IMG/VR virus record: IMGVR_UViG_3300045425_000063
Location: 1-62,078 of that record
Direction: 5' to 3' (one strand)
DNA length: 62,078 nucleotides
Source: a virus
The notes beneath the pieces were generated by a model. It saw only the letters and a list, made by a program, of their open reading frames with translations. It had not been told where the DNA came from and ran no database searches. A program made the translations under genes and the position numbers. Shown here piece after piece: positions 1 through 62,078 of this stretch. The number at the start of each line of letters is the position of its first letter. Position 1 is the stretch's first letter.

Positions 1-172
1 TCACAGAGAAGACTGGAACGCACCGATACATAACATTCTCAAGGCAATAGATAATCACACTCACGAGTACTTCAGGAGTGGTGATGAATGGCATCTAAAT
101 AAGGCACAAGAACTCAGAAAATATGTTGCTGAGTTGAAGGAATGGATACACCAAACCGAAGGACGATTATGA
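1..172 (+). CDS. 3' end of an unidentified phage gene (partial)
   Basis: An open frame runs in from the left edge (first full codon at 2) and stops at 170-172 (TGA). It encodes 56 residues that are polar and rich in His, Glu and Lys, with no recognisable motif. The stop overlaps the next start codon as ATGA, so the two genes are probably translationally coupled. I do not recognise the protein and its N-terminus lies outside the window. Confidence 0.6.
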   Translation, partial: HREDWNAPIHNILKAIDNHTHEYFRSGDEWHLNKAQELRKYVAELKEWIHQTEGRL

Positions 173-462
173 AATTCAAATATCCAACACTTGATAATAT
201 AGTTCCTGTGATGGTTGCATTTGTAGCAGCAGCAATTGTTGGAATGACTTTCACAAATTATGTAATATGTAATTTCAAGGTAATGACTAGTTTACATTAT
301 CTGTATCTTGTAAAGGCATTTGATAAAAGTGGAGCAAAACCTCCAAGTAAATGTGACGATAATACATCAGAATCAATTCAAGTTTTGATGTCTCTTCTGG
401 CAACTATTATTGCTTTGAAGGCAAATTTAAATAAAAAACCTGAAGAAAAAGAAAATGACTGA
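169..462 (+). CDS. Small membrane protein of unknown function
   Basis: Encodes 97 residues beginning MKFKYPTLDN. An in-frame ATG at 142 would lengthen it, but the ATG at 169 overlaps the upstream stop (ATGA) as in the rest of this block, so I chose 169. Two hydrophobic segments are visible, at about residues 10-28 and 68-86, and the tail is charged (EEKEND). It is probably an inner-membrane protein. It overlaps the next small gene by 8 bases. No family is recognised. Confidence 0.65.
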   Translation: MKFKYPTLDNIVPVMVAFVAAAIVGMTFTNYVICNFKVMTSLHYLYLVKAFDKSGAKPPSKCDDNTSESIQVLMSLLATIIALKANLNKKPEEKEND

Positions 463-565
463 CCCAGTATGGAGTGTAAATATACTATTAGGTATTGGAC
501 TTGCCGGTGCTGCTTATATCATTTACTATATACTTAAATTAGCATACGACGAAGATAATGTATAA
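455..565 (+). CDS. Tiny single-span membrane peptide
   Basis: A 36-codon frame starts at the ATG at 455 and encodes MTDPVWSVNI, then a hydrophobic Gly/Ala/Tyr/Ile helix (about residues 8-28), then an acidic tail. It overlaps the gene before it by 8 bases and the nuclease after it by 8 bases, which is the strongest argument that it is translated. The function is unknown. Confidence 0.55.
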   Translation: MTDPVWSVNILLGIGLAGAAYIIYYILKLAYDEDNV

Positions 566-899
566 CTATAGAATCAAGAAGATAGAAAGAATTGTTGATG
601 GTGACACATTAGATGTTTCAATAGATTTGGGATTCAATCTTACAACTGTTCAAAGAGTTCGTCTCAAAGGTATTAATGCAGCAGAAACAAGAACCAAAGA
701 CCTTAAAGAAAAAGCAGAAGGTCTTGCGACAAAAGAGTGGTTAAAAAAAGAACTGTCCCGAGAAGGTGAATGGGTAATTGAAACTTTCAAAGAAGATAAG
801 TATGGAAGGATACTCGGCACTCTTTATTTTGTGGGAGATCCAGTTACGGTGAATGAGAGAATGATAAATGAAGGAATAGCAAAACCTTTTATGGTGTAG
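558..899 (+). CDS. Staphylococcal nuclease-like (thermonuclease) protein
   Basis: This 113-residue protein has the SNase fold signature: RIVDGDTLDV (D14, D16), RVRLKGINAAET (R35, E43) and DKYGRILGT (R84). The positions track the metal-binding and catalytic Asp21, Arg35, Glu43 and Arg87 of staphylococcal nuclease. The second calcium ligand (Asp40) is Asn here. There is no signal peptide, so it would act in the host cytoplasm, plausibly in nucleic-acid degradation or nucleotide recycling. The last 11 bases overlap the convergent lysozyme gene. Confidence 0.85.
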   Translation: MYNYRIKKIERIVDGDTLDVSIDLGFNLTTVQRVRLKGINAAETRTKDLKEKAEGLATKEWLKKELSREGEWVIETFKEDKYGRILGTLYFVGDPVTVNERMINEGIAKPFMV

Positions 900-1506
900 A
901 CCAAAGTTTTCCTTCTGCTTTTCTCCTTCTTAATAATCCTGCTTCAACATTAGTTCCAGGATTACGATAGAGTTTAAGTGCTTCCGGAACTTTATCCCAT
1001 TCCTTATTCTTTAGGACTCTTGTAATAGTATTGAAGTCAGGATTACCATAAAAATCTGCACCGAGATTATAAGCAAAGCAAAGTAGAGCCCCTTTTTGAC
1101 TGTCATTCATTTCACTCCAGTAAGGTATTTTTTGGAGAGCAGGAATAAACTCACGGCGAAGTTGATAGTAGAACAAATCATCTGCTTCTTCTTGAGTAAT
1201 TTTATTCCCAATCATAAATCGGGTTCCATCCTTTCTACGAGTGCTTCCCCATCCAATCGTGATGGGCAAACCACCTGTAAGAGGATCATAATATGCTTTG
1301 AGATGACATTTTTCAAATTCCTTGATAAGGGCAATACCTTGAAGTGGTAGTCCATCAAGTGTTGGTTCTATCTTTTGATTTCTATAAATCCTAGCAAACT
1401 CATCCAAGATTTCTTTGTGAACTGATGCCTGAAGAAATGCCCAGGCACGATTTTGATGCTCTAGGTCTTTATGGTTCTCTACGGCATCTATGAATTTTAT
1501 AGTCAT
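889..1506 (-). CDS. T4-type lysozyme (glycoside hydrolase 24)
   Basis: The 205-residue protein carries a phage lysozyme domain from about residue 55 to the end. EFEKCHLKAYYD supplies the catalytic pair E65 and D74 (same 9-residue spacing as T4 E11 and D20), and ITIGWGST gives the conserved Thr-Ile-Gly-x-Gly. The first 55 residues are a helical extension of unknown role. The start at 1506 is preferred over 1524 because GGGAGG lies 8 bases upstream and ATGA overlaps the C39 peptidase stop. It probably cleaves peptidoglycan, either in lysis or as a virion enzyme. No signal peptide is seen, so export would need a holin or virion packaging. Confidence 0.85.
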   Translation of the reverse strand: MTIKFIDAVENHKDLEHQNRAWAFLQASVHKEILDEFARIYRNQKIEPTLDGLPLQGIALIKEFEKCHLKAYYDPLTGGLPITIGWGSTRRKDGTRFMIGNKITQEEADDLFYYQLRREFIPALQKIPYWSEMNDSQKGALLCFAYNLGADFYGNPDFNTITRVLKNKEWDKVPEALKLYRNPGTNVEAGLLRRRKAEGKLWSTP

Positions 1507-2195
1507 TTGAAAATCCTCCCCCAACCAGTCTTATCTTTTCCTTTCGTCAACCAACGATAAGTTAGGTCTGACTTCTTATATACGGCACCTTTACCATTCG
1601 TGACTGCTCCTGTGTATCCATCGTTCAGAGAACCATAAGGGTCATTAACCGCATAGTCATCACCTTTCTTACCAATCACTACAACCATATGCCCGCCAGT
1701 AGGAGAAGATAAAGTGCCACGATGGAGTATGCCAATAACAACGGGTCTCCCAGCAGACAACTCACGATCAAGGTCAGCAAACCCAAGATTATACCTAAAC
1801 TCAGACTTAACTCCGTAAGAAGCAAGAACTTTGGTCTGAACTGAGTGGTCAGTTGTATCACCGACTGCGAATACTTTCTGAACATAAGCATCATCACCTT
1901 TTGCTCCTACTAAAGTTCCCGGTTTAAAATACTCAAGACACATAGCACAGGAAGAACTATTACAAGTACGATTAGCGTCTCGATAATTATCTGTTTGAGG
2001 ATAGTAGGGAACATTTAGAATTCCTGGAATTACTACTTCTACTTTTGTTCTATAAATCTTCACCCAATTAGCAGTATCTTCCATCAGGTCTGGAGATTTA
2101 CTTACCAAATCAACCTCAAGTTGCTCTACTGCCGCAACGTGCTTTGGGTTCTTTGGATCGTAAAATTGAAAAAAGTTGTGAAGATCTATTCTCAT
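1503..2195 (-). CDS. C39-like cysteine peptidase, putative cell-wall hydrolase
   Basis: The 230-residue protein has the C39-like triad: Q67 before the helix with C83 (SSCAMC), H169 (GGHMVVV) and D185 (VNDPYGS). An N-terminal stretch (1-58) precedes the catalytic domain. Families of this type cleave peptides, and in phages they often cut cross-links in peptidoglycan. Overlap with the lysozyme gene (ATGA) suggests the two enzymes are made together and attack peptide and glycan bonds of the same wall. No signal peptide is seen. The exact substrate is inferred. Confidence 0.75.
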   Translation of the reverse strand: MRIDLHNFFQFYDPKNPKHVAAVEQLEVDLVSKSPDLMEDTANWVKIYRTKVEVVIPGILNVPYYPQTDNYRDANRTCNSSSCAMCLEYFKPGTLVGAKGDDAYVQKVFAVGDTTDHSVQTKVLASYGVKSEFRYNLGFADLDRELSAGRPVVIGILHRGTLSSPTGGHMVVVIGKKGDDYAVNDPYGSLNDGYTGAVTNGKGAVYKKSDLTYRWLTKGKDKTGWGRIFK

Positions 2196-2225
2196 TATTC
2201 GCTCTCATATATCATAATTTATTTA

Positions 2226-2387
2226 TTAACGGGAATACTCATTAATCTTATCCAATACCATATTTAAGTATTGGTCCGCAAGTGCTTTTGGGTCTGAAGT
2301 ATATCCAATATGTTCAGTCTGAAGTTTCTGCTTCAACTTCAGAACCTGATACTTCATTTCTTCCTTAGTCAATTGTCCTCTGGGCAT
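2226..2387 (-). CDS. Small conserved cyanophage protein
   Basis: A 53-codon gene encodes MPRGQLTKEE followed by a Lys/Gln-rich helix and a C-terminal helix ending NEYSR. I recognise the N-terminal pattern as typical of small proteins found across T4-like cyanophages, but no function is known to me. It lies between the peptidase and hli genes on the same strand and is probably soluble and helical. Confidence 0.65.
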   Translation of the reverse strand: MPRGQLTKEEMKYQVLKLKQKLQTEHIGYTSDPKALADQYLNMVLDKINEYSR

Positions 2388-2432
2388 ACAAAAAATCCTT
2401 CTTTCCGTATTTAGAGAGAAGGATTGATATTG

Positions 2433-2519
2433 CTATTTTTTATTTGAGAGTTTCAATACATTTAGTAGTATTGCCGATATGAATACTCCACAAAATATTG
2501 AGAGAATATCAGAAGTCAA
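2433..2519 (-). CDS. Possible 28-residue membrane peptide with TTG start
   Basis: A TTG codon overlaps the hli stop (TTGA) and opens a 28-codon frame with a hydrophobic helix over about residues 4-22 and a basic end (NKK). The same overlap style links the neighbouring hli and membrane-peptide genes, which favours translation. No ATG or strong ribosome site is present, so this is tentative. It is reminiscent in size of small photosystem or cytochrome subunits but matches none that I can name. Confidence 0.3.
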   Translation of the reverse strand: MTSDILSIFCGVFISAILLNVLKLSNKK

Positions 2520-2635
2520 AACACTCCTGGAAGAATTTGCCCGGTGGTAAGATAAGTACCCACGGCAATTACGAAGCCCAACATCGCAAGTCTTCCGTTT
2601 AAAATTTCTGCCTCAGGCGTAAATCCAAATTTCAT
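2516..2635 (-). CDS. hli: High-light-inducible protein (short form)
   Basis: This 39-residue protein contains the chlorophyll-binding helix AEILNGRLAMLGF (E10, N13, R15), the signature of Hli/ELIP proteins. Hli proteins sit in the thylakoid membrane, bind pigment and protect photosystem II from excess light. Phage copies are thought to keep photosynthesis running during infection. GGAG lies 8 bases upstream of the ATG. It is the third gene of a four-gene cassette started by the promoter at 2967-2995. Confidence 0.9.
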   Translation of the reverse strand: MKFGFTPEAEILNGRLAMLGFVIAVGTYLTTGQILPGVF

Positions 2636-2646
2636 TTTGTTTCTCC

Positions 2647-2733
2647 TTAGTAAGTGTCGGAAAGTTGATTGATAGAGTGTGCCAGGAGCACAAGGAAAGC
2701 AATAATCGTTACGGTAAAAATGAGTTCGTTCAT
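2647..2733 (-). CDS. 28-residue single-span membrane peptide in the hli cassette
   Basis: The frame encodes MNELIFTVTI then a leucine-rich membrane helix and a short polar tail. Its ATG overlaps the upstream hli stop (ATGA), so it is probably co-translated with that gene. It may be a partner of the Hli proteins or a photosystem-type small subunit. That role is inferred from position only. Confidence 0.55.
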   Translation of the reverse strand: MNELIFTVTIIAFLVLLAHSINQLSDTY

Positions 2734-2942
2734 CAGATTACACCAAAGAAGAGGTGTCCGGTGAGCGCATAAGAAACAACTGCGGCAACAAATCCTAGCA
2801 TAGCAAATCTTGAATTTGCTTTTTCTGCCCTTTCGGCATAAGTCTCAAGTGCATAACGCTCTGCATCGGTTGGAGACACATACATTTCAGGTTCCTTTGC
2901 GAACAGGTTTTGTTGCCCGTGCTCATTGGTCGTAACGGTCAT
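2733..2942 (-). CDS. hli: High-light-inducible protein (long form)
   Basis: The 69-residue protein has a polar N-terminal half and a C-terminal chlorophyll-binding helix, AEKANSRFAMLGF (E40, N43, R45), ending LTGHLFFGVI. It is the first gene of the cassette. A consensus sigma70-type promoter lies about 25 bases upstream, so expression is probably early. The job is photoprotection of photosystem II in the infected cell, known for the family and inferred here. Confidence 0.9.
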   Translation of the reverse strand: MTVTTNEHGQQNLFAKEPEMYVSPTDAERYALETYAERAEKANSRFAMLGFVAAVVSYALTGHLFFGVI

Positions 2943-2966
2943 TGTAGTTGTATTAAGAACTATGTC

Positions 2967-2995
2967 ATTATATAGGAAACCAAAAGAAAAGTCAA
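2967..2995 (-). promoter_or_regulatory. Sigma70-type early promoter for the hli cassette
   Basis: Reading on the minus strand, TTGACT (2990-2995) and TATAAT (2967-2972) are separated by exactly 17 bp. The -35 box lies in the distal arm of the hairpin that follows pstS, so terminator and promoter share DNA. Confidence 0.8.
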
Positions 2996-3009
2996 GGATA
3001 TCTTGACTT
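2981..3009 (-). terminator. Weak terminator downstream of pstS
   Basis: A perfect 8-bp stem (2989-2996 with 3002-3009, 5-base loop) is followed on the minus strand by a T-rich tail with one C. It lies 15 bases past the pstS stop. Confidence 0.6.
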
Positions 3010-3023
3010 AACTTTGTTAGGTT

Positions 3024-3986
3024 TTACTGACTAATGCGCTTCACAGCAATTCTTGATTTGTTGAGAATGCTACCGGCAAGGGGAATATAACCCAAGTCAT
3101 CAGCAATCATTTGTGCCTTAGAACTCAGAGCATAATTGAGTGCCTTTTGAATGTCACCAGTCTTTGCACCATTTCCAGTCTTATAGGCAAGAATCCAAGT
3201 CAGAGTAGAGATAGGATAAGCACCAGAGGCAGAAGGATTAGGATTTTCTCCGGCAAGATTACTATCAAGAGTAATACTGTTCAGAGCAATAGCACCAGAC
3301 TTAGCAGTAGGAAGAACAAACTGCCCTGCCTTATTTTGAACTGCTGCTGTCTGAAGTTTATTTGCTTTCACAAATCCAGTATTCACATAACCAATAGAAC
3401 CAGGAGTGGTCTTAAGAGTACCAGAAACACCTTCGTTTCCTTTACCACCAATACCAACAGGCCATTTTACTGACTTACCAACTCCAGGTTTCCAACCACC
3501 AAAAGCATCCAGAGAATTAGTAAATGCAAAAGTAGTTCCAGAACCATCAGAACGATGAACCACAATAATAGGTCCAGCAGCACATCCAAGTGCCTTCCAG
3601 TTCTTGATGGTTCCAGAAAACACATCTACAGTTTGCTTCTGAGTGAGTTTCAGAGTGCATCCAGGTTTGTTATAAGCAACGGCAATAGTTCCACCCACCA
3701 TAGGGATTTGAACAACGCCACGCTTAACTTTACTTGCCTCTTTTGACGAAATAGGTTCATCAGAGGCGCCGAAATCGACAGTTCCTGCAATATATTGACG
3801 GACACCGGAACCAGAACCAACTGACTGATAATTCACACGATTGCCAGTTTCAGTAGCATAACCTTGGAACCATCGTTGGTAAATAGGTGCTGGAAAGGTG
3901 GCACCAGCACCATTCAAAGCAGGTCCAGCAAGAGCGGCAACAGGAGCAGCAACCAGACCAACAGCAATAAGATTTTTGAGTTTCAT
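3024..3986 (-). CDS. pstS: PstS-type periplasmic phosphate-binding protein
   Basis: The 320-residue protein begins with a signal peptide (MKLKNLIAVG...ALAG) and contains the phosphate-binding signatures GAGATFPAPIYQ near residue 27, SVGSGSG near residue 55, DFGASDEP and HRSDGSGTT. It would bind phosphate in the host periplasm and feed the host PstCAB transporter, raising phosphate supply for phage DNA synthesis. A PHO-box-like tandem repeat lies upstream, so the gene is probably controlled by host PhoB. pstS is a known cyanophage auxiliary gene. Confidence 0.95.
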   Translation of the reverse strand: MKLKNLIAVGLVAAPVAALAGPALNGAGATFPAPIYQRWFQGYATETGNRVNYQSVGSGSGVRQYIAGTVDFGASDEPISSKEASKVKRGVVQIPMVGGTIAVAYNKPGCTLKLTQKQTVDVFSGTIKNWKALGCAAGPIIVVHRSDGSGTTFAFTNSLDAFGGWKPGVGKSVKWPVGIGGKGNEGVSGTLKTTPGSIGYVNTGFVKANKLQTAAVQNKAGQFVLPTAKSGAIALNSITLDSNLAGENPNPSASGAYPISTLTWILAYKTGNGAKTGDIQKALNYALSSKAQMIADDLGYIPLAGSILNKSRIAVKRISQ

Positions 3987-4024
3987 AAAAAGTGAATAAC
4001 TACAAAGTAATTGTAATATGAGAA

Positions 4025-4054
4025 AGAACTAAAGTCCACTAAGATTTGGTTAAG
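4025..4054 (-). promoter_or_regulatory. PHO-box-like tandem repeat upstream of pstS
   Basis: On the minus strand three 8-base repeats in 11-bp register are seen: CTTAACCA, CTTAGTGG and TTAGTTCT, separated by AAT and ACT. This matches the cyanobacterial PhoB-site layout (CTTAACC-like, 8+3 bp). The array starts right at the U-tract of the porin terminator and ends 38 bases before the pstS start codon. Confidence 0.65.
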
Positions 4055-4085
4055 ACAAAAAAAGCACCCAAAGAATGGGTGCTTT
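4055..4085 (-). terminator. Intrinsic terminator of the porin gene
   Basis: A 10-bp perfect stem (4061-4070 with 4076-4085, 5-base loop) is followed on the minus strand by seven T residues. It lies 22 bases after the porin stop. Confidence 0.9.
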
Positions 4086-4107
4086 CACTCATATTATGAG
4101 TTGTTTA

Positions 4108-5589
4108 TCAGAATGTGAACTTGGTCTGAACCACTCCACCCCAAGCAGATTCATTTTGGAATCTTTGGTTGTTGCTCACATAGAAGAGAGCAGGAGTGAT
4201 GCTGATGTTATCGGTTACTTGGAACTTATAGAAGACCTCAAGCATTGAGGCATCATCAGAAATGTTTTCCGAGTTTCCAGGTTGACCCACAGCAATACCA
4301 GCAGAGTTGCCTTTGGCAAATACATCAGACCACTGAAGACCGACATACCAGGAATCGGAATCGGTGGCACCAGTTTTAGAACCTTTACCACTTACACCAT
4401 TATAACCATAACCTGCCGAGATAGAAGGAATGAACCCACTCTGGGAAGGTTGCCAATAAGCACTCAGAGCAATGCTGTTGCTTTCTTGACCTGCTACAAG
4501 GGCACCAGAACCACCTATGGGGGCGTTGAAGGTGCGTACACGAGAACCCTCAGTACCATAACGGTAACCGACTGCAGCACCCCACTGAGGGGCACGATAA
4601 CCTACCTGAGCAAGGAAGTTCAGAGCACCATCAGAATTGAAGACTCCAGTTTCGGTACTATCACCATCTTGAGCAACATAGTTCAGACCAGCAATGAAAC
4701 CACCCTGACCTTTTTGGGTGGGTTGCTTCCACTGAGCACCAAAACCAGCACCAGTTGCCTTGTTATAGACACCAGGAGCACCGGCAAGTTGGAAGAAGTC
4801 CAAGATTTCCGACTTATAAGCAGTGGGAACCCAGGTCATCTCAGTGTTACGAACCAGAGGACCAGCAGTTAGAGTAATACTCTTAGTGACTGGGAACTGA
4901 TAGTAAAGGCGGTCAATAGTTACTTGATCAGCAAGAGATTCTGCCTTATCAAGTTTGAACAAAGAAGAACTGGAACCAAAAGGATCGGAACCGAAGTTAC
5001 CAGAACGAAGACGAGTACGGAGCAGGTCCTTACCAGTAAACGAGGTATCAAAGTTCAGACGCAGATCATAGTTGAATGCGGTGTTACCCACATCACCACC
5101 TTTGTTGGTTTTCAGACCAGGAACACCACCAAGAATAAAGTTTGCCTCACCCTTGAGTTTAGTAGTGGTAGAGAATTGTGTTGCTTCCAAGTTTCCAACA
5201 CGATTATCTAGACCATCTACACGACCCTTGAGTACGGTAAGTTCACTCCTGAATTCGTTCAGCAGTCGTTGAAGTTCATCTGTAGTTTCAGTTACACGAT
5301 CCAGGCAGGCATTCAGCAGTGCTGCTGCTTCAAAGCGGGTCATTGCCTGACCACCTTTGTATGTGCCATTAGGATAACCAGCAACGCAACCATAACGGTC
5401 TACGAGGTTGGTAAGTGCCTGATATGCCCAATCAGTAGGTTGGACATCAGAGAATTGAGTAATACTTGTGACCTGTGCTGCCGAAGCATACTTATTGACA
5501 TCCTCAGTATTGAGTTCTGCAGCATTCACCGCAGGAGCAACAAGACCCAGAGCAACAGGGACGAGCATTAGTTTTTTAAGAAAATTCAT
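4108..5589 (-). CDS. Cyanobacterial SLH/OprB-type outer-membrane porin
   Basis: The 493-residue protein has a signal peptide ending near AVNA (residue 23), then an SLH domain (FSDVQPTDWAYQAL, YGCVAGYP, AMTRFEAAALLNACL), a short coiled coil (about 100-135) and a long beta-barrel with alternating polar and aromatic residues. It ends in Phe (TKFTF), the usual outer-membrane assembly signal. This is the architecture of the main porins of Synechococcus. It would insert in the host outer membrane and change small-solute uptake. Its position beside pstS suggests a link with phosphate nutrition, which is an inference. Confidence 0.85.
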   Translation of the reverse strand: MNFLKKLMLVPVALGLVAPAVNAAELNTEDVNKYASAAQVTSITQFSDVQPTDWAYQALTNLVDRYGCVAGYPNGTYKGGQAMTRFEAAALLNACLDRVTETTDELQRLLNEFRSELTVLKGRVDGLDNRVGNLEATQFSTTTKLKGEANFILGGVPGLKTNKGGDVGNTAFNYDLRLNFDTSFTGKDLLRTRLRSGNFGSDPFGSSSSLFKLDKAESLADQVTIDRLYYQFPVTKSITLTAGPLVRNTEMTWVPTAYKSEILDFFQLAGAPGVYNKATGAGFGAQWKQPTQKGQGGFIAGLNYVAQDGDSTETGVFNSDGALNFLAQVGYRAPQWGAAVGYRYGTEGSRVRTFNAPIGGSGALVAGQESNSIALSAYWQPSQSGFIPSISAGYGYNGVSGKGSKTGATDSDSWYVGLQWSDVFAKGNSAGIAVGQPGNSENISDDASMLEVFYKFQVTDNISITPALFYVSNNQRFQNESAWGGVVQTKFTF

Positions 5590-5651
5590 AAATGTGTTTT
5601 AAATTAAACTACAAGTGTTAAGAAATCTTACTGGATTTCTTGAACGTATTT

Positions 5652-5680
5652 AGTATAGAGCAATGCTTGGTGTTTGTCAA
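5652..5680 (-). promoter_or_regulatory. Sigma70-type promoter for the porin gene
   Basis: TTGACA (5675-5680) and TATACT (5652-5657) are separated by 17 bp on the minus strand. The -35 box contains the TGA stop of the upstream glycosyltransferase. An 8-bp inverted repeat (5620-5627 with 5634-5641) would form a hairpin at the extreme 5' end of the transcript. Confidence 0.8.
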
Positions 5681-6465
5681 GCGTTTGATTCTGGTTGAGT
5701 AATCCGATTTAAATATGGGTCATATGTCATCATCTGATCAATACTAAATTCAGATCCACTAGTTTGCCAGAAGTTCATCAGACCATCATGACTATTTTTG
5801 TGAAATATTTCTATGTGTTCAGGATGAATAGCAGATCCCATATCTAGACGATATAGAAAAATGGGAACGCTATAGGTTTTTCCAGATTCAAAAATAAGAT
5901 CTTCAGAAACTGCTCTAGGTTTTACTCCATTATCAAGTTTATATTTTTCACCTCTAATGTGGTGCTTAATAATTTTTCCCGCATGATGCCTAGTAATAAG
6001 ATATGCTGCTGCAGAAAAATCATTAACAAATCTCACATGAAGATTTACATGAATATTACCAGTACAAATAGTAGTTAATTGTACAGAATCCCAGTCATAA
6101 GGAAGTTTAGATACAAAATCATTCCAAGTAAAATTCCAGTGCTTAACGGGGTCAAAACTTACATCATCTTCTAAAATAAGAACATATGGGTGAGTAGTCT
6201 CTTCATAAAAATGTTTAATTGCTTTCAAATGAGAAAGAACGCACCCAACTTCATTTTGAGACATGTTATCAGGGATCCTTCCTTTTAAATATGAAGCAAC
6301 ATCATCGTCCCTTCCATCATATCCTGAGATTCTATGATGATTATTAATTTCCCAATAATTAAAGTGATTTTCTATATACTCTCTTCTATGAGTATCAGAA
6401 TCTAAATTCAACCAATATATTGGAGGAATATTTTTAAGTTTAAATGTTGATTTATTTTTATCCAT
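5677..6465 (-). CDS. Glycosyltransferase family 25 (LPS-type)
   Basis: The 262-residue protein starts its domain with PPIYWLNLDSDTHRREYI, then HLKAIKHF and PYVLILEDDVSF, the GT25 pattern seen in LPS galactosyl/glucosyl transferases and cyanophage homologues. The Asp pair in LEDDV is the likely metal/nucleotide-sugar site. It is the last gene of the seven-gene sugar cluster that begins with gmd. It probably adds a hexose to a surface glycan, with donor and acceptor unknown. Confidence 0.75.
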   Translation of the reverse strand: MDKNKSTFKLKNIPPIYWLNLDSDTHRREYIENHFNYWEINNHHRISGYDGRDDDVASYLKGRIPDNMSQNEVGCVLSHLKAIKHFYEETTHPYVLILEDDVSFDPVKHWNFTWNDFVSKLPYDWDSVQLTTICTGNIHVNLHVRFVNDFSAAAYLITRHHAGKIIKHHIRGEKYKLDNGVKPRAVSEDLIFESGKTYSVPIFLYRLDMGSAIHPEHIEIFHKNSHDGLMNFWQTSGSEFSIDQMMTYDPYLNRITQPESNA

Positions 6466-6473
6466 AAATTTAA

Positions 6474-8015
6474 TTATTGAAAATATTTAATAAGTTTTTC
6501 CCTATCACCTTTAATATAAGTAATACATTCCTTCAAATCTTCTGGGAGATAATTCCAAAGATTTTGCATTTCATTTGTCGCTGAATTTTTGTCGTAATTA
6601 GTCCCCCTTTCATGTTGAATTTGATGCGAATAATCTCTAATTACAGGTCTGCCCATAATGAAAGAAATACCATTCATGACAAGATCCCATCCCCACCCCA
6701 TTTTCATATTTTCATGAGTCATAATCTGCGATACCCCTCTCAGATAATAATCATCAATCACATCTCTATGAATAAACCAAACTGTTTCATCAGTACATGC
6801 AACCATTTTAATATTTTCATCCGCACAACTAATTCCATCAATATCAGTATTCTCCGAAGAATACCAAATATTAGTTATATCTGGCGCATATACTCCCCAT
6901 TCATAACTACTATAATATTTTCTAGCATCATTTACAAGATTTTCATAATTGTCATAAACAGTATCTCCTTGAACATGCATTAGAACTTTTTTATCATCAC
7001 CAAAAAGTTCTAATGCTTTTCGAAATTGAGATGTAAAATATGATTCTTCCCCAATATCGATCCACCCAGGACGTGTATTATTTTCGTCACTATTAATTAC
7101 AATAACATCATTAAAAATTTTTTTAAGAGAATCTTCGATAATACAGGTCTTTTCAAATTTATTTTTCCAATTAAAAATAAATGGTTGGATATCGGAAATT
7201 CGAATTTGTGAGAATTTATTATTCATATATCCGTTTTGAGATTTACTATCCAAATCTTGATATAAAATTTCTAGATTAGGATTTAAAATCCTTGCATAAT
7301 TGATAACATTAGAAGTTTTTCCAATAATAGTTTTACACTTTGATAGTGAAGTAGAATCAATTAATACTTGATCGCCTAAAGTAATTTTATCTTCAGAGCA
7401 ATAGTCACTAAAATGTAGAGCAATATCGCCAGTAGTTCTTATGTGATCGTGAGAAAAAATATTACTAAAATTAAAATTATCAAAAAAATATTTTTTAATT
7501 TTCTCAACTGGTTCATTTTCATCGCTAGTTATAAAAACTAAATTATAATAGTTTTTTTGAAATTCTTTTCCAGCAGAGTCCAATACTTTTTCTAAAGTAA
7601 CAAAGTCAGTATGTCCATTCTTCCTATTATCTGTACCCCTATAATGTATTCCTAAGCAATTTGAATAGTCTGTAGAATCTTCTTTAAGAAAATTTTTAAC
7701 TCTAGAATTTAAAGGAATGCAATTAATATAATCTACAAAATTTAATTCTTGATTTGTAGGCCAAATTGATAGATCAAAATTAAATTTACTATCATGAATT
7801 ATAAATTCAGACGTAACTTCATCATCTTCAATTATTTTTTTAGAATCAAACCATTGTTTGGGATTCCCATAAAGAGAAAACATTGTCGAAGATATAAAAA
7901 TATTTTCTGGATCAATATTTTCCCTACAAATAAGATATCGCAAAGAAGTTAGTATAGTGGTGTAATTTGAAAGAAATCCTCTAGGTCCATTTTCTACTAA
8001 TAAAATTTTTTTCAT
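6474..8015 (-). CDS. Two-domain glycosyltransferase with a fucosyltransferase-like N-terminal domain
   Basis: The 513-residue protein looks bipartite. Residues 1 to about 290 show the alpha-1,6/O-fucosyltransferase superfamily pattern: CLGIHYRGTDNRK (motif I HxRGTD), LVFITSDENEP and the late motif DSTSLSKCKTIIGKTSN. Residues about 295-513 look like a second glycosyltransferase-like domain (HVQGDTVYDN, MGWGWDLV) that I cannot assign. Enzymes of the first type use GDP-fucose-like donors, which the gmd/fcl genes upstream could supply. Direct assignment as a fucosyl or colitosyl transferase is inference. Confidence 0.6.
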   Translation of the reverse strand: MKKILLVENGPRGFLSNYTTILTSLRYLICRENIDPENIFISSTMFSLYGNPKQWFDSKKIIEDDEVTSEFIIHDSKFNFDLSIWPTNQELNFVDYINCIPLNSRVKNFLKEDSTDYSNCLGIHYRGTDNRKNGHTDFVTLEKVLDSAGKEFQKNYYNLVFITSDENEPVEKIKKYFFDNFNFSNIFSHDHIRTTGDIALHFSDYCSEDKITLGDQVLIDSTSLSKCKTIIGKTSNVINYARILNPNLEILYQDLDSKSQNGYMNNKFSQIRISDIQPFIFNWKNKFEKTCIIEDSLKKIFNDVIVINSDENNTRPGWIDIGEESYFTSQFRKALELFGDDKKVLMHVQGDTVYDNYENLVNDARKYYSSYEWGVYAPDITNIWYSSENTDIDGISCADENIKMVACTDETVWFIHRDVIDDYYLRGVSQIMTHENMKMGWGWDLVMNGISFIMGRPVIRDYSHQIQHERGTNYDKNSATNEMQNLWNYLPEDLKECITYIKGDREKLIKYFQ

Positions 8016-8019
8016 TTTT

Positions 8020-8952
8020 TCAAATTAATTCAGAAATAGATTGTGATAATTGATCAATGGTATTAAAATAATCAAAAATAAAGGTAGATTCTATATCATT
8101 ACCGTAAGGTAAGCAGTCAGTTTCTCTACTACCATATGCCAAAAACTTTTTACCTTTATCATTTATGTTTTCTTTAGTCAGAGTAAAGCAAAATGGACCA
8201 GAATTTCTTCCTACAATTAAATAACAAAATTTTGAAAGATATGATATTTCATTTAAATCACAAGAATCCAATCCAATAATATCATCAGTAAATTTTATAT
8301 TTTTAATTGATGTATTGAATTTTTTAGATGCTATAAAAATTTTAGTTGGGTACTGTACAGCTAGTGGTTCAATAATCTCGGACATATCAGAATTATATGT
8401 AGTTTGCCCAGACAATGCAGGTCCATTACAAATAAGAATTCTTTCTCCCTCATTTTCCACAATAAACTTATCTATGGCAGAACAATCCAATTTAGAATAA
8501 TCAACAAAAGGATAATAATCCCCCACAGATTTTATATTTAAATTTACATTAAATACATTATTAATTTCATTATAGATATTTGAGAACATTTTATGAAATC
8601 CCCTCAATGAACATTCACCATTATACTCATTGTCTGGGGAGAAATATCCACCAATCCAAGTATTAATATAAAAACAGTCTGGAGTATCTATAAATTTGGT
8701 ATGTTCTTTTCCAATTAATAGATTAACATGGTGCTCATGTCTTTTTCTCGTCTCTTCCAAAACATCTTGTGATTTTGCCCAAAATATAGGAATATTAATA
8801 TATTCCATATTCATATCACATGTCAAAACTTTATTATTAGGATGAGCAATATAATACTCAGTTTCAAGATTCGATATAATATCTTCCAAAAATGATTTTA
8901 TATGAAAAATATCTCCATTATGAAAATGGGAGAAAAAACAAATTGATTTCAT
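8020..8952 (-). CDS. Possible GT-B type glycosyltransferase
   Basis: The 310-residue protein begins CFFSHFHNGDIFH and has a C-terminal half resembling a nucleotide-sugar-binding Rossmann domain (RILICNGPALSG, IFIASKKF, YLIVGRNSGPFCF). The pattern, with a Gly/Ser-rich turn near the end, recalls family 9-like transferases, but the match is loose. It lies between two sugar genes and overlaps the one upstream by 4 bases, so a role in glycan assembly is likely. Confidence 0.4.
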   Translation of the reverse strand: MKSICFFSHFHNGDIFHIKSFLEDIISNLETEYYIAHPNNKVLTCDMNMEYINIPIFWAKSQDVLEETRKRHEHHVNLLIGKEHTKFIDTPDCFYINTWIGGYFSPDNEYNGECSLRGFHKMFSNIYNEINNVFNVNLNIKSVGDYYPFVDYSKLDCSAIDKFIVENEGERILICNGPALSGQTTYNSDMSEIIEPLAVQYPTKIFIASKKFNTSIKNIKFTDDIIGLDSCDLNEISYLSKFCYLIVGRNSGPFCFTLTKENINDKGKKFLAYGSRETDCLPYGNDIESTFIFDYFNTIDQLSQSISELI

Positions 8953-9296
8953 TTTGAGATACCTTTATAAAGTTTAACTGAATCTTCTCTTAAAGATTTA
9001 TTTTGTAAAATCGCATTATCAACAAGAGAATTTACTGCCTGAACCAAACGTGGACGTTTAACTTTAAAGCAAATATCAATCTTCTTTTTCAATTCTGCAA
9101 TTTCATCATTAGTAGTTGCTTCTTGAATTGCATCTTCGAGCATCCACATACGTGTATGTAAAATAGAAAGTTTTTCTACAACTTCTCCCAAGTTATCAGT
9201 TTCAACATATTGAACATCAGGAAGTTCTCGTTGAGAAAGAACTTCATTAACTGTTTCTTTAATGCATTCATCAATTAAATTTCCAAATTTATTCAT
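8949..9296 (-). CDS. DUF4254-like small helical protein
   Basis: The 115-residue helical protein contains the pattern LHTRMWMLEDAIQEA, then LKKKIDICFKVKRPRLVQAV, which resembles DUF4254 proteins (Leu-Trp-x-x-Glu-Asp, Lys-x-x-Ile-Asp) found in bacterial polysaccharide clusters. Its biochemical role is unknown. It overlaps both neighbours by 4 bases, so it is a true member of the sugar operon. Confidence 0.5.
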   Translation of the reverse strand: MNKFGNLIDECIKETVNEVLSQRELPDVQYVETDNLGEVVEKLSILHTRMWMLEDAIQEATTNDEIAELKKKIDICFKVKRPRLVQAVNSLVDNAILQNKSLREDSVKLYKGISK

Positions 9297-10459
9297 TCCA
9301 ATTCTCCTAAAATTTTGTTAAGTAATTTCATATCTTTATTAGATACAAATTGGTTATTGCCAATATATACTCCATTTTCATGAATTAAATCAGCATTAAA
9401 ATCTTCATTTTTTCCTAAAATTATATAATCTCTAAGATATGGTTGTTTTAATAAATTTCCACCAACAATAGGTCGATATTCAACTCCATATTTTTCAAAG
9501 AGGTTAATCATCTTTTCTTTAATCTCTTTATTTTTACAGATAAATGGGAAACAAAAACAACTATTGCCCTCATTGTATATTACTGGGTAAAAATTTTTAT
9601 TTTGATTGATTATTTTTACAAATATATCATAATTATTTCTACGTTTTGTAATAAAATTATCCAATCTTTTTAATTGTGATAAACCAAGAACTGCACTCAA
9701 TTCAGTATTTCTAAAATTATAACCATCAGAAACAAATAAAAATGATTTTTGAATTTCAGGATACAGTTTAGAATACTCACCAAAATTATTAGAAACTCTT
9801 GCCAAACCATGAGATCTTTTAAGTTTCATCAAATCATAAAGTTCTTCATCATTTGTACTGACCATTCCACCTTCTATAGTGGACATATGATGTCCAAAAT
9901 AAAAACTAAAAGTTGCACCCAAACTATTCCTACCTACCTTCCTTCCATCTGCGTCTAGACATCCATGTGATTCACAAACATCATCAATAAAAAGTGCAGT
10001 AGGAAGAATTTTTTTATATTCTTCAACGTTTGCTGGGATTCCTAACAAATGAGTTACAAACACAACTTTAATATCTGGATTATTTTTAGCAATAATCTTT
10101 AAGTTTGCAATATCAAAACTATAATCATTCAAACTAATATCACAAAAAATAGGAGTCAATCCCAACTGAATGATTGGATTGATATTTGTAACCCATGTAC
10201 AAGCAGGAACTAAGACTTTATCTCCCGGTTGTAAATTATATTTTTCAATGATAGCAGCAATTAAAAGAAAATTTGCAGTACTACCAGAAGTTACAAATAA
10301 AGAATAATCACATCCTAACCACTTGGACCAAGATTTTTCAAATTCTTCTACTTTTTTTCCTTGAGTAAACTTGTCAGAAGTAAGAACAAATTTTGCAAGT
10401 TTAACTCTATCAATAAAAGATAGAGTATTTTTCATTAACGGCCATTTATATTCTAACAT
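9293..10459 (-). CDS. ColD-like PLP enzyme: GDP-4-keto-6-deoxymannose 3-dehydratase
   Basis: This 388-residue DegT/DnrJ/EryC1-fold protein has SGSTANF (59-65), WVTNINPI, FIDDVCESHG (D160/D161) and FSFYFGHHMSTIEGGMV (184-200). In aminotransferases of this family the seventh residue of the last motif is the PLP lysine; here it is H190. A histidine at this place marks ColD, which removes the 3-hydroxyl from GDP-4-keto-6-deoxymannose. I chose ATG 10459 because AGGGGA lies upstream and the family N-terminus fits; 10513 would add 18 unlikely residues. Upstream genes make the proposed substrate. It could alternatively be a related 3-dehydratase. Confidence 0.7.
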   Translation of the reverse strand: MLEYKWPLMKNTLSFIDRVKLAKFVLTSDKFTQGKKVEEFEKSWSKWLGCDYSLFVTSGSTANFLLIAAIIEKYNLQPGDKVLVPACTWVTNINPIIQLGLTPIFCDISLNDYSFDIANLKIIAKNNPDIKVVFVTHLLGIPANVEEYKKILPTALFIDDVCESHGCLDADGRKVGRNSLGATFSFYFGHHMSTIEGGMVSTNDEELYDLMKLKRSHGLARVSNNFGEYSKLYPEIQKSFLFVSDGYNFRNTELSAVLGLSQLKRLDNFITKRRNNYDIFVKIINQNKNFYPVIYNEGNSCFCFPFICKNKEIKEKMINLFEKYGVEYRPIVGGNLLKQPYLRDYIILGKNEDFNADLIHENGVYIGNNQFVSNKDMKLLNKILGELE

Positions 10460-11390
10460 AATTTCCCCTATTTTTAACAAACCATTCAATAGTAATCTTA
10501 ATTCCATCCTCAAGAGAAGTTTTTGCTTTCCATCCTAAACTATTCATCTTAGAAGTATCCAATGCTCTCCTAGGAGTTCCATTTGGTTTTGTAATATCCC
10601 AAATTATTTCACCATCATAACCAATTTCCTTTGAAATTAATTCAGAAAGTTCCCTGATACTTACTTCTCTATTGGGTCCAATATTAATAATATCTGGATT
10701 AGAATAATTATTCATGAGAAAAATCAAACCATCAGCTAGATCATCAGAAAATAAAAATTCTCTGGTAGGACTTCCATCTCCAAAACAAGTTACGGTATTG
10801 AGATTTTTATCTTTTGCAGTTGCAAATTTATTGATAAAACTTGGGATAACATGACATTGTTCGATAATAAAATTATCATTAATACCATAAAGATTATTTG
10901 GCATAACTGAAACAGTTTCAAATCCATACTGCTCGGTGTATTTTTTACACATCATATATCCAGCAATTTTTGCTAGGGAATATGAAATATTTGTTTCCTC
11001 CAAAGGTCCTGTCATCAAATATTCTTCTTTGATTGGAACAGGTGCTAATTTTGGATAAATGCAGGCAGATCCAAGAAATAAAAGTTTTTTACAACGATTA
11101 CGATAAGCACTGTCAATTACATTAGTTTGAATCTGCAAATTTTCACGAATAAAGTCTGCAGGAACTTGTTTATTATATCCAATACCACCTACTTTGGCAG
11201 CTCCCAAAAAGACATATTCGGGCCTTTCTTCAATAAAAAATTCATCTACATCTTTTTGAATCCGAAGATCTAATTGAGATTTATTTCTGGTTATAATATT
11301 TTTATAACCGTTTCTTTCCAATTGACGGATAATTGCCGATCCAACTAATCCACGATGTCCTGCTACAAAAATTTTACTATTACTATCCAT
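10446..11390 (-). CDS. GDP-L-fucose synthase / GDP-L-colitose synthase family
   Basis: The 314-residue short-chain dehydrogenase has [13 protein letters not shown] (NADPH site), [17 protein letters not shown] (YxxxK) and CHVIPSF. The Cys of SACIYP and His of CHVIP correspond to the epimerase residues of Fcl (Cys109, His179), so both 3,5- or 5-epimerisation and 4-ketoreduction should be possible. Fcl gives GDP-L-fucose; ColC, its close relative, gives GDP-L-colitose. The ColD-like neighbour favours the latter. The ATG at 11390 overlaps gmd by 8 bases. Confidence 0.85.
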
Positions 11391-12381
11391 AAATGCACAT
11401 ATCCTCAATTAATTGTTCAAATGAAATTTTAGGTTCCCAACCCAGTTTCCATTTTGCCTTAGTGGCATCACCTAATAAGGTCTCTACTTCAGCCGGTCGG
11501 AAATATTTAGGATTGACTTTAATGACCTCATTTCCAGTAAATACATCATATCCAATTTCATTCAATCCATCACCTCTCCACGTAATTTGCATTCCAAAAT
11601 AAGGCGCTGCCTTTTCAACAAACTCACGCACCGAATACTGCTTTCCTGTAGCAATTACATAATCATCTGCTTCATCTTGTTGGAGCATCAACCACATCGC
11701 CTCTACGAAGTCCTTAGCGTGTCCCCAGTCCCTCTTTGCGTTCAGGTTCCCGAGATATAGTATATCTTGTTCCCCAGTTGAAATGCGCGATAATCCTCTA
11801 GTGATTTTTCTTGTGACAAAAGTTTCCCCTCTTCTAGGAGATTCGTGATTGAAAAGAATTCCAGAACTTGCGTGTAGTCCGTAAGATTCTCTGTAGTTTT
11901 TGACGATCCAGTATCCATATAGTTTTGCGACTCCATAAGGTGAACGGGGATGAAAAGGTGTGGTTTCTTTTTGAGGAATCTCTTGAACTTTTCCATAAAG
12001 TTCAGAAGTAGATGCCTGATAAATTCGGGTTTTCTGTTCCATTCCAAGCAAACGAACTGCTTCAAGAATACGAAGAGTTCCAAGAGCATCTACTTGCCCA
12101 GTATATTCGGGTATCTCAAAAGATACTTTTACATGACTCTGGGCACCAAGATTATAAATCTCATCTGGTTGAACTTGCTGAATTATTCTTACAAGATTGG
12201 TAGAATCAGTAAGGTCCCCATAATGGAGGTGAACAGAATTATAAATGTGATCAATACGATCAGTGTTAATAAGGGATGCTCTGCGGATAATACCATGAAC
12301 TTCATAACCTTTTTCAAGCAACAACTCCGCCAAATAAGATCCATCTTGACCAGTGATTCCGGTGATTAAAGCAATTTTCAT
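11383..12381 (-). CDS. gmd: GDP-mannose 4,6-dehydratase
   Basis: The 332-residue enzyme has [19 protein letters not shown] at the N-terminus, [18 protein letters not shown] (catalytic Thr/Ser and Glu), [12 protein letters not shown] (Tyr, Lys) and [17 protein letters not shown]. It converts host GDP-mannose to GDP-4-keto-6-deoxymannose, the shared precursor of fucose, colitose and perosamine. It is the first gene of the sugar cluster and has its own promoter 19-47 bases upstream. It is slightly shorter than typical bacterial Gmd at the C-terminus. Confidence 0.95.
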
Positions 12382-12399
12382 ATAAAGACTGTTTTTAAT

Positions 12400-12428
12400 A
12401 TTATACTAAAAAAGGAGAGTTTATGCAA
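12400..12428 (-). promoter_or_regulatory. Sigma70-type promoter for the sugar cluster
   Basis: TTGCAT (12423-12428) and TATAAT (12400-12405) are separated by 17 bp on the minus strand. The -35 box lies in the loop of the upstream terminator, and the terminator U-tract forms the spacer. The leader to gmd would be only about 12 bases. Confidence 0.75.
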
Positions 12429-12437
12429 CTCCCCTTT
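12406..12437 (-). terminator. Intrinsic terminator upstream of gmd
   Basis: An 11-bp stem (12411-12421 with 12427-12437, one G-U on the minus strand, 5-base loop) is followed by six T residues. The wobble position shows it acts on minus-strand transcripts. It would insulate gmd from the tRNA region. Confidence 0.85.
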
Positions 12438-12440
12438 GGG

Positions 12441-12643
12441 TTTTACCAGGCTCGCCACCAATTCTTTAACTGGAAATTGGAAACCAGGCGAGAGAGAGTC
12501 CCATCCGCACCAATTACTTTTGAGAAAAGTAATAAAACAATAGGGTCATATTTGACTCCACCAGTACTTTTAGAGTCTCTCCGTGACTAAAGGGGGTTGC
12601 TCCCGACCAGTGCTTTTAGAGACTCTCCGTGTCTTTAGAATTA
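12441..12643. repeat. Non-coding degenerate repeat array with two covarying stem-loops
   Basis: No gene is seen here. Two copies of a ~33-base unit (12561-12593 and 12607-12640) share CCAGTxCTTTTAGAG and an identical 7-base loop TCTCCGT. Their inner 4-bp stems differ but remain paired (AGTC/GACT versus AGAC/GTCT). Two weaker copies of CACCAATTxCTTTT lie at about 12456-12475 and 12508-12525, next to a CTCGCC/GGCGAG inverted repeat. Outer stem pairs include G-U wobbles on the plus strand. Function unknown. Confidence 0.55.
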
Positions 12644-12856
12644 CTATGCTTCAACAGTTTCAAGATCTTGAATGATATAATCGATTAGAATATCATAATT
12701 ATCAAGAGGGTCATCGGAAAAAATAACTCCTTCATTTTGATAAAACTTACGGACTTTCTTGTAAAGTTTCGGATTCTTTACATCAAGATAAAAATCACCA
12801 TTCGCTGCGGCACGAAGTGTTTGAAGATCTTTTTTGAATTTTAAAGTGAGAGACAT
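12644..12856 (-). CDS. Small phage protein of unknown function
   Basis: The 70-residue protein (MSLTLKFKKD, C-terminal DILIDYIIQDLETVEA) is charged and probably alpha/beta. It has no motif I recognise. A strong sigma70-type promoter lies 23-51 bases upstream of the ATG, so it is likely expressed early. Confidence 0.65.
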   Translation of the reverse strand: MSLTLKFKKDLQTLRAAANGDFYLDVKNPKLYKKVRKFYQNEGVIFSDDPLDNYDILIDYIIQDLETVEA

Positions 12857-12878
12857 TGTTTTTTAAGTTGACTCTGTA

Positions 12879-12907
12879 ATTATAAAGGATTGAAGTTCTA
12901 TAGTCAA
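12879..12907 (-). promoter_or_regulatory. Sigma70-type promoter for the small gene at 12644-12856
   Basis: TTGACT (12902-12907) and TATAAT (12879-12884) are 17 bp apart on the minus strand. It begins 3 bases after a tRNA-flanking hairpin. Confidence 0.85.
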
Positions 12908-12910
12908 GTA

Positions 12911-12930
12911 GGACACTTAAAAAAGTGTCC
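12911..12930 (-). other. Hairpin abutting the tRNA-Ile 3' end
   Basis: A perfect 8-bp inverted repeat (12911-12918 with 12923-12930, A/T loop) starts 2 bases after the tRNA 3' end. There is no clean U-tract after it on the minus strand, so it may be a processing or stability element rather than a terminator. Confidence 0.5.
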
Positions 12931-12932
12931 AA

Positions 12933-13003
12933 TACCTCCAGACGGTGCTGCCCCGTCTTCTGTCCGTTATAAGCAGACGGTTTTACTGATAAACTATGGA
13001 GGC
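12933..13003 (-). tRNA. tRNA-Ile(TAT)-like, with non-canonical D and T loops
   Basis: The 71-base minus-strand sequence folds into a cloverleaf: acceptor GCCTCCA/TGGAGGT, D-stem GTTT/AAAC, anticodon loop CTTATAA (anticodon TAT, reading AUA) and T-stem GACGG/CCGTC. The T-loop is GGCAGCA instead of TTCRANN and the D-loop ATCAGTA lacks the usual GG. CCA is not encoded. It may be a divergent functional tRNA or a degenerating one. Confidence 0.6.
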
Positions 13004-13010
13004 AAAAGAA

Positions 13011-13205
13011 TCAGCAGCCGTCGTCGTGATTACAAAAAGAATCTTCTTGCTCACATCCATCATACGGAATCATTACTGCATTTCCATATTCACTTGTAAT
13101 GAGAAAAGATTCACCGTTCTCAACTCTTTCTAGTAATTCATCAAAGTGTTTTTGAAAATCTTCTACTGTAAAACTTTCCATTTCTTTTAAAGTTGATATA
13201 GACAT
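13011..13205 (-). CDS. Orphan Phd/YefM-like antitoxin
   Basis: The 64-residue protein (STLKEMESFTVEDFQKHFDE, LLERVENGESFLITSEYG, AVMIPYD) follows the Phd/YefM antitoxin pattern: N-terminal helix-strand DNA-binding fold, then the ERVENGE...LIT hairpin. The C-terminal tail is unusual, with three Cys and acidic residues (CEQEDSFCNHDDGC), perhaps metal-binding. No toxin gene is adjacent. It may repress its own transcription or neutralise a host toxin. Confidence 0.55.
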   Translation of the reverse strand: MSISTLKEMESFTVEDFQKHFDELLERVENGESFLITSEYGNAVMIPYDGCEQEDSFCNHDDGC

Positions 13206-13240
13206 TATAAGAGAATTTATAAGAGTTTGAAATTTGACTG

Positions 13241-13260
13241 TGCCAGTTTCGGAACTGGTA
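13241..13260 (-). other. Hairpin abutting the tRNA-Pro 3' end
   Basis: An 8-bp stem (13241-13248 with 13253-13260, tetraloop) begins 2 bases after the tRNA. Its placement matches the hairpin after tRNA-Ile, suggesting a common 3' processing signal. Confidence 0.5.
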
Positions 13261-13262
13261 AT

Positions 13263-13333
13263 CCAGAAGGTTGGGATCGAACCAACGTCTTCACCGCCCC
13301 AAACGGTGCCGTCTACCTCTGACTTACTTCTGG
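13263..13333 (-). tRNA. tRNA-Pro(TGG)
   Basis: Acceptor CCAGAAG/CTTCTGG, anticodon stem CACCG/CGGTG with loop TTTGGGG (anticodon TGG), T-arm GTTGG-TTCGATC-CCAAC. CCA is not encoded. All arms pair well. Confidence 0.93.
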
Positions 13334-13372
13334 TTATTTTTTATATAGTCTTCAATTAATGGAGAAACTAAC

Positions 13373-13458
13373 GGAGAGAAGGAGGGTCGAACTCCTAAGG
13401 GCTTTAACACCTCGACGCTTTTCAAGAGCGTTGCAGTCACCAATCTGCTTGTCTCTCC
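13373..13458 (-). tRNA. tRNA-Ser(TGA)
   Basis: An 86-base class II tRNA with acceptor GGAGAGA/TCTCTCC, anticodon stem ACGCT/AGCGT with loop CTTGAAA (TGA), a long variable arm and T-loop TTCGACC. Confidence 0.93.
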
Positions 13459-13468
13459 ATAAAAGTCC

Positions 13469-13729
13469 TCAACGAACTTCAAAATCTAAACGACGAACCT
13501 TACGTTGTCGCCTTGCTTCCTGCCACATAATGTCATCATTAGTAAGGACTCTATTAGTTTGTTTTGTACTTGGAGAGTTTAACATCACCACATTAGATAA
13601 ATCAAGTGCGGTGATTTTACTATTGTTTACTATAGTTGCCATATTAGAGCATCCACAAGAAACTGTTTTTGAGGTGTTGCCCTCTAGTTCTCTATTACAA
13701 CATTTACATCTAATTCGTAAGTTTTCCAT
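13469..13729 (-). CDS. Small Cys-rich (zinc-binding?) phage protein
   Basis: The 86-residue protein starts MENLRIRCKCCNREL and has a second Cys pair (SCGC), giving a CxCC...CxC cluster in the first 28 residues that could bind zinc. The C-terminal half is basic (ARRQRKVRRLDFEVR). A start further upstream would run into tRNA-Asn, so the ATG at 13729 is chosen. A T4-type late promoter lies 23-30 bases upstream. Similar small proteins occur in other cyanophages; function unknown. Confidence 0.7.
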   Translation of the reverse strand: MENLRIRCKCCNRELEGNTSKTVSCGCSNMATIVNNSKITALDLSNVVMLNSPSTKQTNRVLTNDDIMWQEARRQRKVRRLDFEVR

Positions 13730-13751
13730 AATATTTTCATATTTCTTTGGG

Positions 13752-13759
13752 TATTTATA
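13752..13759 (-). promoter_or_regulatory. T4-type late promoter
   Basis: TATAAATA on the minus strand, 23 bases before the start of the Cys-rich gene and squeezed into the gap after tRNA-Asn. Confidence 0.7.
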
Positions 13760-13761
13760 AA

Positions 13762-13833
13762 CTCCACAACCTGGATTCGAACCAGGGACAGCAAAATTAA
13801 CAGTTTTGAGTTCTACCACTGAACTATTGTGGA
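13762..13833 (-). tRNA. tRNA-Asn(GTT)
   Basis: Acceptor TCCACAA/TTGTGGA, anticodon stem CAAAA/TTTTG with loop CTGTTAA (GTT), T-loop TTCGAAT. CCA not encoded. Confidence 0.93.
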
Positions 13834-13840
13834 ATATTGG

Positions 13841-13912
13841 GAGCAGGGGTAGGAATTGAACCTACGATCTCTAGGTTATGAGCCTAGCGTCTTACCACTT
13901 GACTACCCTGCG
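13841..13912 (-). tRNA. tRNA with CAT anticodon (Met, possibly initiator or Ile2)
   Basis: Anticodon stem CTAGG/CCTAG with loop CTCATAA gives CAT. The acceptor CGCAGGG/CCCTGCT has an unpaired C1-U72, recalling the 1-72 mismatch of initiator tRNA, but the anticodon stem lacks the three G-C pairs of initiators. A separate tRNA-Ile(TAT) in the cluster makes an AUA-reading Ile2 identity less needed. Identity is unresolved. Confidence 0.88.
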
Positions 13913-13936
13913 ATGAAATTGGAGATAAACTCCAAG

Positions 13937-14007
13937 AGCGGATACACGGATTTGAACCGAGGATAAAAGTTTGGAAAACTCTTGTGTTGCCACTACACCA
14001 TATCCGC
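13937..14007 (-). tRNA. tRNA-Gly(TCC)
   Basis: Acceptor GCGGATA/TATCCGC, anticodon loop TTTCCAA (TCC), T-loop TTCAAAT. A dedicated promoter lies 11 bases upstream. Confidence 0.92.
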
Positions 14008-14017
14008 ATATAAGACA

Positions 14018-14046
14018 ATCATAAACTATTTAAGTCTGATTGTCAA
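14018..14046 (-). promoter_or_regulatory. Sigma70-type promoter for tRNA-Gly with flanking inverted repeat
   Basis: TTGACA (14041-14046) and TATGAT (14018-14023) are 17 bp apart on the minus strand. The sequence GACAATCA at the -35 side and TGATTGTC at the -10 side form an 8-bp inverted repeat with a 15-base interval. The same module precedes tRNA-Arg. Confidence 0.8.
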
Positions 14047-14115
14047 GTGTTATGGAGTAAGTGTGATATACCTCATAAGGATACAACAGGGACTTACCCT
14101 CTATCAGTTTATATA

Positions 14116-14676
14116 TTACACCATTTCTGGGATGGTGTCAAGTCTAAGTTTAGCATGTACTTCTCTGTGGCAATTAGCACATACGCATATACACTTATCA
14201 AGTTCTTTTTTCTGGTCTTCCCATTTTCTAAGTTTCATATTACCATAATTTTTATCTTTTTGAGTTGGGTCAATATGATGAAACTCTAGTGCATCAATAC
14301 ACTTATCATATCCACATCTTTCACATTTTCCACCTTTATATTCTACTGCTTTTTTCTTACTATTTCTCCATCTATCCGCATTATAATTATTATGACACTT
14401 TTTACAATTTGATTGCCATATTTTTTTATTTTCTCTCCAATACCCAGTATCTTCGGTTAATAAAATAGAACACTTGGAGCAATTTTGTATTGGTCCTTCA
14501 TCAACCTTTAATATTGGATTTGATACATAACCTTCTTTAAATGATTTATTTTCTGTTTTTAAATTGTGTTTTTTTAACCAATATCTAATTGTTGTTGGAC
14601 CTTTATTAGTTATTTTAGATATTTCTCTTATAGACATTTTACTATCTACAAAAGATTTAAGAGTAGAGTAATCCAT
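14116..14676 (-). CDS. HNH endonuclease with N-terminal helix-turn-helix
   Basis: The 186-residue protein has an N-terminal resolvase-like HTH (SIREISKITNKGPTTIRYWL), then zinc-binding Cys pairs and an HNH core: CERCGYDK, LEFHHIDPTQKD and CVCANCHREVHAK. It resembles free-standing homing endonucleases of T4-like phages. It sits between tRNA-Gly and tRNA-Arg, a typical place for such mobile genes. A late promoter enclosed by an inverted repeat lies just upstream, which suggests late-only expression. Confidence 0.85.
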   Translation of the reverse strand: MDYSTLKSFVDSKMSIREISKITNKGPTTIRYWLKKHNLKTENKSFKEGYVSNPILKVDEGPIQNCSKCSILLTEDTGYWRENKKIWQSNCKKCHNNYNADRWRNSKKKAVEYKGGKCERCGYDKCIDALEFHHIDPTQKDKNYGNMKLRKWEDQKKELDKCICVCANCHREVHAKLRLDTIPEMV

Positions 14677-14717
14677 TAGTTCAGCGGATATATATTATTA
14701 TTTATACAACTGAACTA
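14677..14717 (-). promoter_or_regulatory. Late promoter inside a translation-blocking hairpin (HNH gene)
   Basis: TATAAATA (14699-14706, minus strand) lies between the two arms of an 8-bp perfect inverted repeat, TAGTTCAG/CTGAACTA (14710-14717 and 14677-14684). The 3' arm abuts the ATG. Read-through RNA could fold and cover the ribosome site, whereas RNA from the late promoter would lack the 5' arm. Confidence 0.65.
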
Positions 14718-14723
14718 TTAAAG

Positions 14724-14796
14724 CAGGCATACCTGGATTTGAACCAGGGATAAGGCTTTAGAAGAGCCGTGTGATAGTCCACTTCACTATATGCCC
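14724..14796 (-). tRNA. tRNA-Arg(TCT)
   Basis: Acceptor GGGCATA/TATGCCT (terminal G-U), anticodon loop CTTCTAA (TCT), T-loop TTCAAAT with stem CCTGG/CCAGG. The anticodon stem has one mismatch at its outer end. A dedicated promoter lies 8 bases upstream. Confidence 0.9.
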
Positions 14797-14804
14797 ATAA
14801 GACA

Positions 14805-14833
14805 ATCATACCAAAATTTGATTTGATTGTCAA
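14805..14833 (-). promoter_or_regulatory. Sigma70-type promoter for tRNA-Arg with flanking inverted repeat
   Basis: TTGACA (14828-14833) and TATGAT (14805-14810) are 17 bp apart on the minus strand, with the same GACAATCA / TGATTGTC inverted repeat and 15-base interval as the tRNA-Gly promoter. Transcription would start within a few bases of the mature tRNA 5' end. Confidence 0.8.
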
Positions 14834-14907
14834 ATGAGTCGTAAAGGAGTTGAACCTTTCTCTACCGGTTAAAAGCCGGGTGCATAAACCGATCTGCCAA
14901 CAACTCA
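14834..14907 (-). tRNA. tRNA-Lys(TTT)
   Basis: Acceptor TGAGTTG/CGACTCA, anticodon loop CTTTTAA (TTT) with stem CCCGG/CCGGT (outer C-U mismatch), T-loop TTCAACT. It is the first tRNA of the cluster in the direction of transcription. Confidence 0.9.
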
Positions 14908-14966
14908 TAAGAAGAGAAGACCCGAACATTTCCAGACCTTCTCTGTGGTCTCTCAACCACCCTTAT

Positions 14967-14995
14967 AGAATAGCACCCAAGACCCGTGCTGTCAA
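14967..14995 (-). promoter_or_regulatory. Sigma70-type promoter upstream of the tRNA cluster
   Basis: TTGACA (14990-14995) and TATTCT (14967-14972) are 17 bp apart on the minus strand. The -35 box includes the TGA stop of the histone-like gene. The leader to tRNA-Lys is about 53 bases and contains short hairpins. Confidence 0.7.
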
Positions 14996-15183
14996 CCCTT
15001 TGCTTCCTTACGGGCGTTCTTCTCTTCAGTAATCTCGCCTCTACGGGTCTTAACCAGTTTACCGACCTCTTGTAGCGCCTTACGGGCACGAGTACCAGCA
15101 GCATTATTACCGGCAGTGAACTTTTCGTCTTCCACTTTCCACGCTTCAATAGCAGTCAGTAGTTCTTGTGATGTTTGTGACAT
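14992..15183 (-). CDS. Histone H1/Hc1-like small basic protein
   Basis: The 63-residue protein (MSQTSQELLTAIEAWKVEDE) contains FTAGNNAAGTRARKALQEVG and a Lys/Arg-rich end. This resembles the helical Hc1/H1-like DNA-binding family (Asn-x-x-Ala-Gly-x-Arg-x-Arg pattern). It may bind nucleic acid. GGAG lies 8 bases before the ATG at 15183, which is preferred over the ATG at 15195. Confidence 0.65.
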   Translation of the reverse strand: MSQTSQELLTAIEAWKVEDEKFTAGNNAAGTRARKALQEVGKLVKTRRGEITEEKNARKEAKG

Positions 15184-15226
15184 AATAATCTCCAATAAAA
15201 TAAGATATGTTTATATATAACACTTT

Positions 15227-15658
15227 TTACTTACAGTCATCAACCCAAGGGGCACATATTCGCATCGGTGGAGCAAGTGACTTACATTCTGCAGTATAAC
15301 ATAAGGTCTCATCATTCACCTCATCTATGTAAATTGGTTTATATTTTTTATCATAATCGGAAATAATCCGATCATACTCGGGAATTACATCACGAATTGC
15401 TCTATCAACTTCCAATTCAATTCTTGCTTCCAATTCCTTTTCACTCTCAGTTCTTGGAAGTTCGTGACTTAGACCTAACTGCTGAAGAATCAGAGTATAA
15501 ATTTTCCAAAGTTCTTTTTCACTCATCTTCAACCATCCCGATAAAGAAACTATTATCAATACGGCAATAGAACCAAAAATAATTGATTTGATTCTTTTAG
15601 AACTTACAATAGGAAGAGTGGTAAGTTTTCCGCCCCTAACCTCAAAGAGTTTAAACAT
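15227..15658 (-). CDS. Single-span membrane protein of unknown function
   Basis: The 143-residue protein (start MFKLFEVRGG at 15658, AGGAG just upstream) has one membrane helix over about residues 25-42 and a charged helical domain. The C-terminus has several Cys (CYTAEC, RICAPWVDDC) that could form disulfides in the periplasm. It overlaps the preceding gene by 8 bases. No family is recognised. Confidence 0.6.
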   Translation of the reverse strand: MFKLFEVRGGKLTTLPIVSSKRIKSIIFGSIAVLIIVSLSGWLKMSEKELWKIYTLILQQLGLSHELPRTESEKELEARIELEVDRAIRDVIPEYDRIISDYDKKYKPIYIDEVNDETLCYTAECKSLAPPMRICAPWVDDCK

Positions 15659-15932
15659 CATTCTCCTCATATTCTTTAATTGACTTATCCAAAACTCTTT
15701 CAATTCGATAAGTTATGAGTTCAGAATCTTGAATTATATAATCATTTAGAATATCAATACCCATAGAAGATTGAACTTCATCGAGTAAATTGAAAACTTT
15801 TTTCTTTTGAACTCCAGGAATGAGTGAAATTGCATCTAATGAGAAATGAACAATCGCACCGATCTTAATCCACTCTTTCAAAGATTTCTTTTGTTTACCA
15901 TACTTAAACTCAAAAATATTAAACTTGCTCAT
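15651..15932 (-). CDS. Small conserved phage protein
   Basis: The 93-residue protein starts MSKFNIFEFKYGKQKK and ends in an acidic tail (YEENDV). GGAGG lies 9 bases before the chosen ATG (15932). It has one mildly hydrophobic helix (IGAIVHFSLDAISLIPG). Function is unknown; it forms an overlapping block with its two neighbours. Confidence 0.65.
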   Translation of the reverse strand: MSKFNIFEFKYGKQKKSLKEWIKIGAIVHFSLDAISLIPGVQKKKVFNLLDEVQSSMGIDILNDYIIQDSELITYRIERVLDKSIKEYEENDV

Positions 15933-16212
15933 TGAAGAAATCCTCCAGAGCATCATCTAACATTTGTTTGGCATCTATTTGCTTCTTTGATTCTCTCATC
16001 TTCTTGGTATCAAAGGTAAGTGTAGGTGTAATATCTCCATTTTCTTCTACCTTAACCTTTGTGCCAAATATAGTTCCTTCTGGTTGAACTTCTACTGAGT
16101 TATGAGAATTTAATTTAATTTCACCAATATCTGACTCCACCTTTAGATATCCTGCCTTTGCAACAATATCTACATTATCTTCTGGTTCTTTTGGTGCGTT
16201 TTCTATAGACAT
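15919..16212 (-). CDS. Small acidic phage protein of unknown function
   Basis: The 97-residue protein has a beta-rich middle (VESDIGEIKLNSHNSVEVQP, GTKVKVEENGDITPTLTFD) and a helical acidic C-terminus (LDDALEDFFNEQV). It overlaps the next gene by 14 bases. The start codon directly follows the U-tract of a terminator, so translation of read-through RNA may be low. Confidence 0.65.
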   Translation of the reverse strand: MSIENAPKEPEDNVDIVAKAGYLKVESDIGEIKLNSHNSVEVQPEGTIFGTKVKVEENGDITPTLTFDTKKMRESKKQIDAKQMLDDALEDFFNEQV

Positions 16213-16240
16213 AAAAAAGGAGGGTTATGAGTTCCCTCCT
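16213..16240 (-). terminator. Intrinsic terminator after the tail-type lysozyme gene
   Basis: A 7-bp G/C-rich stem (16218-16224 with 16234-16240) is followed on the minus strand by six T residues that run into the next ATG. A TAAATA late-promoter-like motif lies just upstream of the hairpin. Confidence 0.85.
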
Positions 16241-16263
16241 ATATTTATTCAATTTTATGAAAT

Positions 16264-16908
16264 TTAGACTTCAGTAAGAACCATCTTATTAGCATAACCA
16301 TAAGCAAAGTCAGTTCTTGCCCCATGATGTCCCCAACGTATCCATTTACTCGCAAGTCGCATATAATCAGTAATGGATTTACCGGGAGTTTTCATTTGAT
16401 TCTCAATCATCTTCCAATCACCCTCATGCAGCATGTAGTCAAGTTGTGTATTCAGTGATGAAGGATTGCCACCAGTACGGGCAGCATGTCTTCCTAGTCC
16501 ATTATATCTTGAGGCATTAGTCCATTGAATCAATCCATAACCACCACTTGTACAAGCACTATAAGACACTCTAGCACCACCCTCACACACATTAGGAGTG
16601 AAGGTAGACTCTTGTCGGATATTGCCCATAATGGTTGCTATGGCGTTTTTGTCAGTAATTCCACGATTCTGTAAAAATTCTACAGTCTTCGTTTCATTAG
16701 TATTACATCCTTTACAAACTAATCGTTTTACCTTAGGTTTTTCGGGAACAACCTCTTTGGTCTCTGTCTCTTGTGTATGACCTTCAGGAACAATTGAAAA
16801 TGGTTGTACTGCTGAAGATGTTGCCATACTCGGTGCTGGCAGTGTTGCCGCTGATGTTGCAACCGCACCCAAAATTGCTACGGTTACATTTGTTAGGTTT
16901 TTAAGCAT
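16264..16908 (-). CDS. Exported phage tail-type lysozyme
   Basis: The 214-residue protein starts with a probable signal peptide (MLKNLTNVTVAILGAVATSA), a proline/glutamate linker with a CKGC motif (about 65-68), and then a tail-lysozyme-like domain: VEFLQNRGITDKNAIATIMG, NIRQESTF (likely catalytic Glu), GGYGLIQWT and LDYMLHEGDW. It probably cleaves peptidoglycan from the periplasm. Export by a host signal peptide would make it distinct from the cytoplasmic T4-type lysozyme at 889-1506. Confidence 0.75.
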   Translation of the reverse strand: MLKNLTNVTVAILGAVATSAATLPAPSMATSSAVQPFSIVPEGHTQETETKEVVPEKPKVKRLVCKGCNTNETKTVEFLQNRGITDKNAIATIMGNIRQESTFTPNVCEGGARVSYSACTSGGYGLIQWTNASRYNGLGRHAARTGGNPSSLNTQLDYMLHEGDWKMIENQMKTPGKSITDYMRLASKWIRWGHHGARTDFAYGYANKMVLTEV

Positions 16909-17011
16909 TTAGTTTAATAGAATTCGGCATCCGTATAGAAGAGGGGTATACCACCTCTCTCGAAGGGCATCTTCCACGGCTCTAGGTGTCACGTCACAGA
17001 CTCATTATGAC

Positions 17012-17034
17012 AAAACCCACCTTTTGAGTGGGTT
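17012..17034 (-). terminator. Hairpin at the 5' end of the tail-lysozyme transcript / terminator of the upstream gene
   Basis: A 7-bp stem AACCCAC/GTGGGTT (17014-17020 with 17028-17034) is followed on the minus strand by TTTTGTC. It begins within a base of the start site predicted for the promoter at 17042-17070, so it could stop only RNA coming from upstream. Confidence 0.6.
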
Positions 17035-17041
17035 CCTTTGA

Positions 17042-17070
17042 ATTATATAAGGTTATTTAGGTTCTGTCAA
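17042..17070 (-). promoter_or_regulatory. Consensus sigma70-type promoter for the tail-lysozyme gene
   Basis: Perfect TTGACA (17065-17070) and TATAAT (17042-17047), 17 bp apart on the minus strand. The -35 contains the TGA stop of the upstream gene. The leader to the lysozyme start is about 127 bases and holds a second hairpin (around 16949-16961). Confidence 0.85.
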
Positions 17071-17423
17071 GAGTTCGGTTTCCTCACATCCACTTCTTGC
17101 TCATCAGTCCACTCATTATCTTCTAGACAAAGATAATCCAGTTCTTCAGTACCTTCTGGAATATTAATCCATTCATCAAACTCGGCAAGAAGTGCTTTTG
17201 CATTCTTATGGCGATCTGCTTCGTGAAGAAGTTCAATCTTTTTTACGGCCCAGTCACGCACATCAGACACATAAGAGTTTTCAATGGTTGATTCCAAGAT
17301 TTCTTCGTCCTCAATAATTTGGTTTTCAGATTCTTTGCGGACCTGAGGTTTTTCATAGTCTACTGAGGATTCTTCTTTTGTCAAGTAGTTGTAGAGTTTT
17401 GATAATGCTCTAAAAATTTTCAT
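17067..17423 (-). CDS. Acidic phage protein of unknown function
   Basis: The 118-residue protein (MKIFRALSKLYNYLTKEE) is rich in Glu and Asp, with a helical middle (RDWAVKKIELLHEADRHKNA) and an acidic end. It has no recognised motif. Its stop codon forms part of the -35 box of the next promoter. Confidence 0.6.
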   Translation of the reverse strand: MKIFRALSKLYNYLTKEESSVDYEKPQVRKESENQIIEDEEILESTIENSYVSDVRDWAVKKIELLHEADRHKNAKALLAEFDEWINIPEGTEELDYLCLEDNEWTDEQEVDVRKPNS

Positions 17424-17498
17424 AAGAATTTTAAACTATATATCCAGCATACCACAAAAACTCACAGCATACATAGTACTATTAGTAATACTTATAGA

Positions 17499-17924
17499 AT
17501 GACTTGGAAGTATAATAATATAGATTTTGTAGAAGTTCCTAAAGGTATGGAAGGGTTTGTATATCTAATTACAAATCTAGTAAACGATAAGAAATATATT
17601 GGTAAAAAACACTTCTGGACTCGTCAAAAAGATCGTAAGACCGGTAGAAGAAAAACTAAAGAAAGTGAATGGCAAAAATATTACGGATCTTGTGATGAAT
17701 TAATCTCAGATGTAAAAGTATTGGGAGAAGATAAGTTCTTAAGAGAAATCTTGTACTTATGTCCTCATAAGAAATCTATGAGTTTTTATGAGACTATGGA
17801 ACAATTTAAAAGAGATGTAATCTTAAGAGAAGATTATTACAATACAAATGTAGAGGGTAAATTCTTTAGTAGCGAAGTTCAGAATCTTTATAGTATTGTT
17901 GAAAACAGTTTATTAATAGAATAA
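17499..17924 (+). CDS. GIY-YIG endonuclease, SegE-like
   Basis: The 141-residue protein has a GIY-YIG core: GFVYLITNLVNDKKYIGKKH, then a catalytic-type Arg/Lys region, ESEWQKYYGSCDEL and a C-terminal acid residue (YETMEQFKR). This matches the free-standing SegE-type endonucleases of T4-like phages. It is the only gene on the plus strand between 1 kb and the right edge, which suggests insertion as a mobile gene. It shares a bidirectional terminator with its convergent neighbour. Confidence 0.75.
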   Translation: MTWKYNNIDFVEVPKGMEGFVYLITNLVNDKKYIGKKHFWTRQKDRKTGRRKTKESEWQKYYGSCDELISDVKVLGEDKFLREILYLCPHKKSMSFYETMEQFKRDVILREDYYNTNVEGKFFSSEVQNLYSIVENSLLIE

Positions 17925-17950
17925 AAAAGAGGGTCTTGAGGACCCTCTTT
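17923..17950. terminator. Bidirectional terminator between convergent genes
   Basis: A 10-bp perfect stem (17926-17935 with 17941-17950, 5-base loop). On the minus strand it is followed by six T residues; on the plus strand the tail is only TTT. It is therefore stronger for the minus-strand gene at 17966-19069. Confidence 0.85.
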
Positions 17951-17965
17951 GAATAATTATTTAAT

Positions 17966-19069
17966 TCATCTATTTCTTTGTCTTTCAATATAAGCGTCTA
18001 GTTCTGCTTTTTTTTGCTCAGGAGTTTTCTTTTTTTGATTCTCATCATATGCTTTAACGGCATCTAAATGTGCTTGGTCTGGTTTTCCTTTTGGATTAGT
18101 ATACACATTCATTGGTCCAGAAGCAGGACGACCTCTTGGATCCAGTTTTACCTCAAGAATCTCCTCTCTCCACTCTTCACTCATATTTGCCATAATGACA
18201 GTTGCTGCTTCTTCAGTATCAGCAAAACCTTCATCAAGAAGGTGTTCAAGAACTAAATCATAGAGGTCTACATCTTCACCTAATCTACGAGCAACATTTC
18301 TAGCACCTCTTGAGACCGCTCTTGCTGCCCCACCAAGAAGACCTTTAGCACCTTTCTTTGCTGCTGATCCTGCATCTCTCAGTCTCCCCTGAGCAGCATC
18401 ACTAGATGATTTAACTGCTCCTGCTGCCCTCTCTCCAGCAGATCTTACTTTTTCAGCACCTCTGCCAAGTTTTGCTTGGGCGCGGGATGCCAAATCTTTT
18501 ACTACTGCACCACGAAGTGCTCTACGCTTTGCTGGGTCTTTTGATCTTGCAGAAAGACCAGGACCAGGACCACCAATCCCCCTGTTTGATGCATATCTTG
18601 CAGCGGGAGCATCAACTGCTTTAAACTTTGCTTCCTTTGCTCCAGATTTAATATCACCAGCAGTTTTCTTTACTGTGGACTTAACATCACTTGCTACTTT
18701 TTTGACGGTGCCCTTAATTTTATCAATATTCGCTGCTATTTTCTCTTTCCTTACTACAGAAGCACCTCTAGATCTTGCCCCTTTAGCGGATTTTTCAGAT
18801 TCTTCTGCATCCCTTTTTCTCTGTGCGATACGAGAAGCCATATCCACTCTTGCTTCTGAAAAAACTTCTTCAAAGATTTCTTCCACTTCATCAATATCGT
18901 ATCCTTCGTCAAGCATACTATAAATAGACTCTTCTACGATTTCCTCTAACTCGTCATCATATAGTTCTTCAATACTCTCAAGAAGAATTGTTTCCTCAGT
19001 GAGAAGTTCTTCTCTAAGGTCTTCATTATAAACAGCAGCGTATGCTTCGTAAATGTTGAAAGAAGTCAT
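17966..19069 (-). CDS. Bipartite charged protein, putative virion protein
   Basis: The 367-residue protein has a very acidic N-terminus (1-72, e.g. EELLTEETILLESIEELYDD), a long Lys/Arg/Ala/Gly-rich middle (75-275) and a mixed C-terminal domain. The start MTSFNIYEAYAAVYNE is typical of cyanophage proteins expressed late. A TATAAATA late promoter lies 31 bases upstream. The basic middle could contact DNA inside the head. Function is inferred from composition and promoter only. Confidence 0.6.
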   Translation of the reverse strand: MTSFNIYEAYAAVYNEDLREELLTEETILLESIEELYDDELEEIVEESIYSMLDEGYDIDEVEEIFEEVFSEARVDMASRIAQRKRDAEESEKSAKGARSRGASVVRKEKIAANIDKIKGTVKKVASDVKSTVKKTAGDIKSGAKEAKFKAVDAPAARYASNRGIGGPGPGLSARSKDPAKRRALRGAVVKDLASRAQAKLGRGAEKVRSAGERAAGAVKSSSDAAQGRLRDAGSAAKKGAKGLLGGAARAVSRGARNVARRLGEDVDLYDLVLEHLLDEGFADTEEAATVIMANMSEEWREEILEVKLDPRGRPASGPMNVYTNPKGKPDQAHLDAVKAYDENQKKKTPEQKKAELDAYIERQRNR

Positions 19070-19099
19070 GTTAATTCTTAAAGTCTTACAATTTATATT

Positions 19100-19107
19100 T
19101 ATTTATA
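19100..19107 (-). promoter_or_regulatory. T4-type late promoter
   Basis: TATAAATA on the minus strand, 31 bases before the gene at 17966-19069, directly following the U-tract of the nrdB terminator. Confidence 0.75.
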
Positions 19108-19130
19108 AAAAAAGGGAGTTAGAAACTCCC
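19107..19130 (-). terminator. Intrinsic terminator of nrdB
   Basis: Stem GGGAGTT/AACTCCC (19114-19120 with 19124-19130, AGAA-type loop) is followed by seven T residues on the minus strand. Confidence 0.9.
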
Positions 19131-19136
19131 AGAGTA

Positions 19137-20312
19137 TTAAAGTTTAAATCCACTAAATGTATCAGTCTTAACATCTTGCTTAATTCCACCAACCATATAA
19201 GATTCAACTTCCGTTTCTTGTGGTGCAACTTGAAGACCTTTAGAGGAAATCCAATGTTGTGTCCAAGGAAGTGGATTGTTATTTGCGGCAATATCATAAA
19301 CTGGTTTAAGACCAATTCCTTTCATACGACGATTTGCAATCCACTCAACATACTGTTGAAGAAGTTTATCATTAAGACCGATCATAGAACCATCTTTAAA
19401 TAGATAATCTGCCCACTTCTTTTCTTCATTTACTGCACGATCAAACATTGCATAAACCCACTCTTCTTCTTCTTTTGCGATCTGTTGCATTTCAGGATCA
19501 TCACCTTCTTTCCATTTGTTTAGAATGTTTTGAGTAAGTGCTAGGTGTTGATTTTCGTCTCTTGCGATGAGTGATATGATTTTCGCAGATCCTTCCATAA
19601 GTTTGAGTTCACCAAAGGCGAAACTGCAAGCAAAACTAACGTAGAAGCGAATACCTTCAAGAATATTAACGTTTGCGACTGCTCTATAGAGTTTTCGTTT
19701 GACATCATTGAGATTTTCCTTTGCGTAAGTGACTCCCTCAAGTCTGTGCTTCCAGGATTCGGAAGCACCATAACCTTGTGCTGAATTAATGAAGTCATTA
19801 TAAGACTCTGTAACGCTCTCAGCGCGTTCTAGGATACGCTCATCGTGAATAATAGTATCAAAGATCTCAGAAGGATCTGAATAGATATTTTTAATGATAT
19901 AGGTATATGAACGACTATGGATCATTTCCATAAATTCCCATACAGTCATACATGCTTCCAGTTCAGGAAGAGAACAATATGGTAGAAATGCCATACCTGG
20001 ACCACGACCCTGAATAGAGTCAAGCATAATTTGATACTTCAAATTAGAAGTATAAATGTGCTTTTGTTCTGGACGTAGAGTTTGATAGTCACCACGATCT
20101 TTCTGCAGAGATACCTCTTCAGGTCTCCAGAAATATCCAAGTTGTTGGGTAGTTAGTTTATCAAAAACAGGGTACTTATATGAGTCATATCTTTGAACTC
20201 CAAGAGGAGCACCGAAGAACATTGGTTGCTTTTTGGTATTTACTTCTTCCGTATTAAAAACGGTCATTCCTTTAATTTTTAGTTCTTCGGGTGACATAAA
20301 ATTGTACTGCAT
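19137..20312 (-). CDS. nrdB: Class Ia ribonucleotide reductase, beta subunit
   Basis: The protein of up to 391 residues contains QPMFFGAPLGVQRYD, YFWRPEEVSLQKDR, SIQGRGPG, the metal/radical motif FMEMIHSRSYTYI (Glu, His and the radical Tyr), and the second Glu/His set (FGELKLMEGSAK, ARDENQHLAL). The tail VGGIKQDVKTDTFSGFKL matches the NrdA-binding end. It houses the diiron-tyrosyl radical for NrdA. Residue 16 (MTVFNTEEV, 20267) is a possible alternative start. Confidence 0.97.
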   Translation of the reverse strand: MQYNFMSPEELKIKGMTVFNTEEVNTKKQPMFFGAPLGVQRYDSYKYPVFDKLTTQQLGYFWRPEEVSLQKDRGDYQTLRPEQKHIYTSNLKYQIMLDSIQGRGPGMAFLPYCSLPELEACMTVWEFMEMIHSRSYTYIIKNIYSDPSEIFDTIIHDERILERAESVTESYNDFINSAQGYGASESWKHRLEGVTYAKENLNDVKRKLYRAVANVNILEGIRFYVSFACSFAFGELKLMEGSAKIISLIARDENQHLALTQNILNKWKEGDDPEMQQIAKEEEEWVYAMFDRAVNEEKKWADYLFKDGSMIGLNDKLLQQYVEWIANRRMKGIGLKPVYDIAANNNPLPWTQHWISSKGLQVAPQETEVESYMVGGIKQDVKTDTFSGFKL

Positions 20313-20380
20313 ACTTTCTCTTTGATTAATTTGAACTCAACTCACCCTAACATATTTAAGGTTTTTAATTGTTATGAAAC

Positions 20381-22684
20381 TTAGATCGTACAACTTTCAC
20401 ACGCTTCTTCATCAGAACTCATAATATCATTTAGGAGAGATTGAAGTTCTGGTTTTTGTTCTTCAACTACCTCATCAGTCTTAATATCATAAGTGTTTTG
20501 ATAGTAAGCAGTCTTATGCCCCAACTTAAAACAAGTAAGCATATCCTGTGCCATTACGCTAACAGGAACTTCATTATCGGCATAATTTTCTGGGTTATAC
20601 GACCAGTTTCCAGAAATTGCTTGATCAAAGAACTTTTGCATAACAGCAACAACATTAATATAACCCCGATTGCTAGGCATATCCCAAAGAAGCGTATAAT
20701 TGTTCTTAAGTGACTGATATTGAGGGACAATCTGCTTGAGTGGACCTTTTTTAGACTTTTTAATGGACAAGTATCCACGAGGTGGTTCGATTCCATTGGT
20801 TGCGTTTGACACAACGGAACTGCTCTCCGAAGGCATCTGTGCGGACAATGTTGAGTGCCTGAGACCGTGTTCCAGGATAGATGCTCTAAGACTTTCCCAA
20901 TCATGTTGAAGCGGTGTGGATGAAATTTCGTCTACGTCTTTTTTATATGTATCAATAGGAAGAATACCATCAGCATACTTAGTACGTCCAAAGTATTCAC
21001 AGTGACCTTTCTCTTTGGCAATCTGATTTGATGCCTTAAGAAGGTAATACTGGAAGGACTCAGAAAGACCGTGAACGGCATCCCACGCCCCATGTGAGTC
21101 GTAGTTGAACCCAAGTTTAGCAAGGTAATGAGCAAGACCAATATAACCTATTCCAAGAGATCTACGGCGCTTGGTAAAGTTCTCTGCTGCCTTTACTGGG
21201 TAATTTTGATAATCAATAATTTCTTCCAGAGAACGTACAGAAAGATTACAAAGTTCTTCAAGTTCCTCATCAGATTTAACTTTACCTACGTTGATTGCTG
21301 ATAAAATGCAAGTAGCAATCTCTTGAGGACCATCATCATCAATATGTTGAATTGGTGTTGTCGGTTCTGTAATTTCTTGACAAAGGTTTGACATTGTAAT
21401 CTGGTCCTTATAAGAACTATGAGAATTACAATGATCAATATTCATGATGTAGATGCGACCCGTTTCAGCACGTTCTTTGAGAAGACTAAGAATAAGTTCT
21501 TGTGCTTTAACAGTTTTTGATGGAATGGACGAATTGTTTTCATATTCCACATACAAATCATCAAACTTGTCTGTTCCAAAAGAATCATAAAGTCCAGGGA
21601 CATCATGCGGAGAGAACAGTGTGATCTCTCCATCTTGAATAAACCTTTCATAGAAAATTTTACTAAGTTGAATTGAGTAATCAAGTTTGCGGACACGATT
21701 ATCTTCGGTTCCTTTGTTGTTTTTAAGTACTAAGATATCTTGGATTTCTTGGTGCCAGATTGGAAAATGGACTGTAGCTGATCCACCACGGATTCCATTT
21801 TGGGTGCAGCATCGTACAGTTGATTCAAACTTTTTAAGGAAAGGAACAACGCCAGTGTGCTGAACTTCTCCGCCTCTGATTTTAGAATTGATGCCCCGGA
21901 TGCGACCTGCGTTGATACCAATTCCTGCTCTTTGAGAAACATACCTACCAATTGCCATATCACTACTGAAGATACTGTCAAGGGTGTCATCAACATCAAC
22001 AAGAACACAAGATGCAAATTGACGAAGTGGGGTTCTAACACCTGCCATGATTGGTGTAGGAATGTTGATTTTGTGCTTTGAGATTGCGTCATAGTACCTC
22101 TTGACGTAGGACATTCTGGTTTCTTTTGAATACTCTGCAAAGATAGTCAGAGCAATCATCATATACATAAATTGCGGAGTTTCATATACTCCACCACCAC
22201 TACGATCTTGAACCAAATACTTATCGACTACTTGACGTAAACCCGCATAGGTGAACAAATAATCTCGGTCATGATCAATATAAGAATCCGCACGGTGGAT
22301 CTCTTCTTTCGAATATTTGTTAAAAATATCCTTATCATATACCTCATGATTAACACACTGATAAATGTGTTGCTCTAAAGGTGGGAGTTCCTTCATCTTC
22401 CCATAAAGTTGTTTACGGACAGAAAATAATAGAAGACGAGCAGCAACAAATTGATAATTAGGATGATCTAAATCAATAAGATCACTTGCACTACGAATAA
22501 GGATTTCTTGTATTTCTTGAGTGGATATTCCACTATAGAATTGAATACCAGAGGTCATTTCAACTTGACTTGCAGAGACTCCTGCAAGACCCTTACATGC
22601 CTCTTCAACCATCAAGTGCATCTTATCTAGGTCAAGAGATTCAATTAGACCATTTCTCTTGACTACTTTTGTTCCGTTGCTCAT
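20381..22684 (-). CDS. nrdA: Class Ia ribonucleotide reductase, alpha subunit
   Basis: The 767-residue protein has an N-terminal partial ATP cone (VVKRNGLIESLDLDK), then the 10-stranded barrel with FASCVLVDVDD, QRAGIGINAGRIRG, the catalytic MSNLCQEI (Asn, Cys, Glu), SLGIGYIGLAHYLAKLG and SAQMPSESSS. The CESCTI tail supplies the redox Cys pair. It reduces ribonucleoside diphosphates to deoxy forms for phage DNA synthesis, together with NrdB 68 bases downstream. Confidence 0.97.
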   Translation of the reverse strand: MSNGTKVVKRNGLIESLDLDKMHLMVEEACKGLAGVSASQVEMTSGIQFYSGISTQEIQEILIRSASDLIDLDHPNYQFVAARLLLFSVRKQLYGKMKELPPLEQHIYQCVNHEVYDKDIFNKYSKEEIHRADSYIDHDRDYLFTYAGLRQVVDKYLVQDRSGGGVYETPQFMYMMIALTIFAEYSKETRMSYVKRYYDAISKHKINIPTPIMAGVRTPLRQFASCVLVDVDDTLDSIFSSDMAIGRYVSQRAGIGINAGRIRGINSKIRGGEVQHTGVVPFLKKFESTVRCCTQNGIRGGSATVHFPIWHQEIQDILVLKNNKGTEDNRVRKLDYSIQLSKIFYERFIQDGEITLFSPHDVPGLYDSFGTDKFDDLYVEYENNSSIPSKTVKAQELILSLLKERAETGRIYIMNIDHCNSHSSYKDQITMSNLCQEITEPTTPIQHIDDDGPQEIATCILSAINVGKVKSDEELEELCNLSVRSLEEIIDYQNYPVKAAENFTKRRRSLGIGYIGLAHYLAKLGFNYDSHGAWDAVHGLSESFQYYLLKASNQIAKEKGHCEYFGRTKYADGILPIDTYKKDVDEISSTPLQHDWESLRASILEHGLRHSTLSAQMPSESSSVVSNATNGIEPPRGYLSIKKSKKGPLKQIVPQYQSLKNNYTLLWDMPSNRGYINVVAVMQKFFDQAISGNWSYNPENYADNEVPVSVMAQDMLTCFKLGHKTAYYQNTYDIKTDEVVEEQKPELQSLLNDIMSSDEEACESCTI

Positions 22685-23649
22685 ATTTTCTTCCAGGTAG
22701 TAAATTTAAGTTTTGCTTCTAAACCAGAGTAAGTGTTTGATTCTATCACAGACTGAACATTAAGTCCAGATAATACCATCTCATTAATATCCTTTTCTTT
22801 AATAGTTTCAGGCCAAATTACGACACGTTCTTTATTATCAATACATTTTGAAATTCGCTTATGGATTTCTGCATTACGAGGTTCGTTATCGTATACCCAA
22901 ACACGATTGCGAATATTCCACTTATCAAGATCACCATCAGCTCCACATAAAGCAATTGAATTGCAAATAAATGTGGAGTCAAATGGACCTTCCACGATGT
23001 AGACAGTTTTGTCTTTTTGAACTTCATCAAGACCGTAGATTTTTGGTGCATCATCATCTAACATAATAGTAATATATTTAATAGACTTAGAATTTAACGA
23101 TCTTCCTTGAAGTCCTACAAATTTATTATTATAAATTAGTGGAATTACTATTCTTGGTTCTTCGTACTTTAAATTTGAAAATGTGTGTTGTATTGAGTTA
23201 ACCCATGATTTAAATTTTTCACTGTAATAAAATTTATTAGGGTTTAATTTTCTACTTTCCAAATACTTTTTTACTTCTTCATTTTCTGTGGCTTTTGGAA
23301 GATTTAATTTAATTTGAAACTTTGGTTTCTCAAAGTTAAACTTTGGTTCTTCAACTACAAAATTTTTTCCAGTAGTTCCAGTTTTAAATTTCTCGACAGA
23401 AAATTCCCGATATAAAATTGGGTCAATTTGTTTTAAAAAATTATTAAAAGATACGTTTACGCCACAATTATGACACTTAAAATTAGTGTTATTTTTTACA
23501 TCATAAAAATATCCTCTTGCTTTTGATTTATTTTTTTGAGAGTCTCCACAAATAGGACAACGACAGTTATAAAGTCCAGGTTTGATCTTTTTAAATTTTT
23601 CTAAACGAAGAGATAAAAGATTGATAAACTTATCATCAATCAAATTCAT
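22681..23649 (-). CDS. 61: DNA primase subunit gp61
   Basis: The 322-residue protein has an N-terminal zinc-binding domain (C31-x2-C34 and C59-x2-C62) and a TOPRIM-type core (VYIVEGPFDS with catalytic Glu; WVYDNEPR). This is the T4 gp61 primase layout. It would make RNA primers with the gp41 helicase. It overlaps nrdA by 4 bases (ATGA) and is driven by a promoter lying inside the upstream gene. Confidence 0.85.
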   Translation of the reverse strand: MNLIDDKFINLLSLRLEKFKKIKPGLYNCRCPICGDSQKNKSKARGYFYDVKNNTNFKCHNCGVNVSFNNFLKQIDPILYREFSVEKFKTGTTGKNFVVEEPKFNFEKPKFQIKLNLPKATENEEVKKYLESRKLNPNKFYYSEKFKSWVNSIQHTFSNLKYEEPRIVIPLIYNNKFVGLQGRSLNSKSIKYITIMLDDDAPKIYGLDEVQKDKTVYIVEGPFDSTFICNSIALCGADGDLDKWNIRNRVWVYDNEPRNAEIHKRISKCIDNKERVVIWPETIKEKDINEMVLSGLNVQSVIESNTYSGLEAKLKFTTWKKI

Positions 23650-23651
23650 AA

Positions 23652-24038
23652 TTAGTTCTTAACATTCTCCTGTATTATAACAGGTGCTGGTGCTGGAGTC
23701 AAGAATCTTTCAACAAGAGAAGAATGATTGATAACAAATGAAAGGGCAGCAACCACCCCCACTCCAACCCAAATACGCTTTTCTATTTCTTGTATTCTAG
23801 ACAATACTTTGTTATGATCGCCGTCCATTTTATCACGGAGTTTGTCAATCTTTGCAAATAATATTTCGTCAGTAGTTTCCTGTTTTGCAATTTTTTGCTC
23901 ATGGACGGCAAGCATTTTTCCTACGTTAATGTTTACTTCGCTTAACTTTTCAATAGCATCATCAATTTTTAAAACTATATCTTTAAGATCTACCAATTTT
24001 TGTTCTAACACGGCAATCTTTACGGATTCTTCGGACAT
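23652..24038 (-). CDS. Coiled-coil protein with C-terminal membrane helix
   Basis: The 128-residue protein is a long heptad-repeat coiled coil (about 5-88) followed by a membrane helix (IWVGVGVVAALSFVIN) and a short proline-rich tail. This tail-anchored form is conserved in cyanophages. It may be a membrane-associated factor; a holin or spanin role cannot be shown. Codons for its last residues overlap the -35/-10 of the primase promoter. Confidence 0.65.
   Translation of the reverse strand: MSEESVKIAVLEQKLVDLKDIVLKIDDAIEKLSEVNINVGKMLAVHEQKIAKQETTDEILFAKIDKLRDKMDGDHNKVLSRIQEIEKRIWVGVGVVAALSFVINHSSLVERFLTPAPAPVIIQENVKN
23674..23702 (-). promoter_or_regulatory. Intragenic sigma70-type promoter for primase-nrdA-nrdB
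   Basis: TTGACT (23697-23702) and TATAAT (23674-23679), 17 bp apart on the minus strand, inside the end of the coiled-coil gene and 25 bases upstream of gene 61. Confidence 0.75.
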
Positions 24039-24110
24039 AACATCGCTTTGGGTAAGTGTTTAGTATCTTGTAACTCACCTTAGCATAGAATAAACTTCTA
24101 TTAATTATAT

Positions 24111-24341
24111 TTATCTTTCAAGTAATCCCAAAGATTTCATCCAATTTTTATATTTTTTTGCTACAGATCTACCGTCAATTTTCCCACATCTTCTTTTTCT
24201 AAATCCAATTACAGGATCAAATCCTGCAGTTGGACCTGGAGGAGAAGAAGATCCACTAAATCCTCCATTTCCAGAAGACATTGTTGGTGCTTCCTCTTTA
24301 AGATTTCTAAAATATTGTATAACCTTATCAATCTTATTCAT
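24111..24341 (-). CDS. Small protein carrying the gp23 N-terminal motif
   Basis: The 76-residue protein (MNKIDKVIQYFRNLKEEAPT) contains PTMSxGxxGFSGxxxPxGPxAGFDPV (residues 19-44). The same pattern occurs in gp23 of this phage at residues 59-84, directly after the probable gp21 cleavage site. Leu-Lys-Glu at 14-16 fits the [IL]xE rule for gp21 cutting. The C-terminus is basic. It is probably a head-associated protein processed with the capsid, which is an inference. Confidence 0.6.
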   Translation of the reverse strand: MNKIDKVIQYFRNLKEEAPTMSSGNGGFSGSSSPPGPTAGFDPVIGFRKRRCGKIDGRSVAKKYKNWMKSLGLLER

Positions 24342-24720
24342 CTTTAATGTAAATTTTTTGAAGTTGTTCTAGACAATTTAAATCTACTTGAATATCATGA
24401 ATGTTAGTTTTTGGATATTGTGGAAGACGATTTAAAAACAATATAAAAGTTTTTACTTGAGACCACATTTCTCTTTCCAATTTAAAAAATAACATAGGAG
24501 TAGTTGCCTCACCAAATATATTATATAAAACAATAAAGTGATTAATTAACAGGTGAGTTTTAAGTTCACCTGTTTTTTTATATCTTTTTAAAAGTCTCTT
24601 AATATATTTGAAATGATTTAAGTCTTTATCAAAATCTTCTTTAGCGACTGCTTGAGGATTTTCATAATTCTTAATGGCAAATAAGAGGAAATTATCCTCA
24701 TTCAGTTCATGGAAGATCAT
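24334..24720 (-). CDS. Conserved cyanophage protein of unknown function
   Basis: The 128-residue helical protein (MIFHELNEDNFLLFAIKNYE) has a basic middle (FKYIKRLLKRYKKTGELKTH) and aromatic helices. I recognise it as a type often found near structural genes in cyanophages, without known function. It overlaps the downstream gene by 8 bases. A hairpin with a T-run on the plus strand lies inside it. Confidence 0.65.
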   Translation of the reverse strand: MIFHELNEDNFLLFAIKNYENPQAVAKEDFDKDLNHFKYIKRLLKRYKKTGELKTHLLINHFIVLYNIFGEATTPMLFFKLEREMWSQVKTFILFLNRLPQYPKTNIHDIQVDLNCLEQLQKIYIKDE

Positions 24721-24729
24721 ATTTTATTG

Positions 24730-25578
24730 TCAAGAAACTGTCATAGTTGCAATACCAGAAGTCACTGTGACATCTCCGGAAGAAATAATTACACGATACT
24801 CATACTGATCCTTAGCGGTGTTAGTATTTGCAATACCAACAGAAGTGCCAGTTGCTCCAACAAGGTTATCAAATCCGCCGCCATCATCTTCTTGCCACTG
24901 ATATGTTACAGGAGCATAAGAAGGTACTACAGAAGCAACTACACTGAAGGTTGCTGTCGCAGTAGTTCCAACTCCAACTGAAGCAGGTTGTGAGTTGATA
25001 GTAATAATAGCATCAACAAACACGACATCATCATTAGCATCTCCAGGAGCACCATAAGTTGCATTAGTTCCGCTAGTGATCTCGGACATTGCTACAAGAG
25101 TTTCCGACTTAACTCTTAGATTGCCGTGCATATCAATATAAGTGTGAATACCGACCCAACCAGCATGAATACCGCCATATTGAGTTGAAATTCCAGAAGC
25201 GCCGGGTGTTAATAATGCAATTTCATATTTGTCAACACCATAAACGGTATTTGTCAATCCAGACGAAGTAGTTTGAATACCTGCATAGTTTGAATCTTCA
25301 AGAGTATATACTGGTTTCTCAGAAAGTGTATAAGCAACCCCAGCAATAACTGCTCCACTTAAATATTGAGTTTTTGCAATTGAAACAACAGTATCAGAAG
25401 TAATTCCTGAAATTACTGCTGAACCAAAAGTTCCACCTGCTCCAATCGTAATCACATCACCAGTAGAAATACCGGCAGCAGTGAACGAAGTCCCAGATCC
25501 AGTAATAGTTTTTGTGGTGTAATTTACTGTTACGGTTCCTACCGAATAAAGACTATCTGCAGTTCCCCAGAGTGCCAT
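24730..25578 (-). CDS. Virion protein with Ig-like C-terminal domain
   Basis: The 282-residue protein is Gly/Thr/Ser-rich and all-beta. Residues about 192-282 look like an Ig-like domain (INSQPASVGVGTTATATFSV, VTYQWQEDDGG, YEYRVIISSG). The N-terminal part has beta repeats like cyanophage capsid or tail accessory proteins. A TATAAATA promoter 35 bases upstream marks it as late. Ig-like domains on virions often bind surfaces weakly. It is probably a decoration or fibre-type protein. Confidence 0.65.
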   Translation of the reverse strand: MALWGTADSLYSVGTVTVNYTTKTITGSGTSFTAAGISTGDVITIGAGGTFGSAVISGITSDTVVSIAKTQYLSGAVIAGVAYTLSEKPVYTLEDSNYAGIQTTSSGLTNTVYGVDKYEIALLTPGASGISTQYGGIHAGWVGIHTYIDMHGNLRVKSETLVAMSEITSGTNATYGAPGDANDDVVFVDAIITINSQPASVGVGTTATATFSVVASVVPSYAPVTYQWQEDDGGGFDNLVGATGTSVGIANTNTAKDQYEYRVIISSGDVTVTSGIATMTVS

Positions 25579-25612
25579 TCTTTTTACCTTTACTAATTTT
25601 TTTTGCTATGAG

Positions 25613-25620
25613 TATTTATA
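25613..25620 (-). promoter_or_regulatory. T4-type late promoter
   Basis: TATAAATA on the minus strand, directly after the terminator U-tract and 35 bases before the Ig-domain gene. Confidence 0.75.
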
Positions 25621-25650
25621 AAAAATGAGGAGTTTAAATTCTCCTCATTT
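25620..25650 (-). terminator. Intrinsic terminator of the 61-residue membrane protein gene
   Basis: A 10-bp stem (25623-25632 with 25641-25650, 8-base A/T loop) followed on the minus strand by T residues that merge into the late promoter. Confidence 0.8.
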
Positions 25651-25673
25651 TAATAATTTATTTAATTGATATT

Positions 25674-25859
25674 TCAGGGAGTAGGATCTACTGCACCTTT
25701 TTTCTTAAGATGTGTTTGAACTTGAAGAATTACAAAAGAAACAAGTCCATTTGCTTTAAGTTGTGGAATTGAACCAAGTAATTCGGAAACAACTAAAAGA
25801 ATAGTTGCTACTGCTGCTTCATTTGCAACAATCCATGCCCAGATAAGTCCAGTAGTCAT
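25674..25859 (-). CDS. Small membrane protein, late-expressed
   Basis: The 61-residue protein (MTTGLIWAWIVANEAAVATI) has one or two hydrophobic segments (3-30 and about 38-48) and a basic Lys-rich tail. GGAGG lies 7 bases upstream and a CATAAATA late-promoter-like site 29 bases further. Size and layout would suit a holin, but nothing in the sequence proves that. Confidence 0.6.
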   Translation of the reverse strand: MTTGLIWAWIVANEAAVATILLVVSELLGSIPQLKANGLVSFVILQVQTHLKKKGAVDPTP

Positions 25860-25887
25860 GATTACCTCCGATGGTGTATTCTTTAAT

Positions 25888-25895
25888 TATTTATG
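25888..25895 (-). promoter_or_regulatory. Late-promoter-like site (CATAAATA)
   Basis: CATAAATA on the minus strand, 29 bases before the small membrane protein gene. One base differs from TATAAATA. Confidence 0.5.
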
Positions 25896-25897
25896 AA

Positions 25898-28030
25898 TTA
25901 ATCAGATTCTCCAGGTCTTGCTCTATAATCTGTTTTTGGTGTTTTATTCATTTGCTTTTTTTGTTTAGAAGTATGAGTATAGTCATAATCACCTGGTTTC
26001 TTTTCTATGTTTGGCACTGGTGGATTGCCCGGTAGTATTTTTCTCTTACCAGTTTTGCTGCTGAAAGATACAAAACTTTCTAAAGACATTTTTGCGGATG
26101 TGCTAGTTTTATCTATCATTTCACCTTCTGGTTCATAAGAAGAATTTTGAGTTTGAGGTTCCTGGTTATTTTGCTTTGGACTTTTTTTGAGTGCATTCCT
26201 ATTTGCCATTGACAATAATTTTTGAGCGTCAATCACTTTCTTTTGAGCACTTATTTGTGGAGGAGTTGTTGGTGTCATATCTTCACCAATACTGCCATAC
26301 TGCTTTTGCTTGTTCTTAACATACTTATCTACAGTATCCTTTTGCCTTTGAGTTACTCTAGGAGATTCCCTATCATTAACACCTTCTGGATTAGAAATTG
26401 CTTCAGTTACTTTTTTTGGAACCTCACTGTGAGGTGTTTTAGCAAAATCGCGGATTTTCTTTTCACTCATAGTATCAACAATCTTAAGAACTTCAGCACT
26501 TGCATCAGATCTTGGTGTGTCACCACGCTTTACTGAAAGAGCAAGTCCAAAAAGTTTTTGCTGTTGCTCACTTTCTGCTTTTTCTTGAAGTTTAAGTTCT
26601 TCACCAACTACTGCTTTTTTTGTTTTTTTTACTGCTGTTGCAGTTCCGCGAACACCAGACGAAAATCCCTTACCAAATTCAGAAGCTGCTTTGGATCCAA
26701 CAGAGGATGCCTTTCTTAGTGTTTGAGAAGTTTTTCCGGCAAGTTCTGATGCAGTTTTTGTTGCAGCACGATGCCTTTCCATACCTCTAAGAATAAACCC
26801 AGCAACACGATCCTTTACAGATTGCTTTCTAGGTTCTGAAGATGGCGCTTGTGTTTCCTTTGCAGTTTCTACTGCCTTTTTAACTCTATCTTTTTGAATA
26901 GTAGACGCCACTCTATCTTTAGTGGACATTTTAGTTCCACCTTGTTTTTTAACTCTAGCAATAGTAATTGCATATTGCTTAGTGCCTTTTGGTGCCTTTG
27001 AAGTTTTTACTTTTGATTCTGATTTTTTTAATTCTTCTGATAGAAAATACTCTTCAGAAAGGTTAAAAACAAATTCAGAAAATGTTTCTTCTCCAAGTTC
27101 TTCAATTACAATATCAACACCATTTTCGTTTAGTCCACAGTTATAAAAAAACTCAGTAGCGATGTTAACCGATTCGTCAATATACTCTTCATCAAGTTCA
27201 AATGCTTCTAATATTGTACCACCAAGAATATCATTTTTTTCATTAAATGTTGGATTAATAACAACAATTTTATCTTTATAATTATTTACAGGTTTTTCTG
27301 TTATTTGCTTTTCCTTTCTGGAGGCAATTTCATCGGAAACATCGGAAACTACTTCCTTAAGATCTTCTCTCCAATTTGAAAATCCTTCACTTACACCATA
27401 ACCCTTAAGTTTCTTCCTGTTAGACATTGCATTTTTGATGGCATTATCCTTTACTCCAGCATACTCATGTCTATCGGGCTCTTTTGTTCCATCACCATCC
27501 CTATCTCCAACAGTATTTTTACCACCACTACCATATCCCTTTTCATATTTCTCACCAGCAGGATAAGAAACTTTATTTGAACTTATTTCAACAGAACTAA
27601 TTGTAGGTTTACTTCTTAATTGAGACACTTCTCCATAAGGTACATTTCTTCTATCAATTGTACCATTTTTATAATTTATAGTTACTTTTACCATTCTTGT
27701 AGTAGATTCTTCAGAAACCGAAGTTGCTGATCCCCCTTTAATGCCAAGTTTTTCTTTTGCAGTATTAACCATTTCTGCACTAAAACCAGTTTTTAGAGTT
27801 CTCCTTTTAAATGCTTCTTCCGCAGAAACTTTCTCATCTTTCATTATATGACGAACATCATAAATTATTTGACGAACTTTTTTCTCAAATGAATCAACAT
27901 CGCCATCACCATCAAGATCGGAAGAAGATTTAGGTTTTGCTGGAGTAGATGCCCCAGGTTTTCCTAATTGAGGAGTAAAAACTTCTTCAAGATATACTTG
28001 TTGTAAATCAGTTGCAATATGAGATAGCAT
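25898..28030 (-). CDS. Large putative virion protein with calcium-binding loops
   Basis: The 710-residue protein is charged and probably extended. Near the N-terminus it has a canonical EF-hand loop, DLDGDGDVDSFE (about residues 39-50; Asp at 1, 3, 5, 7, 9, Gly at 6, Glu at 12). A second loop, DRDGDGTKEPDR, lies near residue 172. A Lys/Arg/Ala-rich segment (about 350-480) and a basic C-terminus follow. A CATAAATA late-promoter-like site lies 28 bases upstream. It is probably an internal or structural protein that binds Ca2+. Confidence 0.6.
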   Translation of the reverse strand: MLSHIATDLQQVYLEEVFTPQLGKPGASTPAKPKSSSDLDGDGDVDSFEKKVRQIIYDVRHIMKDEKVSAEEAFKRRTLKTGFSAEMVNTAKEKLGIKGGSATSVSEESTTRMVKVTINYKNGTIDRRNVPYGEVSQLRSKPTISSVEISSNKVSYPAGEKYEKGYGSGGKNTVGDRDGDGTKEPDRHEYAGVKDNAIKNAMSNRKKLKGYGVSEGFSNWREDLKEVVSDVSDEIASRKEKQITEKPVNNYKDKIVVINPTFNEKNDILGGTILEAFELDEEYIDESVNIATEFFYNCGLNENGVDIVIEELGEETFSEFVFNLSEEYFLSEELKKSESKVKTSKAPKGTKQYAITIARVKKQGGTKMSTKDRVASTIQKDRVKKAVETAKETQAPSSEPRKQSVKDRVAGFILRGMERHRAATKTASELAGKTSQTLRKASSVGSKAASEFGKGFSSGVRGTATAVKKTKKAVVGEELKLQEKAESEQQQKLFGLALSVKRGDTPRSDASAEVLKIVDTMSEKKIRDFAKTPHSEVPKKVTEAISNPEGVNDRESPRVTQRQKDTVDKYVKNKQKQYGSIGEDMTPTTPPQISAQKKVIDAQKLLSMANRNALKKSPKQNNQEPQTQNSSYEPEGEMIDKTSTSAKMSLESFVSFSSKTGKRKILPGNPPVPNIEKKPGDYDYTHTSKQKKQMNKTPKTDYRARPGESD

Positions 28031-28034
28031 TTTC

Positions 28035-28676
28035 TTATGTTCTTTTTACTTTATACTTATTTATGAATTTTTTAACATTAAAATTATCAATTGATTTAGT
28101 ATCAGAAACCGACATCACATATTTTCGTAAAGCATCAGTTCCAACTTCTCTTTGATTTGCTGGAACTCCAGATTTATTAGTCCATTCCATAACATCTCGG
28201 ATCCAAGGTTTAAACATCACATTATCTTCGGTAACACAGATGAGATAATTTGTTCCTCTACGAATAATTTTTCCAATTAAACCAGTATTGAGATTTTCTA
28301 CCCAATCTCCCTCATTGAATATTTCTCCACAAACATACTTATCTCTTAATTGTTTTTCAAACTCTTCTGCAACCTGATGGGATGGGGGAACAAGTGGAGA
28401 AAGTTTAGACCTATCTTGATCAGGATCTCTTTTCCCAAGTCTTTGATTTTGATTGGAAAATTTTAGAGCAACTGTTCCTCCGGAAGTAACTTTTGATTTT
28501 GCAATAAATTCACCAGTTTTACTATCGTGATAATCTCCGTGACCATTAGGAACTAATCTTCCACCACTAGGAAGACGGACTCTTTTTGCATTAAAGACAG
28601 CAAGATTTTTATTCTTGTCAACAAATTCAGACAAGGTATTATTTGCTTCTTGAATGAATTGGGAGAACTTTTTCAT
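28035..28676 (-). CDS. Putative internal head protein with capsid-targeting N-terminus
   Basis: The 213-residue protein starts MKKFSQFIQEA, closely resembling the T4 capsid-targeting sequence MKTYQEFIAEA of internal proteins, including the FIxE cleavage site of gp21. The C-terminal part has an SH3/KOW-like strand pattern (NEGDWVENLNTGLIGKII, NYLICVTED). It is probably packaged in the head, cut by gp21 and possibly ejected with DNA. That role is inferred from the N-terminus. Confidence 0.6.
   Translation of the reverse strand: MKKFSQFIQEANNTLSEFVDKNKNLAVFNAKRVRLPSGGRLVPNGHGDYHDSKTGEFIAKSKVTSGGTVALKFSNQNQRLGKRDPDQDRSKLSPLVPPSHQVAEEFEKQLRDKYVCGEIFNEGDWVENLNTGLIGKIIRRGTNYLICVTEDNVMFKPWIRDVMEWTNKSGVPANQREVGTDALRKYVMSVSDTKSIDNFNVKKFINKYKVKRT
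28058..28065 (-). promoter_or_regulatory. Late-promoter-like site (CATAAATA)
   Basis: CATAAATA on the minus strand, inside the end of the upstream gene and 28 bases before the EF-hand protein gene. Confidence 0.45.
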
Positions 28677-28732
28677 ATGTAGTTAGATATACTTATATTT
28701 ATTTGTTCTAATTCTTCTAATAATTAAAGTTA

Positions 28733-28766
28733 CAAAAAAATAGGACAGTTATTAAACCATCCTATT
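28733..28766 (-). terminator. Intrinsic terminator of the mazG gene
   Basis: Stem AATAGGA/TCCTATT (28739-28745 with 28760-28766) plus an inner GTT/AAC helix, followed by seven T residues on the minus strand. Confidence 0.8.
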
Positions 28767-28790
28767 GCATTATATTTAGATTGGTTTATT

Positions 28791-29204
28791 TCACAAATCT
28801 CCTTCTACACGATTTTCACTACGGAATACATCAAAAGTTCCTTCAGGATAACGAGCACTCAATTTCTCATAGTTCATTTGAAGTACTTCCTCAAAAGTGG
28901 TATCTAGTGCCATACACGCTTGAGCAATGTACCAACAAATATCACCCAATTCTCGTTTTAGATGAAAGACATTATCTTCATTATAAGGTTTCCCCTGCAA
29001 GAAGATTTTTTTGATAACTTCAGTAAACTCTCCCGCTTCTGCACTGATACCAAAAGCAGCAGTCATAAGACGAGGAACATCAGCATCAGCAGATGCCTCA
29101 AGTTCTGTTAGTCGAGTAAGAAGTGCTGCGAAGTCACTACTTGCCGGACTTGTGGTTTGACGAACGAATTCAATATATTTGTTTGTGTCAATTACTTGTG
29201 TCAT
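28791..29204 (-). CDS. mazG: MazG-like nucleotide pyrophosphohydrolase
   Basis: The 137-residue protein has the MazG helical core: AFGISAEAGEFTEVIKK (ExxE) and LKRELGDICWYIAQA (ExxD), the Mg2+ ligands. MazG enzymes hydrolyse NTPs or (p)ppGpp-like nucleotides. In cyanophages MazG may alter the starvation signal or nucleotide pools. The ATG at 29204 follows the helicase stop by one base; an ATG at 29225 would overlap gene 41. Confidence 0.85.
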   Translation of the reverse strand: MTQVIDTNKYIEFVRQTTSPASSDFAALLTRLTELEASADADVPRLMTAAFGISAEAGEFTEVIKKIFLQGKPYNEDNVFHLKRELGDICWYIAQACMALDTTFEEVLQMNYEKLSARYPEGTFDVFRSENRVEGDL

Positions 29205-29205
29205 A

Positions 29206-30591
29206 TTAGTATTTAAATCCTCCAAATTTTTCTTTTAGTGATGGTTTTTTGGTTTCTTCATAATTATACTCTTCTTCTTTACCAGAGTCAAGTATATCAT
29301 TTTGAGCACTCTGCTCTACGTCATAAAGTCTCATTTTTGCCCTATCAATTCCAACAACAAACCTTTTATAAAGTGTTGGATCATTATAACGATTCTTAAG
29401 TTGTTTAACCATAATTTGCCCCAATCCCTCAAGATCTTCAGTGCTAATTAGAGCAAACATAAGGTCAGCAGTCGCAGGAAGACCGAAAGATTCTGATGTA
29501 TCGGTTAACTCAACATCAGAAGAACCAAAACCAGATCTGGTAGTCTGTGTTGCACTAACAATAGGAACATTAAACTCCACAGCAAGACCACGAAGTTCTT
29601 CTGCAATAGATTTAACTAGGGTATAAGAGTTAATATTACTTCCACCCTTAAATCGTGAAGAAGTACAGATATTCAAATAATCAATAAAGATAATATCGGG
29701 TTTAAATGATTTCTTGAGAGCAAGTTCATTAATCAATCCCTTAAAATGTCCAGAGTGTGCCGAAGCGGTAGGATATTCTTTAATTATTAAAGTACCCTGC
29801 GTTTTCTTTGCAAGGGTATTAACTTTAGATTCAAATACACTTTTAGGAAGTTCTGCAATATCTTGAATATTAACGTTCAGAAGATTTGCGTCAATTCTCT
29901 CAGCAATTTTTTCTTCTGCCATTTCAAGCGTAATGTACAATACGTTCCTCCCTTGGAGCAACACGGAGCTAGCCACATGGCACATGAATAGAGATTTCCC
30001 GACACCCGTACCAGCAAGTGCGATATTAAGAGTTTTATTAGGTAAACCACCTTTGGTAATTTTGTTAAAATATTCAAGATCAAATTCAATTTTATCCTCC
30101 TTTCTTCTATAAGATTCATAACGTTCTTCATAATCTTGTAGATAATCGTGCCCAACGTGATTATCAAAACTTACTGCAAGAGCATCAGAAAGAATTGATG
30201 GAATTGAATCACGATTTTTCTTTTCATCGCCTCCATCGGCAATATGAATAGACTCCATAAGTGCCATATAGATTGCTCTATCTCTACACCACTTTTCAGT
30301 AGTATCAACAACCCAATTCTTCTCTACAGGAACATCCTCAAGAGAAGAAATAACACTTAAAGTTTCCTTATATGTATCTTCATTTAAATCAGTTCTTTTT
30401 TCAAGTTCAATATAAAGAACTTCTTTTGTTGGAAGTTTATTATATTCTAGAATAAAGGAATGTATTTCCTCAAATACATTTTTTTGTATACTATCTTGAA
30501 AATATTCAGACTTTATGAAGGGTAAAACCTTTCTAGTATAATCTTCATTATAAAGTAGGTTTCTTAAAATTAAGAACTCAATTTTTTCCAT
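29206..30591 (-). CDS. 41: Replicative DNA helicase gp41
   Basis: The 461-residue DnaB-type helicase has Walker A AGTGVGKS (193-200), the RecA-core motif LYITLEMAEEKIAERID, Walker B DIIFIDYLN and VSATQTTRSGFG. It unwinds the fork on the lagging strand and works with gp61. The first residue overlaps the stop of the hydroxylase gene. A mazG gene follows immediately. Confidence 0.95.
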   Translation of the reverse strand: MEKIEFLILRNLLYNEDYTRKVLPFIKSEYFQDSIQKNVFEEIHSFILEYNKLPTKEVLYIELEKRTDLNEDTYKETLSVISSLEDVPVEKNWVVDTTEKWCRDRAIYMALMESIHIADGGDEKKNRDSIPSILSDALAVSFDNHVGHDYLQDYEERYESYRRKEDKIEFDLEYFNKITKGGLPNKTLNIALAGTGVGKSLFMCHVASSVLLQGRNVLYITLEMAEEKIAERIDANLLNVNIQDIAELPKSVFESKVNTLAKKTQGTLIIKEYPTASAHSGHFKGLINELALKKSFKPDIIFIDYLNICTSSRFKGGSNINSYTLVKSIAEELRGLAVEFNVPIVSATQTTRSGFGSSDVELTDTSESFGLPATADLMFALISTEDLEGLGQIMVKQLKNRYNDPTLYKRFVVGIDRAKMRLYDVEQSAQNDILDSGKEEEYNYEETKKPSLKEKFGGFKY

Positions 30592-31154
30592 TAATCTATT
30601 TTATATTGCAAATTGTTTGGTGAGTATGGTATATCAAATACAAATGTTATTCGTGTTTCATCTCCAATATTTACAGCTCCATGTGGCAATTTATTATTAA
30701 ACCAAAAAAGAGTTCCCGGTTCAACAATTAATGTATCAGTTCCACAGAAATATTGATATCTTCCCGATATTGAAAGATGATATCTATCTCTTGTTAAATA
30801 ATAAGTTCCCTCATCAATATGTGCTCCCACAATCTCATCTACAGGTAATGCCAAAAATCCACATCGATGCAACTCTTTGTTTTCAAAATATTTGTGAATT
30901 ATCTTTCGTATTTCACTGTGATGTTCATATGCAGGAGTTTTAATATTGATTTCAGAATCCCCAACAAAGTCTTCTCTCTTCTTAACTGCACCTATTATAA
31001 GTTGCAATGCACTTATTGGCAAATCTGAAAATCCTCTATCAACTAAAGACTGAGAATCCTTTAGATGTTTTTGATGATCCCAATCTTGCGGATATTTTTT
31101 TAATTGAGCAATAACTTTATTAATATTAATGTTAGTTTTTAAAACTTTAATCAT
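30591..31154 (-). CDS. Aspartyl/asparaginyl beta-hydroxylase-like 2OG dioxygenase
   Basis: The 187-residue protein shows a jelly-roll core with GAHIDEGTYY (H-x-D), a strand pair RYHLSISGRYQYF, PGTLFWFNNKLPHGAVN (second His) and ETRITFVFD (Arg for 2-oxoglutarate). This fits the Asp/Asn hydroxylase family. The substrate is unknown; it may hydroxylate a host or phage protein. It is inserted between uvsX and gene 41 and overlaps both, so it is expressed with replication genes. Confidence 0.75.
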   Translation of the reverse strand: MIKVLKTNININKVIAQLKKYPQDWDHQKHLKDSQSLVDRGFSDLPISALQLIIGAVKKREDFVGDSEINIKTPAYEHHSEIRKIIHKYFENKELHRCGFLALPVDEIVGAHIDEGTYYLTRDRYHLSISGRYQYFCGTDTLIVEPGTLFWFNNKLPHGAVNIGDETRITFVFDIPYSPNNLQYKID

Positions 31155-32158
31155 GATCCATAACTAAACTCACCTTTAGCAATCACATCAAGTTTTTCCA
31201 TTACTTCATCGGTGAAATAAGTTTTTGGATTTTCTAAAATAGTTTTCTCTGCAATTTTCTTTCCATCAAATTCATATCTACCCATATTTCTTTTCCACAT
31301 TCCACCCAATTCACCAAGTTCAAGGAGACCGTAGTGGCGATCGAGACCTCTTTCATCATAGAATAACCGAATTTGGACCTCTTGATTTTCTTTGCTCAAA
31401 CGCGATTTTTGAGTCTTTGCCCGGATAATGTTTCCAATTACTTCCGTTCCATCTTTTTCCTTTGACTTAGAAAGATAGATAATTGTGGATGCGGCATATT
31501 GCAATCCAGAACCACCCGACATTTGCTTGCCACCATAAAGAGACATCGACTCGTAGGTGTGATTTGTCACGAGCATAGGAATCTTTGCCTGACCCAATTT
31601 GAGAGTCAGCATACGGAAGGCACCTTTGATAAGTTGTGCCTTCGTCATATCACGAGTATCCTTCTCTGCCAAAGCATCATTAATTTCTTTATTGGTAGAA
31701 AGCATTCCCAGAGAATCTAATACAAAGATGCAGGGGTTTCTTTCATCCTCTTTTTTCTTTAGGTAAATATCAACTGCCTTGAGTGTCTTGGTACGGAATT
31801 CTTCTACTGTAACTACGTTGACAACCACCAGACGATTTGTGTCAACTCCCCTACTTTCCAAAAGGGATTTTGTGATTGCTGCTTCAGTATCAAAATACAG
31901 ACAATATCCAGTAGGATTATTGTCAAGGAAATTTTTAACGACGGCAAGACTGAAGAAAGTTTTTCCAGTAGAAGTTTCACCAGCGATTGCAGTAATCTTA
32001 TTCCCAGATACACCACCAAATATACTACCGGATACAAGAGCATTAAAAATGTATGAACCCGTATCCACATAAGTTTCAGTTTCATCAATATCCGAAGCGA
32101 GTTGAGTGTATTCTCCTCCAATTTCTTTTACAATACCTTTAAGGAAATCCATGGTCAT
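31151..32158 (-). CDS. uvsX: UvsX recombinase (RecA-like)
   Basis: The 335-residue recombinase has Walker A GETSTGKT (60-67), LYFDTEAAI, Walker B CIFVLDSLGM and the DNA-binding loop region YGGKQMSGGSGLQYAAS. It pairs homologous DNA during recombination-dependent replication, loaded by UvsY (50749-51183). A promoter lies inside the end of gene 43. It overlaps the hydroxylase gene by 4 bases. Confidence 0.96.
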   Translation of the reverse strand: MTMDFLKGIVKEIGGEYTQLASDIDETETYVDTGSYIFNALVSGSIFGGVSGNKITAIAGETSTGKTFFSLAVVKNFLDNNPTGYCLYFDTEAAITKSLLESRGVDTNRLVVVNVVTVEEFRTKTLKAVDIYLKKKEDERNPCIFVLDSLGMLSTNKEINDALAEKDTRDMTKAQLIKGAFRMLTLKLGQAKIPMLVTNHTYESMSLYGGKQMSGGSGLQYAASTIIYLSKSKEKDGTEVIGNIIRAKTQKSRLSKENQEVQIRLFYDERGLDRHYGLLELGELGGMWKRNMGRYEFDGKKIAEKTILENPKTYFTDEVMEKLDVIAKGEFSYGS

Positions 32159-32188
32159 TTTTTCTATTTTGTTTATTGTGATTAGTTT

Positions 32189-32217
32189 ATTTTATCATCA
32201 AAAAAAGAAAGAATCAA
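32189..32217 (-). promoter_or_regulatory. Sigma70-type promoter for uvsX
   Basis: TTGATT (32212-32217) and TAAAAT (32189-32194), 17 bp apart on the minus strand. The -35 is in the last codons of gene 43 and a T-run fills the spacer. It is weaker than the other early promoters. Confidence 0.5.
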
Positions 32218-34696
32218 GTGTAACTTTTTTTTCGTCAGCCCACCCAATAGCATTTAAAATTACTTTGAGGGGTTCAAGAAACCCTTTTTCAAATTGAGTA
32301 TCATAATCAATATAAGAATTTAGACCCAATTCTTTAGGAAAATCTTGAATGAATGAGATGACATTTTCATAAATTGGATTTGGTTTTTTCAAGTAACAAT
32401 ATTTAATTTTCTCTCCATTTTGAATTAAAGAATATTTGTTTGTTAATTTTTTTTCTTTAATATGATGATTGAAAAGCAATGCCCCACGAACATTAATCGG
32501 CGTTCCTTTACTATAAATGCTGTTTGAACATTTATATTTTATTACATCAGAAACTGACCGAGGGAATGAAATTTCTTCTGGAGATAATTTATAGAAGTCA
32601 TATCTACATTTTTCAATGAAATTTATAACATCAGTTTCGGTTCCACTCATCATTAGTTTTAAAGCAGTTTTAATCATTTGACGACAGGGTGCTGGAGTTG
32701 AAGATTTAATTGCTTCAATACCCATAATTTTAAGTTTTGGTTCAGTATAACGAACACCTTCACTATCCCAAACGTTCATAATATAACGTTTCTTAGCAGT
32801 CCAAATTCCACGGTCGGCAATATTCTCCCGCTTCATCTGCATTTTCTGATCATAAGCATTCATATACTCCGCCAGTTCTTGGTAGCAACTTTCAATATAT
32901 TTTTCAAGTTCCACTTTACAGATCTTATCAAGGAACGAAACAACGCCTTCAGTAGTTTTTTCTCTTCCCTCGTATACAGTTTCAACCAGAGGACCCATAT
33001 TAAGATAGATGGAGTCAGTATCAGAAGCAATAACATAATCAAAGTCCTTAGTTTTAAGAAGTTTATTGAAATATGTATTCATCTTATTTTCAATCCAACG
33101 AATAGCAACTTGTCCCGAAAGAGTAATTGCTTCGGCATTTGCTAGTTTATAATAACGAAAGTACTGATTACCAATAGCTCCATAAGCAGAGTTAAGAGAA
33201 ATCTTTTTTGCCATTTGGATGTTATTACACCGAGAAATTTCCTTCTCCAATTCTTTTGTTTTTTTCTTCTCATACTGTTTTTTTGCATCAATCATTTTTT
33301 CTTTAAAAATGACTCGATCATTATACATTTTCTCCATTAATTCTGGAAGAAAACCACGAATGTCCTTGCGGTACATAGCACCATTAGGACATATTGCATA
33401 ATCACTATACTTCTCAAAAGTAAGTTCTTGATTGAGAATCTTATCTACAGTTACAGTAGGATGTCTTTCATCAACAAGAGTTTCCGAACTTACATTAGAT
33501 TGCATAATCAGGTGAGGATATAGACTGTTTAAGTCAAAATTAACGACCCAATCATAAACCCCAGGAACAGGTTCTTTTACATAAGCACCCGCATACTTTT
33601 CATTCTTTTTAGATTTACTTTTTTGAGGAATTACAATATTTCTTTTCTTTAGATAATTGTAGATAATTGTATCCCACATTCTAACCTGCGAAAACACATC
33701 TTCATAGTTTACTTTGCCATCATATGCCATGGTCAAAGCAAGTTCAATCAGTTTCATCTTGTCTTCCAAACGGTCGACAAGTTCTACGTCAACGATGTTG
33801 TATTCAACGAACTTTTGCCAACCCTTAGTGTAGAAGTCTTTGAAAGTATCAAACTCAGAGTGATCAAGTTTCTTTTGTCCAAGTTCTACGTTTGCAATAT
33901 GATCTAGGCGATATGATTCCTGATTAGAAGTTGCTGGAGACCATTTGTAAAGTTTTAAATAATCTAGTTGTGATATTCCACTAATATCATAACAAATCTG
34001 TTGACGATTATTTACCCATACTTCATTTTGAGAAACTAGTCCCCAAGGAGAAAAACATTTTGCTCTCTTATCACCAAGAACTTTATTCAATCTTCCGCAA
34101 ATATATGGAATATCAAAAAATTCAATATTCCATCCAGTTACTACCTCTGGAGTATTATTTTCCCAATAATAAAGAAACGAATTAAGAAGAGCATATTCAG
34201 ATTCACATTCAATATACTTTACATTATTTTGAATATTATTAAAGGGTTTTGTTCCCCAAGTAATAATCTGCTTAGTAGTATAATCTTGAATTGTAATTAA
34301 TAGTATTTCTTCAACACACTCTTTTGGGTCAGGAAATCCATTTTCTGAAGTAGTTTCAATATCAAGAGTTACTAATTTAATTTTAGTAATATCAAACTTA
34401 ATTTCATCTTCTGGATATTTGTCAGATAGGTATTGATATACATATCTTTCGTTTCCATAGATCTTAAAATTTTCTACTCCATCATACTTTTCATAAAATT
34501 GACGACATTCTTTAACAGATCCAGGTTGAATAGGTTCTACATATTCTCCCTCTAAAGTTTTATATTTTGATTCCTTATTTGATCTTACAAAAAGAGTAGG
34601 TGAGTACTCTTCTTTAAACATAACGTGTTCACCATTATCATAACCACGAACGAGAAATTTATTCCCGATCATTTGTACGTTTGTATAGAAGATCAT
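32198..34696 (-). CDS. 43: Family B DNA polymerase gp43
   Basis: The 832-residue polymerase has the exonuclease motif LVTLDIETTS (D112, E114), palm motif A NFDLNSLYPHLI, motif B KKISLNSAYGAIGNQYF and motif C VIASDTDSIYLN. It replicates the phage genome with the gp45 clamp and gp44/62 loader. The C-terminus (VTLDSFFF) matches a clamp-binding tail. It is somewhat shorter than T4 gp43 (898). Confidence 0.97.
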   Translation of the reverse strand: MIFYTNVQMIGNKFLVRGYDNGEHVMFKEEYSPTLFVRSNKESKYKTLEGEYVEPIQPGSVKECRQFYEKYDGVENFKIYGNERYVYQYLSDKYPEDEIKFDITKIKLVTLDIETTSENGFPDPKECVEEILLITIQDYTTKQIITWGTKPFNNIQNNVKYIECESEYALLNSFLYYWENNTPEVVTGWNIEFFDIPYICGRLNKVLGDKRAKCFSPWGLVSQNEVWVNNRQQICYDISGISQLDYLKLYKWSPATSNQESYRLDHIANVELGQKKLDHSEFDTFKDFYTKGWQKFVEYNIVDVELVDRLEDKMKLIELALTMAYDGKVNYEDVFSQVRMWDTIIYNYLKKRNIVIPQKSKSKKNEKYAGAYVKEPVPGVYDWVVNFDLNSLYPHLIMQSNVSSETLVDERHPTVTVDKILNQELTFEKYSDYAICPNGAMYRKDIRGFLPELMEKMYNDRVIFKEKMIDAKKQYEKKKTKELEKEISRCNNIQMAKKISLNSAYGAIGNQYFRYYKLANAEAITLSGQVAIRWIENKMNTYFNKLLKTKDFDYVIASDTDSIYLNMGPLVETVYEGREKTTEGVVSFLDKICKVELEKYIESCYQELAEYMNAYDQKMQMKRENIADRGIWTAKKRYIMNVWDSEGVRYTEPKLKIMGIEAIKSSTPAPCRQMIKTALKLMMSGTETDVINFIEKCRYDFYKLSPEEISFPRSVSDVIKYKCSNSIYSKGTPINVRGALLFNHHIKEKKLTNKYSLIQNGEKIKYCYLKKPNPIYENVISFIQDFPKELGLNSYIDYDTQFEKGFLEPLKVILNAIGWADEKKVTLDSFFF

Positions 34697-34938
34697 TACT
34701 TAATAATTGACTGGTATTTTTCAAGAAGAGTTGGTTTTGGATCTATGATTGTAAGAATTTTTTCAGAACTTACCATAAAAGTGTCTTGAGATGTGTAGTC
34801 GGAATTCCAAGGTTCCAAGTAAAGATCATCACTTATAGATTTTTTAATTTCAAATGGTTTAATCAGTTTACAGTCAGGTTCTCCCAAATCTGCTCCGACT
34901 TCCTCAATCTGACTGATCAGAATTTGATTGTTCGTCAT
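34696..34938 (-). CDS. Sm-like small protein upstream of gene 43
   Basis: The 80-residue protein (MTNNQILISQIEEVGADLGE, KPTLLEKYQSIIK) resembles the Sm/LSm-like proteins at 34904-35287 and 48850-49239: a strand, then PFEIKKS, PW and SSEKILTIIDP. An ATG at 34965 is possible but less likely. Its last base overlaps gene 43. The role is unknown; this type is conserved in T4-like cyanophages. Confidence 0.65.
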   Translation of the reverse strand: MTNNQILISQIEEVGADLGEPDCKLIKPFEIKKSISDDLYLEPWNSDYTSQDTFMVSSEKILTIIDPKPTLLEKYQSIIK

Positions 34939-35287
34939 AATTAACACTTTGATTGTTTTTTCCATAATTTACAACATCCTCTACATACATTTGTTTTAAT
35001 TTTTCAGTTGGATTTACCATCGTAACTACCCAGTCAGAAGGAACTGGAATTAATTCATCAGTAGTTAAAGGCATCCAGGGATGAAGATGAACTTGATATC
35101 CCATTTTTTGAGGACCTTTGTCCTCATTACCATCAGTAAGAAGATTTGGAGATATCATTTTCACAATACAAGGTCTATTTAAATAGTACCCTACTACACG
35201 TTTCTCGTCATCTTCACCAAAAACCATTTCTTGAACGTCTGCAATTAAGTCTTCTCCAGACTTAAGCAACAAAAGTTTTATAGTCAT
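34904..35287 (-). CDS. Sm-like protein of unknown function
   Basis: The 127-residue protein starts MTIKLLLLKSGEDLIADVQE, with beta strands (YYLNRPCIVKMIS, YQVHLHPWMPLTTDELIPVP) in an Sm-like order and an acidic/Ser/Asn tail. GGAG lies 7 bases before the ATG at 35287, preferred over an upstream start that would cross the terminator. A promoter nested in the hsp20 terminator drives it. Confidence 0.7.
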   Translation of the reverse strand: MTIKLLLLKSGEDLIADVQEMVFGEDDEKRVVGYYLNRPCIVKMISPNLLTDGNEDKGPQKMGYQVHLHPWMPLTTDELIPVPSDWVVTMVNPTEKLKQMYVEDVVNYGKNNQSVNYDEQSNSDQSD

Positions 35288-35308
35288 TTTTACTCCATAC
35301 CTGTTAGT

Positions 35309-35337
35309 ACTATAGCAGAAAAAAAGAGGGGTGTCAA
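35309..35337 (-). promoter_or_regulatory. Sigma70-type promoter nested in the hsp20 terminator
   Basis: TTGACA (35332-35337) and TATAGT (35309-35314), 17 bp apart on the minus strand. The -35 lies in the distal arm of the terminator stem and the U-tract lies in the spacer. It would drive the Sm-like genes and gene 43. Confidence 0.75.
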
Positions 35338-35362
35338 CTGGATTTTGCCAGTTTACCCCTCT
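35318..35362 (-). terminator. Intrinsic terminator of the hsp20 gene
   Basis: A long two-part stem (35325-35332 with 35355-35362, and 35336-35341 with 35348-35353) followed on the minus strand by seven T residues. Confidence 0.85.
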
Positions 35363-35386
35363 AGCGGCAACGATATTCAATGATAT

Positions 35387-35821
35387 TTATAGATAATCTT
35401 TTCGTTTATGATATTCTGGGACAATTCTACCCAATACAATTGTTAAAAGACCATTCTCAAAATCAACCGATCTAACTTCAGTATCATCGGATAGTGTCCA
35501 TGCTCTTTTAAATGATCTTTGAGCTAATCCCTTATGAACATAATTGGTCTCAGTTTCCTTATCTTCTTTTTGCCCTTCGATAAAAAGTTTTCCATCTTGA
35601 GTGTAAACATAAACTTCTTTTTTGTTAAATCCGGCAAGTGCAATCTCCAACCGCGACTCTACATTATTAATTTGTACAAGATTGTATGGCGGATAATTAT
35701 TTGTAGTCTCATGAAGATTAAATAGACGATCAAAATATTCGTCCATTCCAATACTATTGCGAGTAATCCTATCCATTAGGGCAGGAAGATCCGCAGATGT
35801 GTAACGTGCAAGGTTAGTCAT
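35387..35821 (-). CDS. hsp20: Small heat-shock protein (Hsp20 family)
   Basis: The 144-residue protein contains an alpha-crystallin-type domain: NLVQINNVESRLEIALAGFN, DGKLFIEGQKE, GLAQRSFKRAWTLSDDTEV and ENGLLTIVLGRIVPE (the GLLTI/V motif). AAGGAG lies upstream. Hsp20 is part of the cyanophage core and probably protects or assembles phage proteins. It lies between regA and the gene 43 block. Confidence 0.93.
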   Translation of the reverse strand: MTNLARYTSADLPALMDRITRNSIGMDEYFDRLFNLHETTNNYPPYNLVQINNVESRLEIALAGFNKKEVYVYTQDGKLFIEGQKEDKETETNYVHKGLAQRSFKRAWTLSDDTEVRSVDFENGLLTIVLGRIVPEYHKRKDYL

Positions 35822-35896
35822 TATGGTAGCTCCTTAAAAAGCGAGTTTGTGTTTTGTGGACCCTTTCAGCATCCTTATTATATATAAATGCATCAT

Positions 35897-35920
35897 AAAA
35901 AAGGGAGTGTTGAACTCCCT
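35897..35920 (-). terminator. Intrinsic terminator of regA
   Basis: Stem AGGGAGT/ACTCCCT (35902-35908 with 35914-35920, 5-base loop) followed on the minus strand by six T residues. Confidence 0.9.
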
Positions 35921-35926
35921 ACTTTA

Positions 35927-36370
35927 TTATTCGGTTTCTTCTGCTTTTTTCTTTTTAGATCCAATATTATATTTTTGTTCCAATTGCCACTCATCCTTTT
36001 CTTTAAAAGGTAGAACTTTAATTTGATTTAGAGGTGCTATATCAATAATTTTGTCCGAATTTATTACAGATACCAACCCCCAATCGGAAAGAAGATGAAC
36101 AATTCTATTGCGACGCTGTATATCATTTACAGTAAGATTTGCATGTTTGCCATCGAGAGCAAACAATTCCTTAAAGTGTGTAATATAATATCTACCTTGC
36201 TTATGAAGAATATGGCAAGATTGATACAATTTTTTTTCTTTTCTCGATGCAACTCCAATTCTTGTTAGAGTTTCGCGCACTTTCAAAAAGTCATCAGGTT
36301 CATTAAGAATAACCTCCACCATCATATCGGGAGACCAGTTTACTTGTGGTTCAATTGTTTGGTTAGTCAT
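35927..36370 (-). CDS. regA: RegA translational repressor
   Basis: The 147-residue protein aligns well with T4 RegA: ILNEPDDFLKVRETLTRIGV, LYQSCHILHKQGRYYITHFK and LLSDWGLVSVI. RegA binds start regions of early mRNAs and blocks translation. Compared with T4 (122 residues) it has N- and C-terminal extensions. It overlaps gene 62 by 4 bases, as in the T4 order 44-62-regA-43. Confidence 0.95.
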   Translation of the reverse strand: MTNQTIEPQVNWSPDMMVEVILNEPDDFLKVRETLTRIGVASRKEKKLYQSCHILHKQGRYYITHFKELFALDGKHANLTVNDIQRRNRIVHLLSDWGLVSVINSDKIIDIAPLNQIKVLPFKEKDEWQLEQKYNIGSKKKKAEETE

Positions 36371-36753
36371 TTCATTCCGCCAGTTTCAAGTCGTTGTTTT
36401 ATGAAGTTCAATTGAGTATTATTTAGAATTTTTAAAGCTTGAATTGCCTTATCATTACTATATCCATAGTAAAGTTTTACATACTCTAAATTTTGAACTT
36501 TATCTTTACGGATCCAGGGAGAAAATCTCTTCCGTTTCCTCAAAGTATTTAGATAAAATGAATATTGCATATCTTTGTCTAATGAATGATTCATATTCAT
36601 TTCATTTGCAAAAAGAATGCATTCAATATGTGCAGACAAACATTTATTAATGATATAAGGTGCATAATCTTTTTTTGAAGTTTCATCTTCTTTCATTAGA
36701 TTATTCTTAGTAAAATTAATAGAATTCAACCAATCTTTCAATTCATAAGTCAT
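36367..36753 (-). CDS. 62: Clamp loader small subunit gp62
   Basis: The 128-residue protein (MTYELKDWLNSINFTKNNLM, NEMNMNHSLDKDMQYSFYLN, RKRKRFSPWI) matches my memory of cyanophage gp62, and its position just before regA agrees. It would form the 4:1 clamp-loading complex with gp44. It is shorter than T4 gp62 (187). Overlaps at both ends (4 bases) tie it into the operon. Confidence 0.75.
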   Translation of the reverse strand: MTYELKDWLNSINFTKNNLMKEDETSKKDYAPYIINKCLSAHIECILFANEMNMNHSLDKDMQYSFYLNTLRKRKRFSPWIRKDKVQNLEYVKLYYGYSNDKAIQALKILNNTQLNFIKQRLETGGMK

Positions 36754-37811
36754 CGTATAATTTCCAAGTTAGATCCAAGTTCCCACAATTCAAGTTCTTT
36801 CCTCAAGCGACCTTCGGATTTGAGTTTTTCATATCGTTTAGATGCTTTCACCTTCCACCATCCAATAACCTCTTCTGGTTCATATCCAAATTTAGAAAGA
36901 TAGTACCTTTTCTTTTCAGTCAAAGTTTTTGCATGTTGAATACACAAATTAAATTCATTTAACTTAGAATGACCTTTCAAAGAATTTCTTATGATTGAAA
37001 TCATCTTAGTTTGAATCTTCAATTTCTTTGAGGACTTATCCGCTGAAATCAGTCTTTCTCCGCCATTTGAAGTATTATTAAACCACCAGAACATTTCTTT
37101 AAAATAATCATCATGGAAGAGTGGAAGAAAATTACTTTCCGTATCTCCTATGTGTCTAATATAAGGTTTAAGACCATCATACATGGATACTCCTTTTGTT
37201 GTACCGTATAGTGAAGTTGTTTCAAAGTATTGAAGATTAATTCCATATTTTTGATCAAATTGTCGTTTGAGTTCATTAGAAGATGCTAAAAGAGCAAGAA
37301 GTTTGCCACCAAGATAATTGTACCCAAATGGTTGAACAGGAACAATATTAAATCCCATTACAAACTCACTGTTAATTCTAGAAAGTGAAATAACTTCACC
37401 AAAATAATCATTTCTTGGTTTTGAATTAATTGTTGGAGACCCAAAACGGACTACTCCAATTATCCTATTAGTTGTATCTTCAGTTACAATCCACTTCAAG
37501 GTTCTACCAGGAATTGCTTCCTCAATAGGATTTGAAGCAGTATCGTTTAAGATCTCAGAATAAAGATCTTGATTATACTTAGAAGTAGTTTTGGGATTAG
37601 TATCTACCTTACGAATTGTGAAAGACATTTCATTTGGATGGACATCAAAGTTAGAAAAAATCTCATCTTCAGGCCCAAACAATTTACCAGAAGCATTGTC
37701 CATTCTACTCTGTTTAACAAACCTAAGATAATCATCAATACGATTAAATTTAGAATAATATTCTATAAATTGATCTGCTGCCCAAATTGCATCTTCAAAA
37801 TTCAGTAACAT
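36750..37811 (-). CDS. DUF4338/DruA-like protein
   Basis: The 353-residue protein contains NRIIGVVRFGSPTINSKPRN, GFNIVPVQPFGYNYLGGKLL and LQYFETTSLYGTTKGVSMYD. This order (GV-FGSP, a central GGKLLA-like helix, then FETTSLYG) resembles DUF4338, the domain of DruA in the Druantia anti-phage system. In this phage it lies between gene 44 and gene 62, so it may act on DNA during replication or take part in defence interference. The homology is judged by eye. Confidence 0.55.
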   Translation of the reverse strand: MLLNFEDAIWAADQFIEYYSKFNRIDDYLRFVKQSRMDNASGKLFGPEDEIFSNFDVHPNEMSFTIRKVDTNPKTTSKYNQDLYSEILNDTASNPIEEAIPGRTLKWIVTEDTTNRIIGVVRFGSPTINSKPRNDYFGEVISLSRINSEFVMGFNIVPVQPFGYNYLGGKLLALLASSNELKRQFDQKYGINLQYFETTSLYGTTKGVSMYDGLKPYIRHIGDTESNFLPLFHDDYFKEMFWWFNNTSNGGERLISADKSSKKLKIQTKMISIIRNSLKGHSKLNEFNLCIQHAKTLTEKKRYYLSKFGYEPEEVIGWWKVKASKRYEKLKSEGRLRKELELWELGSNLEIIR

Positions 37812-37817
37812 AATATA

Positions 37818-38360
37818 TCAAAGAATTTGTTCAAGAGTATTTAAAATCTCAGAAGATTCAATTTTTTTAGGTTTAGGTTTTACATTAATTGCCAACATTC
37901 TATAGTCTCCTTTACACAATTTAAATGTTGCACCTGCACCATCACATTCCGTTCTAGAATAAACAGTATCCCAATCAGTATAACCAATACTCATTTTTTT
38001 AGTATCTACAAGAAGCATATGCTCAAAAGTTTTTTTAATATTTTCCTTTTTTAAATTAACAATACTTCCTTTTCCGGGTCTTTTATTAATTAAGACAACC
38101 CGTTTACAATCCTCATTTTTGTTAAACAAATCAAGGGATCCTTTCATTTCGTAATTCTCATTATATTGCGAAATGAAATCAACTCCATTCCTAAAATCAC
38201 CAACATACTCCATCTGTCCGTCACTCCATTTTGCGAAAGACTTTTCTTGTAGCCAGGTTCTGAGAGTTTTAAATGCATTAGACTTCATCTGAGTTGTATT
38301 AGTTGCTTCAACACAACCAAAAAATTCCTCAAGATTAATACGAGCAAAATCAATTTTCAT
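37818..38360 (-). CDS. Unknown protein in the replication operon
   Basis: The 180-residue protein (MKIDFARINLEEFFGCVEAT) has an alpha/beta composition with a basic middle (VVLINKRPGKGSIVNLKKEN) and LVDTKKMSIGYTDWDTVY. No catalytic motif is certain. It sits between genes 44 and the DruA-like gene on the same strand and is probably involved in DNA metabolism. Confidence 0.6.
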   Translation of the reverse strand: MKIDFARINLEEFFGCVEATNTTQMKSNAFKTLRTWLQEKSFAKWSDGQMEYVGDFRNGVDFISQYNENYEMKGSLDLFNKNEDCKRVVLINKRPGKGSIVNLKKENIKKTFEHMLLVDTKKMSIGYTDWDTVYSRTECDGAGATFKLCKGDYRMLAINVKPKPKKIESSEILNTLEQIL

Positions 38361-38405
38361 AATAAAGTTTTAAATAATGTAAATTAGTGTATATTTGGAA
38401 GAAGA

Positions 38406-39350
38406 TTATTTAAATTCTACTTCGCACATTAGTTCAGTAAGAGCAGCAAGAAGATTGATTTCCTGATCTGCTACAAAACTTCCCTGATACTGATACTTAG
38501 CAATAATAAGAACTGCCGCTGGAATAGAAGCAGGAACTAGATTATCATAGAGAGAATCATAAATCTTACGAAGAATAGCAGTTGTGTCGTTATCAAGATT
38601 AGATACAACCCATTTCCTAACTTCAGTAAAGTTTTTATCTTTCAGGTTTTTAATCAATTCGTTTACGGAAATATCAGAAAATGATGCTAAAATCCCAGCG
38701 TCAATTTTTCCACTGGTTGAATACCGTTGGCACTCATTAAGAACTCTACGAAAATCCGGAAAGTACGTTGATACTAATTCGGCAAGAACTTTTTGATCAT
38801 ATTCAATTCTTTCTAGATCTAGAATTGCTTGAAGGCGATTGAAGAAGTTTGCTGCGAGTTGTGCCTTTTGTTTTCCTTTAATAGTAAAGTCAATACAAGC
38901 ACAACGAGAGTGTAGTGGTTCAATAATCTTGTTCTTATAGTTGCAGGTGAAAATAAATCGGCAGTTGTTATAAAATGCCTCAATATTTGCTCGTAGAAGC
39001 ATTTGAACATCGTTGCCCGTATTATCTGCTTCGTCAATAATAATGACTTTATGTTTAGAAGAACCAGTCAAGGACACAGTAGACGCAAAGTTCTTTGCTT
39101 GATTTCTCACAGTATCTAAGAACCGACCTTCATCAGATCCATTGATTATGTAAAAATCCGCTCCAAGTTCATTGCAAAGTGCTTTTGCAATTGTAGTTTT
39201 ACCGATACCTGGGGGACCGGAGAGAAGTAGATTTGGGATTTCACCCTTTGCCACAAACTCTTTAAATGTTTTTTTAGTATCATCAGGAAGAATACAGTCA
39301 TCAATTACTTGAGGCCTGTACTTTTCCACAAAAAGGAATTCACTTGTCAT
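38406..39350 (-). CDS. 44: Clamp loader large subunit gp44
   Basis: The 314-residue AAA+ ATPase has FVEKYRPQVIDDCI, Walker A GPPGIGKT (45-52), Walker B VIIIDEADN (DEAD at 106-109) and the arginine-finger motif LHSRCACIDF. It opens and loads the gp45 ring with gp62. The next upstream gene lies 3 bases away, so it is in one transcript with genes 45 and 62. Confidence 0.96.
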   Translation of the reverse strand: MTSEFLFVEKYRPQVIDDCILPDDTKKTFKEFVAKGEIPNLLLSGPPGIGKTTIAKALCNELGADFYIINGSDEGRFLDTVRNQAKNFASTVSLTGSSKHKVIIIDEADNTGNDVQMLLRANIEAFYNNCRFIFTCNYKNKIIEPLHSRCACIDFTIKGKQKAQLAANFFNRLQAILDLERIEYDQKVLAELVSTYFPDFRRVLNECQRYSTSGKIDAGILASFSDISVNELIKNLKDKNFTEVRKWVVSNLDNDTTAILRKIYDSLYDNLVPASIPAAVLIIAKYQYQGSFVADQEINLLAALTELMCEVEFK

Positions 39351-39353
39351 AAT

Positions 39354-39884
39354 TTAATTTACCCAATTAGGTTTTCTTTCAGGAATACGAAGGTAGTTGT
39401 CTTTCACCCAAGGTTTGGTTGCAACATACTTTTGATACGCAGTAATCGTATCAATAGTGTCATTATACTTTAGATCATCAGGCATTGCCCTCGTAAATTC
39501 TACCACATTTTTGTAGATAGAAATCTCCTTTCCACTTTTAGTGGCAAAGATATTCTCTGCCACTTCAAGTCCTTTCATACAAGCGTGGTCTTTATCATAA
39601 CGATGTCGATACTCATTACAAAGGGCAAATCCGTGCCGAATCAACCAAGCAAGGTTCTCGTGGGATTTTGCTGCCCATTGAGTACAAGGATGATTACGGA
39701 ACGCACCCTTTTCTGTACTGTACGGCATACCGTCTTTTTTGGGAATATATCCCCAATCATAGTACCACTTGGAGAAGATGACAGAGACCATTTGACAGGT
39801 CTCCAAGGGCATTTTCACTACGTGTTTGTCAGGAAGTGCCACGGCAGAAAGAACCGGGCATTCATCAACTGCAAAAATATTCAT
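39354..39884 (-). CDS. Conserved phage protein of unknown function
   Basis: The 176-residue protein begins MNIFAVDECPVLSAVALPDK, then HVVKMPLETCQMVSVIF and HPCTQWAAKSHENLAWLIRH. This pattern (DKHVVKMPLET, HPxxxW) recurs in many tailed phages but has no known function. It lies between genes 45 and 44. A role in nucleotide or DNA processing is possible from context. Confidence 0.7.
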   Translation of the reverse strand: MNIFAVDECPVLSAVALPDKHVVKMPLETCQMVSVIFSKWYYDWGYIPKKDGMPYSTEKGAFRNHPCTQWAAKSHENLAWLIRHGFALCNEYRHRYDKDHACMKGLEVAENIFATKSGKEISIYKNVVEFTRAMPDDLKYNDTIDTITAYQKYVATKPWVKDNYLRIPERKPNWVN

Positions 39885-39902
39885 AATAAAGTAATAATGT
39901 TA

Positions 39903-40568
39903 TCAACCAAAAGTGCTATCGGGTTCTAGGGCAACCCAATAGGATACGTCAATATTTGTATTTTTAAACTGTGAGAGAAGTTTTTGAGAGATCACCACTT
40001 CATAAGTTCCAGGTAGAATTCTAAGATTTTCTACTTTGAAGTTGAAGGTGAATACATCATCAGTCTCCCCTACAACTACAGAGAAATCATTTGAGGTATC
40101 ATTCTTCTTATCACGAACAACTAGTTTCACAACACCCGCTTCTCCTACTACGGAAAGATCTGGAAGTTGATATACTGCGGCCGCCTTGAGTAAGCGATCT
40201 AGTTCTTTGGTATCTAAGAGAAAACAGACATCTTGACTGGGAAGATTAATTGACTTATCGGGAGGAGTAATAATCACGCTAGGATCAGCGAAAAAATACT
40301 TGGAGCGCGATTTGCCCTCACGAATCACAATATAGTTATCGTTCTCAAAGTCAAGTTCAGCATTCTTATGAAGAGAAAGACCATTTAGAAATTGATTAAG
40401 ATCGTAGATACCAAAATCTTTAGGTAGATCTTCCTCAATAGTTGCTTCCGCAAGAATATTTTTCATCACACTAATTGTTTTTAGCGTATTACCTTGCTTG
40501 AACAGAAGTGACTGATTGATTCCAGAAAAGTTTTTAAGAATAGAAATAGTATTGTCAGATAGTTTCAT
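39903..40568 (-). CDS. 45: Sliding clamp gp45
   Basis: The 221-residue protein (MKLSDNTISILKNFSGINQS, GIYDLNQFLNGLS, EVVISQKLLSQFKN) has the repeated clamp fold and length of T4 gp45 (228). It tethers gp43 to DNA and, in T4, also activates late transcription with gp55 and gp33. It is first of the replication genes in this block apart from one small gene. Confidence 0.95.
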   Translation of the reverse strand: MKLSDNTISILKNFSGINQSLLFKQGNTLKTISVMKNILAEATIEEDLPKDFGIYDLNQFLNGLSLHKNAELDFENDNYIVIREGKSRSKYFFADPSVIITPPDKSINLPSQDVCFLLDTKELDRLLKAAAVYQLPDLSVVGEAGVVKLVVRDKKNDTSNDFSVVVGETDDVFTFNFKVENLRILPGTYEVVISQKLLSQFKNTNIDVSYWVALEPDSTFG

Positions 40569-40577
40569 AATAATTAA

Positions 40578-41024
40578 TCAGCGGGCGAATTCAGAGAGTC
40601 CATTATCCTTACGTGTATAATGTCCATCAAAGTGAAGCAGTAGCATAGCATAATGAATGACTTTCATCAAGTCACGCTTATTGCGACCATCCTTGTCTCC
40701 ATAACGAGAACCATACTTCAGGATGTTTGCCTGACAGAAACCTGCTGCCAGTTTTTTTGCTGCCATCAGGTCAATAGTCTGAATATCAGCATAACCATCA
40801 CTATCACCACAGTAATGACCGTGATAGGTAGTAGTCACATATTCTTCAACATCTTTGAGAATTTTATCTTCGTTGTATTTCCAAAGATGATTTGTTTTAT
40901 CAGTCATAGTAACAGGAGTTTTTGTAAAATTAATGTATCCACTGTGTTCGTTCATAGTCATTCCATATTCAACTAGATCTGGCATTAATTGCCAATCGTT
41001 GTCTGTTTTAATTTGATCATCCAT
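40578..41024 (-). CDS. DUF3310-like protein
   Basis: The 148-residue protein ends with a domain (LAAGFCQANILKYGSRYGDK, RDLMKVIHYAMLLLHFDGHY) that resembles DUF3310, common in phages and plasmids near DNA-metabolism genes. Function is not established. A consensus-type promoter lies 30-60 bases upstream, so this gene may lead the gp45-gp44-gp62-regA transcript. Confidence 0.6.
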   Translation of the reverse strand: MDDQIKTDNDWQLMPDLVEYGMTMNEHSGYINFTKTPVTMTDKTNHLWKYNEDKILKDVEEYVTTTYHGHYCGDSDGYADIQTIDLMAAKKLAAGFCQANILKYGSRYGDKDGRNKRDLMKVIHYAMLLLHFDGHYTRKDNGLSEFAR

Positions 41025-41054
41025 AAAGGGGAGAAGTCATAATAACCTTCCCCA

Positions 41055-41083
41055 ATTATATCAGAAAGGAGTTTGTTGGTCAA
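41055..41083 (-). promoter_or_regulatory. Sigma70-type promoter for the clamp/clamp-loader operon
   Basis: TTGACC (41078-41083) and TATAAT (41055-41060), 17 bp apart on the minus strand, with the -35 in the last codons of cobS. Confidence 0.75.
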
Positions 41084-42188
41084 GATCATAAGTTACATGC
41101 TCGCCAGTGGGCATTTGGAAATCAGCATCAATCTTATCGTACAGTTCCAAGAATGCAGTTTTGGTTTCATCATCAAAACGGTTTACGCATACTTGAATTG
41201 CCTTTGCTTTATCACCGAAGATACTGTAAGCACGAATGATATGAACTAGACGACGAGTACTAATGATTTCATCAATACCACCATCATAGAATGTCTTACG
41301 AATAATATCACCCCAATCGGCAAGACGTTTACAGAAATCAGAATCTTTCACATTCAGTTGAGATGCAACACCTTCAAGGATCTTAACTTCAATAGAAGTG
41401 GAAGGATACTGTTGCTCAAACGTCACCGGAAACCGCTCTAGGAACGCTTCATTGAGCACGTTGGTGCCGATAAACCTACCGTCATCAGAACCCTTGCCCT
41501 TGGTGTTTGCGGTGGCAATCACATTGAATCCGGGGGAGGGTTTGACGAACCGTCCAATTTTTTTCAGGAACACACCCTTACCTTCTAAAACTGACTGAAG
41601 GCAGAGGATTTTATTAGATGCAAGATCAATCTCATCGAGAAGTAGGATTGCGCCACGTTCAAGTGCTTCAATAACGGGTCCGTTGTGCCACACCGTTTCG
41701 CCATTAACAAGGCGAAAACCCCCAATAAGATCATCTTCATCAGTTTCTACTGTAACATTTACACGAATGAGTTCCCGATTAAGTTGAGAACACGCTTGTT
41801 CAACACTGAGCGTTTTACCATTACCCGAAAGACCCGTAATAAACGTAGGATAAAAAAGACGGGATTGAATAATACGTTTAACATCGTTAAAGTTGCCAAA
41901 CTTGACGAAGGTATCATCTTTATCAGGAATAAGGTTTTGGTGAACTTCAGGTAGAACTGCAATATTATTATAAGAACGTTCAATTTCTTCAACTTTTTGT
42001 TGAGTCACTTCCAGATTCCAACGTCCACGATTAGTTTTGAACTGTTCAAGACGGCGAGTAACTGTCTGATAGTTCAGATTACGTGAGGCACAAAAACCTT
42101 TCAGGTCACCAGAAGTAATTTCCGGACCATACAATTCTTGAATAGAAGCAAACAATTGTTCGTCGTTCACCGAGGATTTGCGTGACAT
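41061..42188 (-). CDS. cobS: CobS-like AAA+ ATPase (MoxR type)
   Basis: The 375-residue protein has an N-terminal helical domain (1-95), Walker A GLSGNGKT (119-126), Walker B AILLLDEIDLAS, VIATANTKGKGS and the sensor/arginine region LERFPVTFEQQYPS. Cyanophage homologues are annotated as cobaltochelatase subunit CobS. With the VWA protein upstream it could equally form a MoxR-VWA chaperone. No CobN gene is present in this window. Confidence 0.88.
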   Translation of the reverse strand: MSRKSSVNDEQLFASIQELYGPEITSGDLKGFCASRNLNYQTVTRRLEQFKTNRGRWNLEVTQQKVEEIERSYNNIAVLPEVHQNLIPDKDDTFVKFGNFNDVKRIIQSRLFYPTFITGLSGNGKTLSVEQACSQLNRELIRVNVTVETDEDDLIGGFRLVNGETVWHNGPVIEALERGAILLLDEIDLASNKILCLQSVLEGKGVFLKKIGRFVKPSPGFNVIATANTKGKGSDDGRFIGTNVLNEAFLERFPVTFEQQYPSTSIEVKILEGVASQLNVKDSDFCKRLADWGDIIRKTFYDGGIDEIISTRRLVHIIRAYSIFGDKAKAIQVCVNRFDDETKTAFLELYDKIDADFQMPTGEHVTYDLDQQTPF

Positions 42189-42231
42189 AATGTAGTTAGG
42201 TGGTTTTGTTTAACTGAAGTAATTATACAAC

Positions 42232-42256
42232 AAAAAAAGGGGTCGTGGGACCCCCT
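42232..42256 (-). terminator. Intrinsic terminator before cobS
   Basis: Stem GGGGTC/GACCCC (42239-42244 with 42249-42254) followed on the minus strand by seven T residues. It ends transcription of the 42281-42715 gene. Confidence 0.88.
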
Positions 42257-42280
42257 ATGGACAGTTAATCAACTGGTTCT

Positions 42281-42715
42281 TCATTTACTTCCCCAGTTTG
42301 CGGCACCAACTTTACGACACTTCACTAAAGCACCGGATGCATAAGCAGAAGGCCAAACTCTGTAACGTGATTTTACTTTTTTATAACAAGCATCTTTTTC
42401 ACCTGCTTCCTCTTGAGTTACAATTTTTGCAGGTCCCGTTCTATTTGGATTTGGATCTTCTCTACGTTTTTTCTTTGCCCTCGCTTCTCTTTCATTCTTA
42501 TCTAGCGATGCACGGTCATCGGGGTCTCGGCAATATGGTTTTGTAGTTTGTCCTGGTTGTTTTGCACAAGGTTTTCCATCATACTTACCACCAGTTTGAA
42601 CCCATCCGTCCCTAAACCAATCCTCAAGAGAATATCCTGGATCCTTTGCTGATTTACCGTCAGTTTTTTCTACAATTTGATCTGATATTTGAATGAACTG
42701 CTTAAAAGTTCTCAT
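42281..42715 (-). CDS. Late protein with capsid-targeting-like N-terminus
   Basis: The 144-residue protein starts MRTFKQFIQISDQIVEK, similar to the T4 capsid-targeting sequence but without Glu right after FIQ; QIVE may serve as a gp21 site. The rest is Gly/Lys/Cys-rich (GKPCAKQPGQTTKPYCRD) and ends in CYKKVKSRYRVWPSAYASGA, a motif common in cyanophage proteins. A GATAAATA late-promoter-like site lies upstream. It is probably a basic internal head protein. Confidence 0.65.
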   Translation of the reverse strand: MRTFKQFIQISDQIVEKTDGKSAKDPGYSLEDWFRDGWVQTGGKYDGKPCAKQPGQTTKPYCRDPDDRASLDKNEREARAKKKRREDPNPNRTGPAKIVTQEEAGEKDACYKKVKSRYRVWPSAYASGALVKCRKVGAANWGSK

Positions 42716-42732
42716 TGTATAAACTTTTTAGT

Positions 42733-42740
42733 TATTTATC
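42733..42740 (-). promoter_or_regulatory. Late-promoter-like site (GATAAATA)
   Basis: GATAAATA on the minus strand, 18 bases before the gene at 42281-42715 and just past the stop of the CobT-like gene. Confidence 0.5.
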
Positions 42741-44904
42741 AAGCAATAAGTTCCACAAACTCTCCAAGAATTTTCTTGTTGAGTTTTTTTGTTTTCAGGG
42801 AGCTTACAAAAGCAGATTTGATTTGAGTTTTAGTTGCATCCTGCGGAACTTTAAACTCACTTTCTTGAGACAGAGCACTAGAAGACATACCAAAGTATCC
42901 GTTATAAGCACTATTGGTAATCGTAAAACTTTTATTTTTTTTCCAATCAGTCATTGCCTTCTCGTGTTCATTACCGTAACTACCGCAATACCGATTAATA
43001 AAACTCCCAGCATCTCTACCATCCATAATTCTCATACCAATAAAGTTTACATCACAAAAACGATCACGAAGATTTTGAAGAAGAGCATCAGTAAATTGAT
43101 AAGGTTCATTACCAAATTTATAAGTTGTTCCTAACTTACGATCGCGAATAAATGTAGTTGAAGGAGAAAGTCTACGAGTTCCCATATAAGATTCCGAATT
43201 TTCATAACGTTTAATTTCTAAATGATAATTAAGAACTGGTGCTTCACCGTCAGTCAAAATTACACACTGAACTTTTTGAACTTTATTGGTTTTTTGAAAA
43301 TGAGGAATCACAGTATGAAGAGAAATCATACTCTCGTTTAGAGGCGTCCCAGAGAGCGTTAGACGGGGAGGATTATTAAACCCAGTATATTCTCTAAAGC
43401 ATGAAACAACCCGCCACAGGTTCACCATCTGCTCTTCCAGGGTCTTTCCGTTCACACTACTTGTCAGAAAGTTAAGTAGATTAAATCGTTCATCTACAGC
43501 AAACATTCCAGATTTTTTTTCGTAATGATGTTGGGGGTAAATTGGTTTACCATTTGAATCATAAGAAACCCGCGTCCAATCGCCAGTAAACGCATAAACT
43601 TCAAACGGAATTGATACTTTTTTACAAAACCAAATCAAATTATAAAGTTGTTTGATAGTGTCCAACATCACATTTGCCATTGATCCGCTCCAGTCAAGAA
43701 CAAAAATCAATCCGTGATTTTTTCCATCGGACAGAGTTGTTACTTTACGGAAAATGTCATCATTAAACTTATAAGTATGAAGTTTGGAGCAATCCAATAC
43801 CCCAGTGCGAGCAGTTGTTGCACGGGCATAGGAATCTGCTGCCTTTTTGCATTCAAACTCTTTTACTAGATAATTAACTTCTTTTTGAGCAGACTTCTTG
43901 AATTTTTGATAACTAGAGTCACACTCTTTAAAAATATTGGAATTTTTAGTTTCTTCCTCTTTAAATAGTTGTTGCTCACGGTAAAACTCGCTCACATAAG
44001 AATGAATCTCTTTGTTATTTACAATCACGGTTTCTGGATTTAAAGAAGGAATCTCAACATAGTGATTCTCATATCCACTTTGATTTACAAGACTCTCAAT
44101 AGATTTTTGAAGAGAGTCCATTGTTTTCACTTTAGGTTCTTCTTTCTCCTGTTCAATAGAAGATGCAGTCCCACCGGTCTGTGAAGACTGACTAGTCAAA
44201 TCTTCTCGTGAAGAAGATTCTTGAGGTTGGATTTCACCAGCATCATCTTCCTGATCTCCGTTATTGAACATTTCAGTTTGTTGATTTGGTTCCGATCCTT
44301 CACCGGAATTGTTTTGTTCGCGAGAGTTAATCTCAGGAAGTTTTGACTCCTCGTTTTCTTGCTCTTGCTTACAATATTCATATAGTTTTTTAGCAGCGAC
44401 TATTGTATCCTCAAAGGTTTCAATATTTGCAATTTCATTTACAATTTCTTGTTCTGGTTCATTAAACTCAAGGTAAACAAAATTTCCAACCTTAAAATAT
44501 AGATTCACCCGATCAGCAAGATTCATTGTAGAAACATCCTCATCATCAAGAGAAAAGAAGTCTTGTTCTTGGAGTTCTTTATATGCACCGTAGAAGGTCT
44601 TTGAGAGACCCATATAGCGGCGCTTAACAAGTTTCTCTACACGGGCATCCTCAACTATATTTACAAACTGGTGTGGCACTCCTAAGGAGGTCATATCCTG
44701 ATCAGGTGTATAAAGTGCGTGTGATACTTCGTGGGCAACAAGCATATCATAAACTACATTACTTGCCTTCTCCCACAAAGGAAGCGTAAGAACCCGAGTG
44801 TGAACGTTGAAACAGGCAGTATCAACTTTCTTATGTTCTACAATGAGGTCTTCTGTTGCTAGAAGACGAGCAAGCATTCCTTTGATTTCAAAATTGACCG
44901 ACAT
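42739..44904 (-). CDS. CobT-like VWA-domain protein with HExxH motif
   Basis: The 721-residue protein has a zinc-protease-like HEVSH (58-62) with ALYTPDQD, a long acidic/Gln/Ser-rich linker (about 170-270) and a C-terminal VWA domain with MIDAS motif IFVLDWSGSMANVM near residue 400. This is the CobT/VWA layout. VWA proteins act with MoxR/CobS AAA+ ATPases, and cobS lies one gene downstream. The N-terminal HExxH suggests protease ancestry. Confidence 0.75.
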   Translation of the reverse strand: MSVNFEIKGMLARLLATEDLIVEHKKVDTACFNVHTRVLTLPLWEKASNVVYDMLVAHEVSHALYTPDQDMTSLGVPHQFVNIVEDARVEKLVKRRYMGLSKTFYGAYKELQEQDFFSLDDEDVSTMNLADRVNLYFKVGNFVYLEFNEPEQEIVNEIANIETFEDTIVAAKKLYEYCKQEQENEESKLPEINSREQNNSGEGSEPNQQTEMFNNGDQEDDAGEIQPQESSSREDLTSQSSQTGGTASSIEQEKEEPKVKTMDSLQKSIESLVNQSGYENHYVEIPSLNPETVIVNNKEIHSYVSEFYREQQLFKEEETKNSNIFKECDSSYQKFKKSAQKEVNYLVKEFECKKAADSYARATTARTGVLDCSKLHTYKFNDDIFRKVTTLSDGKNHGLIFVLDWSGSMANVMLDTIKQLYNLIWFCKKVSIPFEVYAFTGDWTRVSYDSNGKPIYPQHHYEKKSGMFAVDERFNLLNFLTSSVNGKTLEEQMVNLWRVVSCFREYTGFNNPPRLTLSGTPLNESMISLHTVIPHFQKTNKVQKVQCVILTDGEAPVLNYHLEIKRYENSESYMGTRRLSPSTTFIRDRKLGTTYKFGNEPYQFTDALLQNLRDRFCDVNFIGMRIMDGRDAGSFINRYCGSYGNEHEKAMTDWKKNKSFTITNSAYNGYFGMSSSALSQESEFKVPQDATKTQIKSAFVSSLKTKKLNKKILGEFVELIA

Positions 44905-44928
44905 TTGTGTTTCGTTGAATTGAATTTA

Positions 44929-45075
44929 TCATACAAAAGAACCTCCCTTTTTGGGGGAGGTACTGTGACGCTTTTTGAACTGGGCGAGTCGTTCTCTTGC
45001 TTGTCGAAGTGCTTGAGGTTTTAATCTTCGCTTCTGTTCCTTTTTGGAGTGGTGAAATCGGTTTGGAACTTGCAT
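44929..45075 (-). CDS. Possible small basic protein
   Basis: A 48-codon frame (MQVPNRFHHSKKEQKRRLKP, then Arg/Gln-rich residues and PKKGGSFV) lies between gene 46 and the CobT-like gene. It has no clear ribosome site and its end runs through the terminator at 44934-44961. It could bind nucleic acid if expressed. Translation is uncertain. Confidence 0.35.
   Translation of the reverse strand: MQVPNRFHHSKKEQKRRLKPQALRQARERLAQFKKRHSTSPKKGGSFV
44934..44961 (-). terminator. Intrinsic terminator after gene 46
   Basis: Stem ACCTCCC/GGGAGGT (44941-44947 with 44955-44961) followed on the minus strand by TCTTTTG. Confidence 0.7.
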
Positions 45076-45097
45076 CGGTCTTAAGAGTTTGAAGTAT

Positions 45098-46807
45098 TTA
45101 GAGAATATGCGAAAAATTCTTTCTCTTCTCAACCCTTATGACACTTTCAAATTTGTCCTCCAAGCCAGTCTTATGTGAAATCACAAATATATTAGCATCA
45201 CTAATCACATAACGAATGATCTTTAAAAATTCATCAGTCCCAGAACTATCCAATGAACTATCAAATACTTCATCAAAAATAATAAGATTACAAGAAACCG
45301 AATTCTTTAGTTTTGCTACTTCTCTCCAAGCAAACAATAGAGCAAGATTGATTCTAGACTTTTCACCCTCACTAAATGAACTATAAGAAAAGTCTTCATA
45401 AATGGGTGATTGTACACTTTCATTAAACTCCTCATTAAGTGTGAAGTTAATGTAAAAGTCCATCATCTGAAGATAGCGATTAATCTGTTGATTAATCAAT
45501 GGAAGATATTTTTTAATAATCTTTGATTTAACACCACTATCCTTAAGAAGTGAATATGCAAAATTGTGATAGGTAACTAACTCTTTTTTGGAAGATAGTT
45601 CATCAAAAGTATTTTTCAAAGTTTCGGTGTATACCTTTAGTTTTTCGTGTTCAGTATTTCGGTTTTCAAGTTGTTCGGTAATTGTTTGAATTTCTGATTC
45701 AAAATCCCGTATTTGTCTTTGATGACCAGAGATGCGAGTGTTATTCTGGGTAATTTCATTTGATACTTTTGATACTTCCTTTGAAAGCATAAGAAATTGT
45801 CTTTCCCGTTCTTCCTCATCTTGAATCACTTGTTCAAGTTCATTATAACCATCACGAAGTTCTTTTGCTTTTTTTTCAGCATCACTAATCTTATTTAACC
45901 TAAATTTTTCTGCAATTTCTTGGGTGCAGGTAGGGCATACCGTATTCTGGTTAAAGAATTTATGCTCTGTAGTAATAGTTGATACTTTTTGTGAAATTTT
46001 ACCTTTAAGATTTCCAAGTTTTTTTAATTTAATAGAAGCATCATTTACTTCCTCAAGGTTTTTATTCAAAGAAAAAACATTCTCCTCAAGAAGTGAGTTT
46101 TCATTTATATAAACTTCAACTTCACTCATTAAAGTATTAATTCTACTTTTTCTTTGTTTGATATTTTCTTTTCCACGATTTTCAAGTTCATCAATAAAGT
46201 TTTTTTGCATTTCAACTTTATCTTTAAGTGATTGCTTTTTCAAATCAAGAGTTCGCATTTCTTCTTTAATTTGGCGAATTTTATCCTTGATAATTGTATT
46301 CATAGACGAGAAGATTTTAATATCAAGCAAATCTTCAATTACTTCTCTACGATGAGCAGAAGAAAGTTGCATAAACGGAACAAAGTTACTACTACCAATA
46401 ATTACAATTTGAGTAAATGACTTATAGTTCATTTTAAGAACCGATTGCTCAAACCATTTTTGTTGATCTACAGCAGAAGAACTTTGATCTAATAAAGACC
46501 CATTACGATATATCTCAAAAATATTTGGTTTGATTCCTCTACGAACTTTATATGCAGTTGTTGCAATTTTAAATTCAACTTCTACGACACAATCACGTTC
46601 GTTAGTAGAATTGATTAATTGTGGTTTATTGATACCCCGAAATGACTTACCAAAAAGAACAAAAGTGAGAGCATCTAAAAGTGTAGTTTTTCCAGCACCA
46701 TTTGAACCAATAATCAATGTAGTTGCAGATTTTTTGAAATCAACTTCAGTAAATTGATTTCCAACACTTAAAAAGTTTTTAAACTTTATTTTTTCAAAAT
46801 CAATCAT
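45098..46807 (-). CDS. 46: Recombination endonuclease subunit gp46 (Rad50-like)
   Basis: The 569-residue SMC-type ATPase has Walker A GSNGAGKT (34-41), two coiled-coil arms around a zinc hook CPTCTQEI, the signature FSEGEKSRINLALLFAW and Walker B LIIFDEVFDS. With gp47 it resects DNA ends for recombination and degrades host DNA. It is close in size to T4 gp46 (560). Confidence 0.96.
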   Translation of the reverse strand: MIDFEKIKFKNFLSVGNQFTEVDFKKSATTLIIGSNGAGKTTLLDALTFVLFGKSFRGINKPQLINSTNERDCVVEVEFKIATTAYKVRRGIKPNIFEIYRNGSLLDQSSSAVDQQKWFEQSVLKMNYKSFTQIVIIGSSNFVPFMQLSSAHRREVIEDLLDIKIFSSMNTIIKDKIRQIKEEMRTLDLKKQSLKDKVEMQKNFIDELENRGKENIKQRKSRINTLMSEVEVYINENSLLEENVFSLNKNLEEVNDASIKLKKLGNLKGKISQKVSTITTEHKFFNQNTVCPTCTQEIAEKFRLNKISDAEKKAKELRDGYNELEQVIQDEEERERQFLMLSKEVSKVSNEITQNNTRISGHQRQIRDFESEIQTITEQLENRNTEHEKLKVYTETLKNTFDELSSKKELVTYHNFAYSLLKDSGVKSKIIKKYLPLINQQINRYLQMMDFYINFTLNEEFNESVQSPIYEDFSYSSFSEGEKSRINLALLFAWREVAKLKNSVSCNLIIFDEVFDSSLDSSGTDEFLKIIRYVISDANIFVISHKTGLEDKFESVIRVEKRKNFSHIL

Positions 46808-46809
46808 TT

Positions 46810-47085
46810 TTAAATAAAATCAGTATCTTCTTGTTGTGGGGGAATTACAATATCATTTGGAGTAAAAATTCTATATTCATAGTCGTTAATTTCACATGCC
46901 ATTATAACAACTTTTTCTTCAACTTCAACTACATTCATTTTAGGATAATCATCTTCTTCTAACAACATTGCAAATCTAGCAGCATCATCTTTTTCTTCGA
47001 AAATATAAAGAATATGATTTCCTAATTCATCTGTAACAGCATAGGCACCTTCATTTTCTTTCCCGTCAAGAGTTATAAGATACAT
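46810..47085 (-). CDS. DUF3110-like protein between genes 46 and 47
   Basis: The 91-residue protein has VTDELGNHILYIFEEKDDAA and RFAMLLEEDDYPKMNVVEVE, the pattern of DUF3110 (vLlFE-DDAxRYAxxLExxDFPxP), a family mainly from cyanobacteria and chloroplasts. Function is unknown. It is placed between the two subunits of the gp46/47 nuclease and shares a one-base overlap with gene 47. A host origin is likely. Confidence 0.65.
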   Translation of the reverse strand: MYLITLDGKENEGAYAVTDELGNHILYIFEEKDDAARFAMLLEEDDYPKMNVVEVEEKVVIMACEINDYEYRIFTPNDIVIPPQQEDTDFI

Positions 47086-48122
47086 TATACCATTTCCAAT
47101 GCTTCTTTATATACTTCTTCTAATATGTTAGATATAGTAGTTTTGCTCAGTTCACATTCACTTTCAGTGACATATCTTTGAAGAATGGAAAAAGTATCTT
47201 CAGTTTCAAATGCATCAAACTCTTCTAAATTTATAATTTGAAAGTTTTCAACAATTTTAATTTCGGCAATATTTGCACTATAAAGTTTATCTACAAATCT
47301 CTCAAATTGCTTAATGTCTGTTTTTTTACGAACAATTAAACGAACAATTTTATTTTCATACTCTCTTACATCAAATGTTTGATATGGAGTGTCTTCATAA
47401 TATATGTTATAGAACATACGATAAGGATTATCAATATGAAAGTGTTCTAATGTTTCAGTATCAAAAATAGTAAATCCACGCGGATCGTTTACATCATTCC
47501 AGTATATCTCGTAAGGATTGCCCAGATAGAATACAGTTCCATTGTCAGAACGAGTGTGGTAATGACCAGAAAATACCTTTTTGAAGTTTGAAAAAAGATT
47601 CGCTTCCAATCCATGTTCATTCATTACTAAGTTTCTATTTACCCTAAACCCTTGAAGTTCAAGGTGCCCCATTACAACAGTTGCTTTAGTATTCTTAATC
47701 AATTTAAATGAGTTATCTTGATTTTCAGAATTAATCCAAGGAAGAAGAAGAACATCTAATCCGTCAATATTAATTTCAGTTGGTTCAGAGTATGTCTTTA
47801 TGTTTGAGTAATCCCTGAGAAGAAGTTCCGGAGAATTTATCTTATTAGAATTTTTAAAGTAAACATCATGATTTCCTGTAATTAAATGAACCTTATACTT
47901 TAAAAGTGGTTCAAGTACAACTTTACGTGTCCAATCAAGACCAACAAAATCAATTGACTTACGACTATCAAAAGCATCTCCCATATGAATAACAGTTTCA
48001 ATCCCATACTGATCCAGCGTTGGGAAAAAAACATTATTATAGAATTGCTCAAAATAATCTTGAAAAAGTCTTGATGACTTTCTTGCTGACCAGTGAGTGT
48101 CTGTAAGTATAGCAATTTTCAT
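47085..48122 (-). CDS. 47: Recombination endonuclease subunit gp47 (Mre11-like)
   Basis: The 345-residue metallophosphoesterase has all motifs: ILTDTHW (D8, H10), VIHMGDAFDSRK, LITGNHDVYF and FSGHYHTRS. It is the nuclease partner of gp46. The length matches T4 gp47 (339). It follows gene 55 by one codon. Confidence 0.96.
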   Translation of the reverse strand: MKIAILTDTHWSARKSSRLFQDYFEQFYNNVFFPTLDQYGIETVIHMGDAFDSRKSIDFVGLDWTRKVVLEPLLKYKVHLITGNHDVYFKNSNKINSPELLLRDYSNIKTYSEPTEINIDGLDVLLLPWINSENQDNSFKLIKNTKATVVMGHLELQGFRVNRNLVMNEHGLEANLFSNFKKVFSGHYHTRSDNGTVFYLGNPYEIYWNDVNDPRGFTIFDTETLEHFHIDNPYRMFYNIYYEDTPYQTFDVREYENKIVRLIVRKKTDIKQFERFVDKLYSANIAEIKIVENFQIINLEEFDAFETEDTFSILQRYVTESECELSKTTISNILEEVYKEALEMV

Positions 48123-48662
48123 TTAGGAATTCATTTTTATATGAACGTTCTCCTTAATAGAATTATAGGTGGAATAATTGCCTCCGTCAATATGATTGTC
48201 ATCAGTAAATACTTCATCAAATCCAGTTCTTTCAAGAATCTTATTTTTGATTTCCAATTGCCTTTTTTCTTTTCCAATTCTACGAATAAATGCAAAGTGA
48301 ATAATTTGCGTAAAATAAGCAAAGGGGTTTTGAGATTTTTCTGGATTAAAATTATATAAATATTGAATACAATTTTCTATACCATCGGAAATCATATCAT
48401 CCTTAAACATATAATTTACAAAATTAGGTTTAAATGATAGATGAGTGGCAATCTTAAGAATACATTCCCCAATATAATTTGGTATTGGTGGTTTATTTGG
48501 ACTAGTCCACTTTTTCAATTGTTCATCAGTAATATCAGGTATTTCTTTTTCTGCCACTTCTCGCAATTTTCTTCTATACTCAATAAGTGCGGCCAAAAAC
48601 TCTTTATTATTTACATAGTGAACTGATCTTTTTCTTTTATTCATTACTGCTGTTGAAATCAT
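48123..48662 (-). CDS. 55: Late sigma factor gp55
   Basis: The 179-residue protein contains a sigma70 region 2-like core: MFKDDMISDGIENCIQYLYN, FNPEKSQNPFAYFTQIIHFA, FIRRIGKEKRQLE. gp55 binds host RNA polymerase and recognises TATAAATA late promoters, several of which occur in this window. Two sigma70-type promoters upstream (48689-48717, 48747-48775) would make it early. The start may be Met7 (48644). Confidence 0.93.
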   Translation of the reverse strand: MISTAVMNKRKRSVHYVNNKEFLAALIEYRRKLREVAEKEIPDITDEQLKKWTSPNKPPIPNYIGECILKIATHLSFKPNFVNYMFKDDMISDGIENCIQYLYNFNPEKSQNPFAYFTQIIHFAFIRRIGKEKRQLEIKNKILERTGFDEVFTDDNHIDGGNYSTYNSIKENVHIKMNS

Positions 48663-48688
48663 AAGAAGTTCTAATTTATTATGTAAAT

Positions 48689-48717
48689 ATTATAACACAT
48701 AATCATTCAAATAACAA
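48689..48717 (-). promoter_or_regulatory. Sigma70-type promoter for gene 55 (proximal)
   Basis: TTGTTA (48712-48717) and TATAAT (48689-48694), 17 bp apart on the minus strand, 27 bases upstream of the gene 55 start. Confidence 0.6.
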
Positions 48718-48721
48718 CCAC

Positions 48722-48751
48722 TTGACAGACCCATAGGAATGTATGTATAAT
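48722..48751 (+). promoter_or_regulatory. Plus-strand sigma70-type promoter facing the uvsW block
   Basis: Perfect TTGACA (48722-48727) and TATAAT (48746-48751), 18 bp apart on the plus strand. It would send RNA rightwards, antisense to the Sm-like gene and uvsW. Its -10 overlaps that of the distal minus-strand promoter, so one of the two could be fortuitous. Confidence 0.5.
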
Positions 48752-48863
48752 AGGCTTGTTGGTTTTGAAGGTCAAGTAAAGCTTCTATATTAATAAAGAT
48801 GATTATATTATAGAACATGTTTCCGAAGGAAACTATCACGAAGTGATATCTATGAATTCTTAA
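48744..48863 (+). pseudogene. Possible frameshifted small plus-strand gene
   Basis: Two adjacent plus-strand frames give protein-like sequence: from ATG 48744 MYNRLVGFEGQVKLLY (stop 48792-48794), and, one frame over, INKDDYIIEHVSEGNYHEVI ending at 48863. A single-base shift would join them into one ~40-residue product. It may be a remnant gene, a sequencing error, or chance. It is not counted as functional. Confidence 0.25.
48747..48775 (-). promoter_or_regulatory. Sigma70-type promoter for gene 55 (distal)
   Basis: TTGACC (48770-48775) and TATTAT (48747-48752), 17 bp apart on the minus strand, about 85 bases upstream of the gene 55 start. Confidence 0.6.
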
Positions 48864-49239
48864 ATATTTTCTCCAATAGTTCTTTAGCATCATGTACATT
48901 TGCAAGGTATCCCATTTTCCTTGATACATTAGGTCTCTGGTTCTTTATATCATCAATTCTTTGTACAAAAGATTGATGTATCATAATCATCTCAATATCA
49001 CTTGTTTCACTCATAGTAATTATATCATCCATTTTTATTACAAACATATCTTCCGTTGTAGTTTTCATCCAAGGTTCTATTTTATATCCAGAGGAATCTC
49101 CCCGTCCTTTCACACTTGTAAGCATAATTGGGTTTGTTACAATTAAAGTTATTTTATTTTCTTCATCGCATGGGAGAACACGAGCAAATATCTCTTCTCC
49201 GGTGTTTAATTTAATTGATGCATAAAAGTCATCTTCCAT
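48850..49239 (-). CDS. Sm-like protein of unknown function
   Basis: The 129-residue protein (MEDDFYASIKLNTGEEIFAR, LIVTNPIML, YKIEPWMKTTTEDMFVIKMD) has the Sm-like order of strands: residues for 'GE.I.A.V' first, then the 'nP..m' strand and the 'PW' loop. It resembles the two proteins near gene 43. It lies one base after uvsW. A role in RNA binding is possible but unproven. Confidence 0.7.
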   Translation of the reverse strand: MEDDFYASIKLNTGEEIFARVLPCDEENKITLIVTNPIMLTSVKGRGDSSGYKIEPWMKTTTEDMFVIKMDDIITMSETSDIEMIMIHQSFVQRIDDIKNQRPNVSRKMGYLANVHDAKELLEKIFKNS

Positions 49240-49240
49240 A

Positions 49241-50716
49241 TTATTCTTTTAGATTGATTGTTATTATTTCGTAATTAAAATCTTCTTCAGTATAAATCTT
49301 AACTCTTTCTATAAAGTGATTCAATGTATAATTTTTTCTTGAATTATAAGTACAATCGTCAGAAATATCATAAAGAGTTGCTTTATCTTTATTACTTCCT
49401 TTTCTTAAAACTCTACCAATTGACTGTAAATTACGAATTCTTGATTTGCTTGGTGAAGCAAAAATTACATTATGTAAATTTTTAATTGAAATTCCTGTAC
49501 TAAACACACCGTAAGAAGCAACGATTATTGCGTTGTTCTCTCTTTCCGTAATCTCTCTTACCAGTTCTCTTTCTTGAACATCAACACCACCATGAACAAA
49601 AAATACTTTACGATTATCATCACTACCATTATTTATGAGTTTATATAAGGGCAGTCCATGAGTTTCCACTCTTGAAAATAAAATTAACGTATTTCCTTTG
49701 ATGTCAAGAGAAAGATTTTTAATGAAGTTGTTTCTTTTCTCGTTGGTGATAAGAAATTGAATTTCATCCTCATACTTATCAAACTTTTGAGGAGTATGTT
49801 TTAAAACCAAACAATGAATATCTAACTGCGATGCTCTTCCCTTTTCAATTAGTTCTTTAGTTCCTACTGCTTTATATGATGGACCAAATAATCCAGAAAT
49901 AACCCACTCATGAGTTTGTGAGTCTTTTCCTCCATTAGAAAGTGTACCAGTAAATCCAAACCGATACTTTGCATTATGTGATTTCTTCATAATGTCAATA
50001 AGACTTTTACTTTTACATCCATGACACTCATCAACAATTACGCAATCATAATTTTCAAAAAAAGATTTATCTAATTTATGAATACTTTGCCAAGTTGAAA
50101 GAGTGATTGGTGAATTAGTATCTTTTTCTTGTCCATAATAAATCATATGACAATGATTCTCTGGATCCCACCCATACTCAGACCAATCTTTAAACATTTG
50201 ATGAATCAAAGATGTTGTAGGGAATACAACTAATATTTTAAATCCTTTTGTTGCATAATACCTTACAATTGAGTAAATCATATAAGATTTACCTGAAGAT
50301 GTTGCTGAAATAATTGTTTTTCTATTATATCTTAAACATTCATAGACAGCATTTATTTGATAATCATAAGGTGAGAGATTGGAAATATGAGTCATATAAC
50401 CAGACACTCCCTCTGGCGTTATTTCATCATTTACTTCAAACGGAAGTCCATAGTACTTATTATCACGAAACTCATAGGTGTATCCGTGATTTTTAATTTT
50501 TGCTATAACTTTATCTAAAAGTCCAGTATATATTTCTCCTGTAGCAGTGCTCAGTAGTTTTATTTCTCCATCCCACCGCTTTCCCCTATACTGTGGCATA
50601 AACTTTGCCGATTCTACAGTAAAAGTAAAGTATGGTGCTAATTCATATAAGATATGAGGATCGCATTCTAACTTTATGAAAACCTCATTCTTTTTAGATA
50701 TAACTACGTCACTCAT
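49241..50716 (-). CDS. uvsW: UvsW RNA-DNA/DNA helicase
   Basis: The 491-residue SF2 helicase has motif I SATSSGKSYM, motif II CVIVDECHGCKS (DECH), motif III FGFTGTLSNGG and motif VI QSIGRVLRKGSNKD. In T4 UvsW unwinds R-loops and branched DNA, switching replication from origin-dependent to recombination-dependent. The length matches T4 UvsW. Confidence 0.96.
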   Translation of the reverse strand: MSDVVISKKNEVFIKLECDPHILYELAPYFTFTVESAKFMPQYRGKRWDGEIKLLSTATGEIYTGLLDKVIAKIKNHGYTYEFRDNKYYGLPFEVNDEITPEGVSGYMTHISNLSPYDYQINAVYECLRYNRKTIISATSSGKSYMIYSIVRYYATKGFKILVVFPTTSLIHQMFKDWSEYGWDPENHCHMIYYGQEKDTNSPITLSTWQSIHKLDKSFFENYDCVIVDECHGCKSKSLIDIMKKSHNAKYRFGFTGTLSNGGKDSQTHEWVISGLFGPSYKAVGTKELIEKGRASQLDIHCLVLKHTPQKFDKYEDEIQFLITNEKRNNFIKNLSLDIKGNTLILFSRVETHGLPLYKLINNGSDDNRKVFFVHGGVDVQERELVREITERENNAIIVASYGVFSTGISIKNLHNVIFASPSKSRIRNLQSIGRVLRKGSNKDKATLYDISDDCTYNSRKNYTLNHFIERVKIYTEEDFNYEIITINLKE

Positions 50717-50748
50717 AGAATAATCAATTTCTATGAGTATTTATTGTA

Positions 50749-51183
50749 TCACCCTAACCCACTTGCAAATTTTTGAAAATCAATTGCATTTTTTATTTGG
50801 TAATTTCTATTATGAATCATCTTTAAAATATCTTGAAGATAACTTAACATTACATCATAATATTCTACTTTTAGAGATGATTGAGAAAGAATTTCATCTG
50901 CATCCATATATTTTTGAAGAGTGTCTTTATCTCTTATTTTTTTAGGAAATGGATTTTCTACATAAACATCAGGATCTGCTTTTCCTGTGTAGTACTCATA
51001 CTTTTGATGTCTTATATTTCTTTTCTGTTGTTCTGCTTTCTTTTTAAGAAGCAATATATTATTAAACATATCGTGATACTTTGCATGAAGCGAAGGAGTG
51101 TTTAAAGATTCTGTGTGCAAATTATCTGGATCTATTATTGAATCTTTTTCCCACATCTCCTGTATTTTTTCAAGGTCAATCAT
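50749..51183 (-). CDS. uvsY: UvsY recombination mediator
   Basis: The 144-residue protein (MIDLEKIQEMWEKDSIIDPD, QKRNIRHQKYEYYTGKADPD, LQDILKMIHNRNYQIKNAID) follows T4 UvsY along its length, including the YYTGKAD/YYSGRGD element. UvsY loads UvsX on gp32-coated single strands. It lies between uvsW and gene 3. Confidence 0.93.
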   Translation of the reverse strand: MIDLEKIQEMWEKDSIIDPDNLHTESLNTPSLHAKYHDMFNNILLLKKKAEQQKRNIRHQKYEYYTGKADPDVYVENPFPKKIRDKDTLQKYMDADEILSQSSLKVEYYDVMLSYLQDILKMIHNRNYQIKNAIDFQKFASGLG

Positions 51184-51186
51184 AGT

Positions 51187-51747
51187 TTATTTTGTTGGAT
51201 TTAATGGATTTCCTATCCTATCTACTATATTATACATCATATATTTAAATGATACATCTGCGGTAAAATATTCTTCATCAGCGGTTGTAGCGTCAAACTG
51301 TAAAGTACTTAATTGATACGGAAACATTGAACTAAATTTAATATTAAAATTAAAATTTTTGTTACTGTTTAGAACAAGTAAAGTACCATCAGAGTATAGA
51401 TTCATTTGAGAATTATATGGTTGCTCAAATTTTTCATTTGAGTTTTGCCAATCATATATTTCTTTAAGTGATTCTGGAAATCCAAGACCTCTCATCCAGT
51501 TTTGAATTTCCATATAATTTTCAAGATTTTCATCTACAAGGAATCGTAGAGTGAAATCTTCAAATTCCATTTTATCTCCAGGAACTGGGATGTCATTTAA
51601 ATAATTTGGTTGCGTTGCAACTCCTAAAGTGATTGATGGTATATTAGCGGTATTTGAAAAAAAAGCAACTTTAGGTGCTCTATTGAGGGTGAATTTAAAT
51701 CCAACTGAGGATAAAAAATTTCTATTTTCTATTTGACCTTTGAACAT
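51187..51747 (-). CDS. 3: Tail completion and sheath stabiliser protein gp3
   Basis: The 186-residue protein (MFKGQIENRNFLSSVGFKFT, GVATQPNYLNDIPVPGDKME, DFTLRFLVDENLENYMEIQN) has the fold pattern shared by gp3 and tail-tube proteins. Its place between gene 23 and uvsY is that of gene 3 in T4-like cyanophages. gp3 caps the tail tube and sheath at the neck end. Length is close to T4 gp3 (176). Confidence 0.75.
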   Translation of the reverse strand: MFKGQIENRNFLSSVGFKFTLNRAPKVAFFSNTANIPSITLGVATQPNYLNDIPVPGDKMEFEDFTLRFLVDENLENYMEIQNWMRGLGFPESLKEIYDWQNSNEKFEQPYNSQMNLYSDGTLLVLNSNKNFNFNIKFSSMFPYQLSTLQFDATTADEEYFTADVSFKYMMYNIVDRIGNPLNPTK

Positions 51748-51792
51748 TGTTTTTCAACTATTTAGTTCTTAATTTGAAAAAAAATTGACAAT

Positions 51793-51816
51793 AAAAAAGG
51801 GAGGATTTCTCCTCCC
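51793..51816 (-). terminator. Intrinsic terminator of gene 23
   Basis: Stem GGGAGGA/TCCTCCC (51799-51805 with 51810-51816, 4-base loop) followed on the minus strand by six T residues. A CTAAATA late-promoter-like motif for gene 3 follows. Confidence 0.92.
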
Positions 51817-51841
51817 GGTATTGTTTAATCTCAAATGAGAC

Positions 51842-53269
51842 TCACATAAGATTTTTAACAAGTACACGACGGTAGTAAGTATTGCTACTTGCAGTAATTC
51901 TACCGAGACCTTGAGCACCGCCTTCCGCGAATGGATTAGCAACAAGACCATAACGGGTCTTAAATCCAATTTTTGGTTGGAAGCTGTTCTCACCAACGGC
52001 ACGAACCATTTGGAGAGGAACATAAGGACAATAGAATAGACCAGCGTCATAAGGTGAAGAACCCTTATAACCAACAACATAATATTGGTTTGAACTTACG
52101 TTCGCAGCATAAGGATCAATATAGACGCGGAACTTGCCGAGTAGAACACCAGCAAAGGTGTTACCAGTGTCATCTACGTTGAGGTTTGCATTTAGAGCAG
52201 GAGTGTAATCAAGTACACCAGCCATGCTTAGTGCAGAAGCAACGTCAGCAGAACACATAATAACATTACCCTTCCCTCTACGAGTTTGCTGGGCGATAGC
52301 GTTAGCATCACGCTCAATCTGGAAGAGTAGACCCTTGAACTTCTCAACGCTCCAACGACCGTTTGAGTCAACGTCAAGGTCAAATACGCCAGCAGTTGCT
52401 ACGTTTGCTTGAGCACCAGGCTTAGCAACCTTGTAGATGGTACGAATTACTTCTCTATTGATTTCCGCAAGGATTTCAGTAGAAAGAATATTCGCAAGTT
52501 CTGCTTCGGCGTTTAGACCGTGAATTGCCTTAAGGTCCTGAGCAAGTTCAAGTGAATACTCGGCCTTTAGTGCTCTTGACTTCGCTTCAACTAGAACTTT
52601 CTCAATAGAGAAGTTCATTTCGTTGAACTGAGGACCACCATCCTGACCTAGTGCTTCAGAATCGGCAGTCTGCATACCCTGACCAGTCTTATAAGACAAC
52701 TGACCATTAGGATTAAGAAGACCTGGATTATCATTAGAACTACCAGTAACAACACTTGCGTTGGTAGTACCGAAACCTACCGCAACACCATCATCAGATG
52801 CTCCAGTATAATTACCTTGAGTTGCACTAAAATCACTGTTCTGAGCAGAGAAAGATGAGTTTACTTCGTTGTAGAAGGTTTCATCACCAGTGGTACGATT
52901 AGTACCATAGCGTGAACGCATAGCAAAGATAAGACCAGTAGGTCCGGTCATTGGTTGAACGCCAGCGAGGTCATAAGCGACCAAGTTAGGCATTGAGCGT
53001 CTAATTAGTGAAATTAGAACTGGATCAAAACCTGCAACTGGACCTTCAGGTTGAGATGTACCACTGAAACCACTGGTTCCAGCAGACATAGTTGGAGATT
53101 CAGTAAGGAATTCTCCGTGTGAGAAAGAATTCTGCTCTCTTAAAAATTTTTCTTGGTTCTCTAGCAAGACAGCGGTTACAGCCTTTCTGTGTGAATCTTT
53201 GATTGGATCAAGACCCTCATAGTTCAGAAGTGGTGCCCACTTTTCTTGCAATCTTTCTGATTGAAACAT
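51842..53269 (-). CDS. 23: Major capsid protein gp23
   Basis: The 475-residue protein has SPTMSAGTSGFSGTSQPEGP and FDPVLISLIRRSMPNLVAYD, AGVQPMTGPTGLIFAMRSRY and the C-terminal GFKTRYGLVANPF. Probable gp21 cleavage is after E57 (FLTE-SPTM), matching the T4 gp23 to gp23* step. It forms the head lattice. The residue 59-84 motif recurs in the small protein at 24111-24341. Confidence 0.97.
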   Translation of the reverse strand: MFQSERLQEKWAPLLNYEGLDPIKDSHRKAVTAVLLENQEKFLREQNSFSHGEFLTESPTMSAGTSGFSGTSQPEGPVAGFDPVLISLIRRSMPNLVAYDLAGVQPMTGPTGLIFAMRSRYGTNRTTGDETFYNEVNSSFSAQNSDFSATQGNYTGASDDGVAVGFGTTNASVVTGSSNDNPGLLNPNGQLSYKTGQGMQTADSEALGQDGGPQFNEMNFSIEKVLVEAKSRALKAEYSLELAQDLKAIHGLNAEAELANILSTEILAEINREVIRTIYKVAKPGAQANVATAGVFDLDVDSNGRWSVEKFKGLLFQIERDANAIAQQTRRGKGNVIMCSADVASALSMAGVLDYTPALNANLNVDDTGNTFAGVLLGKFRVYIDPYAANVSSNQYYVVGYKGSSPYDAGLFYCPYVPLQMVRAVGENSFQPKIGFKTRYGLVANPFAEGGAQGLGRITASSNTYYRRVLVKNLM

Positions 53270-53323
53270 TGCCTTTTACCTCTGTAAAAAATTGAAATTG
53301 TTTTGTTTGATTAAATATTAAAT

Positions 53324-54544
53324 TCAGCGTTTTGCAACTGCTGAAAGAGTCCTCAAGTAAGCATTCATTGTATCTGAGTGAAACTCAGTTGCAACGTCTA
53401 CTCCTTCAGATAATGTTTCAGTTGTTGCTGATGGAGCAACTATTCTTGAAGGAAAATATGATTCCTTCAAAGTCTCCAGTTTTCCACGATATTCTGCCTC
53501 ACTCTCAAACTCTACACTTTCGGAAAGTGAAGCGAGCTTTTCCTTCTGAGTGGTCGCAAGACCTTCAGAAATTTCATCAAAGATTCTATCAGCAACCGAC
53601 TCTGAGAGGCGCTTGTTGAGTTGAATATTTCTCTCAATTTGCTCGTTGAGTTTAGTCTCCATATCATCAAGTTTTTCTACCATATTCTCAAGTACATCAT
53701 ATTTTTCTTCAGGGATTTCTACATAATGTTCTTCAAAAAGTTGCTTGAGACCACCAAGGAATGACTCAGTGAGTTCTTCCTTGAGACCTGTCTCAATAGC
53801 AAGAGTGTTTTCATCTACCCACTCTTCAGCAACATACTCTAGATAAGCGTCTAGGCGCTCTTCTAGTTCTTCTTTGATTACTTGAACTTCTTCTACTAGT
53901 TTATCTTCGTATTGAACTTCAAGTGACTCACGGATTTCATTAACTTTTGAACGAAGAGCAGATTCAAAAATCACTCTTGCTTTTTCTTGGAACTCTTCGG
54001 AGAGATCTTCGCCATGAAGTAGAGCATTGACATCTTCTTCAATGTCAAACTCTTCTTTCTTCATTTCATCTTCATCATCTTCATCTTCTTCATCATCATC
54101 TTCATCATCATTTTCATCATCTTCGTCGTTATTATTTTTCTTAGACTTTTTATTACCTTTCTCTTCATCTTCTTCAGAGATTAAATCCTCATCTTCAGAA
54201 TCTTCTTCTGAAATAAGATCTTCATCTTCCAATTCTTCTTCTTCCTTTACGGCATCAGATTTCTTAAGACCCTTCATAGGATCAGCGCCCTTTGCACCTT
54301 TATTTACTACATCTTTAACTTGCTTAAGACCAGAACCAGCATCTTTAAGTTGTGCTGAATTGTCATCTGGTCTATAATTATCTGGAGTAGGACCACCTAA
54401 ATCTTCCCAACTACCAGTTTGACCAGCAACTGCTCCAGGTGCAAGTTTGGGCATTGGATCCCCTGCTTTTGCGTTAGCATTTATAGCAGTTCTGGATTGC
54501 TTTGTGCCTGATTCCATTTCCTGTAAGTTTTTACCACGAGACAT
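53324..54544 (-). CDS. 22: Prohead scaffold protein gp22
   Basis: The 406-residue protein has an N-terminal Gly/Ala/Pro-rich part, a very acidic segment (about 100-165) with a direct repeat of EDEDLISEED, and a long helical C-terminal part (170-406) with several [IL]xE sites. Scaffold gp22 forms the prohead core and is degraded by gp21. A TATAAATA promoter lies 40 bases upstream. It is longer than T4 gp22 (269), mainly from the acidic insert. Confidence 0.9.
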   Translation of the reverse strand: MSRGKNLQEMESGTKQSRTAINANAKAGDPMPKLAPGAVAGQTGSWEDLGGPTPDNYRPDDNSAQLKDAGSGLKQVKDVVNKGAKGADPMKGLKKSDAVKEEEELEDEDLISEEDSEDEDLISEEDEEKGNKKSKKNNNDEDDENDDEDDDEEDEDDEDEMKKEEFDIEEDVNALLHGEDLSEEFQEKARVIFESALRSKVNEIRESLEVQYEDKLVEEVQVIKEELEERLDAYLEYVAEEWVDENTLAIETGLKEELTESFLGGLKQLFEEHYVEIPEEKYDVLENMVEKLDDMETKLNEQIERNIQLNKRLSESVADRIFDEISEGLATTQKEKLASLSESVEFESEAEYRGKLETLKESYFPSRIVAPSATTETLSEGVDVATEFHSDTMNAYLRTLSAVAKR

Positions 54545-54583
54545 TTGAAACTCTCCGTTTTAACCTTTGTTAATAACTATATT

Positions 54584-54591
54584 TATTTATA
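54584..54591 (-). promoter_or_regulatory. T4-type late promoter for gene 22
   Basis: TATAAATA on the minus strand, 40 bases before the gene 22 start, close to the end of gene 21. Confidence 0.8.
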
Positions 54592-54601
54592 ATTTAAGAA
54601 A

Positions 54602-55249
54602 TTACAATGAATTTAAGAAGTCATTGAATAAATTTAATTTATTCTCTTCTAGTTGTTTAGAATCTACTAAAGTATTAATTCTTTTATGTATTCTTGAAAC
54701 TTTTTGCTCAAGAACACCATTATTCCATACCCACTCAACACCTTCCATAATTCCCGAAACGAAAGCATCGGGTGCAGAGGGGTCTGCAACAATATCAGCG
54801 GCGGTGGCAAGCATAAAATCCTCACCAACTTCTTTGTAACCTTTATTGTTTTCCCTTAGTGATCCAATACCACGAGAGGAAACTCCAAGACAAACACCAT
54901 CACCAAGAAGTGATTCGGCAATTTTACCCATAGGAGTTGATAAAATTTGCGCCTTCCCAATCCAAGTATTACCCTTTTGCTCAAGGCAAACAATTTTATG
55001 AGAAACACGATCAAGATTCACGGTAGGTCCATCTGGGTGACCTAGTTCTCCAAGAGCACGACCTTTTTGAATATAGTTTTCATTATAACGCTTTACTTCT
55101 CTTTCCATAATAGAAAAAGGATACATTCTTCCATTTCTATTTACGCATTCAGATTGTAAAAAAGGTCCTGTTATATAAAGTCTTTTGTTACTACCAGTAC
55201 CTTCTGTAAGAACTTCAACCTTTTCTATCTCTTCGGTGATTAGTTTCAT
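54602..55249 (-). CDS. 21: Prohead core protease gp21
   Basis: The 215-residue serine protease has NRNGRMYPFSIMEREVKRYN, GELGHPDGPTVNLDRVSHKI (catalytic His) and GVCLGVSSRGIGSL (catalytic Ser). It cuts gp22, gp23, internal proteins and itself at [IL]xE sites during head maturation. Length and motif order agree with T4 gp21 (212). Confidence 0.95.
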   Translation of the reverse strand: MKLITEEIEKVEVLTEGTGSNKRLYITGPFLQSECVNRNGRMYPFSIMEREVKRYNENYIQKGRALGELGHPDGPTVNLDRVSHKIVCLEQKGNTWIGKAQILSTPMGKIAESLLGDGVCLGVSSRGIGSLRENNKGYKEVGEDFMLATAADIVADPSAPDAFVSGIMEGVEWVWNNGVLEQKVSRIHKRINTLVDSKQLEENKLNLFNDFLNSL

Positions 55250-55253
55250 TTTC

Positions 55254-55520
55254 TTAGTTGGTAAATCCTACTTGGTTTGCTTGAATAGCAACAGACGTAA
55301 AAATTACATCCGTTGAAAGTTTTTCCAAAAATTCAACTCCATTTGCTGGAATAGCAAAAGATAAGGTAGTTGCGGCTCCAACAGAAGATGAAATACTTAC
55401 AGTTGAAATACCTGCAGTATTATTAAACAAACGAACACAAGTTGCCGCTCCAATACTTGTCGCTGCCCCAGCATTTGTTGCAGTTGAAACTACATTTCCA
55501 ATTATTTTAGTTCGTTGCAT
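55254..55520 (-). CDS. Small virion-type protein
   Basis: The 88-residue protein (MQRTKIIGNVVSTATNAGAA, SVGAATTLSFAIPANGVEFL) is rich in Ala, Thr, Ser and Val and predicted all-beta. It has a TATAAATA promoter 25 bases upstream and sits between gene 21 and a larger structural gene. It is probably a head decoration or accessory protein. Confidence 0.6.
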   Translation of the reverse strand: MQRTKIIGNVVSTATNAGAATSIGAATCVRLFNNTAGISTVSISSSVGAATTLSFAIPANGVEFLEKLSTDVIFTSVAIQANQVGFTN

Positions 55521-55544
55521 TATTTTACGATGTTCTATATTATC

Positions 55545-55552
55545 TATTTATA
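55545..55552 (-). promoter_or_regulatory. T4-type late promoter
   Basis: TATAAATA on the minus strand, 25 bases before the small virion-type gene. Confidence 0.8.
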
Positions 55553-55564
55553 ATTTAATAATAA

Positions 55565-56872
55565 TTACCTACTAACCTCTTCCCAGTCCATAGAACCAAC
55601 TACAGTATCACCATTACCATTAGAAGCAATCACAAGACTAATTTCATAAGGTGTTGATGTTAGTCCATTTCTTTCCAACTGAAACTTAAAGAGTGCTTCT
55701 CGGGGTATATCAATTTGAGTTGATCCTTGATTTGAAGCAGTAAAAAATCCACTCGCAAGTATTCTTCCGCCAGTATGAGAAGTTCCAGTAATGTTATAAT
55801 TCACAGAACTATCATCACCAGCACTTACCCAATCTCCTCCTGCAGTAGTTCCAGTTGCCCTAATCTGCCAATTATAAGCACCGGTAGTGATTGGCATTGC
55901 TGAAAGTGCCGTGAGAATTACAATCGCATCTAAATTATTTGGAGAAGTTTTGAGACGCAAACTAATAATAGGATAAAATGTTCCGGCGGTTTCTAGAGTT
56001 CTTGGTGTTGTGATTGGTATTCCTACTGCCTGCTGTATTCCATTAAGATTATAACCACCCTCCGAAATTACTGAAGAACAAATCTGTTTAAGTGTGCTTG
56101 AACTTGTAGTAATTCCAGTATTGGCAATCTCATATCTTATTGGAAGTGATGCTGTTGTAATATAAGTTGATTCAATTATGTTTGCGTGATGAAATGAATG
56201 ACAGTGAATAAACTTTCCATCAATCACAAAACCTATTCTTACTGTCCCAACACCCAACCATTCAATATCCATCCATAATATTTCTGCTTTGGATGGGTTT
56301 AATGTAATACCAGAAAGACCAGTACCGTCTAATTTATCAACATTCCAGTCTTCCTGTGCAACTCTTGTTGTTGTTCCAAGAGATAAACTTTTCTCTACAA
56401 AATATGCAGTATCCCCATCAACCTCAAAATACATTCCATTATCAGCACCAAAATATCCAACTCTTTGACGAAGATTTGTTTTCTTGGGGTTCATCACAAA
56501 TGTATTCAATACCAATAATGACTTGCCAGGTTGATATGCGAATACTTTTGTTGTTTCTCTAATCACAGAACAACCGGCAGTAGTTCCAATACCTATATTA
56601 ATTAAACCTTGTGTAGTTACAAATCCAACTGTAGAACCAGTTCCTACAACTAAACTACTCCAGAGATTATTGTCCTTATATCTGTGAGAACTATCAAAAA
56701 GTGTGAGTGGGTTTGATACTCTAGTTCTTCCAAATGCATCCGAATTTATAGTTACCGGAAATCTATTATTTTCATCTACAACTTCACCATCCCTGGTTGC
56801 AATTAAAGGTACTTCAAAAAGACTTCTTTCTTGATTTAGAAAGTCTTGATTTACTTTATTCCACTGTGCCAT
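55565..56872 (-). CDS. Cyanophage structural protein between genes 20 and 21
   Basis: The 435-resid protein begins MAQWNKVNQDFLNQERSLFE and is Thr/Gly/Ser-rich with a beta-sandwich pattern (SDAFGRTRVSNPLTLFDSSH, YFVEKSLSLGTTTRVAQEDW). I recognise it as a conserved structural type in T4-like cyanophages at this locus. It has no T4 counterpart that I can name. It may be a head fibre or decoration protein. Confidence 0.7.
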   Translation of the reverse strand: MAQWNKVNQDFLNQERSLFEVPLIATRDGEVVDENNRFPVTINSDAFGRTRVSNPLTLFDSSHRYKDNNLWSSLVVGTGSTVGFVTTQGLINIGIGTTAGCSVIRETTKVFAYQPGKSLLVLNTFVMNPKKTNLRQRVGYFGADNGMYFEVDGDTAYFVEKSLSLGTTTRVAQEDWNVDKLDGTGLSGITLNPSKAEILWMDIEWLGVGTVRIGFVIDGKFIHCHSFHHANIIESTYITTASLPIRYEIANTGITTSSSTLKQICSSVISEGGYNLNGIQQAVGIPITTPRTLETAGTFYPIISLRLKTSPNNLDAIVILTALSAMPITTGAYNWQIRATGTTAGGDWVSAGDDSSVNYNITGTSHTGGRILASGFFTASNQGSTQIDIPREALFKFQLERNGLTSTPYEISLVIASNGNGDTVVGSMDWEEVSR

Positions 56873-56874
56873 TA

Positions 56875-57195
56875 TTAATCAATCCATTCTAATTTTGCGG
56901 GATGGTATCTTTTTGTGCTTCTAATATCAGTATTTTTTTCCATAGATGGATAAATTTGATGAACAACTGCTCCTGGATATTCCCCTTGAAGTTGTTCACC
57001 TAATTTTTGCCTTGACGGAATTCCATTTTCAGAAACTAATTCCATCCTATAAAGATTTCCATTCCACAAAACATCCGCAGTATATCCTTCTCCAAATGAA
57101 GATTGATCTGGTTGATCAGAATTTATATAAAGATTTCCATTAAAGTCACCTGAAATATTTATTGATTCTGAGATGAATTGTTTAAAGGATTTCAT
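56875..57195 (-). CDS. Putative internal head protein with capsid-targeting N-terminus
   Basis: The 106-residue protein starts MKSFKQFISESINISGDFNG; MKSFKQFISES matches the T4 capsid-targeting sequence with an FIxE site for gp21. The rest is a beta-rich basic/acidic domain (YTADVLWNGNLYRMELVSEN). It lies next to the prohead genes, which supports packaging into the head core. The TAG of the previous gene is directly followed by this ATG. Confidence 0.65.
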   Translation of the reverse strand: MKSFKQFISESINISGDFNGNLYINSDQPDQSSFGEGYTADVLWNGNLYRMELVSENGIPSRQKLGEQLQGEYPGAVVHQIYPSMEKNTDIRSTKRYHPAKLEWID

Positions 57196-57351
57196 CTACT
57201 CTTGATCCTCTGCGCCAAAAAGATTAGCAGCTGCCGCTGGTCTCAGAGTATCAATTTTTTCCGCAGACTTAGCAAATAAAATATCTTTAATTTTATCACT
57301 AATTTGTGACGGCGATTCATCTGTCAGAATCATATCCATGAGTTCATCCAT
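57196..57351 (-). CDS. gp67-like prohead core peptide
   Basis: A 51-codon gene encodes MDELMDMILTDESPSQISDK, then a helix with AKSAEKIDTLRPAAAANLFG. T4 gp67 has the same place between genes 20 and 21, a similar acidic start and an Ala/Lys helix. Small proteins of this form are found at this site in cyanophages. It probably helps form the prohead core. Confidence 0.65.
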   Translation of the reverse strand: MDELMDMILTDESPSQISDKIKDILFAKSAEKIDTLRPAAAANLFGAEDQE

Positions 57352-57381
57352 AGTTTTAAAAAATAATTAACTATACTTTAT

Positions 57382-59055
57382 TTAGATTCCTTTTTCTGTT
57401 GGAGGTTCCATAGACTTTTCATCTACTCCTGGATCCATAGGAACTTGTCCTGATGATCCGTTACTAGAATCACCTACCATCATGGGCATTCCTGTATTTG
57501 GGTCAATTGGAGCATTAGGATCTGGAATTTTTCCAGACTTAATTTCTTTTTCGATTAAAATATCTTGCTCCACAATTTCTTCATCAGTTTGACGTAGAAT
57601 TTTCCTTCTTACATAATCTTGCGAATAATATTTGCCAATATAAGGTTCTGCTGTTGCAGCCATATTCAATCTTTCAGTCATTAATTCTGCTTCTTTTAAT
57701 TCAGAGAAATGATTATCATATAAGAAATCATATTGAATATGCTCTCTCATAATTTTCCAATCATCTGGAGTAATTATATTCTTAAGAATTAATTGAGTTT
57801 TGAGCATATCACTAAACATATTGGAAAATCTTTTTCTCAATCTTCCAACAAATTTTGTGAATTTTAATTCATCTCTTAAAATTTCAGATGAACGTCCAAG
57901 ATTAAACCCACCTTCTCCACCTATTCTTGTTGGAGGAACATTTAGTGAACGATAGAGTTTTTCTTGAAAATACTTAATATCAGTGATTTCGCCAAGATTT
58001 TGCCCACCAGGAAGTGTAGTAATTTCAGTTCCGCGCCCACCTTCTCTGCGTGGTAACCAAAAATCTTCCATCATACTCATAAATTTCTTATCATCACGAA
58101 TTTCCCCGGTATTTGCATCATACACAAGTTTATTGCGATATCGCATCATAACATCGCGGAGATATTGTTCTGCTTTTACTTTAGGTAAATTACCAACATC
58201 AATGTAGAAGATTCTACGTTCTGGTGCCCTTGATATTCGATAAATTACTAAAGAATCTTCAATCATTCTAAGTTGATTGAGTGATTTTATTGCTTTATGC
58301 AAATATGACAGACAAATTCCTTTATTTCTATCTACCAAACCTGAAGTACAGTAGGAAACTGAATCTCTTGCAATCTTTACTCCGGCATTTTGTGTTGGTG
58401 AAGAAGTGGGTTGACCTCCCATCGCCCCAACCGGATAAGAAGATTTTGGATTGTATATAAAATATTCTTCAATTACAGGGAAATCATAATCCATAGGATT
58501 ATCAACATTACTTTTTGCGTAATTTGAATTATCGTTTGGTTTCTTTTTTTGTTGCCGCACATAACGCATTTTCATTGCGTCAATATAACGAAGTTCCTGT
58601 ATTCCTTCTTGAGGTTTTTTTAAATCTATAACCTTGTGATAATAAAGTCTACCATCAATGTACCAATTTCTATAAATTTCATGAGATTTTTTATCGAAAT
58701 CTAAAAGTTCAAGAATATATTTAAATTCTTCTCTTATTTTTTCCTTTATTCCATCACTTGCATTTAAATTGGATAATTCAATTTTTATTGGGGAATCATT
58801 AGTATCTGATACAATTGCTTCATTTACAATATCTTCAATAGCACTATCAACTTCCGGATGAAGTGCCATCTCACGATATCTTTTTATCATCTCAAATTCA
58901 GTTCTGTAGACACCTTCTATGTCTACATAAGAACCAAAAAACCCACTAGTCAAATAATGATCAACCCCGTCCTCGTTGTTAGGAGCGACGGGGGATACTA
59001 CTGTGGGTGATTGAGTTTGTGTATCTTCAATTGAAAATCCAAATAATTTTGCCAT
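57382..59055 (-). CDS. 20: Portal vertex protein gp20
   Basis: The 557-residue protein has EFEMIKRYREMALHPEVDSA, IEDIVNEAIVSD, YHKVIDLKKPQEGIQELRYI, VIYRISRAPERRIFYIDVGN and LYRSLNVPPTRIGGEGGFNL. These are portal motifs used for cyanophage phylogeny. It forms the dodecameric DNA gate and initiates head assembly. Length is near T4 gp20 (524); the C-terminus has an extra Pro/Gly-rich tail. Confidence 0.97.
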   Translation of the reverse strand: MAKLFGFSIEDTQTQSPTVVSPVAPNNEDGVDHYLTSGFFGSYVDIEGVYRTEFEMIKRYREMALHPEVDSAIEDIVNEAIVSDTNDSPIKIELSNLNASDGIKEKIREEFKYILELLDFDKKSHEIYRNWYIDGRLYYHKVIDLKKPQEGIQELRYIDAMKMRYVRQQKKKPNDNSNYAKSNVDNPMDYDFPVIEEYFIYNPKSSYPVGAMGGQPTSSPTQNAGVKIARDSVSYCTSGLVDRNKGICLSYLHKAIKSLNQLRMIEDSLVIYRISRAPERRIFYIDVGNLPKVKAEQYLRDVMMRYRNKLVYDANTGEIRDDKKFMSMMEDFWLPRREGGRGTEITTLPGGQNLGEITDIKYFQEKLYRSLNVPPTRIGGEGGFNLGRSSEILRDELKFTKFVGRLRKRFSNMFSDMLKTQLILKNIITPDDWKIMREHIQYDFLYDNHFSELKEAELMTERLNMAATAEPYIGKYYSQDYVRRKILRQTDEEIVEQDILIEKEIKSGKIPDPNAPIDPNTGMPMMVGDSSNGSSGQVPMDPGVDEKSMEPPTEKGI

Positions 59056-59086
59056 AATTAAAGTTTAACTTTATTCAACTTATTTA

Positions 59087-59677
59087 TTAACCCTGGGCAT
59101 TAGTATTTCCAGGAACTTCAGGTGTCCAATATTGAACTTGGAATTCTACTGTGAATTCTTCAATTGTATCTGAAGTATCATATGATAAATCAATTTGTGA
59201 AATATTAGTGGGAAATATATCATAAAACTTATATTGTGCAATTGGTCTTAATCCAGTTCCTTCTGCGGCACCAAATCCAGTTGCAGATACATTTCTTCCT
59301 AATTGCTTTACAATAGCAGTTGACATATAGTCTGCTGGATTAGTAGCACCACTTGCCTCACCATATTGACCAACTAGTTGCATCCAAGATTCCATTCCAT
59401 TGCGGATTGAAAAATCTTCATCATTAATTACTGTTACTGTCCAAGTATCAAATGTTCTATCACCAGCGACCTTGAAAATACGACCTCTAAAAGGAACATC
59501 AATCGGTGCTATATTTGAAGCGGGAAGGGCAGCTGCTTTACATAAAATTGAAAAAGTATCATTATCTTGACCTAGAGTAACTCCTCCAGGTAGATTTTCA
59601 ATAAATACTTCAAATAGATTAGGGCGAGCACCACCACCCTTTAGAGTAGATTTAAATTTTGAAAGTGTGTTAGCCAT
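59087..59677 (-). CDS. 19: Tail tube protein gp19
   Basis: The 196-residue protein has ARPNLFEVFIENLPGGV, DVPFRGRIFKVAGDRTFDTW, TVTVINDEDFSIRNGMESWM and EEFTVEFQVQYWTP. It stacks into the inner tail tube. The length is similar to T4 gp19 (163) plus a short insertion. It lies between gp18 and gp20, in normal order. Confidence 0.95.
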   Translation of the reverse strand: MANTLSKFKSTLKGGGARPNLFEVFIENLPGGVTLGQDNDTFSILCKAAALPASNIAPIDVPFRGRIFKVAGDRTFDTWTVTVINDEDFSIRNGMESWMQLVGQYGEASGATNPADYMSTAIVKQLGRNVSATGFGAAEGTGLRPIAQYKFYDIFPTNISQIDLSYDTSDTIEEFTVEFQVQYWTPEVPGNTNAQG

Positions 59678-59712
59678 TGTTGAATTCCTCCTTTGTAATT
59701 AATTTATGTAAA

Positions 59713-62078
59713 TCAAACTGTTCCAGCGACTTCTTCAAACGAAACACCAGTTCTGGTTGCAACGAATGTAAGAGTTACATAATTAATTGATTTTGCAGGT
59801 TTTAAGAAAATATCTGCTCTAAATTCATTATTATCAATAATATCAGGAGTATTATTGGTTTCATCACATTTTACCAAGAAACCATAAAGACCTCGTTTTG
59901 CTTGAACATCACGAAGATAAGGTTCAACCACATTTACAAAGTTTGCTCTTGTAATCTCATCATTTAATTCAAATAGTTGTGCTTGGGCAAGTCTTTCTAA
60001 TGCTTGCTCAACTGTGAGGAATAAACGACGAACATTGATTCTATCAAAAGCGGAAGCATATCCAAGAGCAGTTTTATCGCCAAAAAGAAGAATTCCTATA
60101 CCAGGTTGATTAACAATTGAATTAACTCTTAGTGGATAAAGTTGATCTCTTTGTGCTTTATTTGGATTATATGCTAGTTTAATTGCATTGTTTAGAATTC
60201 CTCTTTGCTGACCTGCAGGAGAGAACCAAGGATATGCAAAAATGCTAGTGCGAACCATTAATCCGGCAATATCCGCATTACATGGAATATATCGGAACTT
60301 ATTATTAAACCTATCATAGGTATACTTATATCCACTATCAAATACTGCGTAAGATGTAGAAGATAATGGGGAGAAAAATTCAATAATGTTATCGGTTTGA
60401 GTATTTGAATTTGTTACATCAACAACATCTGACCTATGTGGTGAAATAACTGCAACGCAATCTTTTCTTTGATTTGCAATTGATATTAAGTTATTTGCTT
60501 TAGCCTGTGACTCAAATTTATTCCCAAGTCCAGGTCCCATAATTAAATAGTCTACTGCAATTTCATCTCTATTTGAGAATAAATTGTATGAAGTAAGTAA
60601 ATCACCAAGAGTCGCTACCATACTACCAGAAGTAGAATAATCTTTCCCTCCACTCAAATTATAAGATACATTTCCAAGAGCACTGAATGTTTTACCTTGT
60701 GTTTCAGTATTCCACGACCCACCTGTAGTGGAAATTCCTGCAAAAGTTCCTAAACCAGCAAATCCTGTTTGAACTACAATTTCATTTGTATTTGTATTAT
60801 CGGAAGGATTATCTCCAACATAAAGATAGTTGGAATATAAACCAATATAGTCTTTCCACCAATTTCTTTGCGGAGAATTAACTGCTGAAATAGCATCAGA
60901 TCCTTTTGAAAGACCAATATGCTTTTCGAGTAAATTACCTTGAATACCTGTGACTGATCCCGTATCATCAATTACTACTACGTGTATTTCATCATTCTTT
61001 GAGTTTCGTTCTATTGCATATTGACTTGTTCCTGGCTTGGGAGCAATTGATCTCCAAAAAATAGAAGTGTTGGTGAGACTAAGAGTTTGTTCATCGTACC
61101 AATCTTTTACTGTAACCACAGATTGACCGGTTTGAGAACCAACAATTGCTCCATTATCATTTCTGAAGTAAAGAGTTTTGCCAACTACAATTGATGAAGT
61201 TTCACTTTTTTGTGCATAGGTAATTGGAGTTTCTGTGGAAGCAATTGAAACGGAATTTGTAAATTGAATTGCAGTTCCACTAACAACAGTTACTCCGAGA
61301 CCAGCCGAAATTGTTATTGATGTTGATCCAACTCCTGCAATAGAAGCATTAGTAGCAACTCCTGTAATTGAAAACTTATTTTGTGTATTTAATATTTGAG
61401 TTAAATCACCTCCACTTATATAAAGTGTAGTGGCGCCATCACTTGCACCGATGCTTACAATTCTATTTGTAACTGTATTGTAACTAGTAAAGGCAGATGA
61501 AACTCTAGATGTAATTTTAACATCTATTGTTGAAGGATTAGTGCCAGATGAAGTTGTATTTACACCAGTAATAATTCCCTTCAGAAATCCATTAAATGTT
61601 GTTGGTGTACCGTTTTGAAGAATAGTTGTTCCGCTTATATCAACTGTAACACCATAACCAACTGTTGCACCAATTCCCGAAAGATTAGCAGTATTAATTC
61701 CGATAATTTGATCTGCTTTATCATCAATTACACAAACTTTGAGATTGTTTGCCCAAGATCCTGGATTTTTGGCGGCGAAAATATAGTTTGCTACATCATC
61801 TGCAAAATTTGCTTCATAATCATCAAAGTTTTTGATTTTTAATGATGGTTCTCCAGTCGTTGAGACTCCAGAAGAATTGCGAATTGCATTGGCGTTCACT
61901 AAAGTGTTGCCATCAGTTCTCACTACTTTAAGAACACCACCATATGAAAGGTATGATGATGCACTCATCCAATATTCATACTGAGCATCTGTGGAAAATG
62001 GTTTTCCAAATACATTAATTAATTGTTGTTCAGTGGTTATATCAATTGGTTCATCCACAGGACCAATCGCAAAAGGTC
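59713..62078 (-). CDS. 18: Contractile tail sheath protein gp18 (5' end outside the window)
   Basis: The frame stays open to the right edge, where PFAIGPVDEPIDI is read before any start, as in the sheath N-terminal region. It encodes at least 787 residues, more than T4 gp18 (659), and ends with the conserved core (LRVNSIVNQPGIGILLFGDK, ALERLAQAQLFELNDEITRA, NYVTLTFVATRTGVSFEEVA). The middle holds extra Gly/Thr/Ile-rich beta domains. It contracts to inject DNA. Confidence 0.95.
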   Translation of the reverse strand, partial: PFAIGPVDEPIDITTEQQLINVFGKPFSTDAQYEYWMSASSYLSYGGVLKVVRTDGNTLVNANAIRNSSGVSTTGEPSLKIKNFDDYEANFADDVANYIFAAKNPGSWANNLKVCVIDDKADQIIGINTANLSGIGATVGYGVTVDISGTTILQNGTPTTFNGFLKGIITGVNTTSSGTNPSTIDVKITSRVSSAFTSYNTVTNRIVSIGASDGATTLYISGGDLTQILNTQNKFSITGVATNASIAGVGSTSITISAGLGVTVVSGTAIQFTNSVSIASTETPITYAQKSETSSIVVGKTLYFRNDNGAIVGSQTGQSVVTVKDWYDEQTLSLTNTSIFWRSIAPKPGTSQYAIERNSKNDEIHVVVIDDTGSVTGIQGNLLEKHIGLSKGSDAISAVNSPQRNWWKDYIGLYSNYLYVGDNPSDNTNTNEIVVQTGFAGLGTFAGISTTGGSWNTETQGKTFSALGNVSYNLSGGKDYSTSGSMVATLGDLLTSYNLFSNRDEIAVDYLIMGPGLGNKFESQAKANNLISIANQRKDCVAVISPHRSDVVDVTNSNTQTDNIIEFFSPLSSTSYAVFDSGYKYTYDRFNNKFRYIPCNADIAGLMVRTSIFAYPWFSPAGQQRGILNNAIKLAYNPNKAQRDQLYPLRVNSIVNQPGIGILLFGDKTALGYASAFDRINVRRLFLTVEQALERLAQAQLFELNDEITRANFVNVVEPYLRDVQAKRGLYGFLVKCDETNNTPDIIDNNEFRADIFLKPAKSINYVTLTFVATRTGVSFEEVAGTV

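Follow-up and report, generated by a model that had tools for sequence, protein, structure and literature searches.

Gene neighbourhood and layout of the small protein

The window analysed here is the whole 62,078-nt stretch of IMG/VR virus record IMGVR_UViG_3300045425_000063, from a T4-like ocean phage. Its minus strand encodes, from position 24,341 down to 24,111, a protein of 76 amino acids, and the start of this small gene overlaps the 3' end of the gp189 homologue by 8 nt (Table 1). By position, the gene is the orthologue of cyanophage Syn9 gp190. The slot that it occupies was present in every annotated cyanophage examined, in the order gp189 (DUF7207), slot gene, gp191 or its replacement, gp61 primase, nrdA, and nrdB, and Sinorhizobium phage phiM7 also has a slot gene between DUF7207 and the primase. 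Profile matches (phrog_696, E 1e-11; phrog_3286, E 1.6e-7) as well as position place the window protein in the cyanophage gp190 slot family (phrog_3286, phrog_696, and phrog_4187); a Pfam search with the same protein matched no family.

Table 1 Features of the window discussed in the text.
Feature	Position	Strand	Basis
gp61 DNA primase homologue	22681..23649	-	synteny with annotated cyanophages
gp191 homologue, DUF7201 coiled coil, downstream neighbour	23652..24038	-	Pfam profile
gp190-slot protein, 76 aa	24111..24341	-	ORF call; phrog_3286 and phrog_696; positional orthologue in the reference phages examined
Basic tail, residues 45-76, short helix 62-70, conserved [RK]xxW-type motif	24114..24209	-	charge; AlphaFold2 helix; W motif in 41/45
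Copy of mature gp23 N-terminus, residues 17-48, equivalent of the T4 gp23 N-fist region	24198..24293	-	69% identity to gp23 57-85; window gp23 aligned to T4 gp23; predicted disordered
Residues 1-16, putative propeptide with helix 3-16 and gp21 consensus LKE16 at its end	24294..24341	-	AlphaFold2 helix; [LI]xE at junction in 44/45 compact homologues
gp189 homologue (DUF7207; phrog_407), which marks the slot	24334..24720	-	PHROG and Pfam profiles
gp188-position protein (phrog_3086; also phrog_613 head protein)	24730..25578	-	PHROG; virion structural protein at the equivalent place in S-PM2, S-CAM1, and P-HM1
gp23 major capsid protein (phrog_138)	51842..53269	-	sequence search; PHROG profile; alignment to T4 gp23
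Mature gp23 N-terminus, residues 58-85, counterpart of the copy in the small protein; follows gp21 site LTE57	53015..53098	-	search and alignment to T4 gp23
gp22 scaffold (phrog_237)	53324..54544	-	PHROG profile
gp21 prohead protease (phrog_207), predicted processing enzyme	54602..55249	-	PHROG profile

Slot products range from about 60 to 297 aa, their T4-GC numbers differ between phages, and both their length and their C-terminus are highly variable. Most are strongly basic, and most copy the mature N-terminus of their own phage's gp23, the major capsid protein. Four parts make up the compact slot proteins: a helix forms the N-terminus, an [LI]xE site follows, and behind the Gly-rich arm comes a basic tail, in which an [RK]xxW-type motif is found (41/45 compact members); in larger slot proteins, the arm is placed ahead of other domains. 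AlphaFold2, run on window and metagenome-virus sequences, predicted for the window protein a helix (residues 3-16), a disordered arm, and a second helix (62-70), and the 31 residues from 46 to 76 carry a net charge of +9. Searches of solved structures with this protein and with the Syn9 protein returned no credible relative. A model of a class-B slot protein reached fair local confidence with a pTM of 0.29, and Foldseek searches with it gave no match in the PDB and mostly relatives among viral models.

The small protein shares a stretch with the capsid protein

Residues 17-45 of the small protein and 57-85 of the window's gp23 are identical at 20/29 positions (BLASTP, 69% over 29 residues). 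Within the window, phmmer matched the small protein to gp23 at E 1.3e-9, compared with E 1.8 for the next-best window ORF, and a search of the whole 62-kb record located the shared stretch in two places only, the small gene and gp23. The pattern PTMSxGxxGFSGxxxPxGPxAGFDPV spans residues 19-44 in the small protein and 59-84 in gp23, and [LI]xE stands ahead of the shared stretch in both (LKE16|E17 and LTE57|S58, respectively). A preliminary description of this DNA had reported this motif, its positions, and the preceding [IL]xE, and the BLASTP, phmmer, and whole-record searches bear it out exactly, with the gene on the minus strand. The likeness is confined to about 29 residues after the gp21 site: gp23 has the HK97 fold, whereas the small protein is without an HK97-fold capsid domain and the rest of its sequence is unrelated to gp23. 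Among solved structures, only T4 gp23 and gp24 were real relatives of the window gp23, and no solved cyanophage capsid was found.

It is apparently because of the shared arm that slot proteins have been misnamed as capsid proteins. The family phrog_696, labelled 'major head protein', is the slot family, which the ACG-2014d slot protein matches over its full length, and genuine gp23 belongs to phrog_138. The labels 'major head protein' or 'putative major capsid protein' also stand on slot proteins of NC_070962 (PQC12_gp275), NC_015282 (SSM1_197), NC_027130 (ABF04_gp169), MN580668, and OK499981. These names of slot proteins are misannotations in PHROGs, RefSeq, and GenBank.

The arm follows the gp23 of the same phage

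The arm follows the gp23 of the same phage, with exceptions. In 34 phages, own pairs of slot protein and gp23 had a mean double-centred score of 21.2 (null SD 2.1, p 1e-5, permuted pairings); after dereplication to 21 lineages, p was again 1e-5 and own gp23 ranked first in 10/21. In comparisons with the nearest relative's gp23 arm, which are not fully independent, the own gp23 arm matched better in 29 cases and worse in 3, with 2 ties. When four Straboviridae were added and one dubious ORF was dropped (37 phages), the score was 27.3 (SD 2.4, p 1e-5), and own matches exceeded permuted ones by 11 SD. Reversed arms in the 37-phage set reached only 2.2 vs 27.3, so shared composition explains little, though it gives a small signal. 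For the window's small protein, own gp23 ranks first.

Lineage-specific matches were seen in several phages. The pair reads GGGAYYRGSGQTDSGSPTAGFDP / GGGAMYRGTGKDDSGSPTGGYDK in Sf-CH5, where gp23 has the insert GGGAYYRGSGQTDSGSP and the slot protein GGGAMYRGTGKDDSGSP, and TNVGPINTPTTSSGAVAGFDPI / TNVGPINTPTTGKGAIAGFDPI in P-HM1, where TNVGPINTPTT is common to the two proteins. For S-CREM2 it is GFTGAAAPGGPNAGFDPVM / GFTGAAAPEGPVAGYDPLM, with GFTGAAAP in both, and TTGYT occurs in gp23 and slot protein of Syn9 and P-SSM4. Low complexity and predicted disorder of the stretch are what a chance likeness of Gly/Ser-rich sequence would show, but that explanation is excluded by the E value of 1e-9 in the window together with the permutation, nearest-relative, and reversed-arm tests (the last leaving only a small signal), and we give it a negligible probability.

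The exceptions include the IAG...PPV arms of DSL-LC03, ACG-2014f, and P-SSM2, which do not match own gp23; own gp23 also ranks low for S-CAM4, S-PM2, DLP6, and a group of class-B phages. An arm type with IAG...(D)PPV and a Lys run is common; it occurs in these three phages and in many metagenomic loci (L018-L037, L125-L161), in proteins that do not match own gp23 yet have the same helix, cut site, and W motif. The possibility that such arms copy another protein was pursued by a motif search, which returned no other carrier of the motif than the slot protein, along with weak gp23 matches. Slot proteins of S-SKS1 and AG-345-L05 (L056:3725-4183; L058 near 4000-4490; L038) have two tandem modules, a gp23-type arm and then an IAG...PPV-type arm, each preceded by its own helix and acidic junction. 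In P-SSM2, the coding sequence PSSM2_205, which has an IAG-type arm, contains an annotated tRNA-Asn in the same orientation (L063:2222-2307).

A local, lineage-specific match that follows gp23 would also result if gp23 and the small gene had exchanged sequence by neutral or recent gene conversion, without any selected function. The codons speak against this. Over identical residues in 14 phages, 105/225 codons were identical, which is the level expected from codon usage (102.8; z 0.3), and the likeness thus appears to be kept at the protein level rather than by recent conversion. The window pair has 12/19 identical codons at identical residues where codon usage predicts 9.0, so no recent DNA copying links its two stretches. 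That amino acids were held while synonymous sites drifted to chance points to protein-level selection, or to old copying kept only by selection, and the cut site just ahead of the match is near-invariant. We therefore regard gene conversion as very improbable, and recombination between the genes, one of two origins offered in the preliminary description, is not supported as a recent event.

A counterpart in T4, gp61.1

T4 was searched with its own gp23 N-fist as an intended negative control, and the search found gp61.1. Gene 61.1 lies directly upstream of gene 61 and encodes 54 aa, which read MKTFKEFIKE, then DMVAGDSGGNPENISIGTTSGAVVNKGP, then a Lys-rich tail. This corresponds to an internal-protein-type targeting peptide, an IKE site, a copy of the T4 gp23 N-fist, and a Lys tail. 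The arm scored 81 against T4 gp23 59-94 (shuffled 20, SD 3.8), and T4 gp23 is itself a hit of phrog_1823, the profile of gp61.1 (E 2.3e-11). T4 gp61.1 scored 82 with own gp23, and no cyanophage gp23 gave more than 31; its arm is T4 gp23 sequence, unlike cyanophage gp23. The net charge of gp61.1 is -1 overall, and a basic, DNA-facing tail is therefore not universal.

Like the cyanophage slot proteins, gp61.1 (phrog_1823; phrog_2086 with an extra N-terminal domain) is encoded next to the primase gene and combines an [LI]xE site, a copy of its own gp23 N-fist, and a charged tail. In phages that we take to be RB49-like, as well as in phiM7-like phages, the extra N-terminal domain stands ahead of the same copy, and phrog_2086 joins phiM7 gp353 to gp61.1. 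We equate the cyanophage slot with the T4 slot because of position, plan, and these phiM7-type intermediates and not because of direct sequence similarity; the phrog_1823 profile does not find cyanophage slot proteins. Co-variation within closely related Straboviridae was weak (p 0.025). In the literature searched, we found neither a function for gp61.1 or the cyanophage slot proteins nor gp61.1 peptides in T4 virions.

In many T4-like phages, a domain of ~110 aa (KPFxEWKAYxLGIID; phrog_2086) replaces the short targeting peptide before the arm, for example in phiM7 gp353, DLP6 AAY80_079, HTVC008M (near L188:1854), and T4-like 61.1 proteins at L293-L302 and L304. HTVC008M encodes this domain as a separate gene, with the arm in another gene downstream.

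Predicted processing and presence in virions

The gp21 consensus is L/I-x-E (PMC9026906). Among compact members, [LI]xE lies at the helix-arm junction in 44/45 and occurs elsewhere once in the remaining 1830 residues; shuffling of the junction region produced it in 12 of 45 (max 21). The targeting peptide and the gp21 site, both judged from sequence, suggest that the protein assembles within the prohead rather than serving as a decoration protein or a lattice plug, the other roles raised in the preliminary description. The putative propeptide and consensus also argue against an outer decoration protein of the Soc/Hoc type, since such proteins are added outside after expansion and without prohead processing. 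Several class-B members begin directly at the copy and have no [LI]xE site, which indicates that cleavage is not always needed and that what unites them with the members predicted to be cut is a gp23*-like N-terminus.

Virion evidence comes from orthologues. S-CREM2 ORF160, which occupies the slot, was detected in virions by mass spectrometry of CsCl preparations with 7 unique peptides and a low coverage of 13.1%, and its neighbours ORF157-159 and ORF161 are absent from the same table (PMC10665884). S-SCSM1 ORF97 is annotated as 'virion protein'. Labels in its record are consistent with the proteome published for the virion (PMC9602691), in which NMNAT ORF91, labelled likewise, is named as detected. 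The preliminary description had proposed a minor capsid protein, which both orthologues support, and had named absence from virions and lack of a similar motif in homologues as outcomes that would count against it; the S-CREM2 and S-SCSM1 orthologues are detected or annotated as virion proteins, and the motif is kept. We consider it quite probable that the small protein is a processed head protein.

The copy might instead serve as a substrate or decoy for assembly factors (gp21 protease, gp22 core, gp23 chaperone), by which the protein would time or regulate gp23 processing. It begins right after the gp21 consensus in both proteins, and factors that recognise gp23 could impose co-variation. 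However, gp21 specificity resides in the short L/I-x-E motif (PMC9026906) and not in 25 downstream residues, class-B proteins retain the copy without the site, and orthologues remain in finished virions. We find this reading unlikely.

The T4 internal proteins IPI, IPII, and IPIII offer a close comparison. The first ten residues of gp61.1 resemble the starts of IPII/IPIII (MKTYQEFIAE) and IPI (MKTFKEFT), a start that is known as the capsid targeting sequence, CTS (PMC9026906). The MKTYQEFIAE-type N-terminus is present in T4 gp61.1 and S-SSM7, followed as in the internal proteins by a gp21 consensus site; the cyanophage propeptide is usually another helix, and that of the window protein ends in LKE. 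Internal proteins are small, mostly basic, and head-targeted, as slot proteins would be. They differ in that the part after the cut in slot proteins copies the mature gp23 N-terminus, and in that the slot gene lies beside gene 61 and not in the IP locus. Slot proteins probably join a class already known, that of CTS-type head proteins processed by gp21, to which the gp23-arm copy would be the new addition.

The S-CREM2 slot protein has a gp23-like arm and then a domain 57% identical to a 144-aa window protein (42281-42715, minus strand), which has a CTS-like start (MRTFKQF) and a weak DUF5872 match. It is thus conceivable that slot proteins are ordinary ejected internal proteins of the T4 kind, for which nothing but targeting and cleavage would count, the gp23-like stretch being a linker passed on by descent; the CTS-like starts of T4 gp61.1 and S-SSM7, the strongly basic character of most members, and the S-CREM2 domain, found in the window as a separate protein with a CTS-like start, would all agree with this. 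A passive linker, however, would not track the same phage's gp23 with lineage-specific inserts, and we hold this explanation to be rather improbable. Two further minus-strand window proteins begin like T4 internal-protein targeting sequences, at 28035-28676 (MKKFSQFIQE) and 56875-57195 (MKSFKQFISE), and are candidates for prohead targeting; the gene at 56875-57195 is located within the cluster of head genes, on the upstream side of the protease gene.

Proposed docking at the N-fist site

In T4, the N-fist (gp23 66-91) makes inter-capsomer contacts and is disordered in portal-facing subunits (PMC7136217). It is disordered inside the prohead, shifts outward on expansion, and contacts four subunits in two capsomers (PMC9958956). 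We propose, with a probability of about 60%, that the small protein is an N-fist mimic, i.e., a T4-like head protein that docks on the shell through a gp23-like N-terminus. An N-terminal helix or CTS-like peptide would take the slot protein into the prohead core, where gp21 would cut after [LI]xE (LKE16 here) and leave a new N-terminus that copies the mature gp23* N-terminus. The copy would dock between capsomers, at the site usually taken up by the gp23* N-fist, and the basic tail (as in the window protein), or a larger cargo domain elsewhere, would be held to the shell, presumably facing the DNA.

If the copy docks at the N-fist site, the arm sequence must follow the same phage's gp23, and such docking is the simplest account of a co-varying copy. 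The preliminary description had suggested that the gp23 arm was captured for binding at the same position of the capsid, and this gains support from homologues that keep the motif, from a motif that tracks own gp23, and from the near-invariant predicted gp21 site. As a guess, the likeliest location is at acceptor sites without a gp23 donor, around the portal and perhaps at pentons. A functional parallel may be seen in P1 DarA (with Hdf), whose propeptide is cut by the prohead protease and which is bound to the inner shell face and to DNA (PMC12810830). DarA is likened here by function and not by sequence; it is much larger and has no reported copying of the capsid protein's N-terminus.

More tentatively, many T4-like phages including T4 itself (gp61.1) might encode one gp21-processed surrogate N-fist that fills donor-less acceptor sites (portal-proximal or penton-facing) and anchors a DNA-facing tail or cargo. 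Capsid protein and mimic would then co-evolve, and the slot would be a plug-in point for head cargo. We can offer this wider scheme as a possibility that falls short of our main proposal in confidence.

The likeness between the capsid protein and the small protein is real and not due to chance, has a probable function, and is linked to an uncharacterised T4 gene. The T4 head is among the best-studied virus assemblies, and the finding gives gene 61.1 a concrete, testable job; within a conserved operon of cyanophages, the gene that varies most likewise gains a testable role. A wide misannotation, that of phrog_696 and of RefSeq 'major head protein' and 'putative major capsid protein' entries, is corrected. 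Our results also suggest a general way of attaching proteins to a capsid, namely to copy the capsid protein's own docking arm.
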